NCBI RefSeq assembly: GCF_900156025.1
Contig: NZ_FTMO01000001.1
Location: 434,001-498,000 of the forward strand
DNA: 64,000 bases
Direction: 5' to 3'
Source: Allobosea sp. TND4EK4
GTDB taxonomy: Bacteria > Pseudomonadota > Alphaproteobacteria > Rhizobiales > Beijerinckiaceae
Shown here: one piece after another, positions 1 to 64,000 of the stretch
How positions within the stretch are numbered: position 1 is the first letter of the stretch
Layout of the letters: each line of letters opens with the position of its first letter
Translations under genes and position numbers: made by a program
The notes under the pieces: model-generated
Databases searched by the model: none
Seen by the model: only the letters and a program-made list of their open reading frames with translations
What the model was told of the DNA's origin: nothing

Positions 1-389
1 TGCGTGTTGCCGAGCTGCAGCGCGATCTCGATGCGTGGATATCGGCGGCGGAAGCGCGCCAGGCGGGCCGGCAGCCAGTAATTGGCGATGGTCTGGCTCG
101 CCTGGACCACGACCTCACCCCGATCGAAGCTGCCGAATTCGGTCAACGCGGCTTCGGCGCGCCGAGCCTCCGCGATGACGGCTTTGGCGAGCGGCAGGAA
201 CTGACGCCCGGGCGCCGACAGCACCATGCCGCGGCCCACACGGTCGAACAGGGCGACCCGGTAGCGCGCTTCCAGTGCGCGCACTGCAGCGCTGACGGCC
301 GAAGGCGACAGATGCAGGGCCTCGGCAGCTCGGGTGAGGTGCTCCCGCTCGGCGACGGCAACGAAAATAGTCAGCTGCTCGAGCGTCAC
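1..389 (-). CDS. LysR-family transcriptional regulator (3' part outside window)
   Basis: About 129 N-terminal residues are visible; the C-terminus lies beyond the left edge. The start reads VTLEQLTIFVAVAE, followed by the LysR winged helix-turn-helix (LTRAAEALHLSPSAVSAAVRALE) and the beginning of the effector-binding domain. A GTG at 389 was chosen because it fits the usual LysR N-terminus; an in-frame GTG at 422 would add 11 residues. It is divergent from the YeiH-type transporter gene, the same arrangement as E. coli yeiE/yeiH, so it probably controls that gene. The inducer cannot be told from sequence. Confidence 0.88.
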   Translation of the reverse strand, partial: MTLEQLTIFVAVAEREHLTRAAEALHLSPSAVSAAVRALEARYRVALFDRVGRGMVLSAPGRQFLPLAKAVIAEARRAEAALTEFGSFDRGEVVVQASQTIANYWLPARLARFRRRYPRIEIALQLGNT

Positions 390-488
390 GGAATCATTCG
401 CCTTTACCGCATAGATCGTCACTTATTATGCGATGGAAACGGACGTTCCAGAAGAATATTCTTTCGCCGACTTTTTCAGAGACCTGAC

Positions 489-1502
489 ATGCCATCACTC
501 CCCGCGTTATCTCGCAACCTCCCCGGCCTCGCTGCGGCCATCGCGGTCACCCTCGCGGCCTTTGCGGTCGAGCGGCTGGAACTGGCCGCCTTCGGCTACC
601 CTTGGGTCGATGCGCTGGTGGTTGCGATCCTTCTCGGCGTTGGCGTGCACTCGCTGTTCGGCATGCCGAAAGCGGCAGCGCCCGGCATCAAGTTCGCGTC
701 GAAAACCTTGCTGGAGATCGCCATCGTTCTGCTGGGAGCCTCGATCAGCTTCGCGACGATCGCTCATTCGGGGCTGTTCATGGTCGGCAGCGTCGTCGTG
801 ATCGTTTTCCTCTCGCTGATCGCCAGCTATGGCATTGCCCGGCTGCTCGGGCTGCCGAGCCATCTGGCGACTCTCGTCGCCTGCGGCAACTCGATCTGCG
901 GCAATTCGGCCATCGTCGCCACGGCGCCGGTGATCGGGGCGAAGGCCGACGATGTCGCCGCCGCGATTTCCTTCACCGCCGCGCTGGGTATCCTCGTGGT
1001 GCTGCTGCTGCCCTCTCTGGTGCCGCTGATCGGCCTCAGCGACTGGCAATATGGCGTGCTCGCCGGCATGACCGTCTATGCCGTGCCGCAGGTGCTGGCG
1101 GCGACGGTTCCCGTCAGCGCCGCCAGCACGCAGATCGGCACCATCGTCAAGCTGCTGCGCGTGCTGATGCTGGGCCCGGTGGTGCTGCTGCTCGGCCTGA
1201 TCAGCGGGCGGCAGGGCGGCGCCAGGCCGAAGCTCTCAAGCCTCGTGCCCTGGTTCATCATCGGCTTCCTCGGGATGATGATCCTGCGCTCGCTCGGCCT
1301 GATCCCGGCAGAGGCGCTGAAGCCGATCGCGACGGCGGCCTCCGTGCTGACGATCATCTCGATGGCGGCGCTCGGGCTTTCGGTCAATCTGCGCACGGTG
1401 CTGGCGGCCGGCGGGCGCGTACTGCTGGCCGGCGCGCTCTCGATCGCCGTTTTGGGCGGCCTCGCCGCGATCGTGCTGGCGCTTTCGCCGGCCGTGCCCT
1501 GA
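489..1502 (+). CDS. yeiH: YeiH/UPF0324-family membrane protein, putative sulfate/sulfonate-type exporter
   Basis: A 337-residue, very hydrophobic protein with roughly ten membrane segments and the family-typical stretches FASKTLLEIAIVLLGA and ACGNSICGNSAIVA. Family members are called putative sulfate exporters, but transport function is weakly established. The ATG at 489 was chosen over longer in-frame extensions because the upstream residues are not hydrophobic and would overlap the LysR gene. It sits about 100 bp from the divergent LysR gene, which probably regulates it. It ends 8 bp before the convergent MerR-type gene. Confidence 0.85.
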   Translation: MPSLPALSRNLPGLAAAIAVTLAAFAVERLELAAFGYPWVDALVVAILLGVGVHSLFGMPKAAAPGIKFASKTLLEIAIVLLGASISFATIAHSGLFMVGSVVVIVFLSLIASYGIARLLGLPSHLATLVACGNSICGNSAIVATAPVIGAKADDVAAAISFTAALGILVVLLLPSLVPLIGLSDWQYGVLAGMTVYAVPQVLAATVPVSAASTQIGTIVKLLRVLMLGPVVLLLGLISGRQGGARPKLSSLVPWFIIGFLGMMILRSLGLIPAEALKPIATAASVLTIISMAALGLSVNLRTVLAAGGRVLLAGALSIAVLGGLAAIVLALSPAVP

Positions 1503-1510
1503 GGCGCTTC

Positions 1511-1960
1511 TCAGGCTTCCCCCTGCCCTCGGCTTCCGGCCGGCACCCGACGGGACGTTCGGGCAGTCTCGCGCCGCACAGCCGCATCGAGCAGCCGGCG
1601 AAACGTCGGACACTCCAGATGGGACGGGGCCGGACAGTCCGCGACATGCCGCAGCGTGTCGCGCAAGGCCGTCAGTTCCCCGATCTGCTGCTCGATCTCG
1701 TCGGCCTTCTGGCGGATCAGCGGACGCGAGAGCGCCGGTACGCCATCCGAGCCGAACATCCCGGCGATGTCGTCGAGCGAGAAACCGGCCATCCGCCCTA
1801 ACGCGATCAGCTTGAGCTGCAGCAGGACTCGGGGCTCGAATTGCCGGCGCAGGCCATGCCGGGATACCGAGGCGATCAGGCCGATCTCCTCATAATAGCG
1901 CAGCGCGGAAGGCCTGATCCCGGTCGCAGCAGCGACCTCGCCAATATCCAGTCGTTTCAC
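1511..1960 (-). CDS. MerR-family transcriptional regulator
   Basis: A 149-residue protein from a GTG start at 1960. The N-terminus (LDIGEVAAATGIRPSALRYYEEIGLI) is a canonical MerR DNA-binding domain, followed by a dimerisation helix around residues 80-106. The C-terminal part has only two cysteines, C109 and C117 (CPAPSHLEC), not the four-cysteine CX2CXCX5C cluster of SoxR. It is divergent from an MFS exporter gene; the shared intergenic region carries a MerR-type promoter with a dyad that resembles a SoxR box. It probably activates the exporter and controls itself. The signal sensed is unknown. An upstream in-frame extension to 2047 exists but would run through the promoter. Confidence 0.85.
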   Translation of the reverse strand: MKRLDIGEVAAATGIRPSALRYYEEIGLIASVSRHGLRRQFEPRVLLQLKLIALGRMAGFSLDDIAGMFGSDGVPALSRPLIRQKADEIEQQIGELTALRDTLRHVADCPAPSHLECPTFRRLLDAAVRRETARTSRRVPAGSRGQGEA

Positions 1961-1962
1961 GC

Positions 1963-1993
1963 TTGACCTCAAGTTGACTTGAATTCGTAGCCT
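1963..1993 (+). promoter_or_regulatory. MerR-type promoter and operator for the MFS gene
   Basis: A -35-like TTGACC (1963-1968) and a weak -10-like TAGCCT (1988-1993) are separated by 19 bp, the overlong spacer typical of MerR-controlled promoters. The spacer holds the perfect dyad TCAAGT-TG-ACTTGA (1969-1982). The 18-mer CCTCAAGTTGACTTGAAT (1967-1984) closely resembles the known SoxR box. It begins 7 nt upstream of the MerR-gene start codon, so autoregulation is likely. The element is seen directly; its function is inferred. Confidence 0.65.
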
Positions 1994-2028
1994 GCTCCCG
2001 AACCAATCTTCCGGCAAGGGGCAAGCTG

Positions 2029-3258
2029 ATGAAAACCACTCCGACAAACCGTTCCGACACGCGGCAGCGGAGCGTCACGGCGACTCTCACGCTCTCCATG
2101 CTGCTGGCCTCTCTCGGCACCAGCATCGCCAACATCGCTCTGCCCACTCTGGCGAGGACCTTCTCCGTCCCCTTGGAGCAGGTTCGATGGGTGGTGGTCG
2201 CCTATCTTACGGGCTTGACGATATCGACCCTGCTCGCCGGACAGCTCGGGGACAGGCTTGGCCTGAAGCGCGTCCTGGTCGCCGGCCTGATCCTGTTCGG
2301 CTGCGCCTCGTTGACATGCGGACTGGCCAGCGATTTTCGGATCCTGGTCTGCGCCAGAGCTGCGCAAGGCGTCGGGGCCGCGTGCCTGATGACGCTTTCC
2401 ATGGCGCTGATGCGGGAGACGGCCGGAGAGACGCGGCTTGGACGCGCGATGGGTCTGCTCGGCACCGTTTCGGCGCTGGGGACCGCCCTCGGCCCGTCGC
2501 TCGGCGGGCTGGTGATCGCGACGACCGGCTGGCGCGGCGTTTTTATCGTCCTGGTGCCTCTGACGGTCGCGGCATCGATCTTCGCCATCGTGGCGCTGCC
2601 GGCGGACCGACCACGAGATCGGATCGCTTCCGTGCCGTTGAAGACGGTGCTGAACGCTCGGCTGATGCCGAACCTCATCGTCAATGTGCTGGTCGCGGCT
2701 GTCATGATGACGACACTGGTCGTCGGGCCTTTCCATCTGGGATTGGGTATCGGCCTCACCGACCTTCAGACGGGGCTGGTCATGACCGTGGGCCCTCTGA
2801 TTTCGATCGTGACCGGCGTTCCTTCGGGCCGGCTGGTCGATGCCCACGGCGCGAGACCCGCGCTCTTATCGGGACTCGCCATGCTGGCAGCCGGGACACT
2901 CCTGCTTGCTCTGGCCGCCATCGTCGGGAATGTCGCGGGCTATATCCTGGCCATCGCGGTCCTCACGCCGGGCTATCAGCTCTTCCAGTCCGCCAACAAC
3001 ATGATGACGCTGGCCAATGTCGCCCAAGAACGACGTGGCACGGTTTCCGGCCTTCTCGGCCTGTCGCGAAACATCGGGCTGATCGTCGGGGCCTCGATGA
3101 TGGCGGCCCTCTTTGCCTTCAGCTCCGGAGCGGCCGATCCTTCTCTGGCATCTCCCGCGGCGATCCGACTGGGAACGGCAGCGACCTTCGCGTCAGCAGG
3201 AGGGCTGATGATCGTTGCGCTGGCGACGGTTCTGGCAGCGGGGCTGCGGCGCCGCTGA
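2029..3258 (+). CDS. MFS transporter, drug-efflux type
   Basis: A 409-residue inner-membrane protein with about 12 hydrophobic segments. The N-terminal LGTSIANIALPTL resembles the DHA2-like first-helix motif; GDRLGLKR is the loop 2-3 motif A, and LGTALGPSLGG is the antiporter motif C in helix 5. These point to proton-coupled export of drugs or small organic molecules. It is shorter than typical 14-helix DHA2 pumps. The ATG at 2029 is preceded by an AAGGGG ribosome binding site. Expression is probably activated by the divergent MerR protein. The gene ends just before a bidirectional terminator. Confidence 0.85.
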   Translation: MKTTPTNRSDTRQRSVTATLTLSMLLASLGTSIANIALPTLARTFSVPLEQVRWVVVAYLTGLTISTLLAGQLGDRLGLKRVLVAGLILFGCASLTCGLASDFRILVCARAAQGVGAACLMTLSMALMRETAGETRLGRAMGLLGTVSALGTALGPSLGGLVIATTGWRGVFIVLVPLTVAASIFAIVALPADRPRDRIASVPLKTVLNARLMPNLIVNVLVAAVMMTTLVVGPFHLGLGIGLTDLQTGLVMTVGPLISIVTGVPSGRLVDAHGARPALLSGLAMLAAGTLLLALAAIVGNVAGYILAIAVLTPGYQLFQSANNMMTLANVAQERRGTVSGLLGLSRNIGLIVGASMMAALFAFSSGAADPSLASPAAIRLGTAATFASAGGLMIVALATVLAAGLRRR

Positions 3259-3289
3259 CCTGGGCTTTGGAGAGACCCGCATGTCACAG

Positions 3290-3315
3290 AAAAGCCCGCC
3301 GGTTGGCGGGCTTTT
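3290..3315. terminator. Bidirectional rho-independent terminator
   Basis: A perfect 11-bp stem, AAAAGCCCGCC paired with GGCGGGCTTTT around a GGTT loop, with U-runs possible on both strands. It separates the convergent MFS gene and L,D-transpeptidase gene. Confidence 0.9.
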
Positions 3316-3335
3316 CAAGCAAGCTGGAGGGACCG

Positions 3336-4580
3336 TCAGATGTCGTTCTGACCTTCCAGCGCCGCGACGGGAGCCGGGCCGAGGCCGTCCTTGTTGTAGA
3401 TGTCGTCGCGGAACTGCACGCCGCCATCCGGCGTCGCCCAAGCGGTGATATAGACCCAATAGCAGGGCACCGGATCGGCGATGCGGGCGTTGATGCGCTG
3501 GCCGGAGGCGATGGTCTCGTCGATCTTGGCGCGGTCCCAGCCGGGGGTGTTCTTGAGCAGCCAGGCGACATAGTCGCGCACGTTCTGCACGCGCATGCAG
3601 CCCGAGGAGACGAAGCGGTAATCGTCGCCGAAAATGCCCTTGGACGGCGTGTCATGCATGTAGACGCCGTGCGGGCTGGGAATGTTGATGCGCACGAAGC
3701 CGAGCGAATTGAACTCCCCGCCCGGATCCTGCCGGAAGGTGTAGTGCGTCGCCTCGTCCGAGTTCCAGTTCACCTGCGAGGGCGGGATCTCGGTGCCGCT
3801 CCCGTTGATGATACGGATCTTGTTCTCGGTGAGATAAGTCGGCTCCTTGCGCATCTTGGGGATCAGATCCTTGCGGATGATCGATGCGGGCACCGTCCAG
3901 GTCGGATTGAAGTTGACCTCCGGAATCTTGGTCTGCAGCAACGGCGACTGGCGATCGATCTTGCCGACGCCGGCGGCATGGCGGGTCGCGACATGGCCGT
4001 TCTCGACCGTCTCGACCATCGCGGCGGGAATGTTGGCGACGACGTAGCGGCTGCCGAGATTGCCGGACCAGGTGCGCAGGCGCACGAGATTGGTTTCGAG
4101 CTGGCGGATGCGGCGGTCGATCGGCACGTTGAGAGCGATGATCGTGGCGCGGTTGATCGCACCGGTCGTGGACAGGCCGACGCGGGCTTGGAACTGGCGC
4201 ACCGCGGCTTCGACATAGGAGTCGTAGACGTTGCTCTCGCCGGCGTTCTGGTGGAGGTCGCCGGTGATCGACAGGCGCTGGCGCAGCGCAACCACGCCGG
4301 GCCCCTTGGCGCCGAGGCTCATGCGATCGGGCAGCTGCACCGGCTGCCAGCCACCGCGGGCGGCGAGGTCGCGATAGGCGACAATGGCCTGCTCGGTGGC
4401 CTGCAGCGATTCGGGAGAGAGCATCGGCGTGTGCGAACGCAGCACTGCATTGCGCGGGCCGGCGTCGTAGTTCTGGCGCCACTCGGCCTGTTGCGCCAGC
4501 GCCGGGGCCGCTGCGGCCGTCGCAGCGCCCGACAACAGGGCCAGCACGGTTTCGCGACGGGTCAGGCTCAAATGCGACAT
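3336..4580 (-). CDS. L,D-transpeptidase (YcbB/LdtD-like) with peptidoglycan-binding domain
   Basis: A 414-residue periplasmic enzyme forming 3-3 peptidoglycan crosslinks or anchoring envelope proteins. The N-terminus (LTRRETVLALLSG, then APALAQ) looks like a twin-arginine signal. A peptidoglycan-binding-like region lies at about residues 93-151, and the YkuD catalytic domain follows with His309 (VYMHDTPSK) and the nucleophile Cys328 in SSGCMRVQN. The ATG at 4580 has a strong purine-rich ribosome binding site; the longer reading to 4685 would cross a terminator. It lies downstream of ldtR on the same strand, fitting the known LdtR-L,D-transpeptidase regulon. Confidence 0.92.
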   Translation of the reverse strand: MSHLSLTRRETVLALLSGAATAAAAPALAQQAEWRQNYDAGPRNAVLRSHTPMLSPESLQATEQAIVAYRDLAARGGWQPVQLPDRMSLGAKGPGVVALRQRLSITGDLHQNAGESNVYDSYVEAAVRQFQARVGLSTTGAINRATIIALNVPIDRRIRQLETNLVRLRTWSGNLGSRYVVANIPAAMVETVENGHVATRHAAGVGKIDRQSPLLQTKIPEVNFNPTWTVPASIIRKDLIPKMRKEPTYLTENKIRIINGSGTEIPPSQVNWNSDEATHYTFRQDPGGEFNSLGFVRINIPSPHGVYMHDTPSKGIFGDDYRFVSSGCMRVQNVRDYVAWLLKNTPGWDRAKIDETIASGQRINARIADPVPCYWVYITAWATPDGGVQFRDDIYNKDGLGPAPVAALEGQNDI

Positions 4581-4603
4581 CTCTTCCCTCTTCCCATTCT
4601 CTG

Positions 4604-4619
4604 CATGCGCGGCCGCATG
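4604..4619. promoter_or_regulatory. Dyad in the L,D-transpeptidase leader
   Basis: CATGCG-CGGC-CGCATG is a perfect 6-bp inverted repeat, about 24 nt upstream of the L,D-transpeptidase start and abutting the terminator-like hairpin. It could be a regulator-binding site, for example for LdtR, or part of an RNA structure. Only the symmetry is seen. Confidence 0.35.
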
Positions 4620-4644
4620 AAAAAGCCGCCGGCAGAGCGGCGGC
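4619..4644 (-). terminator. Rho-independent terminator or attenuator between ldtR and the L,D-transpeptidase gene
   Basis: On the minus strand GCCGCCG-CTCTGC-CGGCGGC is followed by TTTTT, a textbook intrinsic terminator. It lies about 190 nt after the ldtR stop and only 39 nt before the L,D-transpeptidase start. It may end the ldtR transcript, or attenuate transcription into the downstream gene. Confidence 0.75.
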
Positions 4645-4836
4645 GCTGAGACAGCGGCCCCGTGCCGGGGACGGTGTCCTAGCACGGTTAAGGAGGCGTG
4701 ATCAGCGCGGCAATTTTAGGGCATGAGCGGTTTTTGAGTAAGGCATGGCAGCCTTGCCACAGTCCCGCCAGGCATCGCGCGGTCGGGATTGGGCCCGACC
4801 GCGCTCAGGCAGGAAATATCTCGAAATGGCGGTCTT

Positions 4837-5349
4837 TCAGAGCTTGTAGCGGATCTGGTCGGTCCAGAAGCGCTCGAGGCGGAGCAGAGCGTTGTTCATC
4901 CGCTCGAAGTCGTCGGCCGCGATGCCTCCGATCTGCTCGACCGTGCGGACATGCTTGTCGTACACGCCCTTCACGATATCGTGCACTTCGGTGCCCTTCT
5001 CGGTCAGGCTGATGCGGACCGAGCGACGGTCGATGCGCGAGCGGGCATGGTGGAGGTAGCCGAGCTCGACCAGCTTCTTGACGTTGTAGGAGACGTTGGA
5101 GCCGAGATAGTAGCCGCGGGTGCGCAGCTCGCTGGCCGACAGCTCCGAGTCGCCGATATTGTAGAGCAGCAGCGCCTGGACGCTGTTGACGTCGTCGCGG
5201 CCGCGCCGCTCGAACTCGTCCTTGATCACGTCGAGCAGGCGGCGGTGCAGCCGCTCCACCAGCGTGAGGGACTCAAGATAAAGAGGCTTCACGCTGAGTT
5301 CGGCCTCGTTGTTCTTGACGACTTCCGAAGTCTTGACGCTAGCTTTCAT
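4837..5349 (-). CDS. ldtR: MarR-family regulator LdtR
   Basis: A 170-residue winged-helix protein. The region from about residue 25 to 150 has the MarR pattern (SVQALLLYNIGDSELSASEL, recognition helix near GYYLGSNVSYNVKKLVELGYL, wing with RSRIDRRSVRISLTEKG). It matches the LdtR subgroup conserved in Rhizobiales, where the regulator controls an L,D-transpeptidase and affects osmotic tolerance and cell shape. The L,D-transpeptidase gene follows on the same strand. The assignment rests on remembered similarity to LdtR plus this neighbourhood. Confidence 0.87.
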   Translation of the reverse strand: MKASVKTSEVVKNNEAELSVKPLYLESLTLVERLHRRLLDVIKDEFERRGRDDVNSVQALLLYNIGDSELSASELRTRGYYLGSNVSYNVKKLVELGYLHHARSRIDRRSVRISLTEKGTEVHDIVKGVYDKHVRTVEQIGGIAADDFERMNNALLRLERFWTDQIRYKL

Positions 5350-5471
5350 CGTACATCCTGCCTGTCTGACGCCTGTTTCCCGTCGGCCAGGATTGTTTCC
5401 CCGGTCCGCTTCTGAAAAACACCATAAGGCTGCCCGGATGAAAACGAGTTTAAATATCAGGATGAATCAGG

Positions 5472-5493
5472 GATTTACCCCTTTGGGTGAATC
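5472..5493. promoter_or_regulatory. Candidate operator upstream of ldtR
   Basis: GATTTACCC-CTTT-GGGTGAATC is a 9-bp inverted repeat with one mismatch, about 123 bp upstream of ldtR in a locally AT-rich stretch. The rest of 5350-5635 shows no gene. The site may bind LdtR or another regulator; only the dyad is observed. Confidence 0.35.
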
Positions 5494-5635
5494 GTCGGTG
5501 AAGCCGGAAAGGCTTAAGCTAAAGCGATTCTTACCAAGACTCGGGGCAATAGAGCCGCTCCGGCGACCGTCGAGGCACGACGCGCACTATGCTGGCATCG
5601 CCCGACAGCGTGCCCGCCCGAAGGCTTCGGCAGCC

Positions 5636-6064
5636 CTACTCGGCCTCGCTCTCCGCGGCCCAGGTCACCAGGAAGTAGAGCGCGATCAGCCCGATGTAGA
5701 ATGCGACGAGCCAGGGTGTCAGCGGGATGATGCGCGGGAAGAAGAAGCTCAGCAGCAACTGGCTGAGTGTCGCCAGCAGCCAAAGAACGCCACCCCAGGT
5801 CGACGTCAGCCAGAGGCCGACCGCCGCGACGAGGTCGATCACCGCGAAATAGACGATGATCGCCTGGTAGGTCAGCAACCTTGCCTCGAAGGGCGGCTGC
5901 GCCTGGCTGCCGACGCCGAAGATGACGGCCCAGGCCAGCAGCCCCTTCGCCAGCCAGAACACCGAGAGCAGCCGCAGGAACCAGACAAGTCCCGAGCGCC
6001 AGCGCGTGACAACCTTGGTGCCGCCCTCGCCCGAGCCCGCGCCGCGCAAGGCCTCGCCGTCCAT
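5636..6064 (-). CDS. DUF6163-like integral membrane protein
   Basis: A 142-residue protein with four predicted membrane segments, the first starting near LVWFLRLLSVFWLAKGLLAW and the last near WLVAFYIGLIALYFLVTW, and an acidic C-terminus (ESEAE). It resembles the uncharacterised DUF6163 family, which I recall near ldtR in Rhizobiales. The ATG at 6064 was preferred; a TTG four codons upstream (6076) is also possible. The start lies 14 bp after the stop of the acyl-CoA hydrolase gene on the same strand, so the two are probably cotranscribed. Function unknown. Confidence 0.75.
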   Translation of the reverse strand: MDGEALRGAGSGEGGTKVVTRWRSGLVWFLRLLSVFWLAKGLLAWAVIFGVGSQAQPPFEARLLTYQAIIVYFAVIDLVAAVGLWLTSTWGGVLWLLATLSQLLLSFFFPRIIPLTPWLVAFYIGLIALYFLVTWAAESEAE

Positions 6065-6078
6065 TCCCAACCCCAAGC

Positions 6079-7134
6079 TCAGGCTCCCAGCTTCAGTTCG
6101 TCGGGCCCGAGCGGGGCAAAGTAGGCTTCGATTGCGGAGGGCTCGACTTCGGCCAGGGTTCCGGGTCGCCAGCGCGGTGCCTGGTCCTTGTCGACGACCA
6201 CGGCGCGGACGCCCTCGTAGAAATCGTGCCCGTGGGCGATGCGAGAGACGATGCGGAATTCGGTGCGCATCGCCTCGGCGAAATCGAGATCGACCCCGCG
6301 GCGCATCTGCTCATGGGCGATGGCGACGCTGGTCGGCGATTTGGTGGCGATGGTCTGCAAGGTCTTCCCGGCGAAGGCATCTCCCCTGTCCGCTTCCGCT
6401 TGAAGACGCGCGATGATCCCGGACAGCTCGGCAAGGCCGAAGCAGCGTTCGATCGTGGCGCGCGCGCCCTCGAGGGGCCCCGGCCCGCGCTGCAGGGTAA
6501 AGCCGGCGAGGATATCGTCGATCGAACTGCGCCCGGTCAGGGCGTCGGCGAGTTCCGCCATCCGGTCGCTCGCAACACCATGGGTCGCGAGGCCGACGCT
6601 GGCCGCATCGGCCGCACCGATCCGCTCGCCGGTCAACGCGAGGAATGTGCCGAAGGCGCCCGGCAGGCGCGGAAGCGCATAGGTCGCCCCGACATCGGGG
6701 AAGAAGCCTATGCCGACTTCCGGCATGGCGAAGAGATAGCGATCTCCGGCGATGCGGTGGCTGCCATGGACGGACAGGCCGACGCCGCCGCCCATGACGA
6801 TGCCGTCGATCAGCGAGATGTAGGGCTTGGGATAGGTCTTGATGCGGTGGTTGAGGATGTATTCCTCGGCCCAGAAGGCGAGCATGTCGTCATGCGCGCC
6901 GGCCTTGCCGCGATCATGCAGCCAGCGGATGTCGCCGCCGGCGCAGAAGGCCTTCGCGCTCGTGCTGATGACGACGACCCGGGTGACCTGGGGGTCGTTC
7001 TCCCAGGCATCGAGCGCGCGTGCCAGTTCGCGCACCATGCCAAGGCTCAACGCGTTGAGCGCCTTGGGCCGGTCGAGCACGACGACGCCCGCGGCGCCGC
7101 GGATCTCGCAGATGATCTCGTGCTCCTGCGCCAT
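6079..7134 (-). CDS. 3-hydroxyisobutyryl-CoA hydrolase (enoyl-CoA hydratase/isomerase superfamily)
   Basis: A 351-residue crotonase-fold protein. AFCAGGDIRWLHD forms part of the CoA/oxyanion site, GIVMGGGVGLSVHGSHRIA the second oxyanion element, and FAMPEVGIGFFPDVGATY carries the Glu and Asp typical of 3-hydroxyisobutyryl-CoA hydrolases rather than hydratases; the C-terminal KSPTSV helix is also typical. It would hydrolyse 3-hydroxyisobutyryl-CoA in valine breakdown. The length fits HIBCH (about 350), longer than simple hydratases (about 260). No other valine-degradation gene is nearby. The gene is divergent from hemB. Confidence 0.87.
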   Translation of the reverse strand: MAQEHEIICEIRGAAGVVVLDRPKALNALSLGMVRELARALDAWENDPQVTRVVVISTSAKAFCAGGDIRWLHDRGKAGAHDDMLAFWAEEYILNHRIKTYPKPYISLIDGIVMGGGVGLSVHGSHRIAGDRYLFAMPEVGIGFFPDVGATYALPRLPGAFGTFLALTGERIGAADAASVGLATHGVASDRMAELADALTGRSSIDDILAGFTLQRGPGPLEGARATIERCFGLAELSGIIARLQAEADRGDAFAGKTLQTIATKSPTSVAIAHEQMRRGVDLDFAEAMRTEFRIVSRIAHGHDFYEGVRAVVVDKDQAPRWRPGTLAEVEPSAIEAYFAPLGPDELKLGA

Positions 7135-7255
7135 GCGCTCGCTCCCGGCTGGATGGGCCTGCGGTTCTGGAAGGCGGCCCGCCGGATGTCAACGCGAGCG
7201 GGCGCGCTTCGAGATGAGGCCGCCCGCACGGCGAGGTTGCGACCAACTGACGTGT

Positions 7256-7272
7256 TTTGGAATTGTTCCGAT
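7256..7272. promoter_or_regulatory. Candidate Irr box (iron control element) upstream of hemB
   Basis: TTTGGAATTGTTCCGAT lies 75 bp upstream of hemB. Compared with the rhizobial Irr/ICE consensus TTTAGAA-N3-TTCTAAA it matches 11 of 14 defined bases and has the dyad GGAA-TTG-TTCC. Irr control of hemB is known in Bradyrhizobium, so the position makes sense. The match is imperfect and untested. Confidence 0.45.
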
Positions 7273-7307
7273 GTGATATGACGTCTTCGCCGACTTCGCC
7301 CGCATGA

Positions 7308-8402
<1,095 letters not shown>

Positions 8403-8465
8403 TCTCGCAGATCGTCGCGCCCCCGCTCGGACAGGATCGCGACGACCGTTCCGGTCGCCGGACCT

Positions 8466-9812
8466 TCAGCGATCGGCGAGCGCGGCTTCGATGGCCCGGC
8501 CGATCGAGAGGATGCGGCGGTCCTGCCCGCCAGCGCCCGCAACCATCAAGCCGACCGGGGCCGTGCCTGCCGGGTGGCACGGTACCGAGAGCGCACAGCC
8601 GTCGAGGAAATTGATCAGCGTCGGGTTGCGCAGGATCAGCAGGTTCGCCGCGCCGTAGGCGCCCTCATCGGCGAGGCTGGCGATGGCCGGCGCAATCACC
8701 GGGACCGTCGGCATCAGCAGCGCGTCGAATCCGGCGATGCGGCGCTCGACCGCCGCCATCCAGGCGGCGCGGGCCGCCACGATGTCGAGATAGTCGGCCG
8801 CGCTGATATCGGCGCCACGACGAATGCGGACGAGGACACGCGGATCATAACGCGGCCCGGCGCGGCCGATCAGCGCGCGGTGCCAGTGCCAGGCTTCGGA
8901 GGCGGCCAAGCCGCCCTTGGCGTTGATCTGCGCGAGTTCCATGAACTCCGGGACTGCGATCTCCTCGACCAGCGCTCCGGCGGCCGAAAGCGCCGAGAGC
9001 GCGGCCTGGAATGCCGCTGCGACGTGATCGTCCAGGCCATCCAGCGCGAGCGTTGTGGGTACCGCGAGGCGCAGGCCTTGCAGGCTCGCCGCTTCGGGCA
9101 CGCGCGGCACCTCTCCCGCCAGGATCGAATCGACGAGCGCGCAGCAGATCACGCTGGCGGCGAGCGGGCCGACCGAATCGAGGCTCATGGATAGAGGCAG
9201 AGCGCCATCGCGCGGAACGCGGCGAGCGGTTGGCTTGAACCCGGTCAGACCGCACAGCGCGGCGGGAATGCGGACCGAGCCGCCGGTATCGGTGCCGATC
9301 GCGGCAGCGGCCATTCCGTCCGTGACGGATATGGCCGCTCCCGAGGACGAGCCGCCGGGAATGCGGCCGGTTCCGCGGTCGAAGGGGTTGAGCGGCGTGC
9401 CGTAATGCGGATTGAGACCGAGTCCCGAGAAGGCGAATTCGGTCATGTTGGTGCGGCCGACAAGGACGGCCCCAGCCGCGACCAGCCGCTCGACCACCGG
9501 AGAGGAGGCCGCGGCGGGCGGCGCGTCGTCGAGCGCCACGCTGCCGGCCCATGTCGTCTCGCCGGCGACGTCGAACAGGTCCTTGATCGAGATCGGCACG
9601 CCTTCCAGCGGCGAGCGGACGATGCCGGCCTTGCGCAGCGTATCGGAAGCGCGCGCCATCTCTCGGGCGCGCTCGGCATAGATTCGCGTGAAGACTCGCG
9701 CCCCCTCACCGTCCGGCGCCAGCGCCTTGGAGAGAGCTGCCTCCGCCAGAGCCTCGGCCGTGACATCGCCTGCCATCAGCGCGGCCTGCAAGTTCGCGAG
9801 CGTGCTTGTCAT
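8466..9812 (-). CDS. Amidase signature-family amidohydrolase
   Basis: A 448-residue protein with the complete amidase Ser-cisSer-Lys triad: Lys77 (VPISIKDLFDVAG), cis-Ser155 (GGSSSGAAI) and the nucleophile Ser179 (TDTGGSVRIPA). It hydrolyses an amide; the substrate is not evident. It is GatA-like in fold, but there is no gatB or gatC nearby and the length fits stand-alone amidases. It follows the RND pump genes on the same strand after a 148-bp gap holding a palindromic repeat, so cotranscription is uncertain. ATG 9812 was preferred over the reading from 9851. Confidence 0.87.
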   Translation of the reverse strand: MTSTLANLQAALMAGDVTAEALAEAALSKALAPDGEGARVFTRIYAERAREMARASDTLRKAGIVRSPLEGVPISIKDLFDVAGETTWAGSVALDDAPPAAASSPVVERLVAAGAVLVGRTNMTEFAFSGLGLNPHYGTPLNPFDRGTGRIPGGSSSGAAISVTDGMAAAAIGTDTGGSVRIPAALCGLTGFKPTARRVPRDGALPLSMSLDSVGPLAASVICCALVDSILAGEVPRVPEAASLQGLRLAVPTTLALDGLDDHVAAAFQAALSALSAAGALVEEIAVPEFMELAQINAKGGLAASEAWHWHRALIGRAGPRYDPRVLVRIRRGADISAADYLDIVAARAAWMAAVERRIAGFDALLMPTVPVIAPAIASLADEGAYGAANLLILRNPTLINFLDGCALSVPCHPAGTAPVGLMVAGAGGQDRRILSIGRAIEAALADR

Positions 9813-9855
9813 CGTCGAGCGTCCTGCGTGAAGACGGCCCGGGCAGAGCACCGGA

Positions 9856-9880
9856 CCGAAAAGTCGGTTCCACTTTTCGG
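9856..9880. repeat. Intergenic palindrome, REP-like
   Basis: CCGAAAAGT-CGGTTCC-ACTTTTCGG is a perfect 9-bp stem with a 7-nt loop, between the RND permease gene and the amidase gene. Sequences of this kind (CCGAAAAGT...ACTTTTCGG followed by a GGATTCG-like block) are frequent intergenic repeats in Rhizobiales. No other clear copy was found in this window. Confidence 0.6.
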
Positions 9881-9960
9881 ACGAATCCGAGGCTCAAACA
9901 AGGAGGTCGATCAGCGTGACCGCGCCCCGTTCGGACGCGGTCAGCAGCGCGCGCGGCAGC

Positions 9961-12900
9961 TCAATGAGCGGCAGCCTGCTCGGGCTCCTTCGCCTTGCCA
10001 CGCCAGCGGCGGACGAGATTGACCACGCCGACATAGAGCAGCGGCACGAAGAACACGCCGACAGCGGTGGCCGCGATCATGCCGCCCATCACGCCGATAC
10101 CGATCGAGTTCTGGCTGCCGGAGCCGGCACCGGTCGCAACGGCGAGCGGTGTCACGCCGAGCACGAAGGCGAGCGAGGTCATCAGGATCGGGCGCAGGCG
10201 CTGGCGCGCGGCCTCGAGGGTCGCCTCGATCAGGCTCTTGCCGTGCTGTTCCTGCTCGATCGCGAACTCGACGATCAGAATGGCATTCTTGGCAGCCAAG
10301 CCGATAGTCGTGAGCAGGCCGACCTTGAAGTAGACGTCGTTGGTCTGGCCGAAGATGGTCGCCGCCAGCAGGGCGCCGAAGACGCCGATCGGCACCGAGA
10401 GCATCACTGCGAAGGGAATCGACCAGCTCTCGTAAAGCGCCGCCAGGCAGAGGAACACCACCAGCATCGAGATGGCGTAAAGCGCGACCGCCTGGCTGCC
10501 GGACAGCCTCTCCTGATAGGACAGGCCCGTCCATTCATGGCTGAACCCCGGCGGCAGCTGCCCCATCAGCCGGTCGATCTCGTCCATGGCCGCGCCGGAG
10601 CTGACACCGGCCGCCGCGGCCCCCTGGATCTCCACGGCGGCCTGGCCGTTGTAGCGCTCGAGCCGCGGGGACCCGTAGCTCCAGCGGCCGGTCGAGAAGG
10701 CCGAGAACGGGACCATCTGCCCGCCGGCATTGCGGACATACCAGCGCCCGACATCCTCCGGCTGCATGCGGAAGGGCGCATCGGCCTGGACATAGACCGA
10801 TTTCACGCGGCCCCGGTCGATGAAGTCGTTGACATAGGCGGAGCCCCAGGCCGTGGAGAGCGTGTCGTTGACGCTGCCCAGCGAGAGCGTCAGCGCGCTT
10901 GCCTTGTCCTGGTCGATCTCGACGGCGTATTGCGGGGTATCCTCCTGCCCGTTCGGACGCGTGCCGGTGAGAACCTTGCTCTGGGCAGCCAGACCAAGGA
11001 GCTGGTTGCGCACCTCCATCAGGCGGGAATGCCCGGCGCCGGCAACGTCCTGCAGGAAGAAGTCGAAGCCGGCCGTATTGCCGAAGCCCTGGATCGCCGG
11101 CGGGGCCAGCGCGAAGACCGTACCGTCCTTGATCGAGCGGAATGCGCCCATCGCGCGCCCGGCGATGGCCTGCGCAGTCGTCGTCTTGCCGGAGCGCTGC
11201 TCGAAGGGCTTGAGACGCACGAAGGCGAGGCCGACATTCTGCCCCTGCCCGCCAAAGCCGAAGCCGGCGACGGTCAGCACGCCGTCGACGAGGTCCTTCT
11301 CCTTGTCGAGATAGTACTTCTGCACCTGGTCCAGCACCGCCAGCGTGCGGTCCTGCGTCGCGCCCACCGGCAGCTGAACGCTTGTGAGCAGGATGCCCTG
11401 GTCCTCGTCAGGCAGGAACGAGCTGGGCAGGCGCGCAAAGAGGAAGGCCATGCCGCCGGTGATCAGCAGGAAGACGAGGAAGAAGCGCAGGGGCCGCCCG
11501 ATCATGCCGGAGACGCCGGAGCGATAGCCGTTGGTCGTGCGCTCGAAATTGCGGTTGAACCAGCCGAAGAAGCCCTTGCGCTCGCCGTGGTCCTTCACCG
11601 GCTTCAGGATCGTCGCGCAGAGTGCCGGCGTCAGAACCAGCGCGACCACGACCGACAGGATCATGGCGGTGACGATCGTGATCGAGAACTGGCGGTAGAT
11701 AATGCCCACCGACCCGCCGAAGAACGCCATCGGCACAAACACCGCCGAGAGTACCGTCGCGATACCGACAAGCGCGCCGGTGATCTCGTTCATCGACTTG
11801 ATCGTCGCTTCCTTGGGGCCGAGCTTCTCCTCCTGCATCACGCGCTCGACGTTCTCGACCACGACGATGGCGTCGTCGACGAGCAGGCCGATCGCCAGCA
11901 CCATGGCGAACATGGTCAGCGTGTTGATGGAGTAGCCCGCGACCGCCAGCACACCGAAGGTGCCCAGCAGCACGACCGGCACGGCCAGCATCGGGATGAA
12001 GGTCGCCCGCAGGTTCTGCAGGAAGACGAACATGACGATGAAGACGAGAATGATCGCCTCGAACAGCGTGTGGACGACCTTCTCGATCGAGAGCTGGACG
12101 AAGGGCGTGGTGTCGTAGGGATAGGTGACCTCGACACCCTCGGGCAGCGTCTGCTTCATCCGCTCGATGGTCGATTGGACCGCCTTGGCGGTGTCGATCG
12201 CATTGGCGCCCGTCGCCAGGCTGATGGCGAGGCCGGTCGTCGGCTGGCCATTGTAGCGCGAAGCGGTGTCGTAGCTCTTGGCACCGAGCTCGATGCGGGC
12301 GACATCGTTCAGCCGCACGATCGAGCCCGAAGAACCGCTCTTCAGGATGATGTTCTCGAACTGCGCGACCGTCTGCAGGCGGGAAGCGGCGGTGACGGTG
12401 GCGTTGAGCTGCTGGCCCTTGACCTGCGGCAGCCCGCCGAGCTGGCCGGCCGACACCTGCGTGTTCTGCGCCTGGATCGCGGCGGCGACATCGCTCGGCA
12501 TCAACGCGTATTTGCGCAGGGCATCGGGGTTCAGCCAGATCCGCATGGCGTAGCCGGCGCCGAAAAGCTGCGTGGTGCCGACACCCTCGACGCGCTTCAG
12601 CGTGTCGTTCAGCGTCGAATCGACATAGTCGGCAAGGTCGGTCGTCGTCATCCGGCCGTCCTTCGAGACGAAGGCGACGACCATCAGGAACCCCGTCGAG
12701 GCCTTGGCCACCGAGATGCCGGTGGTCTGGACGACGCTCGGCAGCTGGCGGGTGACGAGCTGCAGCTTGTTCTGCACCTGCATCTGCGCCACGTCCGGGT
12801 TGGCCGCGCTGGTGAAGGTCAGCGTGATCGAGGCGTTGCCGGTCGAGGTCGAAGTCGCCGTCATGTATTGCAGGTTGTCGAGGCCGGTCATGCCCTGCTC

Positions 12901-13098
12901 GATGACCTTCGTCACCGAATTCTCGACGGTCGCAGCGTCGGCGCCGGGGTAGTTGGCGCTGATCTGAACGGTGGTCGGCGCGATCTGCGGATATTGCGAG
13001 ATCGGCAGCGTGCGCAGAGCCAGAAGGCCGGCCAGCATGATGACGATCGCGACGACCCAGGCGAAGATCGGCCGCTCGATGAAGAAGCGCGAGATCAT
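9961..13098 (-). CDS. RND efflux transporter permease (AcrB/MexB/BepE type, HAE1 family)
   Basis: A 1045-residue inner-membrane pump, the usual family length. The N-terminus [21 protein letters not shown] is canonical. Proton-relay acidic residues are seen in [16 protein letters not shown] (helix 4) and the relay lysine in [14 protein letters not shown] (helix 10). Two large periplasmic loops form the porter and docking domains. It starts 4 bp after the adaptor gene, in one operon. It would export hydrophobic drugs using the proton gradient with an outer-membrane channel (TolC type) encoded elsewhere. Expression is probably repressed by the TetR protein encoded divergently. Confidence 0.96.
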
Positions 13099-13102
13099 GG
13101 CG

Positions 13103-14320
13103 TCAGTTCTTCGCGCGAGTGGCCGGCAGCTCGGCTCTGCGATCGGCGGATTTCAGCTCCCCCGTCGCCTCGTCGACGCTGACCTCGACCGGCGTCACCG
13201 TCTGGCCCGCCCGAACGAGTTGCGCGCCCTCGACGATCAGCTTGTCGCCGTCCTTCACGCCCGTATCGACCAGCCAGCTGTTGCCGATGCTGCGACGGGT
13301 CGTCAGCACGCGCTCCTCGACCTTGCCTTCCGCGGTCACGAACTTGCCGGTCGCCTCGCCCTTGGTGTTGCGGCCCACGCCGCGCTGGGGCAGCAGGAAG
13401 CTGTTCTCGGCGATGCCTTCCTGGATCACGGCCCGGACGAACATGCCGGGGAGAAGGACGCGCTCAGGATTGGGGAATTCGGCGCGCACCGTGAACGTGC
13501 CGGTCGTCTCGTCGATATTGGCCTCGGCGAATTCGAGCTTTCCGGACTCCTTGTATTCCGCGCCGATGTCGAGCTTGAGCTTCACGGCCACATTGGGACC
13601 GGTGAACTTCAGCTTGCCGGCATCCACGGCGGCGCGAAAACGCAGCAGGTTGGTGCTGGACTGGGTGACGTCGACGTTGATCGGATCGAGCTTGCGGATG
13701 GTGGTCAGGGCCGTCGCCTGATTGGCCGTCACCAGCGCGCCCGGCGTCAGGGCCGATTTGTCGACACGACCGTCGATCGGCGCCGTCACCTTGGTATAGG
13801 CGAGGTTGATGCGCGCGGTCTCCACGCTCGCCTTTGTCGAGGCGACATCGGCCTGGGCCTGGGCGTATGTGGCGTTCGCGTCGTCAGCGTCCTGCCGGCT
13901 GCCGGCATTGCGCTGCAGCAGCTCGTTGTAGCGATCAGCCCTGATCTTGGCGTTCACCGCCGCGGCCTCCGCCTTCTGCTGCGCCGCGCGCGCGCTGTCG
14001 AGCGCCGCCTGATAGGGCGCCGGATCGATCTCGTAGAGAAGATCGCCGGCCTTGACCTCGCTGCCTTCCTTGAAGACGCGCGACTTGATGATGCCGTTCA
14101 CCTGCGGGCGCACCTCGGCGATGAGGTTCGCAGAAACCCGCCCCGGCAGCTCGGCGGTGATCGCGACCGGCTGCGGATGCAGCACCACCACGCTGACCTG
14201 CGCCTGCGGTTGCGGCGGAGCGGCCGCCTTCTGCTCGTTGCAGCCGGCCGCCGCCAGCGCGAACAACAGTCCGCCCGCAATCAAGGGACGTCGGGACGAG
14301 GGGACGCGCGCGGCCAGCAT
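13103..14320 (-). CDS. RND efflux periplasmic adaptor (membrane fusion protein), lipoprotein
   Basis: A 405-residue AcrA/MexA-like protein. The signal peptide ends in a lipobox (LAAAGC), so it is probably anchored in the inner membrane. It has the biotinyl-lipoyl half-motifs ([24 protein letters not shown] and, after the hairpin, [19 protein letters not shown]), an alpha-hairpin at about residues 105-165 and a beta-barrel domain. It links the RND permease to an outer-membrane channel. The ATG at 14320 has an AGGAG ribosome binding site. It is first in the operon, 66 bp from the divergent tetR-type gene. Confidence 0.95.
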
Positions 14321-14332
14321 GCGTGGCTCCTA

Positions 14333-14356
14333 TTAGGAAACTGACCAGTTTCTTAA
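14333..14356. promoter_or_regulatory. Putative TetR operator between the RND operon and its regulator
   Basis: TTAGGAAACTG-AC-CAGTTTCTTAA is a 24-bp inverted repeat with a single mismatch per arm and a perfect core GAAACTG-AC-CAGTTTC (14337-14352). It lies between the divergent start codons, where a TetR repressor of both units would bind. The symmetry is seen; binding is inferred. Confidence 0.75.
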
Positions 14357-14386
14357 CGCTTGATTTCCCCGCCTGTCAAACCGACA

Positions 14387-15055
14387 ATGACGCCGATGGC
14401 ATCCGAAAGCGACATGGATCTGGCGGTGCGCCGCGCGCCGGGGCGGCCCAAGAGCCGCTCCGACGAAGCCGAGCGCGAGCGCATCACCGCAGGCGCGCTC
14501 GAACTGTTCCTTGCCTCCGGCTATGGCGGCACGACGATGGACGCGGTGGCGGCGCGCTGCGGCGTGTCCAAGCGGACCCTCTATCGCCTGTTTCCGGCCA
14601 AGACGGATCTGTTCCGCGCGATGGTGGCGGACAATCGGCGCAGCATGCTCGCTTTGCCGCGCACCCGCGTCGACGAGCCGCTGGACCAAGCGCTGGCCGC
14701 GATCTTCAGGCTGGACATCGGCGCCGAGCAGGACCAGGGGCGCATGGCCTTCATCCTGCTCGCTGTCGCGGAGGCCGAGCGCTTCCCGGAAATCGGCGAG
14801 GCGCTGCGGCTGGAAGGGGCGGACGCCTCGCGGCGGATGCTCGCCTCCTGGCTGGAGACGCAGCAGCAGGCCGGCCGCCTGCGCCCCTTCCCGCCGGAGG
14901 CCGCTGCCCGCATGCTGATGGACATGATCTTCAGCGTCCAGGCGCGGCGCTTTCCCGGCGACCGCGAGCTCGACAGGGCCGAGCGCATCGCCCATGCCCG
15001 GCAATGCATCGACCTGTTCCTGAACGGGCTCGCGAGCGAGAGTCACGGCAATTAA
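14387..15055 (+). CDS. TetR/AcrR-family transcriptional repressor
   Basis: A 222-residue regulator. After a basic leader (RRAPGRPKSRSDEAERERI) comes the TetR helix-turn-helix (FLASGYGGTTMDAVAARCGVSKRTLYRLFPAKTDLFRAM), then a helical ligand-binding domain. It is divergent from the RND efflux operon with a near-perfect dyad between them, so it probably represses the pump and itself and is released by pump substrates. ATG 14387 was chosen; ATG 14396 is equally possible. Confidence 0.92.
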   Translation: MTPMASESDMDLAVRRAPGRPKSRSDEAERERITAGALELFLASGYGGTTMDAVAARCGVSKRTLYRLFPAKTDLFRAMVADNRRSMLALPRTRVDEPLDQALAAIFRLDIGAEQDQGRMAFILLAVAEAERFPEIGEALRLEGADASRRMLASWLETQQQAGRLRPFPPEAAARMLMDMIFSVQARRFPGDRELDRAERIAHARQCIDLFLNGLASESHGN

Positions 15056-15282
15056 CTGCCTTCTCCGCGGGTCCCTCACCCGTTGCGATGGGCCGCGGCA
15101 GCTTGCACAGCAGGCTCGACGCAACGGCCCGCCCCGGGCGGGACCGTGTTTCGACGTCTCCGGAGGGCTTCGACAGAGCAAACACAGGCTCGGACAGAAA
15201 GCCGGCTGAAGTGACTGGACAGCCCAGCCGGCAGCCTCTATATCGCCCCCACCAACACGGACGGCGCGTCGCGCCCCGGGGC

Positions 15283-15358
15283 GCCCAGGTAGCTCAGTTG
15301 GTAGAGCATGCGACTGAAAATCGCAGTGTCGGTGGTTCGATTCCGCCCCTGGGCACCA
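15283..15358 (+). tRNA. tRNA-Phe (GAA)
   Basis: A 76-nt cloverleaf with encoded CCA. Acceptor GCCCAGG pairs with CCTGGGC, the D-loop AGCTCAGTTGGTAGAGC and T-loop GGTTCGATTCC are standard, and the anticodon GAA is at 15316-15318. The sequence is close to other bacterial tRNA-Phe genes. A TATATC motif about 45 bp upstream could be a -10 box. Confidence 0.97.
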
Positions 15359-15470
15359 TTTTTTTCAAAGACTTGCGATCTTTTCACGGATGGTGAACCG
15401 CCTGCTGCGGTCGCTCCTGGCGAGTGGCTGCTCCGCCGGAACGGGGCCGAGCGCTGGATCAGCAGGGCGT

Positions 15471-16457
15471 TCACGGCCCCGGCGTCGAGCCCCTGACCAC
15501 GCAGCGGGCCTGGAGGGCGAGGCGTTTGGCGGCGCCTTCGGGATGCAGGCCGCGCTCGAGCAGCATCGCCACCGCGTTGCGACCGATCTCCTCCACCGGC
15601 TGCTCGATCACCGTGATCCCTTCCCCGACGATCTCGGTCCAGGGCTCGTTGTCGAAGCCCGCGAGGCCGATCTCCTCCGGCACGCGCAGCCCGGCCCGGC
15701 GGATGGCTCGGACCATGTCCAGCAGCATCACGCCGTTGCTGGCGATCAACGCCTCGGGACGCTGCGATTCCGCCAGAAGCTGCCCGACCGCCGCCTCCGC
15801 GACGCCGGCGCCGTGTTCGAGAAACCGGGCCGCGGGCTCCAGGCCCAGCGCGCGCATGGTCTGTTCATAGCCCTCGCGCCGTTCCCGGCCGGTGGTGCTG
15901 GCCGCGCCGAAGAAGCCGGCGATGCGGCGATAGCCGCGCTGATGCAGGTGGCGCACGAGTTCCGCGCAGGCGCCGGCATTGTCGAGCAGGACCGCGTCAT
16001 GCAGCGACATCGGCGCCGCACGGTCGATCAGCACCAGCGGGAAGGAGAAGCGCGACCGCGTCATCTTCTCCGCGCCCTCCCGCGTCGGCGCGAAGATCGT
16101 GCCGGTGACGCGCTCCTCCTCCATCAGCCGCAGATACATCTGCTCCTTGGCCGGGTTCTCGTCGGTGTTGCAGAGAATCACGCGCAGGCCCCGCTCGAAG
16201 GCGGCGTCCTCGACGGCACGGCTGACCGCAGTGAAGAAGGGGTTGCGGATGTCGGCGACGATCAGCCCGATGGTGCCGCTGTCCCGCGAGCGCAGCCGGC
16301 GGGCCGCGAGATTGGGGCGATAGCCCGTCGCCCGCACAGCATCCTCGACCCGCGCGCGCATCCCGGGATCCACCGGCTTGCCGGCCAGGGTCCGTGAAAC
16401 GGTCGCAGGCGAAACGCCGGCCAGCGCGGCAACCTGCTTGATCCCGACGCGAGTCAT
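15471..16457 (-). CDS. fruR: LacI-family repressor of the fructose PTS locus (FruR-like)
   Basis: A 328-residue LacI/GalR protein. The helix-turn-helix (GIKQVAALAGVSPATVSRTLAGKP) with hinge helix (NLAARRLRS) is at the N-terminus, followed by a periplasmic-binding-like sensor domain (TIGLIVADIRNPFFTAVSRAVE). It is divergent from fruBKA, and the intergenic region has two perfect palindromes centred on AACGTT, the LacI-type half-site. One abuts its own start codon, implying autoregulation. The effector is probably fructose 1-phosphate or a related metabolite, inferred from context. Confidence 0.9.
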   Translation of the reverse strand: MTRVGIKQVAALAGVSPATVSRTLAGKPVDPGMRARVEDAVRATGYRPNLAARRLRSRDSGTIGLIVADIRNPFFTAVSRAVEDAAFERGLRVILCNTDENPAKEQMYLRLMEEERVTGTIFAPTREGAEKMTRSRFSFPLVLIDRAAPMSLHDAVLLDNAGACAELVRHLHQRGYRRIAGFFGAASTTGRERREGYEQTMRALGLEPAARFLEHGAGVAEAAVGQLLAESQRPEALIASNGVMLLDMVRAIRRAGLRVPEEIGLAGFDNEPWTEIVGEGITVIEQPVEEIGRNAVAMLLERGLHPEGAAKRLALQARCVVRGSTPGP

Positions 16458-16458
16458 C

Positions 16459-16470
16459 GAAAACGTTTTC
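16459..16470. promoter_or_regulatory. FruR operator O1 (autoregulatory)
   Basis: GAAAACGTTTTC is a perfect 12-bp palindrome starting 2 bp upstream of the fruR start codon. Its core is identical to that of the second site, 107 bp away. Its position suggests it blocks fruR expression and may take part in looping with the fruB-proximal site. Confidence 0.8.
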
Positions 16471-16565
16471 CTGCCTGATGCTGTGAGAGGAACTGGAACA
16501 GCTTAGTTCTGAAACGCAAGCGAAGACAACGCCCGTCATGGTGCGGCGCAAGATTGACAGAGCGC

Positions 16566-16581
16566 GAGAAAACGTTTTCTC
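16566..16581. promoter_or_regulatory. FruR operator O2 (fruBKA promoter)
   Basis: GAGAAAACGTTTTCTC is a perfect 16-bp palindrome ending 44 bp before the fruB start codon, well placed to cover the promoter or transcription start of fruBKA. It shares the GAAAACGTTTTC core with O1. Confidence 0.85.
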
Positions 16582-16625
16582 AAGTTCCCTGAAAGCAAGA
16601 AGAACTCGATCGGAGGTCAGCGTCC

Positions 16626-19145
16626 ATGACGGCCGTCCCAGCTCTCTCCCTGCCGCGCGAGCTCATTCGCCTTGGCGCGCGCCCTGCCGGCAAGCACGCG
16701 GCGATCACTGAGGCGGCGCAGCTCCTCCTCGCAGGGGGCTGCGTCGAGGCCGGCTATGGCGAGAGCATGCTGCGGCGGGAAGCGGTGGCCAATACCTTTC
16801 TGGGCTCCGGCGTCGCGATCCCGCATGGGACGGTGGAGGACCGCCATCTCGTGCGCGGCGACGGCATCGCGGTGCTGCAGATCCCGGAGGGGCTCGACTG
16901 GAATCCGGGACAGCGCGTGCGCCTGGTCGTCGGCATCGCCGCCCGCTCCGACGGGCATATCGCGATCCTGCGCAGGTTGACGCGCCTGATCCAGGACGAA
17001 GCCTTGCTCGAGCGCCTCAGCACGACGCAGGATGCCGACGAGATCGCCCGCGCGCTGCTGGGCGAAGGGCCGGCCCCTGCGGCAGCGCCCGCCGCCGAGG
17101 ATCTGCCGGTGGCGGTTCAGTGGACCGTCTCCTATCCGTCCGGCCTGCATGCCCGCCCCGCCAGCGCCTGGGTCGAGGCGGCGAATGCCGTCGCTGCGCC
17201 GTTGCGGGTCCGCCACGGCACCGAAAGCGCCGATCCGCGCCATCTCGTCGCCCTGCTCCAGCTCGGCCTGCGGGCGGGCGGGACGGTGACGATCTCGACG
17301 GCGGCAGGAGGCGAGGCGGCGCTGGCGCGCTTTGTCTCCGCCATCGACGCGCTGCTGCCCGAGGAGAAAGCGCAAGCCGAGCGCGCCGCCGCTCAGACGG
17401 CGCGGCCGAAAGCCGGCTGGATCCCGGTCACGACGCTGACGCCGATCCGCGCCATCCCCGCGAGCCCCGGTCTTGCGATCGGCACTGTGCAGGCCCTGGC
17501 GCGGCAGGAGATTTCGGTTCCGGACGTGCCCGGCGGCCTGAACGAAGGGGCCGCGCTGCTCGACGATGCGATCCGGCGCACGCGCCTGCAGATGAAGGCG
17601 TTGATCGACGACACCAGCCGCCGCCTCGGCCCGGCCGATGCCAAGATCTTCGAGGCGCAGGCCGCCCTGCTCGACGATACCGACCTGATCACGCTCACCT
17701 GCCAGTCCATGGTCGCCGGCCACGGTGTCGCCTGGGCCTGGAACGACGCCGTCGAGACGCTGGCCGGCCGGCTCGCCGGCCTCGGGAACCCGGTGCTGGC
17801 GGCGCGCGCGGCCGATCTGCGCGATGTCGGGCGGCGCGTGCTCGGGCAGATCGATCCTGCTCTGGACGCGCGCGGGCTCACTGCGCTGGCCGAAGGCGAC
17901 ACCATCCTGATCGCCTCCGATCTCTCTCCGTCGGACACAGCCGGGCTCGATCCGGCCCGCGTCGCCGGCATCGCGACCGCTCTCGGCGGCCCGACCTCGC
18001 ACACAGCCATCCTGGCACGCACGCTCGGCCTGCCGTCGGTGGTGGCGGCCGGCGAGGCGCTGCTGGGCATTCCCGACGGCACGCGGGTGATCGTCGATGG
18101 TGATGCCGGCCTCGTCTACACCGACCCGGCCGAGGCCGATCTCGCCTCGGCCCGGGACTGGTTGGAGGCCCTGGCGCGCAAGCGCGAGGCGGAAGCCGCC
18201 GAGCGCCAGTCGCCGGCCGTGACTCGGGACGGGCACGGCCTTGCGATCGGCGCCAATGTGAACCAGCCGGCACAGTTGCCGCTGGCGCTGTCGCAGGGCG
18301 CCGAGGGCGTGGGGCTGATGCGCACGGAATTCCTCTTCCTCGAGCGCGGCGACACGCCCAGCGAGGACGAGCAATACGAGACCTACCGCGCCATGCTCAC
18401 CGGGCTCGAAGGGCGCCCGCTGATCGTGCGCGCGCTCGACATCGGCGGCGACAAGCAGGTGCCGCATCTGAAGCTGCCGCATGAGGAGAATCCCTTTCTC
18501 GGCGTGCGCGGCGCCCGGCTGCTGCTGCGCCGGCCCGACCTGCTGGAGCCGCAACTGCGTGCGCTCTACCGGGCGGCCAAGGCAGGGCAAACCGACAGGA
18601 GCGGCGCGCTCTCGATCATGTTCCCGATGATCACCTCGGTCGCCGAAGTGACGACGCTGAAAGCCCATTGCGAGCGCGTCCGCGCCACTCTCGATGCGCC
18701 GCCAGTGCCGCTGGGGATCATGATCGAAGTGCCGGCGGCGGCAGCGATGGCCGACATCCTGGCCGCCCATGTCGACTTCTTCTCGATCGGCACCAACGAC
18801 CTGACCCAGTACACCCTTGCCATCGACAGGCAGAATCCGGAGCTGGCCGCCGAGGCCGACAGCCTGCACCCGGCGGTCCTGCGCCTGATCGACCAGACGG
18901 TGAAGGGCGCGCAGGCCCATGGCCGCTGGGTGGGGGTCTGCGGTGGCATCGCGGGCGATCCCTTCGGCGCGACGCTGCTTGCGGGGCTGGGCGTCGGCGA
19001 GTTGTCGATGACGCCGCGAGACATCCCCGCGGTGAAAGCCAGGCTGCGCGCCGGGAACCAGGCGGAGTTCACCGCCCTTGCAAGACAGGCGCTGGCGCTC
19101 GAGGGGGCGGCCGCAGTGCGTGCGCTCGACGGGGGCGGCGCATGA
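16626..19145 (+). CDS. fruB: Fused PTS fructose EIIA-HPr-enzyme I (multiphosphoryl transfer protein)
   Basis: An 839-residue cytoplasmic fusion carrying the whole soluble phosphorelay for fructose. EIIA-Fru (about 1-145) has His67 in GSGVAIPHGT; HPr (about 160-245) has His175 in GLHARPAS; enzyme I (about 268-839) has His459 in GGPTSHTAILAR, the PEP-binding EFLFLERGDTPSEDEQ and the C-terminal SIGTNDLTQYTLAIDR. The position matching HPr Ser46 is a histidine (about residue 206), so HPr-kinase regulation is not expected. It overlaps fruK by 4 bp (ATGA). FruR operator O2 lies upstream. Confidence 0.96.
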   Translation: MTAVPALSLPRELIRLGARPAGKHAAITEAAQLLLAGGCVEAGYGESMLRREAVANTFLGSGVAIPHGTVEDRHLVRGDGIAVLQIPEGLDWNPGQRVRLVVGIAARSDGHIAILRRLTRLIQDEALLERLSTTQDADEIARALLGEGPAPAAAPAAEDLPVAVQWTVSYPSGLHARPASAWVEAANAVAAPLRVRHGTESADPRHLVALLQLGLRAGGTVTISTAAGGEAALARFVSAIDALLPEEKAQAERAAAQTARPKAGWIPVTTLTPIRAIPASPGLAIGTVQALARQEISVPDVPGGLNEGAALLDDAIRRTRLQMKALIDDTSRRLGPADAKIFEAQAALLDDTDLITLTCQSMVAGHGVAWAWNDAVETLAGRLAGLGNPVLAARAADLRDVGRRVLGQIDPALDARGLTALAEGDTILIASDLSPSDTAGLDPARVAGIATALGGPTSHTAILARTLGLPSVVAAGEALLGIPDGTRVIVDGDAGLVYTDPAEADLASARDWLEALARKREAEAAERQSPAVTRDGHGLAIGANVNQPAQLPLALSQGAEGVGLMRTEFLFLERGDTPSEDEQYETYRAMLTGLEGRPLIVRALDIGGDKQVPHLKLPHEENPFLGVRGARLLLRRPDLLEPQLRALYRAAKAGQTDRSGALSIMFPMITSVAEVTTLKAHCERVRATLDAPPVPLGIMIEVPAAAAMADILAAHVDFFSIGTNDLTQYTLAIDRQNPELAAEADSLHPAVLRLIDQTVKGAQAHGRWVGVCGGIAGDPFGATLLAGLGVGELSMTPRDIPAVKARLRAGNQAEFTALARQALALEGAAAVRALDGGGA

Positions 19146-20074
19146 CGATCGCCACCGTCACACTCAACCCGGCAATCGACCAGACCATCACTCTCGAGAC
19201 CTTGCGGCGCGGTCAGGTCCAGCGTGCCTCCTCCGTGCGCTTCGATGCCGGAGGCAAGGGCGTCAACGTCGCCTCCTGCCTCGGCGATTGGGGCCTGCCG
19301 CTCGCTGCCACCGGGCTCCTTGGCCGTGACAATGCCGCGGCCTTCGAGGCGCTGATGCGCGCCAAGGCGATCGAGGATCACTTCATCCGGGTCGAGGGGG
19401 CGACACGCACCAATATCAAGCTGGTCGACCGCGAGGAGACGACGGACGTCAACCTGCCGGGCTTCACCGCGACTCCAGAGGCGCTCGCCGCCGCCACTGG
19501 CGAAGCCTCGACTCTGGCAGCACGCTGCGATCTCGTCGTGGTGGCAGGCAGCCTGCCTCAGGGGGCGCCGGATGATCACTACGCGACGCTGCTCGCGGCG
19601 CTCTCCAAGGTCGGGAAGCCCGTCATCCTGGACGCCAGCGGCACGGCGCTCGCGAAGGCCATGGCCGGCCCGGTCATGCCCTATGCGATCAAGCCGAATG
19701 CGGCCGAACTCGCCGAGCTTGCAGGCGAGGATTGCGACTCGCTGCAGGATATCGCCCGGGTCGCGCGGCGTCTGCAGGCGTCGGGCATCGCGCTCGTCGT
19801 CGTCTCGATGGGCGCCGAGGGCGCGCTGTTCTGCAGCAAGGCGGGCCTGATCCGCGCGCGCCTGCCCGCCGTCACCGGCGGCAGCAGCGTCGGCGCCGGA
19901 GACGCGATGGTGGCGGGGCTGGCCTCCGCACTGGTGGAGGGCGCCGATCTCGAACGGACCGCGCGCCTCGCAAGCGCCTTCGCGGTCGGCAAGCTCGGAT
20001 TGGCCGGTCCCAACCTGCCCGGCCGCGACATCATCGAAAAGCTGGCGGCGCAGGCCAGCATCGACACCCCGTAA
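19142..20074 (+). CDS. fruK: 1-phosphofructokinase
   Basis: A 310-residue PfkB/ribokinase-family kinase that converts fructose 1-phosphate to fructose 1,6-bisphosphate. The start TIATVTLNPAIDQTI, the glycine-rich FDAGGKGVNVA, and the C-terminal GGSSVGAGDAMVAGL with the catalytic Asp are canonical. The start ATG overlaps the fruB stop (ATGA), so translation is coupled. It acts on the product of the FruA-mediated uptake encoded next. Confidence 0.96.
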   Translation: MTIATVTLNPAIDQTITLETLRRGQVQRASSVRFDAGGKGVNVASCLGDWGLPLAATGLLGRDNAAAFEALMRAKAIEDHFIRVEGATRTNIKLVDREETTDVNLPGFTATPEALAAATGEASTLAARCDLVVVAGSLPQGAPDDHYATLLAALSKVGKPVILDASGTALAKAMAGPVMPYAIKPNAAELAELAGEDCDSLQDIARVARRLQASGIALVVVSMGAEGALFCSKAGLIRARLPAVTGGSSVGAGDAMVAGLASALVEGADLERTARLASAFAVGKLGLAGPNLPGRDIIEKLAAQASIDTP

Positions 20075-20092
20075 ACGGTCGGAGAAACCGCC

Positions 20093-21793
20093 ATGACCAC
20101 GATCTGGGCGACCATCGATTCAGCCGATGACGGCGTCTCCGCCGTGCTCGCGGGAGAGGCGCTGCGCGAAGCGGCGCGGGCGCGCGGGATCAGGCTGGAG
20201 CTCGAGATCAGGCGCGGCGAGACCGTGCTCGATGCTCTCGATGCGCGCGGGGTCGCGCCGAGCGACACCTGGCTCGCAGTCGGTGCCGGGTCCGAGGCCG
20301 ATCCACGCTTCGCCATGCTGAAGCGTGTCGATGTGCAGATCGGCGAGGTCCTGGCCGATGCGCCGGCGGTGCTGGCGGGCCTCGGCCGAGAGGCCGCCCC
20401 CGGCAACTCCGGCGCCTCTTCGCGCAAGATCGTCGCGATCACCTCCTGCCCGACCGGCATCGCCCACACCTTCATGGCAGCGGAGGGGCTGACCCAGGCG
20501 GCAGCGGCGCTGGGCTACGAGCTGCGGGTCGAGACGCAAGGCTCGGTCGGCGCCGGGACGCCGCTGACGCCGGAGGAGATCGCTGCCGCCGATATCGTGC
20601 TGATCGCTGCCGACCGCGAGGTGGATCGCGGTCGCTTCGCCGGCAAGCGCGTCTTTGCCAGCGGCACCAAGCCGGCGATCACCGGCGGGCAGGCGCTGAT
20701 CGCGCGCGCCCTCGCCGAGGCGCAGCTTCAGGCCGGCACGGCGGAGGCTGCGGCCCAGGGCGCGGCGAGTGCAGGCCGCGGCGGCCCCTACAAGCACCTG
20801 ATGACCGGCGTCTCCTTCATGCTGCCCTTCGTGGTGGCTGGCGGCCTGCTGATCGCGCTGGCCTTCGCGCTGGGCGGCATCTACGTCACCGAGGACAAGG
20901 CGGCCGGCACGCTCGCGCACACGCTGTTCGTTATCGGCGCCAAGGGCGCCTTCACGCTGATGGTGCCGGCGCTGGCAGGCTACATCGCCTATTCGATCGC
21001 AGACCGGCCCGGCATCGCGCCGGGCATGATCGGCGGCGTGCTCGCCAACATGCTGGGAGCGGGCTTTCTCGGCGGCATCGCGGCCGGCTTCATCGCCGGC
21101 TACGGCACCGATGCCCTGAACCGCTGGATCCGCCTGCCGCGCACGCTGCAGGGGCTGAAGCCCGTGCTGATCCTGCCGCTGCTCGGCACTGTGCTGACCG
21201 GACTCGCCATGATGTATGTGGTCGGTGCGCCGGTCGCCGCGCTGCTCGCCTTCCTCACGGACTGGCTGCGCGGCATGCAGGGCTCCAGCGCGATCCTGCT
21301 CGGCATCCTGCTCGGCGGGATGATGGCGGTCGACATGGGCGGGCCGGTCAACAAGGCGAGCTACGCCTTCTCGACGGCGCTGATCTCCAGCCAGATCTAC
21401 GGGCCGATGGCCGCGACCATGGTCGGCGGCATGACCCCGCCGCTGGCTCTGGCGCTGGCGACAAGGCTCTTCGCCAGACGTTTCACCGCCGACGAGCGCG
21501 AGGCGGCCGGCCCCGCCGCCGTGCTCGGCCTCGCCTTCGTCACCGAGGGCGCGATCCCGTTCTGCGCGCGCGATCCCTTCCGGGTCATTCCCTCGCTGAT
21601 GGCCGGCTCGGCCCTGGCCGGCGCGATCAGCATGGCGGTCGGAGCGGAGCTACGGGTCCCGCATGGTGGCGTGTTCGTGCTGCCGATCCCCGGCGCGATC
21701 TCGCACCTGCTGGGTTATGTCGTCGCGCTGGTCGCGGGCACGCTCGTCAGCGCCCTGCTGCTCGGCCTGTTGAAGCGCGACGCCAAGGCATAA
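20093..21793 (+). CDS. fruA: PTS fructose transporter subunit EIIB'BC
   Basis: A 566-residue membrane permease that imports fructose and phosphorylates it at C1. The N-terminal about 100 residues are a divergent EIIB' domain without an active-site cysteine. EIIB follows with Cys119 in [21 protein letters not shown] (about 235-566) has eight or more membrane segments, including [11 protein letters not shown] and [14 protein letters not shown] motifs. It starts 18 bp after fruK and closes the fruBKA operon. It receives phosphate from FruB. Confidence 0.95.
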
Positions 21794-21908
21794 CGCCGGG
21801 GCTCTTGCCACTCCGGCTGGCGGCTGGCGGCCGGGATCATGAGACGGCGCCCGACGCGGACGCCGCTGCATCGGCCTCCGCCCAAGCCTCCCATGAGAGG
21901 CCGTTTCG

Positions 21909-22175
21909 TCAGTGAACGGTGGCGATGTCGTCGTCGTCGGGGTCGATCAGCCTGGCAAGGCCGAGCTGGCGCACGCCGTCCATGAACTCGGCGAAGGCCT
22001 CGGCGTCGGTCGCAAAGCTGTCCTGCCAGACGGTCGAGCCGCCCTCGTCATCGACGAGTTCCAGCGTCCAGCCATCGGTGCCTTCGATCCGGTAGATCTC
22101 GACCTGCACGGTGATGCCGTCATGGGTGACGCTCTGCGACAGAGGCGAGCGGATGATGCCGGGAAAATCAGACAT
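21909..22175 (-). CDS. Conserved small acidic protein of unknown function
   Basis: An 88-residue, strongly acidic, soluble protein without signal peptide or membrane segment. It begins MSDFPGIIRSPLSQSVTHDG and alternates short beta-like stretches (VQVEIYRIEG, WTLELVDDEG) with a helix-like segment (DAEAFAEFMDGVRQLGL), ending in an Asp-rich tail. Coding is supported by the clean start and codon bias. I do not recognise a named family. It lies downstream of the TraR/DksA-type gene on the same strand. Confidence 0.65.
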   Translation of the reverse strand: MSDFPGIIRSPLSQSVTHDGITVQVEIYRIEGTDGWTLELVDDEGGSTVWQDSFATDAEAFAEFMDGVRQLGLARLIDPDDDDIATVH

Positions 22176-22247
22176 GAGCGAAATCTAGCCTGTCGCGGCG
22201 CGGCGCGCACCCCGAAATCGCAGGCTCCCACAAGGAGCGCGGCATCG

Positions 22248-22511
22248 TCACTTCAGCTGGCTGTCCTTGCTGCCGCGGCGATTATAGGCGGCGGAGGATG
22301 CGGGCCTGTCGAGGGCCGACTGGCAATCGACGCAGGTGCGGGCGCCCGGCAAGGCGCGCCGGCGCGCCTCGGGAATCTCCTCACCGCATTCCCGGCAGTG
22401 GATCTCGCCCGGCCCGTCCGGCAGGCGCGAGCGTGCCAGCCTTACCGCATCGGTGATCGAGTCGTCGATCTGGTCCTGAACCGCTCCGTCCGGAGCCCAT
22501 CCGCTCGCCAT
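22248..22511 (-). CDS. TraR/DksA-family C4-type zinc finger protein
   Basis: An 87-residue protein with a four-cysteine zinc finger, CRECGEEI...CVDCQ, at residues about 39-63, as in small DksA/TraR proteins. It lacks the long N-terminal coiled coil and acidic tip that full-length DksA uses to reach the RNA polymerase secondary channel. A regulatory role is possible but cannot be shown from sequence. It begins MASGWAPDGAVQDQID, a start shared by many homologues in plasmids, phages and proteobacterial chromosomes. Confidence 0.82.
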   Translation of the reverse strand: MASGWAPDGAVQDQIDDSITDAVRLARSRLPDGPGEIHCRECGEEIPEARRRALPGARTCVDCQSALDRPASSAAYNRRGSKDSQLK

Positions 22512-22584
22512 GGGGCACCTCCCTCCGGTTGCAGATGGGAGGACTCCTGCGACAGATCAAGCGCACGAAAAGCGGCCGATCCCC

Positions 22585-22791
22585 TCAATGCTCCCTGTCA
22601 CGCTCATGCGACGGCGCATCCTCGGCCTCCTCGAGCGACTCGCCTGGGATGACGTAGCTGCCTTTCAGCCAGCGGCCGAGGTCGATATCGGCGCAGCGCG
22701 CCGAGCAGAATGGGCGGAACTTGGCCACCGCGGGCTTGCCGCAGATCGGGCAGGGCCGCACGCGGGGCGGATTGTCTTCAGTCTCAGCCAT
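22585..22791 (-). CDS. yacG: DNA gyrase inhibitor YacG (zinc-binding)
   Basis: A 68-residue protein with the YacG four-cysteine zinc site (CPICGKP and [15 protein letters not shown]) followed by the conserved KGSYVIPG and an acidic tail. YacG homologues bind GyrB and inhibit gyrase. The ATG at 22791 overlaps the end of the upstream SDR gene by 8 bp, so they are cotranscribed and probably translationally coupled. In many alphaproteobacteria yacG directly follows maf; here an SDR gene lies between them. Confidence 0.9.
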
Positions 22792-23605
22792 ATTTGAGCG
22801 TGATGCCTCCGTCGACGACGAGCTCGATGCCGGTGACATAGCGCGCCTCGTCGCTGGCGAGGAAGAGCGCGGCATTGGCCACGTCCCATGCCTCGCCCAT
22901 ATGGCCCATCGGCACCTGCGCGGCGCGCGCCGCCCACATCGCCTCGATATCACCAGCGCCATAGGCCTGGGCGAGGCCGGCCGAATGCTCGACCATCGGG
23001 GTCTTCATCAGGCCCGGCAGGATTGCGTTCACGCGGACGCCGTGCGCGGCGTATTCGACCGCGGTGGTGCGCGTCAGATGGTTCAGCGCCGCCTTGGTGG
23101 CGGAATAGCTGGCATAGGGCACGCCGGTATAGCGGATCGAGGCGATGGAGGAGATGTTGATGATCGAGCCGCCCTCGCCCGTTTCCTCGAACTGGCGCTG
23201 CATCACCGGGATGACGTGCTTCATCGCCAGGAAGGCGCCGGTGAGATTGATGCGGAAGACACGATCCCAGGTCTCCTCCGGCAGATCGACGACGCCGCCG
23301 ACCTCGGCGATGCCGACATTGTTGTCGAGGATATCGATGCGGCCATAGCGGCCAAGCGCCCGGCCGACGAGATCGGCGACCTCGCTGGCCCGTGTGACGT
23401 CGGCCTGCACGGCGAAGGCCTGGCCGCCCTCGTTCTGGATGATGGCGGCGGTTTCCTCGGCGGCGTCGCGGTTGATATCGGCGCAGATGACCCTCGCGCC
23501 CTCGCGTGCGAAGATGGTCGCAGTCGCCTTGCCATTGCCCCAGCCGGGGCCGATCGAGCCTGCGCCGGCCACGATCGCGACCTTGCCCCTCAGACGTCCG
23601 CCCAT
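22784..23605 (-). CDS. SDR-family oxidoreductase
   Basis: A 273-residue short-chain dehydrogenase. The cofactor loop reads [12 protein letters not shown], an extended variant of the usual TGxxxGxG. NNVG (residues 95-98), catalytic Ser152/153 and Tyr167-x3-Lys171 (YSATK) are all present, and the C-terminus [13 protein letters not shown] is typical. It should reduce or oxidise a carbonyl/alcohol with NAD(P); the substrate is unknown. The gene lies between maf and yacG on the same strand. ATG 23605 fits the family start ([10 protein letters not shown]). Confidence 0.9.
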
Positions 23606-23698
23606 TGCGCTCTCCTGGATGCGCGCCTTGTCAGGCTGGCACGCTTGCCGGCGAAGGATCGGGCCTGAGCCACTGGGACGCAACCCTGGAACGCGCCC

Positions 23699-24349
23699 TC
23701 AGGCCGTGTTCATCCAGCCGAAGCGGATGGGGAAGCCCTCGCCGCCGAGCAGGCTGACCGTCTCGTAGAGCGGCAGGCCGACGACGCCGGTATAGGAGCC
23801 GACCAGCTTGATCACGAAGGAACCTGCGATGCCCTGGATGGCGTAGCCGCCGGCCTTGCCGCGCCACTCGCCCGAGGCGAGGTAGAGCTCGATGTCCTCG
23901 GTCGAAAGGCGCTTGAAGCGCAGCCGCGTCTCGACGATGCGCTCGCGGATCGCGCCGGAGGGTGTCACCAGCGCGACGCCGGTGAAGACCTTGTGGGCGC
24001 GGCCGGAGAGAAGCCGCAGGCAGGCCGCCGCCTCGTCGACGATCTCGGCCTTGGGCAGGATGCGCCGGCCAACCGCCACCACCGTATCGGCGGCGACGAT
24101 ATAGCTTCCTTCCAGATCCGGCCGCGTGCCAGCCGCCTCCTTCGCGGCCTGCGCCTTTTCGCGCGCGAGGCGGCGGGCGAGGTCGCGCGGGCGCTCCGCC
24201 TTGCGCGGAGCCTCGTCGAGATCGGCCGGCAGCAGCGCGTCGGGCTTCAGACCCGCCTGCTCCAGCAAGGCGAGCCGCCGCGGCGAGGCCGAGGCCAGGA
24301 CGAGCATCGGGCGCCAGCCGGCGGGCTTGGAGGGCGAAAAAAGGCTCAC
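23699..24349 (-). CDS. maf: Maf-family nucleoside triphosphate pyrophosphatase
   Basis: A 216-residue protein with [14 protein letters not shown] at the N-terminus, [13 protein letters not shown], and [17 protein letters not shown], the signatures of Maf proteins that hydrolyse non-canonical or dTTP/UTP nucleotides. The reading from a GTG at 24349 gives a 14-residue leader; an ATG at 24307, just before [10 protein letters not shown], is an alternative and neither has a strong ribosome binding site. It precedes the SDR and yacG genes on the same strand. Confidence 0.92.
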
Positions 24350-24618
24350 AGGTCGGGCTCGGCGGCGATGCGATGGGGATGTGCTGAACTGGCGGAAGCC
24401 TCAGGCTTTAGAGCATCCGGCTGGAAAGGGAAATTCGCGCGTTCTGCTCGGCCCTGGCATGGCGGAAAAGCGCAGCCGCGCCCATGACCGGCTATGTTCC
24501 ATGCCGCTGACGCATGGCGATCGGCCGGCGGGCCCCCGGATGGCGCTTGCCAAGAGGTCGCAGGAGGGCCACGGTCCATCCCCGCCGGTTATCGCCCCCC
24601 TATCCGGAGTTCTTCTGC

Positions 24619-24999
24619 ATGCCGAGTTCACGGAAATCCCTCGCGTCGCCTGTCGCGGCGGGTGAGGAAGCGCAGGCGCTCGCCCTGCGCATGGTGGCCC
24701 TGCAGGCCGATGCGGGCATGACGATCGCGATGCGCATGCCGATCCTGATGAAAGGCGCCATGGGCGACCACTCCGGCCAGCGCGAAGCGACGAAGGCGGT
24801 CGTGGAAAAGGTCTCGGCGGTGATGGAGAGCGGCTTCGCGGCCAGCTGCGCCGCCACAGCCTTCTGGTGGGGGATCGCTTTGAACCCGCTGGCGCAGGTC
24901 GACCTCGCCGAAGCCTCGGCGAAGGTGGTCAATCATTCGCTGGAGCCGTTCTCGCGCCGGACCCGTGCCAATGCGGCGCGGCTTTCGCGGCGGCGGTAG
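24619..24999 (+). CDS. Small conserved hypothetical protein
   Basis: A 126-residue protein with a basic N-terminus (MPSSRKSLASPV), a methionine-rich middle (MTIAMRMPILMKGAMGD), a moderately hydrophobic helix (AASCAATAFWWGIALNPL) and a basic end (RRTRANAARLSRR). The pattern recalls phasin-like or polyhydroxyalkanoate-associated helical proteins, but no family can be named. A GGAG ribosome binding site precedes ATG 24619. It stands alone between maf and pssA, which are both on the opposite strand. A 110-codon open frame on the other strand is judged a shadow. Confidence 0.65.
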   Translation: MPSSRKSLASPVAAGEEAQALALRMVALQADAGMTIAMRMPILMKGAMGDHSGQREATKAVVEKVSAVMESGFAASCAATAFWWGIALNPLAQVDLAEASAKVVNHSLEPFSRRTRANAARLSRRR

Positions 25000-25025
25000 A
25001 GCTTCCAGCTTTCCAAGTTCCAGTC

Positions 25026-25859
25026 CTAAGCCACGCTTTCGGGCGCTCCTGCCGCCGGCACCGCCGCGGCGTGTTCGCGCTCGAGCTTGCGGTAGCGCGC
25101 GACGCTGAGCGGGATCAGCGACAGATAGGCCAGGACGACGACGCTCAGCGTCTCGAAGGTGTAGGCGAAGAGCAGGCCCGCCACGATGACAGCCGCGGCG
25201 AAGAGCGGCAGCACCATGTCGCGCGGGACGCGGGTGCCGAGCGTCTTGCCAGCATAGCAGGGGATGCGCGAGATCGTCAGGAAGGCGATGAACAGGATAT
25301 AGAGGCCGACGAAGGGCGCACCGTATTCCTGCACCGGCAGGCCGATCATCTGCAGATAGATCGGCAGCAAGGCGGTGATCGCACCGGCGGGGGCCGGCAT
25401 GCCGACAAAGAAGTTCTTCTGCCAGTCGGGCCGGTTGGGGTCGTCGATCATCACGTTGAAGCGCGCGAGCCTGAGCGCCATGGCGCAGGCCAGCGTCAGC
25501 ACGATGATCCAGCCGAAGGATTTCAGGTCGTGCAGGACGAAGATCCACAGCACGTAGCCGGTGGCGACGCCGAAATTGACGAAGTCCGACAACGAATCCA
25601 GCTCGGCGCCGAAGCGCGACGTGCCCTTCAGCATGCGCGCCAGCCGACCGTCGACACCGTCCAGCGCGGCGGCGACGAGGATGCAGATCGTCGCCGTTTC
25701 CAGCCGGCCCTCGACGATCAGCCGCATCGCAGTCAGGCCGAGACAGAGCGCCAGCAGCGTGACGAGATTCGGCGCAATGAGGCGGAAGGGAATCGACTTG
25801 AAGCGCGCGCGCTTGGGCTCGACGCGCTCCGGCTCGAACGGGGGAAAAAGATCGCTCAT
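25026..25859 (-). CDS. pssA: CDP-diacylglycerol-serine O-phosphatidyltransferase
   Basis: A 277-residue multi-spanning membrane enzyme making phosphatidylserine from CDP-diacylglycerol and serine. The CDP-alcohol phosphatidyltransferase signature is complete: DGVDGRLARMLKGTSRFGAELDSLSD, with the DGxxAR...G...D...D pattern. It is downstream of psd (50 bp), so both steps of phosphatidylethanolamine synthesis are encoded in one operon at the inner membrane. Confidence 0.95.
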   Translation of the reverse strand: MSDLFPPFEPERVEPKRARFKSIPFRLIAPNLVTLLALCLGLTAMRLIVEGRLETATICILVAAALDGVDGRLARMLKGTSRFGAELDSLSDFVNFGVATGYVLWIFVLHDLKSFGWIIVLTLACAMALRLARFNVMIDDPNRPDWQKNFFVGMPAPAGAITALLPIYLQMIGLPVQEYGAPFVGLYILFIAFLTISRIPCYAGKTLGTRVPRDMVLPLFAAAVIVAGLLFAYTFETLSVVVLAYLSLIPLSVARYRKLEREHAAAVPAAGAPESVA

Positions 25860-25909
25860 ACGAGCCGGAATACGCGGATTCTGGAGCGGGCGCTAGGCTG
25901 CGCCTTCGC

Positions 25910-26611
25910 TCAGATCGCGCGGAAGGCCCGCGCGAGGAGCTCGTTGCCCGCCATGTCGGCCAGCACGGTCTCGCCGGCGATCGCGGTCTGTCCGGGTCCG
26001 ACCAGCGGCACGACATGGGCCGGCAGGTAGACGTCGACGCGCGAGCCGAAGCGGATCAGCCCGAAGCGATCGCCCGTCCCGAGCAGGTCGCCCTCCTTGA
26101 CGAAGGGCACGATGCGGCGCGCGATCAGGCCGGCGATCTGGACCACGCCGACGACGCCGGCCGTGGTCTCGATCGCCAGCGCATTGCGCTCGTTGTCGTC
26201 GCTGGCCTTGTCGAGCTCGGCGTTGAGGAAGAGTCCGGGCGTATAGGCCATCTTGAGGATCCGGCCGGGCACCGGGCTGCGGTTCACATGGCAGTCGAAC
26301 ACGTTCATGAAGATCGAGATGCGCATCATCGGCTCGGCCGGGAGGTCGAGTTCCGGCGGCGGCAGGGCCAGCGCAACCTGGCTGACATTGCCGTCGGCCG
26401 GCGAGATGACCAGCCCTTCCCGCTGCGGCGTGACGCGGATCGGATCCCGGAAGAAATAGCAGATCCAGACGGTGATGATCGCGCCGATCCAGCCGAAGGG
26501 CGACCAGAGATTGGCGAGGATGATCGTCGCCACGAGGCCGATCGCGATGAAGACGTAGCCCTCCTTGTGGATGGGTACGATCACCTTGCGGACGGAATCG
26601 ACGAGGGACAT
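25910..26611 (-). CDS. psd: Phosphatidylserine decarboxylase proenzyme (short form)
   Basis: A 233-residue protein that converts phosphatidylserine to phosphatidylethanolamine. An N-terminal hydrophobic segment ([18 protein letters not shown]) is followed by [25 protein letters not shown] and the C-terminal [11 protein letters not shown], where cleavage before the Ser makes the pyruvoyl cofactor. The short length fits the group common in alphaproteobacteria. ATG 26611 was chosen because the upstream extension is rich in Pro/Arg and unlike the family. First gene of psd-pssA. Confidence 0.94.
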
Positions 26612-26798
26612 GGGCTGTTCCGTTGTTCTGGCCGCGCATCGGCGGAAATGGGTTTGCCCGGCGGGGGGCCGCGGACGCCGCGGTGATTTAGGCGGTTCGG
26701 GGCGGAAGGGAAAGCCCGCTGCCGTCGCGCCCTCTTTTATCGCCACATTTCGAGGCCCAGTTGAAGGTCTGCAAGCAAAAAGCAGCGGAGAGGCGCGG

Positions 26799-28172
26799 AT
26801 GAACATCGCCGTCAATCAGGCCCAGCTCGAAGCCGGCGACCTCGTCGAGACGCGGCGCTCGCCGCTGGGGTTGTTCGCTGCCATCCTGCGCAACCCGCTG
26901 ACGGCGCTGCCGCCCGAGATTTTCCGCGAAAAGCTGGTGCTGGCCAGCGTTGCCGGGCGCCAGAGCCTCTATGTCTGCGATCCCCCGCTGATCCAGGAGG
27001 CGCTGGTCAGGAACGCCGCATCGCTCGGCAAGGGCGAGATCGCCCGCAAGGTGCTGGGTCCGGCCCTCGGAGACGGCCTGCTGACGGCGGAGGGCGCGCA
27101 TTGGCGCTGGCAGCGTCAGTCGGTCGCGGCCGGTTTCCAGCATGAGAAGCTGATCGGCTTCCTGCCCGCCATGATCGGCGCGGCGGAGGACACGAAAAAG
27201 CGCTGGCAGTCGATGACTGCCCCGCTCGACATCGGCCATGAGATGATGCGCACGACCTTCGCCATCATCGTCGAGACGATGCTGTCGGGCAGCGCGAGCC
27301 TCGATGTCGGGCGCGTCGAGCGCTCGATCACCGATTATCTCGAACCGACGAGCTATGTCTTCGCCTACACCATGCTGGGCCTGCCGGAATGGGTTCCCTA
27401 TCCAGGCCGGGTCCGCGCACGCGCCGCGACAGGCTATCTGCGCGAGAGCATCGGGGAACTGGTGACGGCCCGGCGCGCCGGCGCCAGCCGCCGCGGCGAC
27501 CTTCTCGACATGCTGCTCGACGCAACCGACCCGGAAACCGGCCGCGCCATGCAGGATTCCGAGATCGTGGACAACCTGCTGACCTTCATCACAGCCGGCC
27601 ACGAGACGACCGCGCTCGGCCTGGCCTGGACACTTCACCTGCTCGCCGAGCATCCCTCTGTCGAGCAGCAGGTGCTGGACGAGATCGCGCGCGTGACGCA
27701 AGGGACAGCGCTCGCGCCGGAGCATGTCGGTCAGCTCAGCTTCACCAAGGCCGTCTTCCAGGAATCGATGCGGCTTTATCCGCCTGCTCCGGTGATCACC
27801 CGGCAGGTCGAGAAGCCCTTCGACCTCGGCAGCCTCTCGCTCTGCGAGGGGACGGTCCTCTATGTTCCGATCCAGGCGGTGCACCGGCATGAAAAGCTGT
27901 GGACCGAGCCCGAGCGCTTCGATCCCACCCGGTTCCTGCCCGAGGCCAGCAAGGGGCGCCATCGCTATGCCTACCTCCCCTTCGGCGCCGGGCCGCGCAT
28001 CTGCATCGGCAGCGCCTTCGCGACGATGGAGGCGGTGGCGATCCTGGCGGCGCTGCTGCCATCCCTGAAGCTCGCGCCCGTCTCCAGGGAAGCACCTGAA
28101 CCTTCGCTCAAGATCACGTTGCGTCCGCGCCGGCCGCTGATGATGACCGCGAGCGAACGCCGGGCAGCGTGA
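26799..28172 (+). CDS. Cytochrome P450
   Basis: A 457-residue P450 with the I-helix AGHETT (266-271), the ExxR motif ESMR (322-325) and the haem loop [10 protein letters not shown] (395-404, Cys402 as thiolate ligand). No N-terminal membrane anchor is obvious, so it is soluble. The sequence style (class I bacterial, CYP102/CYP4-like haem domain) suggests fatty acid or terpenoid hydroxylation, which is inference. A GGAGAGG ribosome binding site precedes the ATG. No ferredoxin or reductase gene is adjacent, so redox partners come from elsewhere. Confidence 0.95.
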
Positions 28173-28195
28173 AGGGTGCCTGCTCTCGCCGTGGA

Positions 28196-28687
28196 TCAGG
28201 CGGGCAGAGGCGGCGCCTGCACGAAACGCCTGGCCGCCTGCCAGATCAGCGCGACGAAGGCTGCCAGCACAACCGCTTGAGCGATCAGAAAGGCCCGCTC
28301 GGAGCCGGTCGGCGCCAGCGCATGCAGGGCCGGGATCTTCAAGAACATCTGCGCGACGAGGACGAAACACAGCAGATAGAAGGCGAGCAGAGCCGTGATC
28401 GCATAGATGCGCCGCCACGGCCCCTCGAGCAGGCGGCCATAGAGCGCAAACGCCGCGATCGCGACCAGCACGAGCGAGATCGCGCCGACGATGTGCGAGG
28501 GCAGGACGCCTGTGAACGGAAAGCCGAAGCCGGTCGCGCTGGTGGCGAAGGTCGTCGAGAGGAAGACGCCGGTCCAGCGCGGCCGCGTGTGGCCCCGCAG
28601 CATGCCGGCCGCGACGGGAAAGCCGGCCACGATGGCGACCAGGCTCAGCCAGGTGTGAAAGCCTACGAACGTCGTCGGGTCGAACAT
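28196..28687 (-). CDS. Integral membrane protein of unknown function
   Basis: A 163-residue protein with four to five hydrophobic segments (for instance FHTWLSLVAIVAGFPVAAGML, IVGAISLVLVAIAAFALYG, AITALLAFYLLCFVLVAQMF). A histidine near the start of the first segment (VGFHTW) and another in TGVLPSHIVG could be ligands, but nothing proves a haem or metal role. It is convergent with the P450 gene (23-bp gap) and has no obvious operon partner. Family not recognised. Confidence 0.75.
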   Translation of the reverse strand: MFDPTTFVGFHTWLSLVAIVAGFPVAAGMLRGHTRPRWTGVFLSTTFATSATGFGFPFTGVLPSHIVGAISLVLVAIAAFALYGRLLEGPWRRIYAITALLAFYLLCFVLVAQMFLKIPALHALAPTGSERAFLIAQAVVLAAFVALIWQAARRFVQAPPLPA

Positions 28688-28798
28688 GGCAGCAGCCCCT
28701 CCCTGTTCCTTGCAGCCTGAGCCTGAGCATGCAGGAAACAGACCGGCGTTACAGTCGCAAGAACGCTGCGGCGCAGGCTGTCTCCAACGCCCGATCGA

Positions 28799-30712
28799 TC
28801 AGGAGGTCAGGCTCACCCTGACGCTCGGCTCCTCCTGCGCGGTCGCGCGCTGCAGGGTCGCCTTCGCCTCGTCCACCTCGCGCTGGCGGTTCCACATCGC
28901 GGCATAGACGCCGCCGGCTGCCAGCAGACTGCGATGGTCGCCGCGCTCAACGATCACGCCCTTGTCGAGCACGATGATCTCGTCGGCATTGACGACCGTC
29001 GAGAGCCGGTGGGCGATGACCAGCGTGGTGCGCCCCTCGCTGACGCGGTCGAGCGCGTCCTGGATCTCCTTCTCGGTGAAGGAATCGAGCGCGGACGTCG
29101 CCTCGTCGAGGACGAGGATCGGCGGGCCCTTCAGGATGGTGCGGGCGATGGCGACGCGCTGCTTTTCGCCGCCTGAGAGCTTGAGGCCCCGCTCGCCGAC
29201 CGAGGTGGCGTAGCCGTCCGGCAAGGTCTTGATGAAGCGGTCGATCTGGGCCAAGCGCGCAGCCTCCTCGATCTCCTCGCGCGTTGCTTCGGGGCGGCCG
29301 TAGAGGATGTTGTATTCGATGGTGTCGTTGAACAGCACCGTATCCTGCGGGACCATGCCGATGGCGGCGCGCAAGCTGACCTGCTGGATATCCGCGATCG
29401 GCTGCCCATCGATCAGGATGCGGCCCTTCTGCGGCTCGTAGAAGCGGAAGAGCAGGCGCGAGATCGTCGACTTGCCGGCGCCGGACGGACCGACGATGGC
29501 GACCGTCTTGCCCGGAGGAACCGCGAACGAAACGCCGCGCAGGATCTGGCGCTCCGGCACATAGGCGAAATGAACGTCGTCGAAAACCACCTCGCCGGCC
29601 GGCACCTGCAAGGGCTTGGCGCCGGGCTTGTCCTGGATCTCGGGGTCGCGGCCGATCAGCGAGAACATCTGGGCGATGTCGAGGGTCGCCTGCTTGATCT
29701 CGCGATAGACGGTGCCCATGAAATTCAGCGGGATATAAAGCTGGATCAGCATCGAGTTGATGAGGACAAGGTCGCCGACCGTGTTGGTGCCGGACTGGAA
29801 GCCGCGCACCGCCATCACCATCGAGAGCGTCAGGCCGATCGCGAAGATCGCGGCCTGGCCGAAATTCAGCCAGGCGAGCGAGGTGTAGGACTTCACCGAA
29901 TTGCGCTCGTATCGCGCCATGGCGACATCATAGCGCGCGGTTTCGCGGGCCTCGGCGCCGAAATACTTCACCGTCTCGTAGTTCAGCAGCGAGTCGATCG
30001 CCTTGGCGTTGGCGTCGGTGTCCGACTCGTTCATCGCCGAACGGATCGCGATGCGCCACTCGGTCGCCTTGATGGTGTAGGTCATGTAGGCGGTGACCAT
30101 CACCACCAGCACGACGACATAGCGCCAGTCGAACAGCGCCAGCAGCACGGCGATGATCAGCGCGACCTCGATGATCACCGGCACGAGCTGGTTGAGGCCG
30201 AGGCGCACCATCTCCTCGATGCCGTTGCGGCCACGCTCCAGCACGCGCGTGAGTCCGCCGGTCTTGCGCTCCAGATGGAAGCGAAGCGAGAGGTGGTGCA
30301 GATGGCTGAAGGTCTGCAGCGCCAGCGTGCGCACCGCATGCATGAAGACCGGCGCAAAGATGGCGTCGCGGAGCTGCACAAAAGCGGCCGAGCCGACGCG
30401 GGCGAGACCGTAGAGCACCGTCAGCGCCAAAGGCGCGCCGACCAGCCAGGGCAGCCAGTTCTCGACGCCCGAACGCGTGCCCGCCAGTGCATCGGTCACC
30501 CATTTGAAGGTGAAGGGCACGCCCATGAGGATCAGGCGCCCGCACAGCATCAGCGCAAACGCCGCGACGACCCGCGCGCGAAGGTCGCCGCGGTCCGCCG
30601 GCCACAGATAGGGCCAGAGCGCACGGAAGGTCGCGAAGAAGCCGGCTCCCGGCTGGATCACGGCAGAGCGGGAGAAGCTCGGCGCCGGGGACGGCGCAGA
30701 AGGCGCTGACAT
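28799..30712 (-). CDS. ABC exporter, Atm1/HMT1 type (fused permease and ATPase)
   Basis: A 637-residue half-transporter. The membrane domain (about 40-345) contains Atm1-like stretches such as NYETVKYFGAEARE and MLIQLYIPLNFMGTVYREIKQ; the nucleotide-binding domain has Walker A GPSGAGKS (408-415), the signature LSGGE (512-516) and Walker B ILVLDE (532-537). Atm1-family members export glutathione-linked sulfur or metal conjugates and support Fe-S cluster assembly or heavy-metal tolerance. It functions as a homodimer in the inner membrane. Confidence 0.94.
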   Translation of the reverse strand: MSAPSAPSPAPSFSRSAVIQPGAGFFATFRALWPYLWPADRGDLRARVVAAFALMLCGRLILMGVPFTFKWVTDALAGTRSGVENWLPWLVGAPLALTVLYGLARVGSAAFVQLRDAIFAPVFMHAVRTLALQTFSHLHHLSLRFHLERKTGGLTRVLERGRNGIEEMVRLGLNQLVPVIIEVALIIAVLLALFDWRYVVVLVVMVTAYMTYTIKATEWRIAIRSAMNESDTDANAKAIDSLLNYETVKYFGAEARETARYDVAMARYERNSVKSYTSLAWLNFGQAAIFAIGLTLSMVMAVRGFQSGTNTVGDLVLINSMLIQLYIPLNFMGTVYREIKQATLDIAQMFSLIGRDPEIQDKPGAKPLQVPAGEVVFDDVHFAYVPERQILRGVSFAVPPGKTVAIVGPSGAGKSTISRLLFRFYEPQKGRILIDGQPIADIQQVSLRAAIGMVPQDTVLFNDTIEYNILYGRPEATREEIEEAARLAQIDRFIKTLPDGYATSVGERGLKLSGGEKQRVAIARTILKGPPILVLDEATSALDSFTEKEIQDALDRVSEGRTTLVIAHRLSTVVNADEIIVLDKGVIVERGDHRSLLAAGGVYAAMWNRQREVDEAKATLQRATAQEEPSVRVSLTS

Positions 30713-30872
30713 TGAAACGATTCCAGTTGAGCGGCCGGTATAGGCGCAAATCGGTGCGGGTGCATCCGGCTTTGCGGGCAGCCGGGTTGCAGCGAAAGGC
30801 TGCCTTGCTCTCGCCAGAAGCCGGGTGTCTGCTCACGAGCGAGCATGACAGGCTCTATCGGGAGAAACGACC

Positions 30873-31208
30873 ATGCTATCGCGCATCATGATCGCGGCGG
30901 GGCTCGGCCTCGTCGCTGCAGCCTCGGCTCTGCCGGCCGCAGCGCAGGGCAAAAAACCCGGTTCGCAGGTGACGATCACCAATCAGCGCGCCGTGCCGCT
31001 GCTGGCGCTCGAAATCACCAGCGCCGGCGAACAGCCGCTCTTGGTCGCCAAGCTCGCCAAGCCGCTGCCCCCGGGCAAGAGCGTTGTCCTCAAACTCACC
31101 AGGGCGCGGGGATGCGCCTATACCGTCCAGGGCCGGTTCGACGACGAGGCCGATACCGATGCCGAGATCGACCTCTGCAAGGAACGGGTCCTTCGCCTGA
31201 CGGAATGA
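30873..31208 (+). CDS. Small exported protein of unknown function
   Basis: A 111-residue protein with a clear signal peptide (MLSRIMIAAGLGLVAAASALPAAAQ cut after AAAQ or similar). The mature part is a beta-rich domain (VTITNQRAVPLLALEITSAG, PGKSVVLKLTRARGC) with two cysteines, one in GCAYTV and one near the end (IDLCKERV), that could form a disulfide. The GGGAGAAACGACC leader holds a ribosome binding site. No family is recognised. Convergent with cimA. Confidence 0.72.
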   Translation: MLSRIMIAAGLGLVAAASALPAAAQGKKPGSQVTITNQRAVPLLALEITSAGEQPLLVAKLAKPLPPGKSVVLKLTRARGCAYTVQGRFDDEADTDAEIDLCKERVLRLTE

Positions 31209-31213
31209 GCGCG

Positions 31214-31235
31214 CCCTTCTCTCGATGGAGAAGGG
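31214..31235. terminator. Intergenic hairpin between convergent genes
   Basis: CCCTTCTC-TCGATG-GAGAAGGG is a perfect 8-bp stem just after the exported-protein gene and 11 bp before the cimA stop. No U-tract follows on either strand, so terminator activity is uncertain. Confidence 0.45.
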
Positions 31236-31245
31236 AGAACGCCGC

Positions 31246-32844
31246 TTATGCCGTCGCGCCGGCCTTCACCAGCTTGTAGGTGATCGAGTCGACCAGCGCC
31301 TGGAAGGACGCGTCGATGATGTTGGCGCTGACGCCGACGGTGGTCCAGCGCTCGCCGCTCTCGTCGCCGGATTCGATCAGCACGCGGGTGACAGCGTCGG
31401 TGCCGCCCTGGAAGATGCGGACCTTGTAGTCCACCAGCCGCAAGCCGCCGATCAGCGACTGGTAGCGGCCGAGATCCTTGCGCAGCGCGATATCGAGCGC
31501 ATTGACCGGGCCGCTGTCGCCTTCCGCCGCCGAGATCAGCAGTTCGTCGCCGACCTTCACCTTCACGATCGCCTCGGAAAAGGTCACGAGCTCGCCCAGT
31601 GCGTTGTAGCGGCGCTCGACATTCACCTTGAAGCGCTCGACCGCGAAGTAGTCCGGGACCTCGCCGAGGATGCGCTTCACCAGCAGGAAGAAGGAGGCGT
31701 CGGCGCCCTCGAAGGCATAGCCCTGCGCCTCCTTGTCCTTGACCTCCTGCAGCACCCGGTTCAGGCGCGGATCGTCCCGCCCCAGCGTGACGCCGATGCG
31801 CTCCAGCTCGGCGACGAGATTGGACTTGCCGCCCTGGTCGGAGATCAGGACCTTGCGGGTGTTGCCCACCGCCTCCGGCGCGACATGCTCATAAGTCCGC
31901 GGGTCCTTGAGCACGGCGGAGGCATGAATGCCGGCCTTGGTGGCGAAGGCCGATGCGCCGACGAAGGGCGCGTGGCGGTTGGGAGCGCGGTTCAGCATCT
32001 CGTCGAGCGCGCGAGAGACATGCGCCAGATCGGCGAGTTGCGCGTCGTCCAGCCCCAGCACGAAACGGCCGCGATAGCGCTCCTTCAGCTTCAGGGCGCC
32101 GATCAGCGTGACGAGGTTCGCATTGCCGCAGCGCTCGCCGAGGCCGTTCAGCGTGCCCTGGATCTGGCGCGCTCCGGCCTCGATCGCCGCCAGCGAATTG
32201 GCGACGGCGCAGCCGCAATCGTCATGGGCGTGGATGCCCAGATGATCGCCGGGCACGACCTTCGCCACCTCGCGCACGATGGCGCCGACCTCGTCCGGCA
32301 GCGTGCCGCCATTGGTGTCGCAGAGCACGACCCAGCGCGCGCCTGCATCATAAGCCGTGCGGGCGCAGGCGAGCGCATAGTCGGGATTGGCCTTGTAGCC
32401 GTCGAAGAAATGCTCGCAGTCGAGCATGACCTCCCGGCCGGCGGCCTTCGCGGCCTCGACGCTCTCGCGGATGCCGGCGAGATTGTCCTCGAGCGCAATC
32501 TCGAGCGCGACATGGACGTGGTAGTCCCAGCTCTTGGCGACGAAGACGATCGCATCCGCCTTCGCCTCGAGCAGCGCGGCGATGCCGGGATCGTTGGCGG
32601 CCGAGCGACCGGCCCGCTTGGTCATGCCGAAGGCGGCGAATTTGGCGTGTTTCGTCGGCTTCTCCGCGAAGAAGGCAGTGTCGAGCGGGTTGGCGCCGGG
32701 ATAGCCGCCCTCGACATAGTCGATGCCGAGCCGGTCGAGCAGGGCAGCGACCGCGCGCTTGTCGTCGAGCGAGAAATCGACGCCGGTCGTCTGCGCGCCG
32801 TCGCGCAGCGTCGTGTCGAAGAGATGGATGCGCTGGCCGGTCAC
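31246..32844 (-). CDS. cimA: (R)-citramalate synthase
   Basis: A 532-residue enzyme of the LeuA/CimA family, condensing pyruvate and acetyl-CoA to citramalate on a threonine-independent route to isoleucine. FDTTLRDGAQTTGVDFSL (active site), GTLNGLGERCGNANL and HAHDDCGCAV (metal site) are seen, followed by a LeuA-type C-terminal regulatory domain. The start is a GTG at 32844 that overlaps the stop of a 36-codon ORF (GTGA), which is itself coupled to an ORF following cysS. Confidence 0.93.
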   Translation of the reverse strand: MTGQRIHLFDTTLRDGAQTTGVDFSLDDKRAVAALLDRLGIDYVEGGYPGANPLDTAFFAEKPTKHAKFAAFGMTKRAGRSAANDPGIAALLEAKADAIVFVAKSWDYHVHVALEIALEDNLAGIRESVEAAKAAGREVMLDCEHFFDGYKANPDYALACARTAYDAGARWVVLCDTNGGTLPDEVGAIVREVAKVVPGDHLGIHAHDDCGCAVANSLAAIEAGARQIQGTLNGLGERCGNANLVTLIGALKLKERYRGRFVLGLDDAQLADLAHVSRALDEMLNRAPNRHAPFVGASAFATKAGIHASAVLKDPRTYEHVAPEAVGNTRKVLISDQGGKSNLVAELERIGVTLGRDDPRLNRVLQEVKDKEAQGYAFEGADASFFLLVKRILGEVPDYFAVERFKVNVERRYNALGELVTFSEAIVKVKVGDELLISAAEGDSGPVNALDIALRKDLGRYQSLIGGLRLVDYKVRIFQGGTDAVTRVLIESGDESGERWTTVGVSANIIDASFQALVDSITYKLVKAGATA

Positions 32845-32951
32845 GGTTTGCGCCGCAGCTTGAAGCGCAGCACGCGCGGCATCACCATCGCGAGCATGAC
32901 GAGCTTGATGGCGACGGAGAGCGAGCCGGCGGGGCGGATCTTCGGGGTCAT
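32841..32951 (-). CDS. Putative 36-residue small protein translationally coupled to cimA
   Basis: A short ORF starting [10 protein letters not shown] with a hydrophobic centre (LSVAIKLVMLAMVM) and a basic end (RFKLRRKP), possibly a membrane-associated peptide. The ATG overlaps the stop of the preceding micro-ORF (ATGA) and its TGA overlaps the GTG start of cimA (GTGA). There is no strong Shine-Dalgarno sequence (GAAAAAGAAACG only). Coding is inferred from the overlap pattern; no homologue is known to me. Confidence 0.45.
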   Translation of the reverse strand: MTPKIRPAGSLSVAIKLVMLAMVMPRVLRFKLRRKP

Positions 32952-33003
32952 GACGTTTCTTTTTCTGGCTTGATGAGGATGGTGTCGGGCCGTGTGTCGC
33001 GGT

Positions 33004-33007
<4 letters not shown>
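32948..33007 (-). CDS. Putative 19-residue micro-ORF coupled to cysS
   Basis: A 20-codon ORF whose ATG overlaps the cysS stop (ATGA) and whose TGA overlaps the next ORF's ATG (ATGA). The peptide includes [10 protein letters not shown], reminiscent of the first beta-strand of GNAT acetyltransferases (ILIRPE-type), so it could be the remnant of a deleted gene between cysS and cimA. Its role, if any, may be to pass ribosomes from cysS to the next ORF. Confidence 0.35.
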
Positions 33008-34521
<1,514 letters not shown>

Positions 34522-34841
34522 CGGGCGGAAATCCTGGAAACGAACGAGAAGGCGAAACAGAAACGACCTGGCCGCTGGCCGGGGCGCTGTTGTCGGTTCG
34601 TTTTCAGGACGAGGACGTGAGCAGCCGGCCAGCGAAAGCTAGCGGCAAATCAAGCAAATCCGGGCGTGGATGGAAGCTCGCGTCATGACGCAAAGTGATT
34701 GCCTTTCCGCAACACGTCCGTCAAGAGGGCGCCCGTCTTGCTGCGCCGCAACATTGCCGCCGCAATTCACTCAAATTTAACGGGCTGGAACCATGCTCCC
34801 CCATGTCGGGTTGCTGGCCCGTGACAACAGGAAACCCTCGC
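34522..34841. other. Intergenic region without a recognisable gene
   Basis: 320 bp between the divergent cysS and a small exported-protein gene. It must hold both promoters. A CTGGCCG direct repeat (34568-34582 region) and GAAACGAAC/GTTCGTTTTC blocks about 60 bp apart are seen, without a clear operator or coding ORF. An in-frame extension of the downstream gene to 34695 has no signal-peptide character. Confidence 0.5.
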
Positions 34842-35168
34842 ATGCGCCGCGCCGTCGCCCTTCTCGGACTGTTCGGAGTCGTCGCAGCCGGTATTTCCCT
34901 CTCGGTCCTGCCAGCGACGAAGACGACGGCGGCCTCGAACGAGCCGCGCACCTTCCTGATCCCGGCCAGCGACGGCTACGGCGTCGCCGATTGCATCAGC
35001 ACAGCATCCGAATGCGGGAAGATCGTCGCGAATGCCTGGTGCGAGGCGCAGGGCTTCGGCAAGGCCGTCGCCTTCGGGGTGGCGGACCGTGCCGATTTCA
35101 CTGGAACGGTGCGCAAGCCCGTCGCGGCCGTCAGCCAGCAGCCGCTCACCATCACCTGCGGGCAGTAA
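34842..35168 (+). CDS. Small exported protein, cysteine-containing
   Basis: A 108-residue protein with an N-terminal signal (MRRAVALLGLFGVVAAGISLS) and a mature domain of about 80 residues carrying four cysteines (VADCIST, ASECGKI, NAWCEAQ, TITCGQ), likely as disulfides in the periplasm. The core GYGVADCISTASECGKIVA resembles small uncharacterised periplasmic proteins widespread in Rhizobiales. The GGAAACCCTCGC leader supplies the ribosome binding site, which decides the ATG at 34842. It is convergent with creA. Confidence 0.75.
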   Translation: MRRAVALLGLFGVVAAGISLSVLPATKTTAASNEPRTFLIPASDGYGVADCISTASECGKIVANAWCEAQGFGKAVAFGVADRADFTGTVRKPVAAVSQQPLTITCGQ

Positions 35169-35177
35169 GTCGCCTCT

Positions 35178-35687
35178 TCACCGGATCCAGTCGCCGCATT
35201 TGGGAACGTCCGCCGCCGCGCCCCAGGGCATGATCGGCACGGTCGAGGTCGAGTTCTTCGGCGAGCCCTCGATCAGCCTGTCGGTGTAGACGAGGTAGAC
35301 CAGCACGTTGCGCTTGGCGTCGCAGCCGCGGACGATCTGCATCTTCTTCCAGATCAGCGACCGCCGCTCGCGGAAGACGACGTCGCCCTGATCGGCCTTT
35401 TCCTTGAACTTGATCGGCCCGATCTGCCGGCAGGCGAGGGAAGCGTCAGAAGCCTCCTCGGCGACGCCCAGCATGCCCTTGACCCCACCCCGTTCAGGAA
35501 CGGTGTAATGGCAGGCGACGCCTTCGACCACGGGGTCGTCGACACCATAGACCGCGAGCTTGTCGTCGGGCGTCAGCGCCTTCCAGACCGTCGACTTCTT
35601 GAAGATCAGGTCCTCCTGCGCCATCGCCGGCACGGCGGAGGCGAGGCAGACGGCCGCAATCGCGGACAGAAGGACGGGCAGGCGCAT
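35178..35687 (-). CDS. creA: CreA family protein
   Basis: A 169-residue exported protein; the signal peptide is MRLPVLLSAIAAVCLASAVPAMA-like (cut after AMAQ), so periplasmic. The mature part matches CreA: STVWKALTPDDKLAVYGVDDPVVEGVACHYT, ...SDASLACRQIGPI..., ERRSLIWKKMQIVRGCD, and a final VPKCGDWI. The biochemical role is unknown. ATG 35687 has GGAG 8 nt upstream; ATGs at 35699 and 35702 are alternatives. Confidence 0.9.
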   Translation of the reverse strand: MRLPVLLSAIAAVCLASAVPAMAQEDLIFKKSTVWKALTPDDKLAVYGVDDPVVEGVACHYTVPERGGVKGMLGVAEEASDASLACRQIGPIKFKEKADQGDVVFRERRSLIWKKMQIVRGCDAKRNVLVYLVYTDRLIEGSPKNSTSTVPIMPWGAAADVPKCGDWIR

Positions 35688-35745
35688 CTCAATCTCCATC
35701 ATGCCGCGCTCAGCGGCGCGCAGGCACGATATGGCGACGCGCCGG

Positions 35746-36279
35746 TCACGCCGCCAGAGGCTTGAAGACGAGCCAGGCGGCAACGAGCGCACCGACGACA
35801 CCCAGCGAAAAGAAGACCAGCTTCAGCCGCGTCATGCCGCTTGCCAAGGCGACGTCGCCCTCGGCCACCGTGGGGTAGCGGTCGAGCAGGCGGGCCACGG
35901 CGATGTTCTCGGCGACATCGCAGAGCCCGCCGATCAGCCAGCCGCCGCCACAAAGCGCCGCGATCCACCAGGGCTGGCCGCGAAGGGCAAGGCCGGCGAC
36001 GATCACCGCGCCGACGATGGCATAGGTGAAGGCGCAGGCGACATCGGCCGGCAGCACGCGGTTGCGATAGCGGGCGCGCGTCGCCTCGCCATAGAGCCCG
36101 AAGAGCTTCTCGACATCGGCGACGCTGTAGCCGTCCCAGTCGCTCTCCAGCATGCGGGGAACGCCCTGGCGGTTCGACCAGAAGCCGACGAGCCAGTACA
36201 GCACCACGACGAAGACCGGCCCCCAGATGAAAAAGGCCAGCGGGATGGTCGTCGTGTAGAACGGCACGGGGTCGATCAT
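35746..36279 (-). CDS. Integral membrane protein of unknown function
   Basis: A 177-residue protein with about four membrane segments: an N-terminal one (IPLAFFIWGPVFVVVLYWLVGFW), two in the middle (VACAFTYAIVGAVIVAGLAL, WWIAALCGGGWLIGGLCDV) and a last one (LVFFSLGVVGALVAAWLVF). A cytoplasmic or periplasmic loop (residues about 35-75) carries acidic and basic residues. No named family is recognised. It is upstream of creA on the same strand, 58 bp away, possibly in one transcript. Confidence 0.72.
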   Translation of the reverse strand: MIDPVPFYTTTIPLAFFIWGPVFVVVLYWLVGFWSNRQGVPRMLESDWDGYSVADVEKLFGLYGEATRARYRNRVLPADVACAFTYAIVGAVIVAGLALRGQPWWIAALCGGGWLIGGLCDVAENIAVARLLDRYPTVAEGDVALASGMTRLKLVFFSLGVVGALVAAWLVFKPLAA

Positions 36280-36366
36280 GATGGCTCGGCGCTCGCGACA
36301 GTCTCAAGGGCGGATCTTAAGACGGCAGGTTATCCGGCGCGGGCGCCGACGCCAAGCCGAGCCCCA

Positions 36367-37188
36367 TCAGGCCTCGGGGAGGATCTCCTGCTCGATCGCA
36401 CCGAAGATCGAATGACCGTCCGCATCCTTCATCGCGACGCGAATGGTATCGCCGAAACGCAGGGTCGTTGTCGTAGGGGATGCGGGGAAAACCTCCACCA
36501 CCGTGCCTGCGCTCAACGGGCGCGAGCCGGCGGCGCCGGCCAGCAAGCCTCCGATCGCCATCGGGACCGGAACAGGCGTGAGAGCCCCGTTGCGCTGTAG
36601 ATTCACGGCGAGCGCCTTCCCGCCATCGACCCAGGCGGCGCCGAGTTCGTCCGGCGTCACCGCGACCGGCGAGAGCGTCATCGGTGCGACGGAGCGAGTC
36701 GTTCCAGCGGCTTGCGCGGATCGGCTCGCATCCTGATTCATCTGCTTCACATGGCATGTGAGCATCACCAGCCGGATCGCACCGAAGGCCTCTCCTGCCG
36801 AGGCTGCCATCGCCACCTCGCCGGTAATCACCGCGATGCCGGCCGACGAATCGCTGCCTTCCTCGGCGCCCAGCCGGGCGGGCTGGCGCGGTCCGACCGA
36901 CAGATCGCCAGCCGCCTCCGTCAGTGCCCCCTCCCCTTCCCGGACCAAGCGCCGATAGGCGCGCGGCAACGGCGCGGCGCAGTCGTGCTCATGGAAGCGG
37001 AAGGACGGAACGGAGCCGTGCTCCAGCCCCTCGGCGAGGTCCGCCAGGCGCGGCGCCAGCCGCTCCCAATCGTCGAGCGCGGCCTGCAGGGTCGCGACGA
37101 CGGGAAAGGCGTCCGTGGCGCGGGTGAGGTCTTTCGAGACGACGACAAGGCGACCGTCCCGACCATGAGCGAGGGAAGCGAGTTTCAT
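36367..37188 (-). CDS. Degenerate FAH-family protein, probable pseudoenzyme
   Basis: A 273-residue protein that begins like rhizobial fumarylacetoacetate hydrolase-family enzymes (MKLASLAHGRDGRLVVVSKD, LQAALDDWERLAPRLADLAE, SFRFHEHDCAAPLPRAY) and ends like them (LRFGDTIRVAMKDADGHSIFGAIEQ). The catalytic centre is lost: the EAE/EGE metal-ligand strand, normally IDFEGEVAVIT, reads SDSSAGIAVIT (about 112-122), and the next ligand motif VNDVSLR reads TCHVKQM. The QWADGSAYVNHVELVRKAR segment and the GSGTVSN loop are replaced by shorter unrelated sequence. No stop or frameshift is present, so it may be expressed. It is divergent from the TRAP binding-protein gene. Confidence 0.75.
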   Translation of the reverse strand: MKLASLAHGRDGRLVVVSKDLTRATDAFPVVATLQAALDDWERLAPRLADLAEGLEHGSVPSFRFHEHDCAAPLPRAYRRLVREGEGALTEAAGDLSVGPRQPARLGAEEGSDSSAGIAVITGEVAMAASAGEAFGAIRLVMLTCHVKQMNQDASRSAQAAGTTRSVAPMTLSPVAVTPDELGAAWVDGGKALAVNLQRNGALTPVPVPMAIGGLLAGAAGSRPLSAGTVVEVFPASPTTTTLRFGDTIRVAMKDADGHSIFGAIEQEILPEA

Positions 37189-37262
37189 CTCTTTCCATTC
37201 CTTCCGGGACGCGCCAATAAGAAGCCAACGGGCTTTCGGAAAAAGCCTCGGGAGGAGACCAT

Positions 37263-38348
37263 ATGGAACGTCGGACGTTTTTGAAAACCGGGGCTCTTGC
37301 CGCGGCCGCCGCGCCCATCGCGATGCCGGCACTCGCCCAGTCGCAACCGCAGGTGAAATGGCGGCTGACCTCGAGCTTTCCGAAGTCGCTCGACACCATC
37401 TTCGGTACGGCCCAGCAGTTCTCGAAACTTGTCTCCGAGGCGACCGACGGGAATTTCGAGATCCAGGTCTTCGCGCCCGGCGAGATCGTGCCCGGCCTGC
37501 AGGCGCTCGACGCCGTTTCCTCCGGCACGGTCGAATGCGCCCATTCGCCGACCTATTTCTACATCGGCAAGGACCCGACACTCGGGCTCGGCACCGGCAT
37601 CCCCTTCGGGCTGAATGCCCGCCAGCAGCACAGCTGGTGGTATTTCGGCGGCGGCGAGCAGATCGTCAACGGCGTGCTCGACCGCTTCAACGCCTACTCC
37701 ATCCCCTGCGGCAATTCCGGCTGCCAGATGGGCGGCTTCTTTCGCAGCGAACTGAAGAGCGTCGACGACCTCAAGGGGCTGAAGTTCCGCATCGGCGGCA
37801 TGGGCGGGCAGGTGCTCGCCAAGCTCGGCGTGGTGCCGACGCAGATCGCGCCCGGCGACGTGTATCCGGCGCTGGAGCGCGGCTCGATCGACGCGGCGGA
37901 GTTCGTCGGCCCCTATGACGACGAGAAGCTCGGCTTCATCCGCGTCGCCAAGTACTACTACTATCCCGGCTGGTGGGAGGGCGGCGCGATGCTGCACCTG
38001 ATCATCGGCAAGGAGGCCTGGGGCAAGCTGCCCAAGCATTACCAGGCCATCGTTCAGCAGGCTTGCGAGGCAGCCAACAACTGGATGCTCGCCAAATACG
38101 ACTTCGTGAATCCGGGCGGCCTGCGCCGGCTGGTGGCGCAGGGCGCGCAGCTGCGCGGCTTCCCGCTGCCGGTGATGGAAGCGGCCCTGAAGGCGGCGGA
38201 GGAGTATTACGCCGAAACCAGCGCCAAGAGCCCGGACTTCAAGAAGGGCTACGAGTCGATGGTCGCGTTCCGGGGCGAGAACCTGCTGTGGTGGCAGCTC
38301 GGCGAGCTCTCCTACGACACCTTCATGAACCGCCTGAAGGCGCGCTGA
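37263..38348 (+). CDS. TRAP transporter substrate-binding protein (DctP family)
   Basis: A 361-residue periplasmic binding protein with a twin-arginine-like signal (ERRTFLKTGALAAAAAPIAMPALA). The DctP fold is shown by FPKSLDTIFGTAQQF, LKFRIGGMGGQVLAKLGVVPTQIAPGDVYPALERGSIDAAEFVGPYDD and WWEGGAML, the last two being the typical substrate-site regions. Such proteins bind organic acids such as 2-keto acids. No DctQ or DctM membrane subunits are nearby, so it is an orphan component. A GGGAGGAG ribosome binding site precedes the ATG. The MarR gene follows 13 bp later. Confidence 0.92.
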   Translation: MERRTFLKTGALAAAAAPIAMPALAQSQPQVKWRLTSSFPKSLDTIFGTAQQFSKLVSEATDGNFEIQVFAPGEIVPGLQALDAVSSGTVECAHSPTYFYIGKDPTLGLGTGIPFGLNARQQHSWWYFGGGEQIVNGVLDRFNAYSIPCGNSGCQMGGFFRSELKSVDDLKGLKFRIGGMGGQVLAKLGVVPTQIAPGDVYPALERGSIDAAEFVGPYDDEKLGFIRVAKYYYYPGWWEGGAMLHLIIGKEAWGKLPKHYQAIVQQACEAANNWMLAKYDFVNPGGLRRLVAQGAQLRGFPLPVMEAALKAAEEYYAETSAKSPDFKKGYESMVAFRGENLLWWQLGELSYDTFMNRLKAR

Positions 38349-38361
38349 GCCGGGAGCGGAG

Positions 38362-38859
38362 ATGTCGACGCAGCCGCCATCCGATACCGAAGAGCAGGCG
38401 CTCCGGCTCGAGCGCTTCCTCCCCTATCGCCTCAACGTCGTCGGCTCCTTCGCGAGCCGGGCGCTGGGGCGCATCTACGGGGCTCATTTCGGCATCGGTA
38501 TCCCGGAATGGCGGGTCGTCGCGCAGCTCGGCGAGTTCGGCAAGCTGACCTCGCGCGACATCGGCGAGCTCGCCCAGATGCACAAGACCAAGGTGTCGCG
38601 TGCGGTCACCGAGCTTGAAAAACGTGGCTTGGTCTCGCGCTCCGAGAACCGCCAGGACCGGCGCGAATCCTTCGTCGAGCTGACCTCGGCCGGCAAGCGC
38701 GTCTACGATCAGATCGTCCCGCTGGCGCTCGGCTTCGAGGCCCGCTGGATCGAAGGCATCGCCCCGGACGAGCTCACGATCTTCGAGCGGGTGCTCTCGA
38801 CGCTGACCGAGCGCGGGCGCCATCTCGCGGGCAATTATCGCGAGGAAGACGGGTCATAG
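38362..38859 (+). CDS. MarR-family transcriptional regulator
   Basis: A 165-residue winged-helix protein: EWRVVAQLGEFGKLTSRDIGELAQMHKTKVSRAVTELEKRGLVSRSENRQDRRESFVELTSAG is a full MarR DNA-binding core with the wing. It lies 13 bp after the TRAP binding-protein gene, so the two are probably cotranscribed, and the regulator may sense the ligand handled by that protein, or a related aromatic or organic acid. Targets cannot be named. It ends at a palindromic repeat. Confidence 0.9.
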   Translation: MSTQPPSDTEEQALRLERFLPYRLNVVGSFASRALGRIYGAHFGIGIPEWRVVAQLGEFGKLTSRDIGELAQMHKTKVSRAVTELEKRGLVSRSENRQDRRESFVELTSAGKRVYDQIVPLALGFEARWIEGIAPDELTIFERVLSTLTERGRHLAGNYREEDGS

Positions 38860-38872
38860 CACCCGCAGCAAC

Positions 38873-38966
38873 CGTCATCGCAAAGCGGAGCGACGAAGCA
38901 ACCCAGGGGAGTGGCTGAACGGCCAGGTTCCATGCCCTGGGTGGCTTCGCTGCGCTCGCCATGACG
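38873..38966. repeat. Intergenic inverted-repeat element
   Basis: Two arms of 36 and 32 bp, CGTCATCGCAAAGCGGAGCG...ACCCAGGG (38873-38908) and its imperfect reverse complement (38935-38966, CCCTGGGTGGCTTCGCTGCG...ATGACG), flank a 26-bp core that includes a small TGGC/GCCA hairpin. It sits between convergent MarR and purC genes. The form resembles repeated intergenic elements of Rhizobiales and may also terminate transcription. Confidence 0.75.
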
Positions 38967-38984
38967 ACAGGCTTCTGCCCAGCC

Positions 38985-39935
38985 TCAGAAATACCTCGCC
39001 AGATTCGCCCTGATCCGCTGCTGCGGGTCTTCGCCCTCGGGCGGGTAGTCGAAGGCCTGGCCGGTAATCGTCTCGAAGGCGCGGACATAGACCGCCGAGG
39101 TCTCGTCGATCAGTTCCTGCGGAATCTCCGGCAGGTCCTGCGTATAAGGGTCGCAACGGGCGACCACCCAGTTGCGGACGAAGTCCTTGTCGAAGGACTC
39201 CGGCTTGCCGCCGGCTGCGAAGCGCTCGGGGTAGCTTTCCGCAAACCAGTAGCGGCTGGAATCGGGCGTGTGAATTTCATCGGCCAGCAGGATGTTGCCC
39301 GCGGCGTCCGTGCCGAACTCGTACTTGGTATCCGCCAGGATGAGGCCGCGTTCGCTGGCGAGCTTCTGGCCGCGCGCGAAGAGGGCCAACGTATAGGCCG
39401 AGAGCCTGTCCCACTGCTCACGGCTTACCAGCCCGCTTTCGACGATCTGGGCGGGCGAGAGCGGCTCGTCATGGCCGCCGTCGAAGGCCTTGCTCGTCGG
39501 GGTGATGACCGGCTGCGGCAGCACCTCGTTGTCGCGCAGGCCATCGGGAAAGGTCATGCCGTACATCTCCCGCCGACCCTGCTTGTACATGGTCAGGATC
39601 GAGGTCCCGGTCGTGCCGCCGAGATAGCCGCGTACCACCATCTCGACCGGGAGAATGTCGAGCCGCTTGCCGACGACGACGTTCGGGTCGGGGTATTCCA
39701 GCACATGGTTGGGGCAGATGTCGGCCGTCTGCTCGAACCACCAGCGGGCCGTCTGCGTCAGCACGCGGCCCTTGAGCGGGATCGCGGCGATGGCCCGGTC
39801 GAAAGCCGAGAGCCGGTCGGTCGAGATCAGGATGCGCCGCCCGTCGGGAAGATCGTAGTTCTCCCGCACCTTGCCGCGGTAATAGTTCGGCAGCTCCGGA
39901 ATGACGGCTTCGTGAAGAGGCAGATATGCGGACAT
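38985..39935 (-). CDS. purC: Phosphoribosylaminoimidazole-succinocarboxamide synthase
   Basis: A 316-residue purine-pathway enzyme that ligates aspartate to CAIR using [31 protein letters not shown] is the N-terminal ATP-grasp-like signature, VVRGYLGGT and LADTKYEFG are SAICAR-synthetase motifs, and [14 protein letters not shown] is the second family signature. The length fits the alphaproteobacterial form (about 310). ATG 39935 was chosen over a longer reading full of Arg/Pro. Standing alone, without other pur genes. Confidence 0.96.
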
Positions 39936-40222
39936 GCTTGGCTCTCGCCTCTTGCGGCGGCGGATCGGAAAGCCGGGGCACAGCCTCCGGCAAGGTCTTC
40001 TAGCGAAGGGTGCCGTTTTCCACCACTCCTCGCGCATGGCCATCCCCCGGATTGCTGCGCCGTTAAGGATGTGGCATGCGGACACGCGGTCCGGCCGGCG
40101 TGCCCGCGCCGATGGGCCGCAAGGCTCGCTCCATAGTTCCGTCTCGTTTGGCGGGTGTTCTCGGCAGGATGGCTCGGCCCCAGGGCCGGCTTCCGACACT
40201 GGATGACGTGACCCGACTTGCG

Positions 40223-41383
40223 ATGATGCTGCGATTGTCCCGATGCTTCGGCATGACGCTCCTGACGCTGGCAGCCCTCAGCGGAGCCGCGGCGGCGCAG
40301 TCCCCGTCCTGCGACGCCTGGCGTTCGGAGCTGGCAAGCCTTCAGGGCCGCAGCGGGGGCGATGCCCGCGCAGCGCAGGCTGCCCAGCGCATCGGCGCCC
40401 AGCTCGGCCAACTCAACGAGCAGTATCGCGGCATGGGCTGCGACCGCGGCTTCACCCTGTTCGGCCAAGGCGCGCCGCCGCAATGCGCCGGCATCCGCGC
40501 GCAGATGGGCAATCTCCAGGCGCAATATGGCGCTCTCCAACGCCAGGCGCAGGGTGGCGGCGTCGAGCAGCGTCGTGCGCAGCTTGCCGCCGCGATCAGC
40601 AACAATTGCAGCGCTCGTCCGCGCGGCTTCTTCGACACGATCTTCGGCCGGGACCCCGGCCCCGGCGGCGTCGATTCGACCATCCCCGAGCTCGACCCGG
40701 AGCAGCCGGCCACCGAGCCGGAAAAGCCACGGCTCGGCGGCCCGCAGACGGTCTGCGTGCGGGCATGCGATGGCTATTTCTTCCCGCTCGCCAACAACAG
40801 CGGCAATGCCGACGAGATGTGCCAGGCACTGTGCCCGGGCTCCCAGACCACGGCCTTCGGCATGAGCGCCGGTGGCGACATCCAGAACGCGGCTTCGCGC
40901 TCGACAGGCCAGCCCTATTCCTCGCTGCCCAACGCCGGCAAATATGTGCGTTCTTTCGATGCGAGCTGCACCTGCCGGGGCCAAGGGCAAAGCTGGTCGG
41001 AGGCGTTGAAGAACGCCGAATACCTGCTCGACAAGCGCAAGGGCGACGTCATCGTCACCGAGCAGCGGGCCGCCGAACTGTCGCGCCCCAAAGCCGACCC
41101 CAAGGCGGATGCCAAGCGCCGCGGCGCGGCCAGTCAACCGGCACCTGCTCCCGCTCAGGCCCAGACCGCGCCCGAGGACGAAAAGCCGATGCCCTCCGAG
41201 AACTCTCCGACATCCGGCACCGAATCCGCCGGCGTCGGGCCCGAAACGATCACCGAGAAGACCCTCGACAAGAAGGATGGGCTGAAGAGCGAATCGCGCA
41301 GCGTCACCGGCGAGCGCCGGACCGTGCGGATCGTCGCGCCGAACCTTGCGCCGAATCTCAGCCCGCAGCTCGTCAGGCCCTGA
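40223..41383 (+). CDS. DUF2865 domain-containing exported protein
   Basis: A 386-residue protein with a signal peptide ([22 protein letters not shown]), a coiled, Gln-rich N-terminal region (about residues 30-110, [15 protein letters not shown]), then the DUF2865 core with conserved cysteines ([58 protein letters not shown]) and a disordered Pro/Ala/Lys-rich tail. Probably periplasmic with disulfides. Function unknown. ATG 40223 was chosen; ATG 40226 is equally possible. Confidence 0.85.
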
Positions 41384-41577
41384 GCGGCCGGCTGTCTGTT
41401 CCATGCACTCAGCTCAGGCCGCACCGCGCCAAATGGCGCATTTCGGCGCTGGACGCATGCGCGGAAGAGTCTCATAACGTCGCCTTCTGCGCCCTCCGGG
41501 AGGCCGCCAGATCGCGTCCCGATGCAACCTGGCGGTTGCGAGACCGTCCCTGACGCTCCCCAGCCTCAGGCACCACC

Positions 41578-42906
41578 ATGTCGAACAGCGAAACGACGGC
41601 TCATCCGCACCCGATCCAGCTCGCGGATGCAGAGCGGCGGATCAAGGCGATCTTCGTCGGCTCTGTCGGCAACCTCGTCGAATGGTACGATTTCTACGCC
41701 TACACCGCCTTCGCGCTCTATTTCGCGCCGCATTTCTTTCCCTCGACCGACCCCGTCGTGCAGCAGCTCAACGCCGCGACGCTGTTCGCGGCAGGCTTCA
41801 TCGTGCGGCCGGTCGGCGGCTGGCTCTTCGGCCATCTCGCCGATCGCTACGGGCGGCGGCTGTCGCTGACGCTGTCGGTGCTGATGATGTGCTTCGGCTC
41901 GCTGATCATCGCCTTCACCCCGACCTACGCCTCGATCGGCTTCGCGGCCCCCGCCTTGCTGGCGCTGGCGCGGATCATCGAGGGCCTGAGCCTCGGCGGC
42001 GAATACGGAGCGAGCGCGACCTATCTCACCGAGATCGCCGATCCGGAGCATCGCGGCTTCTATTCGAGCTTCCAATACGTCACGCTGATCGGCGGGCAGC
42101 TCACCGCGATCCTGGTCCTCCTCCTGCTGCAGAACGTTTTCCTGACGCATGACCAGCTCGTCGCCTGGGGCTGGCGCATCCCGTTCGTGATCGGCGCGCT
42201 GCTGGCCGTGATCGCGCTGTTCATGCGCCGACATATGGAGGAGACCGAGTCGTTCCAGAAGGCAAAGGAAGCGGGCACCCTCAAGCGCGAAAGCTCGCTG
42301 CGGGGGCTGCTGCGCTATCCCCGCGAGGTCGCGATCGTGGTGGGCCTGACCGCCGGCGGCACAGCGGCCTTCTACACCTTCACCACCTATATGCAGACCT
42401 TCGTGAAGCAGACGGTGGGCCTCTCCGACATCGTCACGACCTATGTCATCGCCGGCTCGCTGATCTTCGCCTCGATCCTCCAGCCGATCTACGGGCTGAT
42501 CTCCGACAGGATCGGCCGCAAGCCGGTGCTGCTGTTCTTCGGCATCGCAGGAACGCTGCTGACCGTGCCGATCCTGACCACGCTGGCGGGGACGAAATCG
42601 CCCTGGGTCGCCTTCCTGCTGATCTGCGGCGCGTGGGTCTTCGTCGCGGGCTACACCTCGATCAATGCGGTGGTGAAGGCGGAACTGTTCCCCACCGCGA
42701 TCCGCGCCACAGGCGTGGCGGTTCCCTATGCGCTGACGGTCTCGATCTTCGGCGGCACCGCGCCGGCGATCGCGCTCTATTTCAAGAAGCAGGGCCACGA
42801 GCAGTGGTTCTACTACTATCTCGCCGGCATGATCTTCATCTCGCTCATGGTCTACGCGACGATGCGCGACACCAAGCACCGCTCGGCGATCGACAGGCAC
42901 GAGTGA
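41578..42906 (+). CDS. MFS transporter, metabolite:H+ symporter family (KgtP/ShiA-like)
   Basis: A 442-residue protein with 12 membrane segments. GNLVEWYDFYAYTAFALYFAPHFFP in helix 1 and RPVGGWLFGHLADRYGRR, GLSLGGEYGASATYLTE are hallmarks of the MHS family that takes up dicarboxylates, alpha-ketoglutarate, shikimate or proline/betaine by proton symport. KgtP-like spacing suggests an organic-acid substrate. It stands alone, in convergent arrangement with gltX and 195 bp after the DUF2865 gene. Confidence 0.9.
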   Translation: MSNSETTAHPHPIQLADAERRIKAIFVGSVGNLVEWYDFYAYTAFALYFAPHFFPSTDPVVQQLNAATLFAAGFIVRPVGGWLFGHLADRYGRRLSLTLSVLMMCFGSLIIAFTPTYASIGFAAPALLALARIIEGLSLGGEYGASATYLTEIADPEHRGFYSSFQYVTLIGGQLTAILVLLLLQNVFLTHDQLVAWGWRIPFVIGALLAVIALFMRRHMEETESFQKAKEAGTLKRESSLRGLLRYPREVAIVVGLTAGGTAAFYTFTTYMQTFVKQTVGLSDIVTTYVIAGSLIFASILQPIYGLISDRIGRKPVLLFFGIAGTLLTVPILTTLAGTKSPWVAFLLICGAWVFVAGYTSINAVVKAELFPTAIRATGVAVPYALTVSIFGGTAPAIALYFKKQGHEQWFYYYLAGMIFISLMVYATMRDTKHRSAIDRHE

Positions 42907-42953
42907 GGCAGCGCCCCGAGCACCTCGGAAACCTGCTCCCTATCCTGAAGGAG

Positions 42954-42983
42954 ATTCTCGGGTCCGCTGCCTGGCCCGAGAAT
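42954..42983. repeat. Intergenic palindrome
   Basis: ATTCTCGGG paired with CCCGAGAAT, a perfect 9-bp stem with a 12-nt loop, in the gap between the convergent MHS-permease and gltX genes. No U-tract. Its form (CATTCTCGGG-type ends) resembles repeated palindromes in Rhizobiales; it could act as a terminator. Confidence 0.6.
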
Positions 42984-42996
42984 GACGAACCCTTCG

Positions 42997-44334
42997 TCAG
43001 GCGCTCTCGCCCGCCAGCCGCTTCAGCGCCTTGTCCCGCCCGATCAGCGGGAGCAGCGCCGCGAGTTCCGGCCCGTGATCGAGGCCGGTGAGTGCCTGGC
43101 GCAACGGCATGAACAGAGCCTTGCCCTTGGCGCCCGTCGCGGCGGCGACGCCCTGCGTCCAGCTCTTCCAGGTCGTCGCATCGAAGGGCTCGGCCGGCAG
43201 CAGCTCTGCCGCCCTGCGCGCGAAGTCGCGGTCGGCGATCACCGGCGTAACCTTGCCCTGAACCACCTGCCACCAGATTTTCGCCTCATCGAGCTTCGTG
43301 AGATTGCCGCGCACCGCCTGCCAGAACGGCTCACCGCCCGGAATGCCGGCTTCGGTGAGGCGCTCCGCGACCCGTTCATACGGCATCTGATGCAGCGTCC
43401 GGGCGCTCAGCGCCTCCAGCTCGTGTTCGTCGAACTTCGCCGGGGCGCGCGAGACATGGGCGAGTTCGACGAGGCCGGCGAGCTCGTCGAGGCTCGCGAC
43501 CGGCCGCACCGCGTCCGAGGTTCCGACCAGCACTGCCAAGGCCGCGACGGCCAGGGGCTCGACGCCGGAGTCGCGCAAGCCCCTTAGCGAGAGATGGCCG
43601 AGGCGCTTCGACAGCCCCTCCCCGCTCGCCGTCGTCAGCAGGTTGTGGTGGCCGAAGACCGGCAATGCGGCCCCGAGCGCCTCGAAGATCTGCGCCTGCA
43701 CCGCCGTGTTGGTGACATGGTCCTCGCCGCGGATGACATGGGTGACGCCGGTCTCGATGTCGTCCACCACCGAGGGCAGCGTGTAGAGATAGCTGCCATC
43801 CTCGCGGACCAGCACGGGATCTGAGAGCGAGGCGCAATCGACATGGGAGGCGCCGCGCACGAGGTCGTCCCAGGTGACGTCGCGCGCCTCGAGCAGGAAG
43901 CGCCAATGTGGCTTGCGGCCCTCCGCCTCGAAGGCCGCCTTCTGCTCTTCCGTCAGCTTCAGCGCCGCGCGGTCGTAGATCGGCGGCAGGCCGCGCGCGA
44001 GCTGGCGTTTCCGGCGCCTGTCGAGCTCGTCGGCCGTCTCATAACAGGGATAGAGGCGGCCGGCGGCGCGCAGTCGTTCCGCCGCCGCATCATAGATCGA
44101 CAGCCGCTCGGACTGGCGGATCACAAGGTCAGGCACGATGCCGAGCCAGGCCAGGTCCTCCGCGATCGCGTCGGCATATTCCGGCTTGGAGCGGGCGATG
44201 TCGGTGTCGTCGTAGCGCAGCAGGAAGCGCCCGCCATGACGGCGCGCGAACAGCCAGTTGAACAGGGCCGGGCGGGCATTGCCGATGTGCAGGTAGCCGG
44301 TGGGGGACGGCGCGAAGCGGACGAGCGAAGTCAT
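42997..44334 (-). CDS. gltX: Glutamate-tRNA ligase (second-type GluRS)
   Basis: A 445-residue class I synthetase. The HIGH-type motif is [16 protein letters not shown] (HIGN 16-19) and the KMSKS-type motif reads [14 protein letters not shown]. The length and the GLSKRLG form match the second GluRS paralogue found in many alphaproteobacteria, which charges tRNA-Glu or tRNA-Gln with glutamate before amidotransferase conversion; which tRNA this copy prefers is not visible. ATG 44334 fits the family start ([13 protein letters not shown]). Confidence 0.94.
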
Positions 44335-44474
44335 GCGCGGCTTATGACCCTTTTGGCGGCGAGCGACAATCGATCCGCCGCATCCAGACTGCACGTTAAC
44401 CGGGAGTTAGGGTTACCGAGGCATGAATGATCCCGGGCGAGGTCGTAAGATCGACGTTCGCCGGGGAGAGAAGG

Positions 44475-45308
44475 ATGCTGATCCGTTCCATCGTGCCAGC
44501 GCTCGCAATCGCCACGCTCGCGACCGTGCCGCTGCAGGCTCCGGCTCAGGCCGCCGATTATCCGGTGCTGCGCGGCTCGCAAATCGAGGACGCGCCGCTC
44601 GCGCCGAGCATGGGCTCCGCAACCAACTGGCAGGGCTTCTATCTCGGCGGCTTCGGCGGACTGGCGCAGACGCGCTTCCGCACCGATAAGGGCGTCATGG
44701 ACATCGCTCGCGGAAACTTCAACGGCACAACTGCCTTGAACGAATTCGATCCTGGGCAGCTTGTCCTCACCTCGCCCCGCAGCGACCGCGGATCCACCTT
44801 CGGAGCCTTCGCGGGTTATAATTTCGCTTTCGGCGATGCAATCATCGGTTTCGAGGGCGAGTATGGCAGGGTCGGACAATCGACCGAGGCATCCACCTTC
44901 GAAGCGCGGCTGCTCAGTACCGGACCTGTCGCCGTCGCATCTGTCCAGAATGCGAAGCTGAACGATTACTTCAATGCTCGCATCCGCCTGGGCTACGCCT
45001 ATGGCCGGATCATGCCCTATTTCACCGCAGGCGCTGCCGTCGGTCGCTTCGACACCAATATCGCTGTGGCATCGGACTGGCTTGCGAGCACGAACCCCGT
45101 CCGCAGCTACCTAGGCTGGCCACGCCAGATCGGCGGCCCCAAGAAGGACGTCTGGGGTTATGGCTATTCGGTGGGTGGCGGCGTCGAAGCGGCGCTGACG
45201 GACAACCTCCTCGTGCGCGCGGAATACCTGTTCAGCAGCTTCAACGACGTCGAAGGTGTGACGGTGAACCTCAACAGTGCTCGCGTCGGAGCCGCGCTCA
45301 AGTTCTGA
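44475..45308 (+). CDS. Outer-membrane beta-barrel protein (Omp25/RopB-like)
   Basis: A 277-residue protein: a signal peptide (MLIRSIVPALAIATLATVPLQAPAQA), then an eight-stranded small barrel typical of OmpA-like porin family members in Rhizobiales. WQGFYLGGFGGLAQ, FGAFAGYNFAFGDAIIGFEGEYG, ARIRLGYAYGRIMPYFTAGAAVG and LLVRAEYLFSSFNDV are alternating strands, and the protein ends in Phe (AALKF), the usual outer-membrane sorting signal. Ends just before a strong terminator. Confidence 0.88.
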   Translation: MLIRSIVPALAIATLATVPLQAPAQAADYPVLRGSQIEDAPLAPSMGSATNWQGFYLGGFGGLAQTRFRTDKGVMDIARGNFNGTTALNEFDPGQLVLTSPRSDRGSTFGAFAGYNFAFGDAIIGFEGEYGRVGQSTEASTFEARLLSTGPVAVASVQNAKLNDYFNARIRLGYAYGRIMPYFTAGAAVGRFDTNIAVASDWLASTNPVRSYLGWPRQIGGPKKDVWGYGYSVGGGVEAALTDNLLVRAEYLFSSFNDVEGVTVNLNSARVGAALKF

Positions 45309-45331
45309 GGCGAGGACCATCCCCGAAAAAC

Positions 45332-45358
45332 AAAGGCCGGGCATCACGCCCGGCCTTT
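45332..45358. terminator. Bidirectional rho-independent terminator
   Basis: AAAGGCCGGGC-ATCAC-GCCCGGCCTTT is a perfect 11-bp stem, with an A-run and a T-run on its flanks, between the outer-membrane protein gene and the convergent DAHP synthase gene. Confidence 0.9.
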
Positions 45359-45382
45359 CTCGTTTTCCGAGATGCAGGCAGC

Positions 45383-46768
45383 TTACTCCGCCGCCTCGAC
45401 CTGCGGCCGCACGCGTCCGGCGCGGTCATGCTTGACCAGCTCGGCGACGAGGAAGGCCAGCTCCAGCGCCTGCTCGGCGTTGAGGCGCGGATCGCAGACC
45501 GTGTGGTAGCGGTCATTCAGGTCCGCATCGGTCATGCCGCGCGCGCCGCCGGTGCATTCGGTGACGTTCTTGCCGGTCATCTCGAGATGCAGACCGCCGG
45601 CATGGGTGCCTTCCGCCTGGTGGACGGCGAAGAAGTTCTTCACCTCGCTCATGATCAGGTCGAAGGGCCGCGTCTTGTAGCCGCTGGCGGCCTTGACGGT
45701 GTTGCCGTGCATCGGGTCGCAGGACCAGACGATGTTGCGCCCTTCCCGCTTGGTGGCGCGCACCAAGGCCGGCAGGTTGTCGAAGACCTTGTCGGCGCCG
45801 AAGCGGGCGATGAGCGTCAAGCGCCCCGGCTGGTTCTGCGGGTCGAGCACCTCGATCAGCTTGAGCAGGCCGTCGACGGTGGTCGAGGGACCGCATTTCA
45901 GGCCGATCGGGTTCCTGATGCCGCGGAAGAACTCGACATGGGCATGGTCGAGCTGGCGCGTGCGATCACCGATCCAGACCATGTGGCCGGAGGTGTCGTA
46001 CCATTCGCCCGTGGTGGAATCGACGCGCGTCATCGCCTGCTCGTAGCCGAGCAGCAGCGCCTCGTGGCTGGTGTAGAACTCGGTGGTGCGCGTCTCGGGA
46101 TGCGCCTCCGGGTCGATGCCGATGGCGCGCATGAAGTCGAGCGACTCGGTGATGCGCTCGCTGATTTCATTATAGCGCGAGGAGGCCGGCGAATCCTTGA
46201 CGAAACCCAGCATCCAGCGATGGGCGTTGTCGAGATTGGCGTAGCCACCGGTCGCGAAGGCGCGGATCAGGTTCAGCGTCGCGGCCGACTGACGGTAGGC
46301 CTCGAGCTGCCGGCGCGGGTCCGGCGTGCGGGCCTCCGCCGTGAAGGCGATGTCGTTGACGATATCGCCCTTGTAGCTCGGCAGTTCGACGCCGCCTTCC
46401 TTCTCCGTGGGGGCCGAGCGCGGCTTTGCAAACTGTCCGGCGATGCGCCCGACCTTCACCACCGGCGAGCCGCCGGCGAAGGTCAGCACCACCGCCATCT
46501 GCAGGAAGAGGCGGAAGAAATCGCGAATGTTGTCGGCCGAATGCTCGGCAAAGCTCTCCGCGCAGTCCCCGCCCTGAAGCAGGAAGGCCTCTCCGGCCGC
46601 GACCTTGCCCAACGCCCGTTTGAGCTTGCGCGCCTCGCCCGCAAAAACGAGCGGCGGAAAGCCGGCGAGCTGCTGCTCGACCGCCTTCAAGGCTGCCTGG
46701 TCCGGATAATCCGGAATCTGCTGGGCGGGCTTGGCCCTCCAGCTCTCTGGCGTCCACCGCTCGGACAT
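45383..46768 (-). CDS. Class II 3-deoxy-7-phosphoheptulonate (DAHP) synthase
   Basis: A 461-residue plant/bacterial-type (AroAII) enzyme that joins PEP and erythrose 4-phosphate in the first step of the shikimate pathway. Family motifs include [74 protein letters not shown] and [15 protein letters not shown], covering the PEP and metal sites. ATG 46768 fits the family ([19 protein letters not shown]). No regulatory ACT domain is fused. Confidence 0.96.
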
Positions 46769-47080
46769 GGGTACTGCTCCTGACATGGCTTCGCGCGGTT
46801 GCCCTCCTCGGGCGCGCGAAGGCGGGCCTATACACCCAAGAGGCCGCCAAGGCCACCGTTTGGGCAAGCGGCCGCGGGGCGCTCGCCCCTTCAACTCCGC
46901 TGCAGCCTCTCTCGCGCCGGCCGGAGCACGTCCGACGCCGCAGGGCTTCACGGATCCAGAAGACGGCCTCCAATCTGTTTTCCCCGCGCTTCTCCGGGAA
47001 GCGAATTCCTCTTTGCCGTGCGGTGTCCTAGCCTCGGCTCAAAGGCGCCGGATCAAGGCGGCCATCGGGAGGTATCGCTC
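46769..47080. other. Divergent promoter region without a gene
   Basis: 312 bp between the divergent DAHP synthase and esterase genes. It has a short GGGGCG-CT-CGCCCC dyad (46876-46889) and a GGGAGGT ribosome binding site for the esterase. No coding ORF is credible; the open frame reading into the esterase from 46799 is Arg/Pro-rich and lacks family character. Confidence 0.5.
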
Positions 47081-48115
47081 ATGCTGCTTCGCTCTCTCGC
47101 CGCTGCGGCGGCGCTGCTGTTGTCGTCGACCTCGGGCGTCCTCGCCGAGGAGCCTCTCGCGCTGCGCGGCATGGGGTCGTTCCATGTCGGAGGAAAGCTC
47201 GTCGAGATATCGGGCCGCCCGGTAAAGGACGTCGTCTTCACGCCCGGCGGCACGCCAGCGCGGGTCGATCCCAACGGGACGTACCAGACCGGCCAGATGT
47301 ATGTGCAGTATTTCCTGCCGCAGAATGAGCGCGGCTCGGTACCGTTGCTGCTCTGGCATGGCGGCGGCATGACCGGCGTGAACTACGAATCGACGCCCGA
47401 CGGGCGCCAGGGCTGGCTCGAATTCTTCCTGCGGAAGGGCTGGGCGGTCTATAATTCGGATGCCGTCGAGCGCGGCCGCGCCGGCTGGGCGATGTATCCG
47501 GACGTCATCCCGGGCGAACCCGTCTTCCTGACGACGGCCAACCCCTTCGAGCGGTTCCGCATCGGACAAGGCGCCAACAGCTACAATGCCGATCCCGCCA
47601 AGCGGCGCTATCTCCCCGGCAGCCAGTTTCCGGCCGAGGGCTACGACAACTTCGTCAAGCAGATCGTGCCGCGGTGGACCTCGACCGACCAGATGATCAT
47701 CGACGCGTATATCGCCGAGGTCGACAGGGTCTGCCCCTGCGTGATCTCGTTCCACAGCCAGTCGGGGCAGTTCGGCTTCAAGGTCGCACAGGCTCGGCCG
47801 GACAAGGTGAAGGCGCTCATCGCGGTGGAACCTGCGGGAATCGGCGACCCGGCCGCGGTCGCCGTCTTGAAGGATATCCCGGTCCTGATGGTGTTCGGCG
47901 ACTACATCGAGCAGGATGCGCGCTGGCCGGCGATCCGCAAGACTGCCACCGATTTCGGCGACAAGATCAAGGCGGCCGGCGGGTCGGTCGACGTGGTCAA
48001 CCTTCCGACCATCGGCATCAAGGGCAACTCGCACATGATGATGATGGACAAGAACAATCTGGAGGTCGCGCAGGTGATCCAGGATTGGCTGACCAAGAAG
48101 GGCCTGACCAAATAA
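47081..48115 (+). CDS. Exported alpha/beta-hydrolase (esterase-like)
   Basis: A 344-residue protein with a signal peptide (MLLRSLAAAAALLLSSTSGVLA). The hydrolase fold shows an oxyanion-hole loop (LLLWHGGGMTGVNYE) and a nucleophile region HSQSGQFG, where the serine elbow reads S-Q-S-G-Q instead of the usual G-x-S-x-G. A C-terminal GNSHMMMMD provides the probable catalytic histidine and VFGDYIEQD a candidate acid. It would act in the periplasm on an ester. The GGGAGGT ribosome binding site fixes the ATG at 47081. Confidence 0.85.
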   Translation: MLLRSLAAAAALLLSSTSGVLAEEPLALRGMGSFHVGGKLVEISGRPVKDVVFTPGGTPARVDPNGTYQTGQMYVQYFLPQNERGSVPLLLWHGGGMTGVNYESTPDGRQGWLEFFLRKGWAVYNSDAVERGRAGWAMYPDVIPGEPVFLTTANPFERFRIGQGANSYNADPAKRRYLPGSQFPAEGYDNFVKQIVPRWTSTDQMIIDAYIAEVDRVCPCVISFHSQSGQFGFKVAQARPDKVKALIAVEPAGIGDPAAVAVLKDIPVLMVFGDYIEQDARWPAIRKTATDFGDKIKAAGGSVDVVNLPTIGIKGNSHMMMMDKNNLEVAQVIQDWLTKKGLTK

Positions 48116-48150
48116 GGCCCGCCCAAAGGTCGTCAGCGCCGCCGCCGGAC

Positions 48151-49518
48151 TCAGGCCCGCGGCGTGCGCATCGTTACCAGCTCCTCCGCCGCGCTCGGAT
48201 GCAGGGCGACGGTGCGGTCGAAATCGGCTTTGGTCGCGCCCATCGTCACGGCGATGCCGACGGCCTGGATGATCTCGCCCGCATCATGACCGAGAATGTG
48301 GACGCCGAGCACCCTGTCGCTCTTCTTGTCGACGATGAGCTTCATGTAGATGCGCTCCTGGCGGCCGGAGATCGTCGCTTTCATCGGCCGAAAGGCGGAT
48401 TCGAAGACGCTGAGTTCGTAGCCTGCCGCATAGGCCTGCTGCTCCGTGAGCCCGACCGAGCCGATCTCCGGCGTGGTGAAGACGGCGGAGGCGACGGTCA
48501 GGTGGTCCACGGTCCACGGCTTGCCGCCGAAGACGCTGTCGGCGAAGGCGTGCCCTTCGCGGATCGCGACCGGCGTCAAGTTCACGCGGTTGGTGACGTC
48601 GCCTACGGCATGGATCGAGGGGACTGAGCTGGCCGAGTTCTCGTCGACCATGACCTCGCCGACCGGTCCGAGCTTGACGCCCGCCGCCTCCAGCCCCAGC
48701 CCCTTGGTGTTCGGACGGCGGCCTGTCGCGACGAGGACCACCTCGGCCTCGATCGGATCGCCATGGGCGCAATGGGCGCGGCGCGACCCGTCCGGCAGCT
48801 CCTCGATGCGATCGACGGTGCAGCCGAGGCGAAGCGTGATGCCGGCTTCCTTCAAGGCGTCCCGCAGGCGGACCCGCACATCCTCGTCGAAGCCGCGCAG
48901 GATGTTGTCGCCGCGATGGAGCAGCGTCACCGCCACGCCGAGGCGGGCGAACAGGCTGGCGAATTCCAGCGCGATATAGCCACCGCCGACCACCAGCATG
49001 CGTTTGGGGAGTTGCGGCAGGTGGAAGATCTCGTTGGAGGAGATGCCGAGCTCGCCGCCGGGGATCGGGGGCTCGAAAGTCGGCCAGCCCCCGGTCGCCA
49101 CCAGGATATGGCGAGCGCGGACCAGTTCTCCGGTTTTCTGGAGACGCACCTCATGCGGTCCCTCGACCACCGCCCTCTCCTCGCGGATCTGGACCTTCGC
49201 GCCTTCGAGACCCTTGCGATAGAGGCCCGAGAGCCGCGTCACCTCGTTGGCGACGGCATCGCGAAGGGTCGGCCAGTCGAAGCGGGGCTCGCCGGGCAAC
49301 GTCCAGCCGAAGCCGGCGGCATCCTCGAAATCCTCGGCAAAGCGGCTGGCATAGACGAAGAGCTTCTTGGGCACGCAGCCGCGGATCACGCAGGTGCCGC
49401 CGATCCGGTCCTCCTCCGCGATCATGACGCGGGCGCCGTGGCCCGAGGCGATCCGCGCCGCGCGGGTGCCGCCGGAGCCCGCTCCGATGACGAAGAGATC
49501 GACGTCGAAGTCAGCCAT
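48151..49518 (-). CDS. gor: Glutathione-disulfide reductase
   Basis: A 455-residue flavoprotein reducing GSSG with NADPH. The FAD-binding GAGSGGTRAARIA, the redox-active disulfide Cys43-Cys48 (GGTCVIRGCVPKKL), the NAD(P)-binding GGGYIALEFASL, the FAD-binding GDVTNRVNLTPVA and the C-terminal LHPSAAEELVTMR are all present. Its start overlaps the last 8 bp of the O-antigen ligase-like gene upstream, so the two are cotranscribed and possibly translationally coupled; the ribosome binding site AAGGAGAACACC lies within the upstream gene. Confidence 0.93.
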   Translation of the reverse strand: MADFDVDLFVIGAGSGGTRAARIASGHGARVMIAEEDRIGGTCVIRGCVPKKLFVYASRFAEDFEDAAGFGWTLPGEPRFDWPTLRDAVANEVTRLSGLYRKGLEGAKVQIREERAVVEGPHEVRLQKTGELVRARHILVATGGWPTFEPPIPGGELGISSNEIFHLPQLPKRMLVVGGGYIALEFASLFARLGVAVTLLHRGDNILRGFDEDVRVRLRDALKEAGITLRLGCTVDRIEELPDGSRRAHCAHGDPIEAEVVLVATGRRPNTKGLGLEAAGVKLGPVGEVMVDENSASSVPSIHAVGDVTNRVNLTPVAIREGHAFADSVFGGKPWTVDHLTVASAVFTTPEIGSVGLTEQQAYAAGYELSVFESAFRPMKATISGRQERIYMKLIVDKKSDRVLGVHILGHDAGEIIQAVGIAVTMGATKADFDRTVALHPSAAEELVTMRTPRA

Positions 49519-50773
49519 GGTGTTCTCCTTGCCGCTCCCTATGAGCGGGAAACCAGAGGATCGAGGCGCCGAGGACGGCAATCCACCAGCCCTGCCATGC
49601 CCCGTGCCCGACCACCGAAATGGCGAAGCAAGCGGCGGCCAAGGCCAGACGCGGGGCCGCCTCGCGCGCCGGCATGCGCCCGAGCCGGGTCAGCAGGAGC
49701 AATCCCGCCAACGTCATCAGAATTGCACCGACGGCTCCGGTCTCAACCCAGGCCTGCAACGGCATGTCGTGGGGATGGCCAACCGCCAGAAGCCGGCGTC
49801 GCTCCGGCTCGACCTGCGCCGCGACCGGATTCCGGTCGAGAGTCGGCGAGGTGTCGAAGCCGGTGCCTAACAATGGCCTGGCGCGCGCAGCCTGGCCGAA
49901 GCTCTCCCAGATCTCGATGCGGGCCTGACCCGTCATGGGCGGCAGCCGCTTAAGCAGAGCCGAGGGCATGTAATTCTGGGCGAGCATACCCAGAACGGGT
50001 GCCAGCAACATCGTGAGAACGAAGGCAGAGCCGATCGCACGGCGCGTCATGCGCGGCCAGAGCAAGGCTGCCGGCCAGCACAGAACGCACACCGCGAGGC
50101 CCAGCCGGGCGGAGGCGCTTTCAGAGCGCAAGGCCAACGCGGCGACGGCCAGCCCGACGACCATGGCGAGCAGCCGGTCGGAGCTGCGCCGCGTCGGAAG
50201 GCTCCAGAGGCCATGGATGACCGGCACGCCCAGCACCAGCGCGGTGATGGCGGGGCGGTTGAAGACGAAACCCATCAGTTTGCCGATGCCGAGCGCCGCG
50301 CGCTGCGACAGGCCGGAAGCGAGTTCGACGATGCAGAGCAGGCAGGCCAGGATGATCGCGACCGCCAGCGCCCGCAGCCAGACAGGTGACGGTGAAAATC
50401 GGCCAGACGCCGCGATGGCGAGCGTGAAAGCGATCGGCAAGGCGAGCTCGGCCCAACCATGCAGCGATGCCGCCGGCCCGTGGCTCCACAGGATCGAGGC
50501 CAGCGACCAGATCAGGAATGCGGACAGCACGATACCGAGGGGCGTGCTCACGAGCAGGCGAAGATGTGCCGAGCTCCGGCGCAGCCCTTCCGGCACGAGC
50601 GCAGCCGCCGCAGTGAAGCAAAACGCGGCAAGCCCGAGGAGCAATGGCGTGGACCTGTTCGCCAGCCACATGGCCAGCGGCATCAGCGTCATGAACACCA
50701 TGCCGGCAGCGACCATGCGCGAAGACGAAGCGGGGGCGCGTGCCGCGCCGGCCGGAAAAGAGGGCTGGCTCAT
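49511..50773 (-). CDS. O-antigen ligase/polymerase-family membrane protein
   Basis: A 420-residue multi-spanning protein (about 10-12 membrane segments) with a large periplasmic loop containing GHPHDMPLQAWVETGAVG, the Wzy_C/O-antigen ligase motif with its catalytic histidine region. Such proteins attach polysaccharide to lipid A core or polymerise O-antigen repeats. No other lipopolysaccharide genes are nearby. It overlaps gor by 8 bp on the same strand, an unusual pairing. Confidence 0.85.
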   Translation of the reverse strand: MSQPSFPAGAARAPASSSRMVAAGMVFMTLMPLAMWLANRSTPLLLGLAAFCFTAAAALVPEGLRRSSAHLRLLVSTPLGIVLSAFLIWSLASILWSHGPAASLHGWAELALPIAFTLAIAASGRFSPSPVWLRALAVAIILACLLCIVELASGLSQRAALGIGKLMGFVFNRPAITALVLGVPVIHGLWSLPTRRSSDRLLAMVVGLAVAALALRSESASARLGLAVCVLCWPAALLWPRMTRRAIGSAFVLTMLLAPVLGMLAQNYMPSALLKRLPPMTGQARIEIWESFGQAARARPLLGTGFDTSPTLDRNPVAAQVEPERRRLLAVGHPHDMPLQAWVETGAVGAILMTLAGLLLLTRLGRMPAREAAPRLALAAACFAISVVGHGAWQGWWIAVLGASILWFPAHRERQGEHHG

Positions 50774-51007
50774 CAGGCGGGATTACGCGATCATCCCACG
50801 CCGCGCCAGACCTGCGGCAGCCCGGTCATCGCGAGATCGAAGTCACCTTCATCCCAAAGGCGTACGACCTCAGCGACCCGCCCGGGTGGAAGGGTATTTA
50901 TGCGCATTATTATGCAATCAGGCGCAATTGACGCTCGCTGCGGCGTGGTGCCACAGGGCTTAATACGTTGTAAAAACTGCGGCAAAGCCGCGGAGCGGAG
51001 GAAATCC

Positions 51008-51973
51008 ATGCTGACATCGATCCTGAAGCGCAGCGCATTGACTGCCTTTGCCGTCGCGGCGCTTTCGACCGCGGCCCTCGCCCAGGTCAATGAACTCAAG
51101 ATCATGGCCCCGGCAGCACCGGGCGGCGGCTGGGACGGAACGGCGCGCTCGATGCAGCAGGCGCTGACCCAGGCCGGTATCGTCAAGAGCGTGCAGGTGA
51201 CCAACGTCACCGGCGCGGGTGGAACCATCGGCCTGTCGCAGCTCATCGGCGCCAAGGGCCAGGGCGACCAGCTCATGGTCAACGGCTTCGTGATGGTCGG
51301 CGCGATCCTGCTCAACAAGTCGCCGGTCAATCTGACGCAGGTGACGCCGATCGCGCGCCTGACGGCGGAGGCCGAGGTCATCGTCGTGCCGACCGAGTCG
51401 CCGCTGAAGAGCGCCAAGGACCTGACCGAGCGCCTCAAGGCCGATCCGGCCAAGGTGACCTGGGCCGGCGGCTCGGCCGGCGGCACGGACCACATCCTCG
51501 CGGCGCTGTTCGCACAGACGGTCGGCGCCGATCCCAAGAAGATCAACTACATTCCGTTCTCGGGCGGCGGCGAGGCTCTCGCGGCGATGCTCGGCGGGCG
51601 CGTGACGGTCGGCGTGTCCGGCTATGGCGAGTTCGAGGGCCAGATCAAGGCGGGCAAACTGCGCGTCCTCGCCGTCACCTCGCCGAAGCGGCTCGGCAAT
51701 GCTCCGGATGCGCCCACGCTCAAGGAGCAGGGTATCGATCTCGAGCTGCTGAACTGGCGCTCGGTCGTCGCCCCTCCCGGCCTTTCCGCCGAGCAGACCA
51801 AGGCCCTGACCGACACCGTCGACAAGATGGCCAAGTCGAAGGAGTGGCAGGAGATCCTCAAGGCGCGCGGCTGGGACGACGCGTTGCTGACCGGCCCTGC
51901 CTTCGATACCTTCCTGAAGGCCGAGATCGAGCGCGTGTCGAAGGTCATGCATGAAGTCGGGCTGGTAAAGTAA
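51008..51973 (+). CDS. tctC: Tripartite tricarboxylate transporter substrate-binding protein (Bug/TctC)
   Basis: A 321-residue periplasmic binding protein with a signal peptide ([18 protein letters not shown]). The Bug-type [13 protein letters not shown] loop, the [16 protein letters not shown] segment, [17 protein letters not shown] and [15 protein letters not shown] mark the carboxylate-binding fold. It feeds the TctBA membrane subunits encoded next. The GGAGGAAATCC ribosome binding site is strong. A pair of strong stem-loops separates it from tctB. Confidence 0.94.
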
Positions 51974-51994
51974 GCCCGACGCGACCGACAGGAC

Positions 51995-52047
51995 GGGGCC
52001 GGGCGACCGGCCCCTTTCGCATCAGCCCGGCCCAGCGCCGGCCGGGC
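51995..52047 (+). terminator. Tandem intra-operon stem-loops between tctC and tctB
   Basis: Two strong hairpins: GGGGCCGG-GCGA-CCGGCCCC followed by TTT (51995-52017), then GCCCGGCC-CAGCGCC-GGCCGGGC (52025-52047). They lie between the stop of tctC and the ribosome binding site of tctB. Such elements commonly protect the binding-protein mRNA from decay or allow partial termination, so that TctC is made in excess over TctBA. Confidence 0.7.
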
Positions 52048-52065
52048 CCTCTTCCGAGGACCACC

Positions 52066-52545
52066 ATGACGAACGAGACTCGCGCGAGGGGCGCCGACAA
52101 GCCGGCCCTGATCGTCGGCGTTCTGCTCCTGGCCGTCGCCTTTCTGGTCGGCTACGACGCAGCCCAGCAGACCATCGTCTCGACCTATGGCATCGGCCCG
52201 ACGGCGATGCCCTATGTGGTCGCAACCGGGCTCGTGATCCTCGGCCTCGCCCATTTCGTCACCGCCTTCCGCGGCGGGCTGCCGCAGCCGGAAGCGGCCG
52301 ATACCGGCGCTTTGCTATGGATCGCGGGCGGTCTGGTTGGCCTGATCGGCTGCATCGCCCTCGGCGGCGGCTTTGTCATCGCCATAGCCCTGCTCTTTTC
52401 CTGCACAGCGCGCGGCATGGGACGGCGGGCCTTCGCAGTCGATGTCGCCATCGGTTTCGGCCTCGGGCTCGCCATCTTCCTGACCTTCGCCAAGCTCCTG
52501 ACGCTGATCCTGCCGTCGGGCCCGCTCGAGCGCCTGTTCCTCTGA
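52066..52545 (+). CDS. tctB: Tripartite tricarboxylate transporter small membrane subunit (TctB)
   Basis: A 159-residue protein with four predicted membrane segments ([91 protein letters not shown]), matching the TctB/DUF1468 family. It works with TctA and TctC in proton- or sodium-driven carboxylate uptake. The stop is 15 bp before tctA. Confidence 0.92.
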
Positions 52546-52560
52546 GAGGCGGACCGCACC

Positions 52561-54060
<1,500 letters not shown>

Positions 54061-54071
54061 AGCGGCGAGCG

Positions 54072-54092
54072 CGCCACGAAACAATCGTGGCG
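54072..54092. terminator. Hairpin after tctA
   Basis: CGCCACGA-AACAA-TCGTGGCG is a perfect 8-bp stem, 11 bp after the tctA stop. A weak GGAATCGTG, without a U-tract, follows, so it may terminate poorly or stabilise the tct mRNA 3' end. Confidence 0.5.
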
Positions 54093-54150
54093 GAATCGTG
54101 TTGATCCTCCGGCTGCTGTACCGGCAGCCCTGATCGGGGGGATCGACGAC

Positions 54151-55569
54151 ATGACGGACGCGACGCTCTCAGCGGCTCCTGCCGCGACGGACCAGCCCGA
54201 GCTCAAGCGGGTCATGGGACCCTGGCTGCTGCTGCTCTTCATCGTCGGCGACATCCTCGGCACCGGCATCTATGCGCTCACCGGGCAGGTCGCCAAACAG
54301 GTCGGCGGCATGGTCTGGCTGCCCTTCCTGGTCGCCTTCCTCGTGGCGATGGTGACCGCGTTCAGCTACCTTGAACTGGTCACGAAATATCCGAGAGCCG
54401 CCGGAGCCGCGCTCTACACGCACAAAGCCTTCGGCATTCACTTCGTCACCTTCATCGTGGCCTTCGCCGTGATGTGCTCCGGCATCACCTCGGCCTCCAC
54501 CGCTTCGCGTGCCTTCGCGGCCAATCTGTCGAGCGCCTTGGGGCTCGGCTTGTCGGGGGGGATCGGCATCACCTTGCTGGGGCTCGGCTTCATAGCGATC
54601 GTGGCCGCGGTCAATCTGCGCGGCGTCGGCGAAAGCGTGAAGGCCAATGTCGTGCTGACCTGCGTCGAACTCACCGGCCTGCTGATCATCATCACCATCG
54701 GCTTCTGGGCCATCGGAGCCGGCCAGGGCGACGTTTACCGGGTAATGCAGTTCAAGCCAGGAACCGAAGGCGGCATGGTCTGGCCAGTGATCGCGGCGAC
54801 AACGCTGGCCTTTTTCGCGATGGTCGGCTTCGAGGACTCGGTCAACATGGCCGAGGAAACCAAGGATCCGAGCCGCATCTTTCCGAAGATCCTGCTCGCT
54901 GGTCTCGTCATCACCGGCGTGATCTACGTGCTGGTCTCGATCTCCGCGATCACGCTGGTGTCGCCGGAGCAGCTCGGCGAGGGCGAGACGCCGCTGCTGA
55001 AGGTCGTGCAGGCCGGCGCACCCAATTTTCCGCTCTGGATATTCGGCTTCATCACCATGTTCGCGGTGGCCAACAGCGCCCTGATCAACATGCTGATGGC
55101 CAGCCGGCTGGTCTACGGCATGAGCCGCGAGCACGTCCTGCCGCCGTTCCTCGGCAAAGTCCATGAGACCCGACGCACGCCCTATGTCGCGATCGGCTTC
55201 ACCACCTTGCTGGCCTTCGCGCTGATCACCTTCGTCGGCGAGGTGCCGGCACTGGGCGGCACGACCGCGCTGCTGCTGCTATGCGTCTTTACGGTGGTCA
55301 ACATCGCCGTGCTGGTGCTGCGCAAGGACAAGGTGGAGCATGGGCATTTCCGCACGCCGACCATCCTGCCTGTGGTCGGGGCGCTGGCCTGCGCCTTTTT
55401 CGCCGGCCCGTGGACCGGACGTGACCCTGTTCAATATCAGATCGCGGGCATCCTGCTCGGTATCGGCATTCTGCTTTGGTTCGTGACCGTCTGGATCAAC
55501 CGTCGATCCGGCGTGACGCCGACCGAGCCGAATGCCGAGGATTTCGGCAAGCACGGACCGATGAACTGA
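54151..55569 (+). CDS. APC-family amino acid permease
   Basis: A 472-residue protein with about 12 membrane segments. FIVGDILGTGIYALTGQVAKQVGG in helix 1 is the unwound-helix motif of APC transporters; FFAMVGFEDSVNMAEETKDPSRIFP in helix 6 is the second part of the substrate site. The family imports or exchanges amino acids or polyamines; the substrate is not identifiable. A GGGGGGAT ribosome binding site precedes the ATG. It may be read from its own promoter, as a hairpin separates it from tctA. Confidence 0.9.
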   Translation: MTDATLSAAPAATDQPELKRVMGPWLLLLFIVGDILGTGIYALTGQVAKQVGGMVWLPFLVAFLVAMVTAFSYLELVTKYPRAAGAALYTHKAFGIHFVTFIVAFAVMCSGITSASTASRAFAANLSSALGLGLSGGIGITLLGLGFIAIVAAVNLRGVGESVKANVVLTCVELTGLLIIITIGFWAIGAGQGDVYRVMQFKPGTEGGMVWPVIAATTLAFFAMVGFEDSVNMAEETKDPSRIFPKILLAGLVITGVIYVLVSISAITLVSPEQLGEGETPLLKVVQAGAPNFPLWIFGFITMFAVANSALINMLMASRLVYGMSREHVLPPFLGKVHETRRTPYVAIGFTTLLAFALITFVGEVPALGGTTALLLLCVFTVVNIAVLVLRKDKVEHGHFRTPTILPVVGALACAFFAGPWTGRDPVQYQIAGILLGIGILLWFVTVWINRRSGVTPTEPNAEDFGKHGPMN

Positions 55570-55723
55570 GCCAGGTGGCGTCGGCCGCGATGCAGGATGC
55601 GAGGTCAGCAGTTGCGGACCTCGATCGATGATCGAGATGTCTGACGACCGGTCTGGCGGCGGAGGCCGGCTGCCATGACCGAGCTCTCCTGCCCCTGCGA
55701 CGATGTGCGCCGGCGGCGCAGGG

Positions 55724-56221
55724 TCAGAGCTGGTGGCCGCGCTTGCGCATTTCCTGCGAGAAGCGGTCGAACAGATAGTTGCTGGTCTGGACGCTCCAGG
55801 GCTGCATCAGGTCGAAGACCTCGTTCATCGCGTCCGAGCGGAGCTTCAGATAGCGCTGGCCGACCGGCGACTTGAAGAAGACCGTTGCCTCCTTGAGATC
55901 GGCCTCGGTGAGCTTCTTGGCGAAGATCTCCGCGGCGTTGCGGATCATCTCGTCCGACCGCTTGGCAGCCTCGGGCCGCAGTTCCTCGATCACGGCCTTG
56001 GCGTCCTTGACGGCCTCGGGCCGGGTCGTCAGGAGCTGCTGCGTGTTGTCCTCGAACTGCTTGTAGATGCCCTCGATGCTGGAGGTGACGCCGGTGAGGT
56101 CCATGATCTCGCGGGCCGCCTGCAGATGGGTCGGCGTCGGGGCCGGCGCCTGGGCGAAGGCGGGAGCGGCGCAGAGAAGCGACAGGCCCAGACATGCGCT
56201 GGCGAGCGAGCGGCGGATCAT
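55724..56221 (-). CDS. DUF2059 domain-containing exported protein
   Basis: A 165-residue protein with a signal peptide (MIRRSLASACLGLSLLCAAPAFA) and a helical DUF2059 domain (THLQAAREIMDLTGVTSSIEGIYKQF, LTEADLKEATVFFKSPVGQRYLKL). The mature protein is soluble and probably periplasmic. Function unknown; the family is widespread in proteobacteria. It follows rpiA on the same strand, separated by a very strong hairpin. Confidence 0.9.
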   Translation of the reverse strand: MIRRSLASACLGLSLLCAAPAFAQAPAPTPTHLQAAREIMDLTGVTSSIEGIYKQFEDNTQQLLTTRPEAVKDAKAVIEELRPEAAKRSDEMIRNAAEIFAKKLTEADLKEATVFFKSPVGQRYLKLRSDAMNEVFDLMQPWSVQTSNYLFDRFSQEMRKRGHQL

Positions 56222-56283
56222 GCGTCAGACATCCTTCATCAGTGGCCGTATGGAGCGGACGGCGCATCGTCGCGCGCGACCGT

Positions 56284-56322
56284 CCTTCGGGCGCGATCCT
56301 TAGCCCGGATCGCGCCCGAAGG
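56284..56322. repeat. Perfect 16-bp stem palindrome downstream of rpiA
   Basis: CCTTCGGGCGCGATCC (56284-56299) and its exact reverse complement (56307-56322) flank a 7-nt TTAGCCC loop, starting 3 bp after the rpiA stop codon on its strand. No U-tract follows, so it may be a repeat element that blocks or stabilises the rpiA transcript rather than a classical terminator. Confidence 0.8.
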
Positions 56323-56325
56323 GAA

Positions 56326-57027
56326 TCATTCGATATCGCCGAGCAGCCTGACGCCGTCGGCCCCTGCCAGGACAGCGCCGGTCGCGAGCCCGATGAACAG
56401 GCCATGCTCGACCACGCCCGGCACCGCATTCAGTGCCTGCGCCAGCAATTCGGGCCGCTCGATCACGCCGAGATGCGCGTCGAGAATGAAATGGTCCCCA
56501 TCCGTCGCCAACACCGAGCCGTCGGCGCGGCGGCGCAGCACGAGATCGCCGGCCGCACCCGAGGCGGCGATGGCCGCCGCCACGGCGCGCCGGGTCGCCT
56601 CCAGGCCGAAGGGCACCACCTCGATCGGCAGAGGATAACGGCCGAGGCGGCCGACCAGCTTGCCGTCGTCGGCGATCACCACCATGCGGGCGGACGCAGC
56701 CGCGACGATCTTCTCCCGCAGCAGGGCCGCACCGCCGCCCTTGATCAGGCGAAGCTGGGCATCGAGCTCGTCGGCGCCATCGACGGTCAGATCGAGTTCC
56801 GGCGTCTGGTCGAGGGTCGACATCGGGATGCCAAGGCCCTCCGCCTGGGTCTGCGTCGCCTCGGAGGTCGCGACGCAGATCACATCGAGCCCGGCCGCGA
56901 CGCGCGCGCCCAGCAGGTCGACGAAATGCCTGGCCGTCGAGCCTGTGCCGAGGCCCAGCCGCATGCCGGGCCGCACCAGCTCCAGCGCGCGGGCAGCCGC
57001 CTGCTTCTTCAGTTCGTCGGCAGTCAT
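56326..57027 (-). CDS. rpiA: Ribose-5-phosphate isomerase A
   Basis: A 233-residue enzyme of the non-oxidative pentose phosphate pathway interconverting ribose 5-phosphate and ribulose 5-phosphate. [49 protein letters not shown] and [11 protein letters not shown]-type residues form the phosphate- and sugar-binding sites of RpiA. ATG 57027 gives the normal family start ([11 protein letters not shown]). It is 107 bp downstream of an exported-protein gene on the same strand. Confidence 0.96.
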
Positions 57028-57134
57028 GATCTGGCCCTGACGGTCTTGGCCGGCGCGCGGGCCGGAACGGTGAGTTTCGGCGCTCTCCTGCCGCGCAGGA
57101 AGGCCCGAGTCCAGCCGCCGGCGCGGCAAGGCAG

Positions 57135-57533
57135 CTATTTCGACTGCGGCGTGCACACCGTCTTGTCGTCGAAGACGTAACAGATGCTCATCTCGCCGGT
57201 GCGCATGTTGACGCGGAAGATACCGCCCTCGCGCTCGTGCCGCGACGGCATCAGGGTGTATTCGCCGGCCGGCTGCGGCCCTGCCCCCTCGCCGGAGGGG
57301 AAGCAGATGGTGACGCCGACGCCGCCCTCCTTCAGCTGAAACTGGCAGGCCCCGACCTCGCCGGTCGATCGGTCGATCCGGTAGACGCGGTTGAGGTCGG
57401 TCTGCGGTGCGGGTGCGAACTCGAAGACCCCGGCAAGCGCGGGGGCGGCAACGGCCAGCGGCAGCAGCGACCAGAACAGGGGGCGCGCGAAGCGGAAGGC
57501 AACATCGGTGAATGGCGCGGCGATCTTCGGCAT
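57135..57533 (-). CDS. Small exported protein of unknown function
   Basis: A 132-residue protein with an N-terminal signal ([22 protein letters not shown]). The mature part ([68 protein letters not shown]) has repeated [16 protein letters not shown] segments and four cysteines, resembling a small two-repeat beta-propeller-like or NHL-like fragment of an exported protein common in Rhizobiales. Function unknown. ATG 57533 was preferred because of its signal peptide; the reading from 57629 adds an Arg-rich leader. Confidence 0.75.
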
Positions 57534-57706
57534 CGTCAGGTTCCCGGCCGCCGTGACGGCGAATCGCCGGCAGGATAGCATCATCGGCCGACCGGGGTCG
57601 CGCAGGCGCAGCGCGTGCGACCTTGCCAAGCGTCACCTTGCCAAGCCCCGACGATGCCCTCTAACTCGAATCACCTGCGCGAATCGCGGGTGAAGGAGCC
57701 GCGCGC

Positions 57707-58396
57707 ATGAGCCTGTCCCCGATTGTCGTCTTCGATCTCGACGGCACCCTGGCCGAGACGGCTCCCGACATCATGCGTGTGCTCAACGTCATCCTGGTAC
57801 GCGAAGGACTGGCAGCCCTGCCGCTGGAGCGGGCGCGCGAGCTGGTCGGCGCGGGCGCCCGCGCGCTGATCGAACGCGGCTTCAACGTCTCGGGCCGCCC
57901 CCTCGATGCGGCGACGCTCGACCGGCTGTTCGAGGATTTCCTGCTGATCTACGCCGAGGACGTCGCTTCCGGCAGCTATCTCTTCGACGGCGTGCCGGAA
58001 GCGATGGAACGACTGGCGGGGGAAGGCTACGCGCTGGCCGTCTGCACCAACAAGCCGATCCTGCACACAAGGCTGATCCTGGAGCATTTCGGGGTAGCGG
58101 ATCGCTTCGCCTCGGTGGCGGGCCGCGACAGCTTCGCCTTCTTCAAGCCGGACCCTCGCCACCTGACGATGACGATCGAAGCCGCCAAGGGGGATCCTAG
58201 GCGCGCGGTGATGATCGGCGATTCGCGCACCGATATCCTCACGGCCCGCGCCGCCGGCATCCCGTCGATCTGCGTGCCGTTCGGCTATACTGACGTGCCG
58301 ATCGAGACGCTGAAACCCGATTACGTAATCCAGCACTTCGACGAATTGCGGGATGCCGTGGCCCGTGCGCTGGCACCGGCCGCCATCGCCTGCTGA
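57707..58396 (+). CDS. gph: Phosphoglycolate phosphatase
   Basis: A 229-residue HAD-superfamily hydrolase. Motif I is VVFDLDGTLAET with nucleophile Asp10 and acid Asp12; a small helical cap follows; motif II is AVCTNKP, and motifs III/IV are FKPDPRHL and MIGDSRTDILTARAAG. It removes phosphate from 2-phosphoglycolate formed by oxygenase activity or DNA repair. Divergent from the small exported-protein gene. Confidence 0.93.
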   Translation: MSLSPIVVFDLDGTLAETAPDIMRVLNVILVREGLAALPLERARELVGAGARALIERGFNVSGRPLDAATLDRLFEDFLLIYAEDVASGSYLFDGVPEAMERLAGEGYALAVCTNKPILHTRLILEHFGVADRFASVAGRDSFAFFKPDPRHLTMTIEAAKGDPRRAVMIGDSRTDILTARAAGIPSICVPFGYTDVPIETLKPDYVIQHFDELRDAVARALAPAAIAC

Positions 58397-58448
58397 GAAG
58401 CGCGACGTCCTTGACGACGCCGGGCCTGCCGACTAGGAGAGGCCGTCC

Positions 58449-58523
58449 GGGCGATTAGCTCAGCGGTAGAGCACTCCCTTCACACGGGAGGGGTCGCAGG
58501 TTCGAACCCTGCATCGCCCACCA
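58449..58523 (+). tRNA. tRNA-Val (CAC)
   Basis: A 75-nt cloverleaf with encoded CCA. Acceptor GGGCGAT pairs with ATCGCCC, the D-arm AGCTCAGCGGTAGAGC and T-arm GCAGGTTCGAACCCTGC are standard, and the anticodon stem CTCCC/GGGAG presents CAC at 58481-58483. It decodes GUG valine codons. No integrase or att-like duplication is visible. Confidence 0.97.
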
Positions 58524-58851
58524 TTCCCCCCAATCCGGATCGTCCGACATCAGGCTCAGCGCCGATGACGCGGCCTCGGGATCGCCGCGCCCGCTGCGGC
58601 ATCACGGCGAAGCCGAGACGTTGGAAGAAAGTGCAATTCGGCCATCGCGACGCAGAGACGGCTTGATGCCGCTGCGCTCCTCAGCGTCTTCCGAAAGACA
58701 AAAACGGCCAGGCTCGCCCAAGCCCGGCCGTAAGTTTGCCACAACCGGGTCGGGGGAACCGCCCGCTGCAAGATCACTCTGGATCCGGCGGCGGCAGCCC
58801 GCCTTGATCTTCGTCAAATCTTGCCCGCAGCGGACAGCGGCGGGCCTTTCC
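58524..58851. other. Intergenic region after tRNA-Val with a minus-strand terminator
   Basis: 328 bp without a gene. On the minus strand ACGGCCGGGCT-TGGGCG-AGCCTGGCCGT (58704-58731, one mismatch) followed by TTTT forms a rho-independent terminator for the upstream SGNH-like gene, about 120 bp after its stop. The remaining sequence has no credible ORF or other pattern. Confidence 0.7.
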
Positions 58852-59907
58852 TCAATGCGACAGCCGCGCTGCGCCGTCGTCGAACGGCGCGCCTCCCGTT
58901 GCGATGGCGGCAAGCTCCTGCTCGAGACGCTGCGCCACAGGCAGGCGGAAATGCAGCGCATCCCAGTAATGCGTGTCGTCGGAGGTCAGCGGCGAGGGAT
59001 GGGCATAGTCGACCAGGGCGGCGCCTCGCGCCCGCGCGATGGCGGCGATGCGGCTCTTGCAGGCGGCGTAACGCTGCCATCCAGCACTGTTCGTGCGCGG
59101 GAAGGCCGCGACATGCGAGGGCGGCAGCACGATCATGATCCGCGTCGCGGGCGGATAGGCGGCCAGCGAATCGGCCAGCCAATCCAGGGCCGGAAACCGC
59201 CAGCCCGCGTTCTCCGAGAGCGGCACGGGCGCCGGCGGCAGCGGCGAAAGGTCTTCCGGCTTGCCGCCGCTGCCCTGGTAGATGTGGCTGCGCGCGCGAG
59301 AGAGATCGTAGCTGGCTTCCGGCGGGGTGAAGACCTCGTAGCCGTCGCCGCGAATGCGCTCACGCGTCAGGCCGAAGCGATAGGCCAGCAGGCGCCCGGC
59401 GATTTCGAGATTGGTCAGGTTGACGAGCTTCAGCCAGTCGAACCAGCGCACGTCCCGCGAGAACCAAGCCGGCACCGGGCGCGGGGTGCGCCATTTGGCC
59501 GGGTCGGTCGCGTCGGCCTCGCACCAGGTCTGGTCCAGCCCCCAGACCAGCCAGCGCGGCGCCGCGACATGCGCCTGGAACAGCCGGGCCGTCTGCATCT
59601 GCTCCCAGGGCGTCGCCGCGTTCATGGCGAGGTTGGCGAAGCGGGCACCAAGATCGCGCGAGAGCGCCTGCGGGTCGACCAGGCGCATCGTCGAGGTGCC
59701 GACGACGGCCGCGTCGAAGGCGCCCGAGCGCACCAGTTGCGGGTACATGAAGCGCTGGTTGATATCCATGATGGGGCGCGGGGCCTGCCCCACGCCGACG
59801 CGCAGGCCGAAGGGGTCGAGGCCGGCGATGAAGGTGAAGACGAGGCCGGCGAACAGCGCGAGCGCGAGACAGAACCAGCGGCTCCAGGCAATCCAGTTTC
59901 TGGCCAT
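58852..59907 (-). CDS. Membrane-anchored SGNH-hydrolase-like protein of unknown function
   Basis: A 351-residue protein with one N-terminal membrane anchor (WFCLALALFAGLVFTFIAGL) and a large periplasmic domain. VVGTSTMRLVDP resembles the SGNH nucleophile block and the C-terminal HYWDALHFR resembles the D-x-x-H block of SGNH/AlgX-like proteins, with an intervening VLPPSH. It could act on envelope polysaccharide O-acetyl groups, but this is only inferred. Homologues occur as uncharacterised proteins in Rhizobiales. It is divergent from the lytic transglycosylase gene. Confidence 0.72.
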   Translation of the reverse strand: MARNWIAWSRWFCLALALFAGLVFTFIAGLDPFGLRVGVGQAPRPIMDINQRFMYPQLVRSGAFDAAVVGTSTMRLVDPQALSRDLGARFANLAMNAATPWEQMQTARLFQAHVAAPRWLVWGLDQTWCEADATDPAKWRTPRPVPAWFSRDVRWFDWLKLVNLTNLEIAGRLLAYRFGLTRERIRGDGYEVFTPPEASYDLSRARSHIYQGSGGKPEDLSPLPPAPVPLSENAGWRFPALDWLADSLAAYPPATRIMIVLPPSHVAAFPRTNSAGWQRYAACKSRIAAIARARGAALVDYAHPSPLTSDDTHYWDALHFRLPVAQRLEQELAAIATGGAPFDDGAARLSH

Positions 59908-60043
59908 GCGGGCCGCGGCTCCCTGATCAACTCGCGATGTCGCCCCGCCGCCTCTTCGCACGGCAGCGCCCAACTCGACAATCGCCAACCGCCCCCGGCC
60001 GAGGCGACTGGCTGCCGCGAGGCCTGCATGCGAAACAGACGTC

Positions 60044-60976
60044 ATGGCATTCCGGAACCCTTTTCGCTTGGCAGCCTCCGCACTTGCGGGCTGCGCGATC
60101 CTGCTGGTCCTGCTCGGACCCGTGGCTCATGCGGCGCCGGCCGAAGGCGAGTCGGCGACGCCCTCCTCCGGCATCGAGGACGCGCTCTGCCGGCTGATCG
60201 ACGGGGCGGGACGCGCGCATTCCGTGCCGCCGGCCTTCCTGACGCGCCTGATCTTCCAGGAATCGAGCTTCCGCCCCGGCGTCACCAGCCCCGCCGGTGC
60301 GCAGGGCGTGGCGCAGTTCATGCCCGGCACGGCGCGGGAGCGCGGGCTCTCCGACCCGTTCGATCCCGAGCAGGCGGTGCCGAAGGCGGCACAGTTCCTC
60401 GGCGAGCTGCGCGACCGTTTCGGCAATTGGGGCCTGGCGGCGGCGGCCTATAATGGCGGGCCGAACCGGGTTGCAGCCTGGCTGGCGGCGCGCAAGGCAG
60501 GGCAAAGCAGGTTCCTGCCCTTCGAGACGGAGACCTACGTCCTGTCGATCACCGGCACGAGCGCCGAGGACTGGGCCGAGGAGGCGCAGGCCAGCGCGGA
60601 CGGCGACGGACGCTCGCGGCGGCTTCGCCCGGCGACGCGCGACCCGCAAGAGGCCTGCGGGCCGACGCTCGTCGCGATCCGCAGCAGCCGCCCTGCCCTG
60701 CCTGTCGTCGCCGAGGCCCCGTTCGCGCCATGGGGCGTGCAGCTCGCCGGAAACTTCTCCAAGGCCCGCGCGCTGGCCGCCTTCGGCAGGGCCGCCGCCC
60801 GCCATAGAGGCCTTATCGGGGAGTTGCAGCCAATGGTGATCGGCACCCGCTTTCGGAGCCGCGGGACGCGGGCCTTCTATCGCGTTCGCCTGCCGGCCGC
60901 GAGCCGCGCGGAGGCTCTGTCGCTGTGCCGGCGCATCCAGTCCGACCGGGGCGCCTGCATCGTGCTGCGGAGTTGA
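60044..60976 (+). CDS. Lytic transglycosylase with SPOR domain
   Basis: A 310-residue exported protein: a signal peptide (LAGCAILLVLLGPVAHA), an SLT goose-lysozyme-like domain (about 45-180) with catalytic Glu73 in LIFQESSFRPG and the motifs GAQGVAQFMPGTA and AAAYNGGPNRV, then a C-terminal SPOR-like domain (about 230-310, WGVQLAGNFSKARALAAFGRA). It cleaves peptidoglycan; the SPOR domain would target denuded glycans at the septum. Next to another envelope enzyme, an L,D-transpeptidase. Confidence 0.93.
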   Translation: MAFRNPFRLAASALAGCAILLVLLGPVAHAAPAEGESATPSSGIEDALCRLIDGAGRAHSVPPAFLTRLIFQESSFRPGVTSPAGAQGVAQFMPGTARERGLSDPFDPEQAVPKAAQFLGELRDRFGNWGLAAAAYNGGPNRVAAWLAARKAGQSRFLPFETETYVLSITGTSAEDWAEEAQASADGDGRSRRLRPATRDPQEACGPTLVAIRSSRPALPVVAEAPFAPWGVQLAGNFSKARALAAFGRAAARHRGLIGELQPMVIGTRFRSRGTRAFYRVRLPAASRAEALSLCRRIQSDRGACIVLRS

Positions 60977-61157
60977 TTTTCGAGCGCTCGGATGTTGCAG
61001 AGTCGCAACGTGGAACGGCAAAGCTCGGTCGCTCCCGGCGTTGTGATGAGCCCCCGATTGCGAGGAACGGATCGCTCTGACAGGACGTTGAGGAGACGTT
61101 GACTTTTCAGTGTCAACCTCATGTCCAGCGCCTTCCCCGACCGTCCGAGGTTCATCG

Positions 61158-61736
61158 ATGTCCCGCTCTCTTCGTCTGGCCATGCTCGCCAGCCTTGGCC
61201 TGCTCGCGCTCGGCTCCGCAGCCCGCGCCGAGATCGATCCGTTGACCCGCCAGCCGCTGGTTCAGATCGTCGATCCGTCCAAGGCCCAGGCGACCACCAT
61301 CCCGCGCGAGATCGTCGACTACCAGACCAAGCATCGCCCCGGCACGATCGTCGTCGACACCAATGAGCGCCGCCTCTATTTCGTGCTGCCGGAAGGCAAG
61401 GCCGTGCGCTACGGCGTCGGCGTCGGCCGGCCGGGCTTCGACTGGGCCGGTTCGCATGCCATTACCCGCAAGGCCGAATGGCCGAGCTGGACCCCGCCGT
61501 CCCAGATGCTGAAGCGCCGCCCCGACCTGCCGCGCCACATGGCCGGCGGCCCGGACAACCCGCTCGGTGCCCGTGCGCTGTATCTCGGCTCGACGCTCTA
61601 CCGCATCCACGGCTCGAACGAGCCGGAGACGATCGGCCAGGCGGTCTCGTCGGGCTGCATCCGCATGCTCAACGAGGACGTCGTCGACCTCTACGATCGC
61701 GCCAAGGTCGGCACCCGGGTCGTTGTCGCGCGCTGA
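61158..61736 (+). CDS. L,D-transpeptidase (YkuD domain, ErfK type)
   Basis: A 192-residue secreted enzyme with a signal peptide (RLAMLASLGLLALGSAARA) and a bare YkuD domain: TIVVDTNERRLYFVLPEGKAVRYGVGVGR, His151 (YRIHGSNEP) and nucleophile Cys167 in VSSGCIRM. It lacks the peptidoglycan-binding domain of the enzyme near position 4000. It would form 3-3 crosslinks or attach outer-membrane proteins to peptidoglycan, as known in Rhizobiales. ATG 61158 was chosen because it starts the signal peptide. Ends at a strong terminator. Confidence 0.93.
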   Translation: MSRSLRLAMLASLGLLALGSAARAEIDPLTRQPLVQIVDPSKAQATTIPREIVDYQTKHRPGTIVVDTNERRLYFVLPEGKAVRYGVGVGRPGFDWAGSHAITRKAEWPSWTPPSQMLKRRPDLPRHMAGGPDNPLGARALYLGSTLYRIHGSNEPETIGQAVSSGCIRMLNEDVVDLYDRAKVGTRVVVAR

Positions 61737-61767
61737 ACGCCGCAGCAACCTGCAGTCAGACAAGCAG

Positions 61768-61798
61768 AAGGCCGGCGGATGAACCGCCGGCCTTTTTT
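61768..61798 (+). terminator. Rho-independent terminator of the L,D-transpeptidase gene
   Basis: AAGGCCGGCGG-ATGAA-CCGCCGGCC followed by TTTTTT: a 9-11-bp GC-rich stem with a U-run on the plus strand, 31 bp after the L,D-transpeptidase stop and before the convergent PhnA-like gene. Confidence 0.92.
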
Positions 61799-61820
61799 GA
61801 TGCGTGCTGCCTTGTGAGCG

Positions 61821-62690
61821 TCAGACGATGGGGTCGCGGCGCATCGCCTCGTCGCGATGCTCTCCACCCATGCCCGCAGCCCACCAGGCCGATACGGCCG
61901 CGACCAACAGGCCGGCGGCGGTGAGGAAAGCCGCCAGGATCGCGATCTTGCGGGCCTTCTCGGCGGCCTGCTTGGCGGTTTCCTTGGCCTCGTTCAGCTT
62001 GGCATAGGCGTCGTCGATGCGCTTCTGCGCATCCTGCTCGCTGATGTTCGCGCGGGCGGCGAGGCGCGAGGCAAGATAGTCGCGGTCGCCCTGCTCGAGC
62101 CGGCCATTGGCCAGGGAGCTGACGAATATCCGCGAGGCCTGGTCGCGCTCTTCGGCCGTGACCGGAGCCTGACCGGAGGCGCGGGTGACGTTGTCGAGCG
62201 CAAGACCCATCGGATCTGCCTGCGAGGAGACGAGGGAGGCCATGCCGGAACCGGCCGAGGCCACGCCGTTCACCGCCGTCTTCGCCGCGCCGAAGAGCGA
62301 CGAGGTGGTGAGGAAGACGATGATCAGCATGCCAGTCGCCCAGACGACCAGGCCATGAGCACCGTCGCGCACCTTGCGCTCGTCGCCGGTCGAGTCCAGC
62401 ACCGGCTGGGTCATGCGTCCCGCGACATAGCCACCGGCCATGCTGGCCGAGACGGTGACCCACAGCGTCCACAGCCCGAGCGCGATGGCCAGCGCCGTGC
62501 CGCTGCTGCTGCGGCTGAAATCGGCCGAGACCATCGACAGCCCCAGCGCAGAACCGAAGACGGTGAAAATGGTCGAGATCGCCGTCGCGATGATCGCGCC
62601 GGCGAAAATAGCGCCCCACTGGACATAGCCAGTGCTGGGCTTGTTCACGGTGACGGGTGCCACCACAACATCGGAACCTGTCATGGACAT
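61821..62690 (-). CDS. PhnA-like integral membrane protein
   Basis: A 289-residue protein with about four membrane segments (GYVQWGAIFAGAIIATAISTIFTVFGSALGL, a second pair around residues 70-130 and a last one at IAILAAFLTAAGLLVAAVSAWWAA) and a soluble helical loop (EERDQASRIFVSSLANGRL, QKRIDDAYAKLNEAKETAKQAAEKA) that may form a coiled coil. Homologues are common in Rhizobiales and are often called PhnA-like, without proven function. It starts 9 bp after the stop of a 24-codon membrane-peptide gene. GGAGGCTCCG provides the ribosome binding site. Confidence 0.85.
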   Translation of the reverse strand: MSMTGSDVVVAPVTVNKPSTGYVQWGAIFAGAIIATAISTIFTVFGSALGLSMVSADFSRSSSGTALAIALGLWTLWVTVSASMAGGYVAGRMTQPVLDSTGDERKVRDGAHGLVVWATGMLIIVFLTTSSLFGAAKTAVNGVASAGSGMASLVSSQADPMGLALDNVTRASGQAPVTAEERDQASRIFVSSLANGRLEQGDRDYLASRLAARANISEQDAQKRIDDAYAKLNEAKETAKQAAEKARKIAILAAFLTAAGLLVAAVSAWWAAGMGGEHRDEAMRRDPIV

Positions 62691-62699
62691 CGGAGCCTC

Positions 62700-62774
62700 C
62701 TAGCGCAGACCGAGAAAGGAAAGGATTGCGAGGATCACGACGACGAGTCCGACGAGATAGATAATACTGTCCAT
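62700..62774 (-). CDS. 24-residue conserved membrane peptide upstream of the PhnA-like gene
   Basis: A 24-codon ORF starting MDSIIYLVGL and ending LSFLGLR, almost entirely a single hydrophobic helix with a charged C-terminal Arg. A strong AGGAGGG ribosome binding site precedes ATG 62774, and its TAG lies 9 bp before the PhnA-like start. Peptides of this form (MDSIIYLVG...) occur in the same position in other Rhizobiales as I recall, so it is probably real and acts with the PhnA-like protein. Confidence 0.75.
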   Translation of the reverse strand: MDSIIYLVGLVVVILAILSFLGLR

Positions 62775-62913
62775 AGAGCCCTCCTGAGGGTCAGCCACCC
62801 GGCAGAGGGCAAACAGGCGTGGGCCCGCTTAGTTCCGCCTGGCGAAGCGGCAAGCGTCAGGGCCGAGCAGCGCGCCGGCTCAGCAGTGGACGACCGAGGG
62901 AGGGGTCGGCCGT

Positions 62914-63309
62914 CTATCGACGCTCGCGCGACAGGCCTTTCTCGGCAAGAGCCGCTTCATAGGCGCGCATCTTGTCGCTCTGCTGCTCGCCCAGCTCGCG
63001 CAGGTAATCCCAGGCGTAGAGGCCAGTGTCGTGCATGTCGTCGAAGGTGAGCTTCACGGCATAGTGCCCTACCGGCTCAACCTTCAGGATTTCGACCGCC
63101 GCCTTGCCGGGAACGATCGTCTTCTGGCTGGCGTGATGCCCCTGCACCTCCGCCGAGGGGCTCTCGACACGCAGCAGCTCGGCCGGCAGCGCGAAGCTCG
63201 CGCCATCGTCGAAGACGACATGCAACGTGCGGCGGTCCTTGGCGAGGCGCAGTTCCGTCGGCCAGGATGACATGATCGTGCCTTTCGTCTCGTCGCGCGG
63301 GGCGGCCAT
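62914..63309 (-). CDS. DUF971 domain-containing protein
   Basis: A 131-residue soluble protein with the DUF971 (GBBH-like N-terminal) pattern: WPTELRLAKDRRTLHVVFDDGASFALPAELLRVESPSAEVQGH, and a second half with VEPVGHYAVKLTFDDMHDTGLYAWDYLREL. The His and Asp residues of this domain bind a metal in some fusions, for example in Fe-S or carnitine enzymes. Stand-alone members have unknown function and often lie near molybdopterin or Fe-S genes, as here (moaA, divergent). The start at 63309 is preferred; M13 (63273) is an alternative. Confidence 0.88.
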   Translation of the reverse strand: MAAPRDETKGTIMSSWPTELRLAKDRRTLHVVFDDGASFALPAELLRVESPSAEVQGHHASQKTIVPGKAAVEILKVEPVGHYAVKLTFDDMHDTGLYAWDYLRELGEQQSDKMRAYEAALAEKGLSRERR

Positions 63310-63427
63310 GCGCTTGACCTTGCCCGCATCGATGCCAATGTCTCGCTCTTAGCAATGTAGGCGTTCCTCCGCATCGGGGCGAAGCGGACGCGATGACCGG
63401 AGTTGAGGCAGGGTGCTGCTCGACGAC

Positions 63428-64000
63428 ATGAAGCCGCTGATGCGAGCGCCGCTGGTCGATCCGTTCGGCCGGGCGATTTCCTATTTGCGCATCTCAGTGA
63501 CCGATCGGTGCGATTTTCGCTGCGTCTACTGCATGTCCGAGACCATGCAGTTCCTGCCGCGAAAGGAGCTGCTGACGCTGGAGGAGCTCGACCGCATCGC
63601 CAGCGCCTTCGTCGCCCGCGGCACGCGCAAGCTCAGGCTGACTGGCGGCGAGCCGCTTGTCCGGCGCGATATCATGCAGCTGTTCCGCTCCCTCTCGCGC
63701 CACCTCGCCTCGGGGGCGCTCGAAGAGCTGACCCTGACGACGAACGGCTCGTTGCTCTCCAAATATGCCCGGGAGCTGGCCGATTACGGGGTGAGGCGGA
63801 TCAATGTCTCGCTCGATACGCTCGACCCGGACAAGTTCCGGGAGATCACACGGCGCGGCGACCTCAAGGTCGTGCTGGACGGCATCGCGGCCGCCCGCAA
63901 GGCCGGGATGCGGGTCAAGATCAACGCCGTGGCGCTGAAGGGCGTCAATGACGACGAAATCGAGCAGCTCATGCTGTGGTCACACGATCTCGGCATGGAT
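63428..64000 (+). CDS. moaA: GTP 3',8-cyclase MoaA (3' end outside window)
   Basis: 191 codons of an N-terminal fragment. The radical-SAM cluster motif CX3CX2C is complete: Cys28, Cys32, Cys35 in [15 protein letters not shown]. Further signatures are [11 protein letters not shown] (GGE for SAM binding), [11 protein letters not shown] and [13 protein letters not shown]. MoaA rearranges GTP to the cyclic intermediate of molybdenum cofactor. ATG 63428 was chosen; an in-frame GTG at 63413, five codons upstream, is also possible. The protein runs off the right edge (about 330 residues expected). Confidence 0.96.

Follow-up and report, generated by a model that had tools for sequence, protein, structure and literature searches.

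A conserved small gene in the overlapping cysS-cimA chain of Bosea, and small hydrophobic proteins near cimA in other families

Small membrane proteins encoded in operons are known, CydX being an example, and attenuation leader peptides are familiar as short ORFs that lie directly before a branched-chain amino acid gene. Like CydX-type proteins, which have about 30-60 residues, the predicted product of the small gene described here (ORF2) has one hydrophobic helix and is encoded in an operon; unlike them, it resembles in sequence none of the described families held by the libraries that were searched. Termination-reinitiation coupling at ATGA and GTGA overlaps has been described (PMC6728339, PMC10666635), and the pairs treated in these accounts resemble the present locus in that the genes are co-directed, share a 4-nt stop/start overlap and often have no Shine-Dalgarno (SD)-like site at the downstream start. 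The locus differs from known overlap coupling in that a very small gene sits between two enzymes, and in that the slot before this gene changes its gene content between species while the joints are kept. Both coupling at overlaps and membrane proteins of this small size are thus known in kind, whereas the family to which ORF2 is here assigned and its address between cysS and cimA look undescribed in the libraries and literature searched. If this is true, a small-protein family is absent from the family libraries searched, and its tight address would make it easy to tag or delete in laboratory rhizobia. A housekeeping operon would moreover be a host site that exchanges cargo genes at its stop/start joints, and this is relevant to how overlapping genes come to be chained together and stay so.

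The chain in the window and the conservation of ORF2

The window analysed here is a stretch of 64,000 nucleotides from Allobosea sp. TND4EK4 (contig NZ_FTMO01000001.1, positions 434,001 to 498,000), on whose minus strand two micro-ORFs lie between cysS (cysteinyl-tRNA synthetase, 505 aa, 33004..34521) and cimA (citramalate synthase-like, 532 aa, with a GTG start, 31246..32844). A first-pass annotation had named these two as the end genes of the chain, and the Pfam domains of both agree (tRNA-synt_1e at E 6.7e-98, CysS_C and DALR_2 for cysS; HMGL-like at E 2.4e-51 and LeuA_dimer for cimA). The three 4-nt start/stop overlaps that it claimed are all read directly from the minus strand: ORF1 (19 codons, 32948..33007) starts on the cysS stop at an ATGA (33004..33007), ORF2 (36 codons, 32841..32951) starts on the ORF1 stop at a second ATGA (32948..32951), and cimA starts on the ORF2 stop at a GTGA (32841..32844), the last of these joints being conserved in Bosea. 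The micro-ORFs are not alike: ORF2 is a real gene and ORF1 most likely a scar.

Two sets of loci were compared. The genus set comprised 37 Bosea genomes including the window, from which G026, G028, G031 and G034 were dropped as having no usable junction, leaving 33 assessable genomes. The second set, of 40 loci, is mostly Bosea with the rest from other or unplaced Hyphomicrobiales and largely repeats genomes of the genus set; counts over 42 loci add the window and G009 to it. ORF2 was found in 32 of the 33 assessable genomes, between cysS and cimA and co-directed with them, and the sole genome without it is G016, where cysS overlaps cimA directly. Its start lies on the cysS stop in 12 of these 32 genomes and something intervenes in the remaining 20, while its stop overlaps the in-frame cimA start in 31, the exception being G029, in which the frame is lost. 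The same joint is in frame at all 42 loci of the second, overlapping set, also where the N-terminus of cimA is longer (up to 65 codons before DTTLRDG, as against the usual 6-7). Over the 30-codon core of 41 distinct ORF2 sequences pN/pS is 0.327, whereas the two alternative frames give 0.92 and 2.19, and 14 residues are invariant among 15 distinct Bosea sequences. At the level of sequence, ORF2 is thus shown to be a real gene that is conserved and selected as a protein, and its 4-nt overlap with cimA persists in nearly all of Bosea. The search for conserved micro-ORFs across relatives, which the first-pass annotation had proposed as a check, succeeded for ORF2 but failed for ORF1, the frame of which is broken at five of nine loci (see below).

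The hydrophobic centre and basic tail ascribed earlier to the ORF2 peptide are borne out, and AlphaFold2 predicts a single helix spanning residues 9-33 (mean pLDDT 78.8). The product is probably membrane-bound, although a true membrane span of the Bosea protein is uncertain because the helix is short and carries a lysine and a proline. Searches of Pfam, NCBIfam, PADLOC and PHROGs with ORF2 returned no matching family, and no match was obtained in the PDB at E<=1.

Small hydrophobic proteins upstream of cimA in other families

When the region upstream of cimA was scanned for hydrophobicity in 60 further genomes, five showed small hydrophobic ORFs, one of them Bosea, and a like scan of 14 other genomes found them in G055, G058 and G037. 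Seven of these scan sequences and three from Bosea made up a first profile, which was run against 297 genomes of the order. Among its 36 untrained matches at E<=1e-3, a few of which belong to genera that had contributed to the profile (G098, G310 and the second copy in G095), 32 lie on the same strand within 1.5 kb upstream of cimA. As for the other four, the match in G250 abuts cysS, cimA not having been found in that genome, those in G244 and G092 are located away from cimA, and that in G150 is false, a better match in the same genome lying near cimA. The reverse strand, used as a control, gave no match at E<=1 against 50 on the forward strand, a count that includes the training rows and 33 from Bosea. 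Across 192 genomes of the class, three weak matches (E 2e-4 to 3e-3) were obtained besides the own genome.

A second profile of 30 aligned rows, Bosea included, matched 64 of the 297 genomes of the order at E<=0.01. A family member is dispensable, since the other 233 genomes have no match and G016 is without ORF2. At E<=1e-4 this profile gave 59 matches in 57 genomes from 11 families of the order, with 56 of the matches at most 1.2 kb upstream of cimA, two beside cysS (G250, and G061 at a contig end) and one elsewhere (G244). As most rows of the second profile came from the locus itself, the test of linkage to cimA is given by the 36 untrained matches and not by this census. The predicted proteins are hydrophobic, 32-57 residues long and have one aligned lysine in common, and in all 11 of these families they are encoded between cysS and cimA. 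Outside Bosea, the starts of 30 of the 48 matches overlap the stop of the preceding gene, which is cysS in 19 cases, GFA in seven and GNAT in four, as judged by eye from the last 25 residues with one GFA and one GNAT protein checked in Pfam. Two copies share a single cysS-cimA interval in G095 (C19:156395-156547 and 157053-157187). In G244 a clear member (E 1.9e-17) is found on contig C75 (L221), apart from cysS and cimA (contig C36), and the neighbours of this displaced member might hint at a partner.

When 30 members were compared with Pfam and NCBIfam, only single-member matches resulted (best E 0.0021 and 0.0012, respectively), which were taken as chance, and the family profile found nothing below E 3.1 in the PDB; PHROGs, compared with three members, and PADLOC, compared with one, held no fitting family. 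A literature search returned no paper on a small protein at cimA or cysS, or on citramalate synthase operons in Rhizobiales, and the main text of a study of the small proteome of S. meliloti (PMC10117765) has no occurrence of 'citramalate', 'cysS' or 'cimA'.

It is likely that Bosea ORF2 is homologous to the wider family, as suggested by its position, its overlaps, the aligned lysine and the VLRxK end. Against a profile free of Bosea sequences, ORF2 accounts for 33 of the 34 matches in Bosea regions; the values themselves are modest (E 0.0077 to 4.8, with 0.1 for the window, the best reverse-strand control match being 1.2), and hhalign of Bosea against family f20 gives a probability of 11.9%. 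Weak links of this kind would also be expected if ORF2 were a small gene specific to the genus that merely resembles the unrelated proteins that other families encode between cysS and cimA, and two further observations favour such an origin: a PFPxHW-like stretch before the helix, frequent in relatives, is absent in Bosea (as well as in the f20 and f27 rows), and most other sampled genera of the family of Bosea are without a member. We nevertheless regard an independent origin as rather unlikely, in view of the nearly exclusive recovery of ORF2 by the Bosea-free profile and of the same interval and overlaps of the same kind in Bosea and the other families. Lys16 of ORF2 is aligned in all 30 chosen rows, a column that may be forced because the alignment includes Bosea, and the VLRxK end is common to Bosea ORF2 and family f20.

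Probable coupling along the chain, ORF1 and the cargo genes

The account that we favour, and hold as a whole to be fairly probable, comprises a coupled cysS-cimA slot, a selected ORF2 peptide, an ORF1 scar and reinitiation along the chain. The interval would be a translationally coupled slot in which the upstream neighbour of ORF2 varies, being cysS, a cargo gene or a scar. Ribosomes ending cysS would restart at the overlapping codon, aided by the SD-like GGAGGTGA within the 3' end of cysS (33012..33019, minus strand, 4 nt ahead of the ORF1 start codon), would then traverse ORF1, a scar that by chance stays open, and would restart at ORF2 to yield a 36-residue inner-membrane peptide. A further restart would take place at the cimA GTG, which has no SD-like tetramer of its own. 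Selection would maintain the ORF2 peptide and not merely the act of its translation, and the peptide, produced in step with the operon, would most likely serve a membrane complex as a small accessory protein; the operon itself suggests no partner for it, as the neighbours are soluble enzymes.

An SD-like tetramer is found at the GGAGGTGA position in 34 of 40 loci. Before cimA such a tetramer is present at 25 of 42 loci, and for this reason coupling need not be the only route to cimA; it is absent at 17, the window among them. Translational coupling from ORF2 to cimA is likely from the arrangement of the genes, and the hand-over of ribosomes into cimA suggested in the first-pass annotation is plausible in view of the conserved joint and of the cimA start in the window. 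Neither micro-ORF is needed for the junction, since cysS overlaps cimA directly in four genomes, three from other families (G042, G053, G054) and G016. The near invariance of the ORF2-cimA overlap in both sets, together with the 17 loci at which cimA has no SD-like tetramer, could also mean that ORF2 is only a translational relay that delivers ribosomes to the cimA start, its peptide having no function of its own. This is unlikely because selection acts on the peptide, as the pN/pS value and the invariant residues indicate; in addition, the similar proteins of other families are often encoded ~500 nt upstream of cimA, unjoined to it, and G016 manages without ORF2. A selected ORF2 peptide is thus the preferred reading.

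The slot before ORF2 is variable. In the 40-locus set, ORF2 lies directly on the cysS stop at 14 loci, follows a short spacer (49-84 nt) at six and is preceded by cargo genes at 20. With domain names taken from Pfam, the cargo consists of a nucleotidyltransferase and HEPN pair at five loci, which we take to be toxin-antitoxin-like, an unclassified protein of 207 residues (P207) at eight, and DUF559 at ten, one of them decayed, the last two kinds being presumably nuclease-like; two kinds occur together at three of the 20 cargo loci. The nucleotidyltransferase-HEPN pair matches PADLOC PDC-S09 at E 2.4e-25, while P207 has no match in Pfam or NCBIfam and weak matches to PADLOC PDC-S70. GFA queries, like GNAT queries, match none of the 40 intervals at E<=1e-3. 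Of the 13 Bosea genomes whose interval is long, 11 have an intact first cargo gene that begins on the cysS stop overlap, and in ten of them (all but G025) the stop of the last cargo gene overlaps the ORF2 start; no such cargo gene starting on the cysS stop was seen in the long intervals of G006 and G029. In G019, five consecutive 4-nt overlaps connect cysS to cimA. The cargo between the two housekeeping genes changes among L157, L153, L154, L189 and other loci. More tentatively, the interval may be a long-lived coupled slot in this order, with a resident family of tiny lysine-bearing membrane proteins, in which nuclease-like, toxin-antitoxin-like, GFA, GNAT and glyoxalase genes are gained and lost without breaking the chain, in Bosea exactly at the ATGA/GTGA joints; the peptide would then work together with a membrane complex or with the operon enzymes and not be a by-product. 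This extended reading is less likely than not.

Low-complexity stretches (PSPLAGEGWGEG ... ARPPSPARGEG) stand in frame at the N-terminus of cimA at L171, L175, L181 and L188, and similar PSPLAGEGWGEG ... ARPPSPARGEG stretches stand in frame at the starts of DUF559 cargo in G001, G004, G005 and G010, as if a repeat element were inserting without breaking the frame.

ORF1 is probably the scar of a lost cargo gene, in keeping with the earlier idea of a gene remnant, as cargo genes occupy the same place in 20 of the 40 relatives. The GNAT origin proposed for it is not supported and was rejected: an intact GNAT gene was sought in the 40 intervals of relatives, mostly Bosea, and the queries matched none of them, GNAT being found in the interval only in other genera, where the proteins start with stretches like LRPFLPADA, unlike ORF1. 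Of the nine cargo-free loci with a short spacer, four keep ORF1 open with both overlaps, whereas its frame is broken at the other five. For instance, the spacer of G009 has the same length as that of the window and differs at four of its 56 positions, one of the changes creating a stop in ORF1. The double overlap of ORF1 is not beyond chance, because the ATGA at each end is part of a neighbouring gene, and random spacers of 40-90 nt simulated between two ATGA ends gave a double-overlap ORF in 21.8%. At this chance rate of 0.218 per locus, four open loci of nine are unremarkable (binomial P = 0.11 for at least four). The contention that the overlaps exceed chance consequently stands for the ORF2-cimA joint, with its frame kept in 31 of 32 Bosea genomes, but not for ORF1. 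A working coupling peptide encoded by ORF1 would find some encouragement in the four open loci, slightly above the two expected; it is nonetheless quite improbable given the five broken loci, G009 among them, and a sequence that is not conserved between the clades of compared loci. Given the broken frames, ORF1 as a conserved relay was rejected, and with it the conserved coupling role that had been attributed to it.

The 3' 32 nt of ORF1 resemble the ends of the HEPN gene (L153) and of P207 (L157), with 0 of 500 shuffles reaching the score in each case, and these are the two lowest results among the 26 loci compared with the ORF1 3' end; as several scars also score p 0.004-0.02, no single cargo is named as the source. 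An MNRD start was found at several DUF559 cargo starts.

That the chain is an attenuation leader tying amino acid supply to cimA is highly improbable: although a short ORF does stand immediately upstream of a branched-chain amino acid synthesis gene, ORF2, unlike such leaders, has no run of regulatory codons (only two Ile in 36), overlaps cimA so that no gap is left for a terminator before the structural gene, and has its sequence kept as a helix, and the predicted consensus RNA fold is without covariation support (covariation term +0.87, double changes in 3 of 37 pairs), on which ground an RNA switch or attenuator was set aside. The regulatory link once suggested between Cys-tRNA charging and citramalate (isoleucine) synthesis is not supported, the co-location of the two genes being all that is left of it.

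A hypervariable segment within cysS

Within Bosea, residues ~345-455 of cysS (the DALR region; 33157-33489, minus strand, in the window) are hypervariable. Among 32 Bosea genomes, mean pairwise identity is 88.7% over residues 1-330, 50.4% over this segment and 86.3% over the last 38 residues, and the segment falls into 15 clusters at 70%. Minima of low identity in the same segment were also noted in g20, g40 and g64 (26-35%), not in g36 and g39. It looks as if a single segment of an essential enzyme had been replaced again and again.
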